Positions 1 through 11,873 of a stretch of 11,873 nucleotides of DNA are shown here, one piece after another (within the stretch, counting starts at the first letter, position 1; each line of letters opens with the position of its first letter). This stretch comes from Planctomycetota bacterium (GTDB taxonomy: Bacteria > Planctomycetota > Planctomycetia > Pirellulales > Pirellulaceae). The notes beneath the pieces are model-generated. The model was not told the DNA's origin and did not search any database. It was given only the letters and a program-made list of their open reading frames with translations. Location: assembly GCA_026692885.1 (NCBI GenBank), contig JAPLNJ010001158.1, positions 1-11,873 of the forward strand. The letters run 5' to 3'. A program made the position numbers and the translations under genes.

Positions 1-28
1 AGGCACTGTGGAGTCAGTCGCAACCGTT

Positions 29-47
29 GCTCGAAATATTTTTGAGC
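29..47 (-). terminator. Possible hairpin after the beta-helix/CBM9 gene
   Basis: An 8-bp stem (29-36 with 40-47, one G:T wobble) closes a 3-base loop. It lies 19 bases beyond the stop codon of the minus-strand gene that ends at 66. There is no T-tract after it on the minus strand, so a role as an intrinsic terminator is only a guess from its position. Confidence 0.2.
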
Positions 48-65
48 GGCGACGCCCTCACATCT

Positions 66-1757
66 CTATTCGAACACCGCCCGGGCCCCGGACTCAGGCG
101 GATTGAACACGCCGAACGTGGCGGGCCAGGCGATGAAATTCTGAATGTCCGTGCCCGGCGTGTCATTGTCGTTGAGCATGAAGCCCAGCCAGAACCACTT
201 GCTTGACTCTGCCGACGGGATGATCTTCTCGTCGCCCTGGTAGGTGCTCTCGTCCAAGGGCAGCTTGAATTCGATCACGTACCCCGGACTCTTCGCCAGA
301 TCCACCCCGTAGATCCCTTCGATGTACTGCCGCTCGGGAATGTCCTGCGCAGTATCGAAAGTCCGGATGACCCGCGGGGCCTTGGCCGGGTCGAGATCTA
401 GGTCGAGCTTCTGGAAGAAAAACCGATTCCGCATGAACAACGCCCCTTTGTCCGTCGTCCGCGCCAGATTGAAGCCAAAGCCGGGCAAGAAGCCATTGAT
501 GCAGAACTGGAGCGAGTCGGCCTGATAGAATCGATTCGCCGGCTGATGGAAGCTGACGACGTCGTCGAAGACAATCGCCGAGCCGTATAAGTCGCGGCCA
601 TGGTAGCCCAGGCGAATCACGCCGCTGCAGTCAGCCGGACCGTCAATTTTGCCGAAGCTGTTCTGCGGCAACAGCAGGATCTGCGGCGGGAAGCCACGCC
701 ACTTCTGTAAGTTGCCGTCGATCGTCAGGGGACCGGAAAGTCTCTTGATGATGATTTCCGGCGCCGGAGCTTTCCCAAAAGGTGGATGCAGGAGCGGCCT
801 GCGATAGGCCAACTCGCGGGCCTTCGTCGGGCTCAGCGCCACGGGCACGCGGCTCTTCCGCACGGCGTCCACTTGCCGTACGGTCAGCCAGTGGTGGCAG
901 TTCGTCATATAGTCGCCGATGAGCAGTTGCACCTGGCCATCGTCGCTGCGGACCGCCGACCACTCCTGCGGATGATCGACCCAGAAGCCGCTCCAGTTCG
1001 CCGTCGCGGGCAAGCCGAACCGGCCCAGTTCCAGACCATCGCTGTCCAGGGCAAAGAATTCGCATTGATGCCCCCAACTGGACAGGATCACATTCGGAAA
1101 GACCTCCAAGCCTTGAATCGGCGAGTAGTCGTTCGTGGTCCGCAGCCAGCGCAACGTGCCGTCGGAATTCCACCGTGCCAGATCGGTCGCCCCGCTGTTG
1201 CTCAGCCCCATCCCCTGCGGCGTATGTCGCAGGTTGAGGCCGGCGCAAAGGCCCCCGTCCTGCGCTACGAACTTGGCTGTCGAGGTGCAGCGCAGGTCCT
1301 CGTTCTTGTCGGCAAAGTACGGGCTGGGAACAATCGGGTCCTGCGGGGCGAGCACCCGGTCCTTCCGGAACTCGTACAGCGGCACGCCGCGTCCATCGAG
1401 GCCCTTGAGCCGCCAGATCAGGGCCAGCTGGTGTCCCGAATGATAGACCGTCCCGTCCGGGTTGACGAACATGAATCGCCCGGACAGGCTGTTCGTCACC
1501 GGCTTGCCTTCGGTGTCCAGAACCGGAGTGCCCGGCGCGTCCTGCTCGTCGATCTGCCCGTCGTTATTCGTATCCGTCGCCAGGAGATAGCCGCCGGCGG
1601 GATTCGGTTTGTACACCGCCACCGCCCGGACTACGGGGTTGTCGTAGCTGGCAAACACGATCCAGTCCCCGGCGTTCTTCTCCGAAGCCTGGCAGGTGAA
1701 GACGCCGAAGTTCTTACCTTGGGCTCGGAAGAACCCGCGCAGGCTGGGTTGCGTCAT
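66..1757 (-). CDS. C-terminal half of a split exported protein: propeller part, EF-hand-like loop, CBM9-like domain
   Basis: A 563-codon frame counted from the ATG at 1757, but probably not an independent gene. It has no signal peptide and no Shine-Dalgarno sequence before that ATG. It overlaps the upstream minus-strand gene by 44 bases, and its frame stays open back to a TGA at 1782-1784, reading sensibly before the ATG. Residues 1-330 are beta-rich, with WxxDG-like and aromatic motifs that look like a continuation of the beta-propeller at the end of the upstream frame. A calcium-loop-like DTNNDGQIDEQD sits at residues 62-73. Residues about 341-563 resemble a CBM9-like / DOMON-type carbohydrate-binding domain, with an IDGNLQKW opening and a closing segment with LNDNDTPG, WPATFG and a terminal AVFE. 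Function is unknown; binding of an extracellular sugar is an inference from the fold. Most likely the 3' part of one gene spanning 66-3351. Confidence 0.7.
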   Translation of the reverse strand: MTQPSLRGFFRAQGKNFGVFTCQASEKNAGDWIVFASYDNPVVRAVAVYKPNPAGGYLLATDTNNDGQIDEQDAPGTPVLDTEGKPVTNSLSGRFMFVNPDGTVYHSGHQLALIWRLKGLDGRGVPLYEFRKDRVLAPQDPIVPSPYFADKNEDLRCTSTAKFVAQDGGLCAGLNLRHTPQGMGLSNSGATDLARWNSDGTLRWLRTTNDYSPIQGLEVFPNVILSSWGHQCEFFALDSDGLELGRFGLPATANWSGFWVDHPQEWSAVRSDDGQVQLLIGDYMTNCHHWLTVRQVDAVRKSRVPVALSPTKARELAYRRPLLHPPFGKAPAPEIIIKRLSGPLTIDGNLQKWRGFPPQILLLPQNSFGKIDGPADCSGVIRLGYHGRDLYGSAIVFDDVVSFHQPANRFYQADSLQFCINGFLPGFGFNLARTTDKGALFMRNRFFFQKLDLDLDPAKAPRVIRTFDTAQDIPERQYIEGIYGVDLAKSPGYVIEFKLPLDESTYQGDEKIIPSAESSKWFWLGFMLNDNDTPGTDIQNFIAWPATFGVFNPPESGARAVFE

Positions 1758-3351
1758 CGGCGGCAGGCCCCAGTAGGTATCTCAGGCTATCGACGGTGGC
1801 GAACAGCACCTGGTCGACCTCCGCGTCGGCGGCGTAGAGCTTGCCGCCGAGTTCCGCGAGGCCGCCCAGGTACTGGCTCCGGAACTTCCCCTTGAGGTTC
1901 ACGCACAGACGTCCGTCGGATCTCGCGATGGGCGTGCCGGTAGCCGGATCGATCCGGTACAGGTCGACACTCTTGTCCGCCCCGTTCCGGGCCAGGTAGA
2001 TGCGGCCTGCTCCATCCAGGCACAGCCCGGTGCTGTCGGCGGATCCCTCAAACACCCAACGAGCTTTGCCCGTGGCGGGGTCGCCCAGACGTAGGTTGAT
2101 ATGCCGCTCACTCCAGCCAGACGCCGTCAGCAGCTGGTTGTCCGGCGTGTAGGCGACCAGCCCGACGTGAATCGAGTCCGACTCATCAGCCGTCGGACCC
2201 GCGCCGGCATTGGCTGCCATGCCCCGGTAAATCCAATCGACCTGGCTTTCGACCACCCGGAGTTCATAGTTCCCCGGCGGGATTGGCCGCCCGAACAGGT
2301 CGCGCGTCGGCAGCGTGAACCCGTAGACCCCCTTTTTCAGCGGCAACCCCTGAAACAGATACGAAACCGCCCGGTTGTCCGGCGTAAACACCCCGGCACT
2401 TTTCAGCCCTTCGTCGGCAGCGATCTGAAACTGACCGTCGGCAGGCCGTGCCGGCATGTCCGGAGCTTCGAAAACACCCAGGTCATAGGCCCCGGCCCGG
2501 GGCTGGCCGTCCAAATCGGTGAGCGGAGCCTTGTGCCCGGCCAATTCGGGCACGCCCCAGTCGGCCGTCACGATCCGCGAGGGATTCCAGCTCAGCGTCG
2601 TGACCGGATGGAAGTCGTTCTTGTGGGGGTTCGCGAAGTCCACGTTCAGCTGCACGCTGTGGGCGTCCAGTCCGCCCGTAACATCGCGCCAGGTGGGCAG
2701 CGAGGGCCGCTGCAACTGGCCTTCCAGCTTTCCGATCGTGAGCGCCACGTACAGGTTGTAGTCCAACGCCAGATTTCGGTTCTCGCCCCCCACCACAACG
2801 CCGGTTCCCGCGTGGACCACGACGTTATTGAAAACCGCCGTGTCCGTCGCTTGCGACACGCTCAGCCCACAGGCATCGGCCGTGAACACGGTGCAATTGG
2901 CCACCGTCGAGCGGCGTGCTTGGTTGAGCGAAATACCGATCAGCGCTCGAGCGACGATGACATTCTCGATGGTGGCCTGGTCGACCTGCCCGGCCCGGAT
3001 GCCGGTGGTGCCGCCCACGATTAGGACGCGGCGAACGGCCACGTCCTCCGCCGCGGACATATCGATGCCGACCCCGCTGCTCGTCACGCTCAGGTTCTCC
3101 ACGCGCGCCCCCTTGCCTGTGAGCTTGACCGCGACGGCAGCCCCGCGGGCCTCGATGACGGTTCGTTGGCAGCCGGCGCCGCGCAACGTTACGCCCGGAG
3201 GTACGGTGAAGCCGCCGGCAAACGTCCCGGCCGGCAATTCGACAACGGCGCCAGGCCTAGCCTGGGCCAGTTCGGCCAGATCCGCGCTGAGCGCAACACG
3301 ACACAGGAACACGGCGAACACGGCAGCGAGTAAGGTTTGGCGGTGGGACAT
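1714..3351 (-). CDS. N-terminal half of a split exported protein: parallel beta-helix, FlgD-like Ig, beta-propeller
   Basis: A 545-codon frame. The ATG at 3351 is preceded by AGGA at a spacing of 7 bases. Residues 1-22 form a signal peptide (hydrophobic LLAAVFAVFL, cleavage near ALSA/D), so the product is exported. Residues about 45-210 show short beta repeats typical of a right-handed parallel beta-helix (pectate-lyase-like or NosD-like), ending with the usual LDGQPRAGAYDLG segment near 280-292. Residues about 315-368 resemble a FlgD Ig-like domain (GRPIPPGNYELRV). Residues 385-530 look like propeller blades (AGRIYLARN, GKLYAADAEVDQVLFATV). The last residues, after about position 525, turn Pro/Arg-rich and lose this pattern just where the downstream frame takes over, the mark of a frameshift. 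The full protein would be about 1,094 aa. A role in binding or processing surface polysaccharide is an inference; no catalytic motif is visible. Confidence 0.75.
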   Translation of the reverse strand: MSHRQTLLAAVFAVFLCRVALSADLAELAQARPGAVVELPAGTFAGGFTVPPGVTLRGAGCQRTVIEARGAAVAVKLTGKGARVENLSVTSSGVGIDMSAAEDVAVRRVLIVGGTTGIRAGQVDQATIENVIVARALIGISLNQARRSTVANCTVFTADACGLSVSQATDTAVFNNVVVHAGTGVVVGGENRNLALDYNLYVALTIGKLEGQLQRPSLPTWRDVTGGLDAHSVQLNVDFANPHKNDFHPVTTLSWNPSRIVTADWGVPELAGHKAPLTDLDGQPRAGAYDLGVFEAPDMPARPADGQFQIAADEGLKSAGVFTPDNRAVSYLFQGLPLKKGVYGFTLPTRDLFGRPIPPGNYELRVVESQVDWIYRGMAANAGAGPTADESDSIHVGLVAYTPDNQLLTASGWSERHINLRLGDPATGKARWVFEGSADSTGLCLDGAGRIYLARNGADKSVDLYRIDPATGTPIARSDGRLCVNLKGKFRSQYLGGLAELGGKLYAADAEVDQVLFATVDSLRYLLGPAADDATQPARVLPSPR

Positions 3352-3474
3352 AGGAAAATCCTGTCGAGGGTGATGCAGGGAAGCCCGCGAGCCAATATAC
3401 CGGCCCGTCAGTCGCGTGGGGAAGCCGTCGGGCCAGTCCGCAGGGCTGTCTCGGCGAAACGACGCGCGAGCCGC

Positions 3475-3682
3475 TCAGTGACGCATCGTGGGTTTAGGAA
3501 TTGGCGGCGGCGGCTTCGTGTGATGCTTCGAGCGTGCCCTGGGGCCACGTGGGCGGCGATTGGACCATTTTCTGCCGGATCCGATCCCGGTTGCCTCCAG
3601 ATTGATCGTGAACCACGTGGAGCCCGCCTTGCTGAGCGGTTCGAACAGCGGCTTGATGTAGCTCTGCTTGTCCCCCTTGCAT
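3475..3682 (-). pseudogene. Small unknown reading frame, broken at a run of five G
   Basis: From an ATG at 3682 the frame leaves its coding-like continuation after three codons because of GGGGG at 3672-3676. Removing one G gives a continuous frame of about 68 codons, beginning MQGDKQSYIKPLFEPL and ending in a basic, proline-rich tail with a TGA at 3475-3477. The first 30 codons after the indel have strong C/G preference at the third position and a balanced amino-acid mix, unlike a random shadow frame. I do not recognise the family. It could be a real small gene with an error or mutation, or a remnant of a larger gene whose 5' part was replaced by the adjacent palindromic repeat. Confidence 0.3.
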
Positions 3683-3695
3683 CGGCCGCAAAATA

Positions 3696-3739
3696 ACTCC
3701 CTCGCCCCGGTACTCCGGGGAGAGGGTTGGGGTGAGGGG
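3696..3739. repeat. REP-like palindromic intergenic repeat
   Basis: Arms at 3699-3710 and 3715-3726 pair over 12 bp with one mismatch around a TACT loop, followed by a GGTTGGGGTGAGGGG tail. On the minus strand this gives the CCCTCACCCCAACCCTCTCCCCGG type of sequence that recurs between genes in many GC-rich bacteria and yields spurious LTPTLSPxxGEG peptides. It lies about 60 bases after the glnA stop and could also end that transcript, although only a short T-rich stretch (ATTTTG) follows. Confidence 0.6.
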
Positions 3740-3785
3740 CAATACGGCAAATCGGGAAGCTCGTCTGGACGGTGAGTATAGCCCA

Positions 3786-5213
3786 CTAGGTATCGTAGTA
3801 CAGGCAGAACTCGTACGGGTGCGGACGGAGACGGACCGCAGCGGCCTCCTGCTCGCGCTTGTAGGCGATCCAGGTCTCGATCACGTCCTTGGTGAAGACC
3901 TCACCGCGGAGCAAGTAGTCGTGGTCCTGCGCCAGCACATCGAGCGCCTCGTCGAGCGAACCGGGCGTCTGCGGAATGTTGGCGCGCTCTTCCGGATCGA
4001 GATCGCACAAGTCCTTGTCCAGCGGCTCGCCCGGATGGATCTTGTTCTGAATGCCGTCGAGGGCCGCCATGCAAATGGCGGAGAACGCCAAGTACGGATT
4101 GCCGCTCGGGTCCGGGCAGCGGAACTCGATCCGCTTCGCCTTCGGGCTCGGGCTGACCATCGGAATGCGGCAACAGGCCGACCGATGGCGTTGCGAGTAG
4201 ACCAGATTGACCGGCGCTTCATAACCCGGCGTTTCGTAACCCGGCACCAGTCGCTTGTAGCTGTTGGTGGTGGGGTTGGTGAAGGCCAGCAGCGACCGCG
4301 CGTGCTTCAGCAGGCCGCCAATTGCGAAGATTGCCGTGTCGCTGAGGCCCGCGTAGCCGCTGCCGGCAAACAACGGCTGCCCGTCCTTCCAGATCGAAAA
4401 ATGCGTAGGCATGCCGGAGCCGTTGTCACCGAAAATCGGCTTGGGCATGAAGGTGACCGTCTTGTTGTGCTTCTTGGCCACGTTCTTTAACACGTACTTG
4501 CAGATCAACACGTTGTCGGCCATCCTCACCAACGGCGAGAACCGCAGGGCGATTTCCGACTTCCCCGCGGTGGCGACTTCGTGATGCTGAGCCTCGACCT
4601 CGATGCCGCAGTCAATCAGCGTCTGCATCATTTCGTGGCGGATGTCCAGCAACTGATCCGCCGCCGGAACCGGGCAACAACCTTCCCTGTAGCGCAGCTT
4701 CTGGCCCAGGTTAGGGTTCTCGGCTCGGCCCCGGTTCCACTCGCCTTCGATCCTGTCGATGTGGTAGTAGCCCTCGTGAGCCTTCTGGTCAAAACGTACG
4801 TCGTCGAAAATGAAGAACTCCAGTTTCGGACCGCAATACGCGGTGTCGCCAACGCCGGTGCTCCGCAGGTAGTTCACCGTCTTGCGGGCAATGTTCCGCG
4901 GGTCGCGGCTGTAATCCTCGCGCGTGATCGGATCCTGGATGTTGCAAATCATCACGAGCGTGGGCAGCGCGGTGAACGGATCCAAGAACGCCGTTTCCGG
5001 TTGCGGCAGGACGAGCAGGTCGCTCTTGTTGATCGCCTGCCAACCGCGGATACTCGATCCGTCGAAGCCCCGGCCTTCGTCAAACACATCCTCGGTGAGC
5101 GCTTTCACGGGAATGGTGAAGTGCTGCCACAACCCTGGGAAAGCCATGAACCGCAGGTCCACCGCCTTCACGTCTTTTTCGCGACACAGCTTCAATACGT
5201 CTTTCGGAGTCAA
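3786..5213 (-). CDS. glnA: Type I glutamine synthetase, with altered active-site residues
   Basis: Family reaction: ATP-dependent amidation of glutamate with ammonia in the cytoplasm. I chose the TTG at 5213 because it gives MTPKDVLKLCREKDVKAVDLRF, the usual start of this family, behind an AAGGGAG at a spacing of 9 bases. The product is 475 aa, the normal length. Kept motifs (Salmonella numbering, by motif and from memory): GFDGSS (D50), E131, HHEVATAG (H211, E212) and E220, GDNGSG (N264), KRLVPGYE (R321, E327), R339, R344, RIEFR (E357, R359), and a C-terminal HPYEFCLYYDT. Changed: GPEPE is GPKLE (E129 to K), GYFPVP is GCCPVP (Y179 to C), GSGMH is GSGMP (H269 to P), and LYDL is LCDL (adenylylation Y397 to C). 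Five residues are duplicated at the E327 flap (GYETPGYEAP). The family call is certain, but normal catalytic activity is doubtful. It is transcribed alone, divergently from the surface-protein gene. Confidence 0.93.
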   Translation of the reverse strand: MTPKDVLKLCREKDVKAVDLRFMAFPGLWQHFTIPVKALTEDVFDEGRGFDGSSIRGWQAINKSDLLVLPQPETAFLDPFTALPTLVMICNIQDPITREDYSRDPRNIARKTVNYLRSTGVGDTAYCGPKLEFFIFDDVRFDQKAHEGYYHIDRIEGEWNRGRAENPNLGQKLRYREGCCPVPAADQLLDIRHEMMQTLIDCGIEVEAQHHEVATAGKSEIALRFSPLVRMADNVLICKYVLKNVAKKHNKTVTFMPKPIFGDNGSGMPTHFSIWKDGQPLFAGSGYAGLSDTAIFAIGGLLKHARSLLAFTNPTTNSYKRLVPGYETPGYEAPVNLVYSQRHRSACCRIPMVSPSPKAKRIEFRCPDPSGNPYLAFSAICMAALDGIQNKIHPGEPLDKDLCDLDPEERANIPQTPGSLDEALDVLAQDHDYLLRGEVFTKDVIETWIAYKREQEAAAVRLRPHPYEFCLYYDT

Positions 5214-5794
5214 TGCGACAATCTCCCTTGACACAAGTACCACCAAAAGGAGCTGCTGATCGCTCCCCATGTCCCAAACACCGGTCCAATCGTCGTCCAC
5301 CCACCACACACGCTCTGCGAAGGGATGCTCCCGGCCTGTGCCTGGAATCCGCGTTACGCCGCGGAGAAACTGGTGCGTCGGGTACGCGAGTTACGCAAGA
5401 AAGGGGCCAGATGTCTGCTAAGAACCTAACCTTAACAGCCTTAAGTGATAGCAAATAAACGGTTTACGAGTCAATTTCAAAACGATTTCAAACTCCAAAA
5501 ACAGCCGAAGTTGCATGGTTTCTGAGCAAGTTACGACTATGGATCATGCAGAAACCGCCAAATGTGCCAACGACGACAGACGGCATTGATCGGAACGTCG
5601 CATGGCAGGCCGCCGGCCCGACTACGCGGGCGGCTGTGATTGAGTTAACATGGGCTGATCTTCCGCGACATCCGGAAGCGCGCCGATCTTAGCAAAGATA
5701 TGGACCTTTCGGTCCCGACATATAGTCTTAAGGATTAGGGCTGCGTTCGTACTGTAATGCCCTGAATAGATGCCTGCCTCCGTTGAGGGATCGA
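5214..5794. other. Divergent intergenic region between glnA and the FG-GAP/dockerin gene
   Basis: A 581-base gap. The part nearest glnA (5214-5400) is GC-rich leader. Positions 5411-5560 are clearly AT-rich and hold a promoter-like pair for glnA. An 8-bp inverted repeat (5517-5524 with 5549-5556) surrounds a 24-base loop. Smaller hairpins occur at 5612-5634 (one bulge) and 5702-5715 (5-bp stem, TTTC loop); the latter lies in the presumed leader of the plus-strand gene. No coding region is convincing here. Confidence 0.5.
5445..5492 (-). promoter_or_regulatory. Candidate glnA promoter with an 11-bp direct repeat
   Basis: On the minus strand, TTGACT (5469-5474) and TATCAC (5445-5450) are separated by 18 bases, a fair sigma-70-type match. 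Just upstream the octamer TTTGAAAT occurs twice (5485-5492 and 5474-5481) with a period of 11 bp, one helical turn, the second copy touching the -35 hexamer. That spacing suits a regulator or UP-like contact. The leader to the TTG start would be about 225 bases. Planctomycete promoter rules are poorly known, so this is tentative. Confidence 0.35.
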
Positions 5795-7705
5795 ATGATG
5801 ACCAAACTCCCACCCCACAAGACGGCTTCTCGCAAGAGGTCGCAAGGAAAGGGAACGCCTCGCCGAACGGTGCGATGGTTGCACGGTGAAGTCCTCGAAT
5901 CGCGGCAGCTGTTGAGTGTCGCCGCTTGGCTGGCGGAAGGCGAGACGTGCGGTCCTGTCACCGACCCCGGAACCGGGAGTTCGACCGAAGACACCTCGAC
6001 CCCCAACGCCGGAGATAATTCTCTTCCGACCTACGGTCCCACGCTGCCCAACCTGAATCCGGTCGTGGCGCAAGTGGGCATTTCGTCAGCGCCGGTGCAG
6101 GCTCTGACCGTGACGTTTTCCCACGACGTGGCGGCGGCGGCGTTGATTGCCGACGGCTCAATAGTCTCGGCGGTATCGTTGGTGAACTTCCTGCGGGGGC
6201 CGGTCAGCCTGCAGGCGAACCAGTTCGCTTACGATCAGACCGCACGGAAACTGACGCTCACGCTCGACCAGCCGCTGCCCGCCGGGGGACTGGCCGACGG
6301 CCTCTACGAATTGCGCATCGATGGCAGCCAGTTCCAGGATACGGCTGGGCGGCTGCTCTGCGGCGGACAGGCGGGCCTCAGGTTCGAAATCCCGACTTTC
6401 GCGGCGCCCGCGGCGCTGCAGACCGATGGCGGCGATCTCCAGGTGGGCAGTTACTCCGTGCCTTCGCTGGCAGATTGGAACGGGGACGGCTTGCTCGACT
6501 TGATCGTCGGCGAGAAAACGGCGGCGGGTGAAGGCAAGCTACGCATCTACCTGAACTCCGGCACCAATCCGGCGCCGGTCTACCATTCGTTCCTGGTCGC
6601 GCAAAGTAGTACCGGAGGCGACCTGAGTGTGTCGGCCAGTGGCTGTCTGGGCGTGTTCCCCAGAGTCTTCGATTGGAACCGGGATGGCCGACAGGACTTG
6701 GTGTTGGGCCTGGCCGACGGTACCGTCCTGGTGGCCTTGAACGAGAACACGGTGGCGGATCCCCGCTTCGGCGTGCCGCTTTCCGTCCAGGTTGGGCCGA
6801 CCGGTGCGAAAACCGCCGTTGACGTCGGTGATCGGGCCACGCTCGCCATCGTCGACTGGAACGACGACGGCTGGTTCGATTTGGTGCTGGGCGGACTGGA
6901 CGGCAAAGTCCACGTGTTGATCAATGCCGCGTCTGCCGGTTTGCCCGATTTCCGCACGGATACGCTGCTGCTGGACGGAACGAGCACCCTGACGGCGCCC
7001 AGCGGACGCTCCGCGGTGGCGGTGGTGGACCTGAATGGTGACGGGCGCAAGGATCTTGTCTTGGGAAACACGGATGGCCAGTTGCTTTTCTTCGCCAATG
7101 TGGGGACCGATGCCACGCCTCTGTTTGCAGGATCTGAATTGCTCCAGGCAGACCACGCGGCGGTCGATCTGGCCGGCTCAGCGCGTTCACGTCCGTTCGT
7201 GGACGACGTGAACAAAGATGGCGTTCCGGACTTGCTGGTCGGTGCGGCGGACGGGTTGGTGCGGCTGTACTTGGGCTCCGCCAGTTCGGCTGCGGGATCG
7301 AGTCCGACGGTGGGCGATCCGGGCGGGACCTACGTGTACGCCTTTCGTGTCCAGCCGCTGGGCAATGCCAATCCCTGGCAGAATTCCGCCCATCCGCTGG
7401 ACGTGAACAACGACGGCCTGATCACTCCGTTGGACGCCTTGCTTGTGGCCAACTACATCAATGCCAACGGTTCGGGGGCTCTGACGTGGCCGGCGTTGGG
7501 TGCCAACTGTCCCCCGCCTTACCTGGACTGTGCTGGCGACTGGAACATCACGCCTCAGGACGCGCTGCTGGTGATCAACGACCTCAATACGCACGGTGCG
7601 CGGGCCGTGACGGCAGCTTCCGGCACGGACTGCGCAGACACGCCCGTCTGCACGCCCGCAGGCGAGGCCGAAGATCTGGAAGACACCCTGACGGCACTGC
7701 TGTGA
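5795..7705 (+). CDS. Large surface protein with planctomycete LExRxLLS signature, FG-GAP/VCBS repeats and dockerin-like tail
   Basis: I chose the ATG at 5795 because GAGGGA lies 4-9 bases before it; an in-frame TTG at 5783 is the alternative. The product has 636 aa. The basic N-terminus leads to LESRQLLS at residues 34-41, the signature at the head of many large planctomycete extracellular proteins, probably linked to export. Residues about 70-200 look like an Ig-like domain (VTFSHDVAA to LYELRIDGSQFQDTAG). Five FG-GAP/VCBS repeats follow near residues 226, 291, 353, 410 and 469, each with a DxNxDGxxD calcium-loop motif and an LVLG-type strand; this pattern is typical of a calcium-stabilised propeller. 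A dockerin-like pair occupies about 530-600: a good first loop (DVNNDGLITPLD) and a degenerate second one (DCAGDWNITPQD). There is no membrane anchor. A structural or adhesive surface role is an inference. The stop codon lies inside a repeat copy. Confidence 0.88.
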   Translation: MMTKLPPHKTASRKRSQGKGTPRRTVRWLHGEVLESRQLLSVAAWLAEGETCGPVTDPGTGSSTEDTSTPNAGDNSLPTYGPTLPNLNPVVAQVGISSAPVQALTVTFSHDVAAAALIADGSIVSAVSLVNFLRGPVSLQANQFAYDQTARKLTLTLDQPLPAGGLADGLYELRIDGSQFQDTAGRLLCGGQAGLRFEIPTFAAPAALQTDGGDLQVGSYSVPSLADWNGDGLLDLIVGEKTAAGEGKLRIYLNSGTNPAPVYHSFLVAQSSTGGDLSVSASGCLGVFPRVFDWNRDGRQDLVLGLADGTVLVALNENTVADPRFGVPLSVQVGPTGAKTAVDVGDRATLAIVDWNDDGWFDLVLGGLDGKVHVLINAASAGLPDFRTDTLLLDGTSTLTAPSGRSAVAVVDLNGDGRKDLVLGNTDGQLLFFANVGTDATPLFAGSELLQADHAAVDLAGSARSRPFVDDVNKDGVPDLLVGAADGLVRLYLGSASSAAGSSPTVGDPGGTYVYAFRVQPLGNANPWQNSAHPLDVNNDGLITPLDALLVANYINANGSGALTWPALGANCPPPYLDCAGDWNITPQDALLVINDLNTHGARAVTAASGTDCADTPVCTPAGEAEDLEDTLTALL

Positions 7706-7712
7706 ACATCTT
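7696..7712 (+). repeat. Extra direct copy of the inverted-repeat element's end
   Basis: This 17-base sequence matches 7720-7736 at 16 of 17 positions and, inverted, 7868-7884 to the same degree. It contains the TGA stop of the FG-GAP/dockerin gene (7703-7705), so the last residues of that protein may be encoded by repeat-derived DNA. Confidence 0.6.
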
Positions 7713-7897
7713 GAAACCCACTGCTGTGCACATCTTTGCAGCCAGCCAAAGGCTGGAAATACAAGCACGACGCGCAAGCGAGTGAGTCCGGGGTGGACCG
7801 GCAAGCGAAATCCAGACTCACTCGCGAGCGCGTCGTGCTTGTAACATAGCGGCCTCCGGCCCGTTTGAAGATGTGCACAGCAGTGGTTTTGAAACCC
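7711..7897. mobile_element. MITE-like inverted-repeat element with possible 9-bp target duplication
   Basis: The outer arms 7718-7736 and 7868-7886 are perfect 19-bp inverted repeats. The inner arms 7760-7788 and 7815-7843 match at 27 of 29 positions around a 26-base loop. Between outer and inner arms each side has its own small hairpin (CCAGCC/GGCTGG at 7742-7756; GGCC/GGCC at 7851-7861), so one strand can fold as a cloverleaf with a four-way junction. TTGAAACCC stands on both sides (7711-7719 and 7889-7897), as a 9-bp target-site duplication would. No coding frame lies inside, so any movement would need a transposase supplied elsewhere. The alternative is a REP/BIME-type structure with chance flanks. 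Confidence 0.6.
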
Positions 7898-7899
7898 CT

Positions 7900-8057
7900 C
7901 GTTCCCAGGCCCTGTCCCGAAAACAGCCACTGGAAGTCTGTGCAGAATTCCCAGGTATCCTGTTTTCATTCATCCCAACGTCCGCAGGACGTCCTCGACT
8001 GCCTGGGAACGCACTGCCTTGCCGGCTCCGCGGGCCTTCCTGCGAGGCGGGGGAATG
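7900..8057. repeat. Intergenic inverted repeat (CGTTCCCAGGC family), apparently interrupted
   Basis: An 11-bp perfect inverted repeat (7900-7910 with 8001-8011) is followed by GCACTGCCTTGC and a second imperfect dyad up to about 8057. From general familiarity, this resembles a common intergenic repeat in which the two arms normally sit within a few bases of each other. Here 90 bases separate them, including a further 8-bp dyad (GAAAACAG 7919-7926 with CTGTTTTC 7960-7967), which suggests that something inserted between the arms. Confidence 0.45.
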
Positions 8058-8232
8058 GATCCCGGTCGCGGACTTGCCGACAATCACGTCCAAGCTTAGG
8101 ATCAATAGCTCGCTTGACGCTGGGGATGCCGTCGGCAGTCCGGCAGGTTGACCGCCATAGGAAGCTCCCGACGCAGCCGTGCCGCCGGTGTCGCAGGCTT
8201 TTGTCACTAGGTTCGCGGTGGAGATTTGGACC
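8058..8232. other. Leader of the first coiled-coil gene
   Basis: These 175 bases between the repeat cluster and the ATG at 8233 show no gene. TTGAC occurs at about 8113 and 8147, but neither has a good -10 partner at the right distance. GGAG lies 9 bases before the ATG. Confidence 0.35.
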
Positions 8233-8970
8233 ATGAGAATTGAGACTCGCCAGTTGGTTACGGTGATGGCATTCCTCGGATGCATTGGCTGCGCTGTCGC
8301 AGTACTCGTTGCTGCCCAGCCGCAGCAGCCCAAAGCGAATCCCGTCGGTTCAGCCCAGAGCGCCGTAGCCCAGGCGAAGAAAGGCTTGGATGCCGCTCGC
8401 GCCGCGGTGAACAGCGCCTCGGCCCATTTGACGACCGTGACGAAGCAAGCCCACGACTTGCGGAAGAAGCTTGAAGAGGAGTACGAGACTGCCCCCGAGA
8501 TGGTGGCCGCTCGCAAGCAACTAGAACAAGACAAAGCGACGTTGGATCAGACCAAGACACCTCTGATGGAGAAACTGCACCAGCAAGCGGAGTATCAGGC
8601 GGCAATCACAACGCGGGATGACGCCAAGAAGAAGTTGAAAAGCAAGGAGTACTCCCTGGCGATACTCGACATCAAGAAGAGGGAGTCGGAGGTGATCGAA
8701 TCCAACCCGCAGGCCAAGACCGCGCTGGCCGCGCACACGGAAAGCGAGACCAAACTCCATGAGTTGGTCGAGAAACACCGGGGGACGTTGCTGCAGGACA
8801 GCCGTGTCGTGGCAGTCCGCGGGGAGATCGATAAGGCGAAAGAGGCCGTGGCCCAAGCCAAGGCAAAACTGGCGGCCGAACAAAAGAAGGTGGGCGAGGC
8901 GGAGCACAAGCTGGCTCAGGAACAGCAGAAGAATCAGCCGAAGCAGCCGACCAAAGGCAAGCGGAAGTAG
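8233..8970 (+). CDS. Exported coiled-coil protein of unknown function (paralog A)
   Basis: The ATG at 8233 has GGAG at a spacing of 9 bases and opens on a signal peptide: MRIETR, then a hydrophobic run to LVAA near residue 29. The frame extends back to 8179, but that extension would bury the signal. The product has 245 aa. Residues about 40-235 are nearly all helix-forming (Ala, Lys, Glu, Gln, Leu) with heptad-like spacing and almost no Gly or Pro, so a long coiled coil outside the cytoplasm is expected. The C-terminus is strongly basic (KQPTKGKRK). The FLGC segment is not a proper lipobox. The next gene encodes a colinear homolog: both have a PLMEKLH / PLLDELH segment and a later VAVRGEIDKAK / LASVRQSIAQAK segment. 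Family and role are not recognised; a structural or polyanion-binding role is a guess from composition. Confidence 0.8.
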   Translation: MRIETRQLVTVMAFLGCIGCAVAVLVAAQPQQPKANPVGSAQSAVAQAKKGLDAARAAVNSASAHLTTVTKQAHDLRKKLEEEYETAPEMVAARKQLEQDKATLDQTKTPLMEKLHQQAEYQAAITTRDDAKKKLKSKEYSLAILDIKKRESEVIESNPQAKTALAAHTESETKLHELVEKHRGTLLQDSRVVAVRGEIDKAKEAVAQAKAKLAAEQKKVGEAEHKLAQEQQKNQPKQPTKGKRK

Positions 8971-9004
8971 GCGGCTGGAAAGAAACAACTCCGTAGTTTG
9001 ACCA

Positions 9005-9061
9005 TAGGACGGATTGGCACTTCGGCCCGATGTTTCGGAGCCGAAGTGCCAATCCGTCCTA
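9005..9061. repeat. Long perfect palindrome between the two coiled-coil genes
   Basis: Arms 9005-9026 and 9040-9061 are perfect 22-bp inverted repeats. Inside, CCGA (9027-9030) pairs with TCGG (9035-9038) around a TGTT loop with one bulged A at 9039, giving a 26-bp stem. It starts 34 bases after the stop of the upstream gene and ends 63 bases before the next start. There is no T-run, so it is better called a palindromic repeat element than an intrinsic terminator. In RNA it could protect the upstream message or limit read-through. Confidence 0.8.
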
Positions 9062-9124
9062 CCACCGATTCGCCAGGTTTTTTCTTTACAGCCACTAACG
9101 GGGACCAAGCGAGGAGAGACGCCG

Positions 9125-9907
9125 ATGGTGGAGCGAGTTCGTGCGACTTTGTTGTTCTGCGGGTGCTTGGTGCTGGGGACCTCGGTGCTGCTGGCCGCCG
9201 ACTATCCACCCAAGTCGAAGCCCAAACCCAAGGATCCCGTGGCGCAGGCCAAGAGCCAGTTGAACGAGGCGCAGCAGCGGTTCGCTGCGGCGGTGGCTCG
9301 GCTGCGTGCCTCGACGGCCAAATTGAAGCAACTCAGTCACGACGCGCCGCTGAAGTACAAAGAAGTCGCCCAATCGCACAATTCCACGCTTGCGCTGGAG
9401 GGGACTCGCAATTCCTTCGAGCAGAGTCAAAAGGAGCTTGACGAAGCGCGCCGTCCATTGCTGGACGAACTGCATTCCCAGCCGAAGTACCGTGAAGCGG
9501 TCGCCGAACGCGAATCGCTGCGGGCCAAGCTGAAGGCCTTGCCGTTCACCTCGTCATTCGAGAGAAACGATACCGAACACCAGTTGGCCCTGGCTTATGC
9601 AAAGGTTCGGAAACTGGAGAAGGAAGCCTTGGAGACCGACCCGGATGCCAAAGCCCTGTCCGAAGCGGTCGCCGAGTCTCAGAGTTCCCTGCAGGATCTC
9701 GATCGGCAACGGGACGCCGAGATGGCTAACGATCCGACCCTGGCCAGCGTGCGGCAGAGCATCGCGCAGGCCAAGAACGAGGTGGCCAATGCCCGGGTCG
9801 CCGCCGCCGCCGAATCGCAACAGCTGGCCGCCGCCCGCCAGAAGCTGGCCGCCGAAGAAGCCAAACGCCAGAAACCCAAGTCCAAATCCAAGAAGAAACA
9901 CCGCTGA
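9125..9907 (+). CDS. Exported coiled-coil protein of unknown function (paralog B)
   Basis: The ATG at 9125 follows AGGAG at a spacing of about 10 bases and gives a signal peptide (VERVRATLLFCGCLVLGTSVLLAA, cleavage near AA/DYPP). The frame runs back to 9014, but that would include the palindrome at 9005-9061 and place 37 unlikely residues before the signal. The product has 260 aa. A short KPKPK stretch follows the signal, then about 200 residues of Ala/Glu/Gln/Lys/Arg-rich helix with coiled-coil character, then a very basic tail (KPKSKSKKKHR). It is homologous along its length to the preceding protein, with a slightly longer middle (LPFTSSFERNDTEH insert), so the pair probably arose by tandem duplication. 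The product could form fibres or hetero-oligomers with its paralog in the periplasm; no known family is recognised. Confidence 0.8.
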   Translation: MVERVRATLLFCGCLVLGTSVLLAADYPPKSKPKPKDPVAQAKSQLNEAQQRFAAAVARLRASTAKLKQLSHDAPLKYKEVAQSHNSTLALEGTRNSFEQSQKELDEARRPLLDELHSQPKYREAVAERESLRAKLKALPFTSSFERNDTEHQLALAYAKVRKLEKEALETDPDAKALSEAVAESQSSLQDLDRQRDAEMANDPTLASVRQSIAQAKNEVANARVAAAAESQQLAAARQKLAAEEAKRQKPKSKSKKKHR

Positions 9908-9950
9908 CCGGCTTGCGGGCTGTTGATTCCTCTTCACGGGCGATTGAGCT

Positions 9951-10730
9951 ATGAGACCCTGGGTCCTCGCCGAAACCAACTACACGTACACCCACGAGCA
10001 CCGCTACGAAGTCGCCGTCCTGCCGCTGGGCGCGATCGAGCCGCATAATCTGCATCTGCCCTATGGCACCGATCTGTTCGAAGGGAACGTGATTGGGGAA
10101 CATATCTGCGAAGCGGCTCACCGGCGCGGCGCCAAGGTCGTCTTGCTGCCGACGATCCCCTACGGCACGCAGACCAACATGCGGCACTTGCCGCTGGCGC
10201 TCAACGTGAACCCGTCGACGCTGAATCAAGTGGTCACCGATTTGATCGAGTCGCTGGTCAACAGCGGGGTCCGCAAGGTCGTGCTGCTGAACGGCCATGG
10301 CGGCAACGAACTGAAGCCGTTGCTCCGAGAACTCGCCGGTCAGACCCCGGCCCAGCTGTTCCTGTGCAATTGGTACCAGATCTTTCGCGACGAGTATGCC
10401 CACATCTTCGCCCAACCGGACGACCACGCCGGCGAGATGGAAACGTCGCTGGCCCTGGCCTATTTTCCCGATTTGGTACTCCGCCACGAGGACGGCTCGT
10501 TGACGGCCGATGAAGGCCGCGCCGCCGCGACCCGCTTCGAAGCGGTGAATCGTGGCTGGGTGTCGATCACGCGGCCCTGGCATCTGCTGACCACCAACGC
10601 CGGGTCCGGCAACCCGCACGCGGCCACCGCCGACAAAGGCCGCCGACTGATGGACCTGCTGATTGAGCGACTGGCCACCTTCCTGGTCGAGCTGTCCGCG
10701 GCCGAACTGGATGACCGGTTCCCGTTTTAA
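9951..10730 (+). CDS. Creatininase-family metal-dependent amidohydrolase
   Basis: 259 aa, the usual length for the family. The ATG at 9951 lies 43 bases after the preceding stop, so read-through from the coiled-coil genes is possible; the Shine-Dalgarno sequence is weak (GAG). Metal-site motifs are clear: E30, H32 and D41 in LGAIEPHNLHLPYGTD, H116 in NGHGGNE, and E162 in DDHAGEMETSL. These match the creatininase fold, whose members hydrolyse creatinine or related cyclic or formyl amides and include the formamide hydrolases of flavin and deazaflavin synthesis and MftE-type peptidases. GNPHAATADKG near the C-terminus is also typical. Substrate cannot be assigned, since no flavin, F420 or mycofactocin genes are nearby. 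There is no signal peptide, so it is cytoplasmic. The stop codon overlaps that of the convergent sulfatase gene. Confidence 0.88.
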   Translation: MRPWVLAETNYTYTHEHRYEVAVLPLGAIEPHNLHLPYGTDLFEGNVIGEHICEAAHRRGAKVVLLPTIPYGTQTNMRHLPLALNVNPSTLNQVVTDLIESLVNSGVRKVVLLNGHGGNELKPLLRELAGQTPAQLFLCNWYQIFRDEYAHIFAQPDDHAGEMETSLALAYFPDLVLRHEDGSLTADEGRAAATRFEAVNRGWVSITRPWHLLTTNAGSGNPHAATADKGRRLMDLLIERLATFLVELSAAELDDRFPF

Positions 10731-11873
10731 TTCCGCAGCGTGAGCATCACCGCCCGGACGTCCATGACCTGCGTGCCGGGAATCTCCAAGGCGCGGAGCG
10801 TCAAGGGACCGCGACCTTGCTCCAAGTGCAGGACGCCCATGTGCAACGGACGAAAATCCTTGACGTAGGATTCGCCCTCGCGTTTGACGCGGTCCTGGCC
10901 ATCGATCAGCGGCGGATCGAAGGCCGGTTCCACCTTGGCCTGGAGCTTCGCACTTTGGCAGCTCAGTTCGATCGTCGAGCCGACGTCCTGCGTGGGACAG
11001 GTGTAGTAGATCACGGCTTCGTAGTCGCCACGGGTGGCGACGGCGATGTCCCACGTGAGCTTGTCCTCGGTCGTCGACCAGTTGGTGAAGTACGAGCAGT
11101 TGGGCGCCGCGGAACTCCGCCGAACATGGCCGGAGGGCACGCCATCTCGCGCCGGCAGCGGGGTGCAGGGGAATTCCGGATAGCCGACCGGAAAGGGCCG
11201 CTCGTCCTTGTCCGAGGGCGACACATCCTGCTTCCACGCGGTCACCGCCTGCGACAGCCGCTCCGCCAGTTCCGGCATGCTTCTTGACAGATCACGATCC
11301 TGTCCGGGATCGGCCGTCATATCGAACAGGGCACCCCTGGCATCGAGCCGGTACTGCTGCGTGCGCACACTGACCTTGCCGCTTTGGTACGAGAAGATCT
11401 GCCGGTCGGGCCAGTTCTCGGCCGTGCCCAGCAGCAACGGCTTGATGTCGATGCCGTCCAACGGCTGGCGACCGACGACGGGGATACCGGCCAAGCTGGC
11501 CAGGGTCGGCAACAGATCGATGGCGCCGGCGATCTGGGGGATCCGCCTGCCCGGCGGGATGTGATTTGGCCACCGCACCAAACACGGCACGCGCACGCCG
11601 CCTTCGTCAGTCGAGCCTTTACGACCTTTCATCCCGCCGTTCCAACGCCAACTGTTGGGACCGTTGTCGGAGAAGTAGACGACCAGCGTCTGCTTGCCGA
11701 GTTGCAGTTCATCGAGCTTCCGGAGAATCCGCCCGACGTTCCAGTCGAGATTCTCGCACATCGCCAGCACACAGCGAGTCTTGTCCAGCTCCTCCAATCG
11801 CGGCTCGCGGTGGCGCAGCGGGAGAGCACAGTCCTTGAACTTCTCGTACCAGCGGTCGGGCACTTGGAACGGC
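10727..11873 (-). CDS. Sulfatase (arylsulfatase family), C-terminal part, cut by the window edge
   Basis: The frame is open through position 11873 and shows 381 residues; the N-terminus, with the formylglycine motif (C/S-x-P-x-R) and any signal peptide, lies outside. A GTG at 11863 is internal, because PFQVPDRWYEKF reads across it in the manner of other sulfatases. Visible family features: VVYFSDNGPNSWRWNGGMKGRKGSTDEGG, with the metal-binding D-N and the active-site lysine of the KGRKG segment, then GGVRVPCLVRWP and IDLLPTLASLAGI. The last 120 residues form the beta-rich C-terminal domain common in planctomycete sulfatases (DIAVATRGDYEAVIYYTCP, PLTLRALEIPG). Sulfatases of this type remove sulfate esters from polysaccharides or glycans, usually in the periplasm or outside. 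The exact substrate is unknown. The gene converges on the creatininase gene with overlapping stops. Confidence 0.93.
   Translation of the reverse strand, partial: PFQVPDRWYEKFKDCALPLRHREPRLEELDKTRCVLAMCENLDWNVGRILRKLDELQLGKQTLVVYFSDNGPNSWRWNGGMKGRKGSTDEGGVRVPCLVRWPNHIPPGRRIPQIAGAIDLLPTLASLAGIPVVGRQPLDGIDIKPLLLGTAENWPDRQIFSYQSGKVSVRTQQYRLDARGALFDMTADPGQDRDLSRSMPELAERLSQAVTAWKQDVSPSDKDERPFPVGYPEFPCTPLPARDGVPSGHVRRSSAAPNCSYFTNWSTTEDKLTWDIAVATRGDYEAVIYYTCPTQDVGSTIELSCQSAKLQAKVEPAFDPPLIDGQDRVKREGESYVKDFRPLHMGVLHLEQGRGPLTLRALEIPGTQVMDVRAVMLTLRN

Follow-up and report, generated by a model that had tools for sequence, protein, structure and literature searches.

A glutamine synthetase (GS) gene of a planctomycete of the order Pirellulales has lost catalytic residues while its reading frame remains open and, to judge from its sequence, it is very probably no longer a working glutamine synthetase. 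The gene lies in contig JAPLNJ010001158.1, of which we have analysed a stretch of 11,873 nt, called the window below. It is a GS-I (glnA), found on the minus strand in positions 3786–5213. The reading which we prefer, with a confidence just short of even, is a catalytically dead GS-I in early near-neutral decay, in a cell whose glutamine would come from another GS.

The protein has 475 aa if translation starts at the TTG in 5213–5211, a position which aligns with the start of its close relative P0001, described below. Both the Pfam domains PF03951 and PF00120 and the GS-I fold are present: a model built on a diverse alignment of 55 sequences has pLDDT 86.5 and pTM 0.90, and its best structural match is a GS (TM 0.94). 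An earlier model on 34 close sequences (pLDDT 54) was discarded as too poor. We read the DNA directly and found neither a stop nor a frameshift, in agreement with the original prediction. The third-position G+C of the gene is 0.83, and that of its neighbours is 0.73–0.83. A plasmid search gave no match, which says little. Elsewhere in the window, two adjoining proteins without a Pfam match (8179–8970 and 9014–9907) are a tandem pair, with 28.6% identity over 273 aa, and a 21-base imperfect tandem repeat is found at 9806–9856. GS-I genes 50–51% identical to that of the window are also found on two IMG/VR contigs (L119, L120).

Residues are numbered as in the Salmonella GS, by alignment to 2gls. 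Three motifs are altered: GPKLE (E129K, codon AAA, 4824–4826), GCCPVP (Y179C and F180C, codons TGT TGC, 4674–4679) and GSGMP (H269P, codon CCT, 4407–4409), all on the minus strand. The codons were already given in the original prediction; they were verified in the DNA, and their assignment to E129, Y179, F180 and H269 in the alignment. According to PMC6529630 and PMC6478659 (the latter in Bacillus numbering, converted here) E129, H269 and E357 are ligands of one metal and E131, E212 and E220 of the other, and the ammonium pocket is shaped by Y179 and the E327 flap. The window protein keeps four of these six ligands: E129 and H269, which bind the n2 metal, are lost. The n1 ligands E131, E212 and E220 are intact, as had been stated, and so are E357, D50 and the arginines R321, R339, R344 and R359. 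In the ammonium site (D50, Y179, E327), D50 and E327 are intact, Y179 has become a cysteine, next to a second one in the same loop, and the flap has gained five residues through a 15-bp tandem duplication with 2.3 copies (4211–4245, minus strand; VPGYETPGYEAP). There are also Y397C (TGC, 4005–4007), at the adenylylation-site tyrosine, and E62K (AAG, 5025–5027), which adjoins the D50 loop, both on the minus strand. The list of changes in the original prediction was right as far as it went, but it did not include Y397C or the longer flap, nor the fact that ligand loss recurs in Gemmataceae. Confidence in the fold model is lowest at residues 178–180 and 326–331 of the 475, which are the cysteine pair and the longer flap. 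Five active-site loops are named in PMC9249791: the E flap, Y loop, N loop, Y179 loop and D50 loop. By our own assignment of these loops, every one of them has, in it or beside it, one or more changes at otherwise invariant sites.

Among the matches listed for some 5.8 billion proteins searched, P0001, 96% identical, was the only close relative. This sequence comes from separate NCBI and ENA contigs, the longest of 2,080 bases. Y179C, F180C, H269P, Y397C and the flap duplication are common to the window and P0001, together with Q220K, D224A and N345H (these three counted from the codon at 5219). E129 and E62 are unchanged in P0001, which keeps five of the six metal ligands: E129K and E62K are found in the window only. 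The loss of two of the three n2 ligands, as originally claimed, holds for the window but not for P0001, which lost H269 only; the common ancestor of the two had probably lost this one ligand. The presence of Y179C, F180C and H269P in a separate sequence means that they are not sequencing errors; E129K may be one, as had been suspected. A search with residues 165–360 gave no other relative between 78% and 96% identity among the best 120 of 7,999 hits. The 119 best hits other than P0001 in the first search are all canonical at E129, Y179, F180, H269 and Y397, and none has the duplication. We aligned 297 relatives, made up of 177 proteins and 120 loci in which a gene may occur more than once; among them P0001 alone has Y179C and H269P. 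Outside this set H269P is also found in one Gemmataceae gene. Within the nearest order, the codon pattern for GSGMPTH matches in 4 genomes out of 396; at these places the motif is in no reading frame longer than 100 aa.

The protein had been described as otherwise well kept, which is not entirely correct. At columns invariant in the 119 close relatives the window has 16 departures and P0001 has 15, against a median of 0 and a maximum of 4 when each of the 119 is left out in turn. The window protein and P0001 differ at 17 aligned positions, seven of them in invariant columns, which is close to the base rate of such columns (201/470). Of 11,941 differences in 407 control pairs among the relatives, 93 are in such columns, and none of the 134 pairs with 10–25 differences has more than two. 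With a wider reference set the figures are 2/14 for the window pair, 2/1,191 for canonical pairs of the phylum, 6/671 for intact and 79/3,082 for ligand-lost Gemmataceae pairs. Constraint is relaxed at formerly invariant sites in the window pair, a loss which is read from amino acids only. The departures from consensus common to both sequences hit invariant columns in only 11 of 82 cases, which suggests that constraint still acted along the greater part of the stem and ended late. The dN of the window gene to six outgroups is 0.139–0.149, as compared with 0.097–0.134 for its canonical sisters L328 and L329. A gene evolving neutrally would still be free of stops after 17 missense changes with a probability of 0.45–0.52; therefore a function cannot be deduced from the open frame.

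In the tree the window gene and P0001 belong to a supported set of six, together with P0010, L328, L329 and L098. Within this set they adjoin L098 (95/82), a placement which is unsure because the L098 branch is very long. The stem of the window pair has a length of 0.26 and the branch of the canonical P0010 one of 0.24; L328 and L329 share a length of 0.07, to which each adds 0.06. The latter two are 82% identical to P0001 and canonical at 16 of 16 sites scored, with a GS-III in both genomes. The two nearest canonical genomes (G425, G410) combine GS-I with a GS-III in which the motifs are present. Those next in similarity (G404, G523) have GS-I alone, so that a second GS in the host of the window is a guess. 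L098 (in G358) is a GS-I with R344G, N264H and Y397D, and its genome has a GS-II-like gene, L325, whose class was assigned by eye. No metal ligand is lost in 70 GS-I of the nearest order, L328 and L329 included; Y179H occurs once among them and F180A once. These genes come from a best-hit list and represent 70 of the 379 genomes in which a match was found. No metal ligand is lost either in 89 GS-I genes from phylum-wide hits, seven of which depart at other scored sites. Another GS-I, L392 (G437:C46:39338-40741), has a TAG at residue 448 of 468 and is perhaps also decaying.

Gemmataceae have GS-I genes with lost ligands too, a pattern to which a single hit (L014) led us. We searched 95 genomes and scored 84 full-length GS-I from 80 of them, fragments and GS-like sequences not being counted. 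Of these 84, 52 lack one or more of the ligands E129, E131, E212, E220 and H269, with intact frames (L135–L170, L179, L183, L185, L189, L190, L193–L197, L199, L200, L204, L207, L210, L215). E129 is replaced by S in 35, K in 6 and A in 2, and H269 by N in 6 and P in 1; Y179C is found in none of the 52. On the tree these losses have a separate origin from that of the window pair, and parsimony requires at least five changes of state, with 3 at E129, 6 at E220 and 3 at H269. Fifty of the 52 genomes gave no intact GS-I in addition to the ligand-lost one. When the ligand-lost pairs are ranked by dS, starting above 0.1, the first ten (dS 0.14–0.26) have dN/dS 0.004–0.046; these dead-looking genes are therefore retained. 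The median dN/dS is 0.18, up to 0.47, in 734 ligand-lost pairs, versus 0.147, up to 0.30, in 292 intact ones. The ligand-lost GS-I of this family may be the larger finding.

Their genomes usually have a further GS. GS-III was found in 71 genomes of the Gemmataceae search, including 49 of the 50 which have only a ligand-lost GS-I (the exception is G804); of the genomes with an intact GS-I, 16 have it and 14 lack it. By raw count this gives a Fisher p of 1e-6, which is confounded by descent; a test aware of phylogeny has three independent pairs and no power to reach significance, and we do not claim the link of ligand loss with GS-III as proven. Counting any other GS in the genome, the figures are 51 of 52 ligand-lost rows and 22 of 32 intact ones. 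In 15 Gemmataceae genomes GS-I lies directly upstream of GS-III (L171, L181, L188, L191, L194–L197, L199, L200, L202, L206, L207, L209, L215): the PF12437 match of GS-III starts 121–357 bases past GS-I on the same strand. GS-I is ligand-lost in eight of these, including all six E129K genomes. We compared 36 of 38 extracted GS-III genes, 28 of them from the Gemmataceae search; two below 600 aa were dropped. The columns EQEYFL, TRHNEVAP, NGSGKH, NDHRLGANEAPPA and GDRNRTSPFAFTGN are invariant in all 36, and are catalytic motifs; with longer literal patterns the number of matching genes was only 19–36.

How could the window gene have reached its present state? As the changes common to both show, the ancestor which it shares with P0001 had lost H269, the Y179/F180 pair and Y397, and its flap had gained five residues. 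From the known mechanism, an incomplete n2 site should no longer handle the ATP phosphates as usual. After the split, to judge from the amino acids, substitutions accumulated at formerly invariant positions at an unconstrained rate, E62K and E129K being among them. Glutamine would most likely come from another GS, perhaps a GS-III, and the gene would now most likely be decaying, at an early and near-neutral stage which has left the frame open. Several observations count against decay: the predicted fold is that of a GS, neither sequence has a broken frame, the G+C is within the range of the neighbours, the canonical P0010 is long-branched too and the damaged Gemmataceae genes are clearly retained. 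This retention makes a non-catalytic role possible for the window gene as well. It might be a pseudoenzyme, a non-catalytic dodecamer which senses nitrogen or binds a partner such as GS-III or a regulator; in Gram-positive bacteria glutamine-bound GS plays this part for GlnR. We consider this a serious possibility, though less likely than decay. It would agree with the predicted fold, with the frequency and low dN/dS of ligand-lost GS-I in Gemmataceae, where both E129K and H269P recur, and with the other GS in nearly all of those genomes. However, most intact Gemmataceae rows have another GS as well and the phylogeny-aware test is powerless, the conserved columns of the window pair show relaxed change, and none of the eight window proteins scanned with Pfam is a regulator. 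Moreover the E flap, a known regulator-binding part of GS, is altered in the window. The amino acid pattern favours a dying gene over a repurposed one; Gemmataceae demonstrate that the other fate exists. A wider proposal appears rather unlikely to us: that in planctomycetes with a second GS, GS-I has repeatedly become a non-catalytic dodecamer kept as sensor or partner, the window being a fresh independent case in Pirellulales.

Two other explanations have less in their favour. An active ligase for a larger amine, of the gamma-glutamyl-polyamine or -ethanolamine type, is improbable. Y179C and the longer flap could open the ammonium pocket, and in PauA7 and the GlnA4 model (PMC6529630) Y179 is also replaced and the flap loop is larger. 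Those enzymes, according to the same source, have all six metal ligands, with other residues in place of D50 and E327, the reverse of the window; relaxed constraint is also ill-suited to a new specific enzyme. We rejected this as the best reading because metal ligands are lost. Sequence or assembly error is hardly credible: E129K and E62K are window-only and both change Glu to Lys, but the other changes (Y179C, F180C, H269P, Y397C and the duplication) are also present in P0001, from other contigs, and error was rejected as the cause of all changes. The original suggestion of a pseudo-enzyme or early decay has gained support from the presence of most of the losses in the separate P0001 and from the relaxed constraint, decay being the reading which we prefer.

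The metal ligands of GS, an enzyme known from textbooks for its conservation, are regarded as fixed; in the lineage described here their loss is recent. Among the papers listed in searches of open-access PMC there was no report of a ligand-lost GS-I in planctomycetes. An annotation as glnA in this phylum need not imply glutamine synthesis, and the 52 Gemmataceae genes make a non-catalytic job of a full-length GS-I testable. As compared with canonical bacterial GS-I (GlnA; 2bvc, 3ng0, 2gls), the window protein has the same fold, length, domains, n1 ligands, D50, E327 and glutamate and ATP arginines; it differs by the absence of H269, E129, Y179/F180 and Y397 and by a flap five residues longer. 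PauA7 and GlnA4 (PMC6529630) resemble it in the replaced Y179 and longer flap loop; they have six metal ligands and lack D50 and E327, whereas the window shows the reverse. Lengsin, a GS-I descendant of the vertebrate lens, is inactive: like the window protein it has the GS-I fold and has given up glutamine synthesis. It has a role in the lens, whereas the relaxed constraint of the window gene suggests decay, and only P0001 was found with the same losses. A further parallel is the ligand-lost GS-I of Gemmataceae, also full-length and without E129 (S, A or K) or H269 (N or P), in genomes which mostly have GS-III too. It differs from the window gene by its separate origin, by the absence of Y179C and by strong purifying selection in its low-dS pairs.
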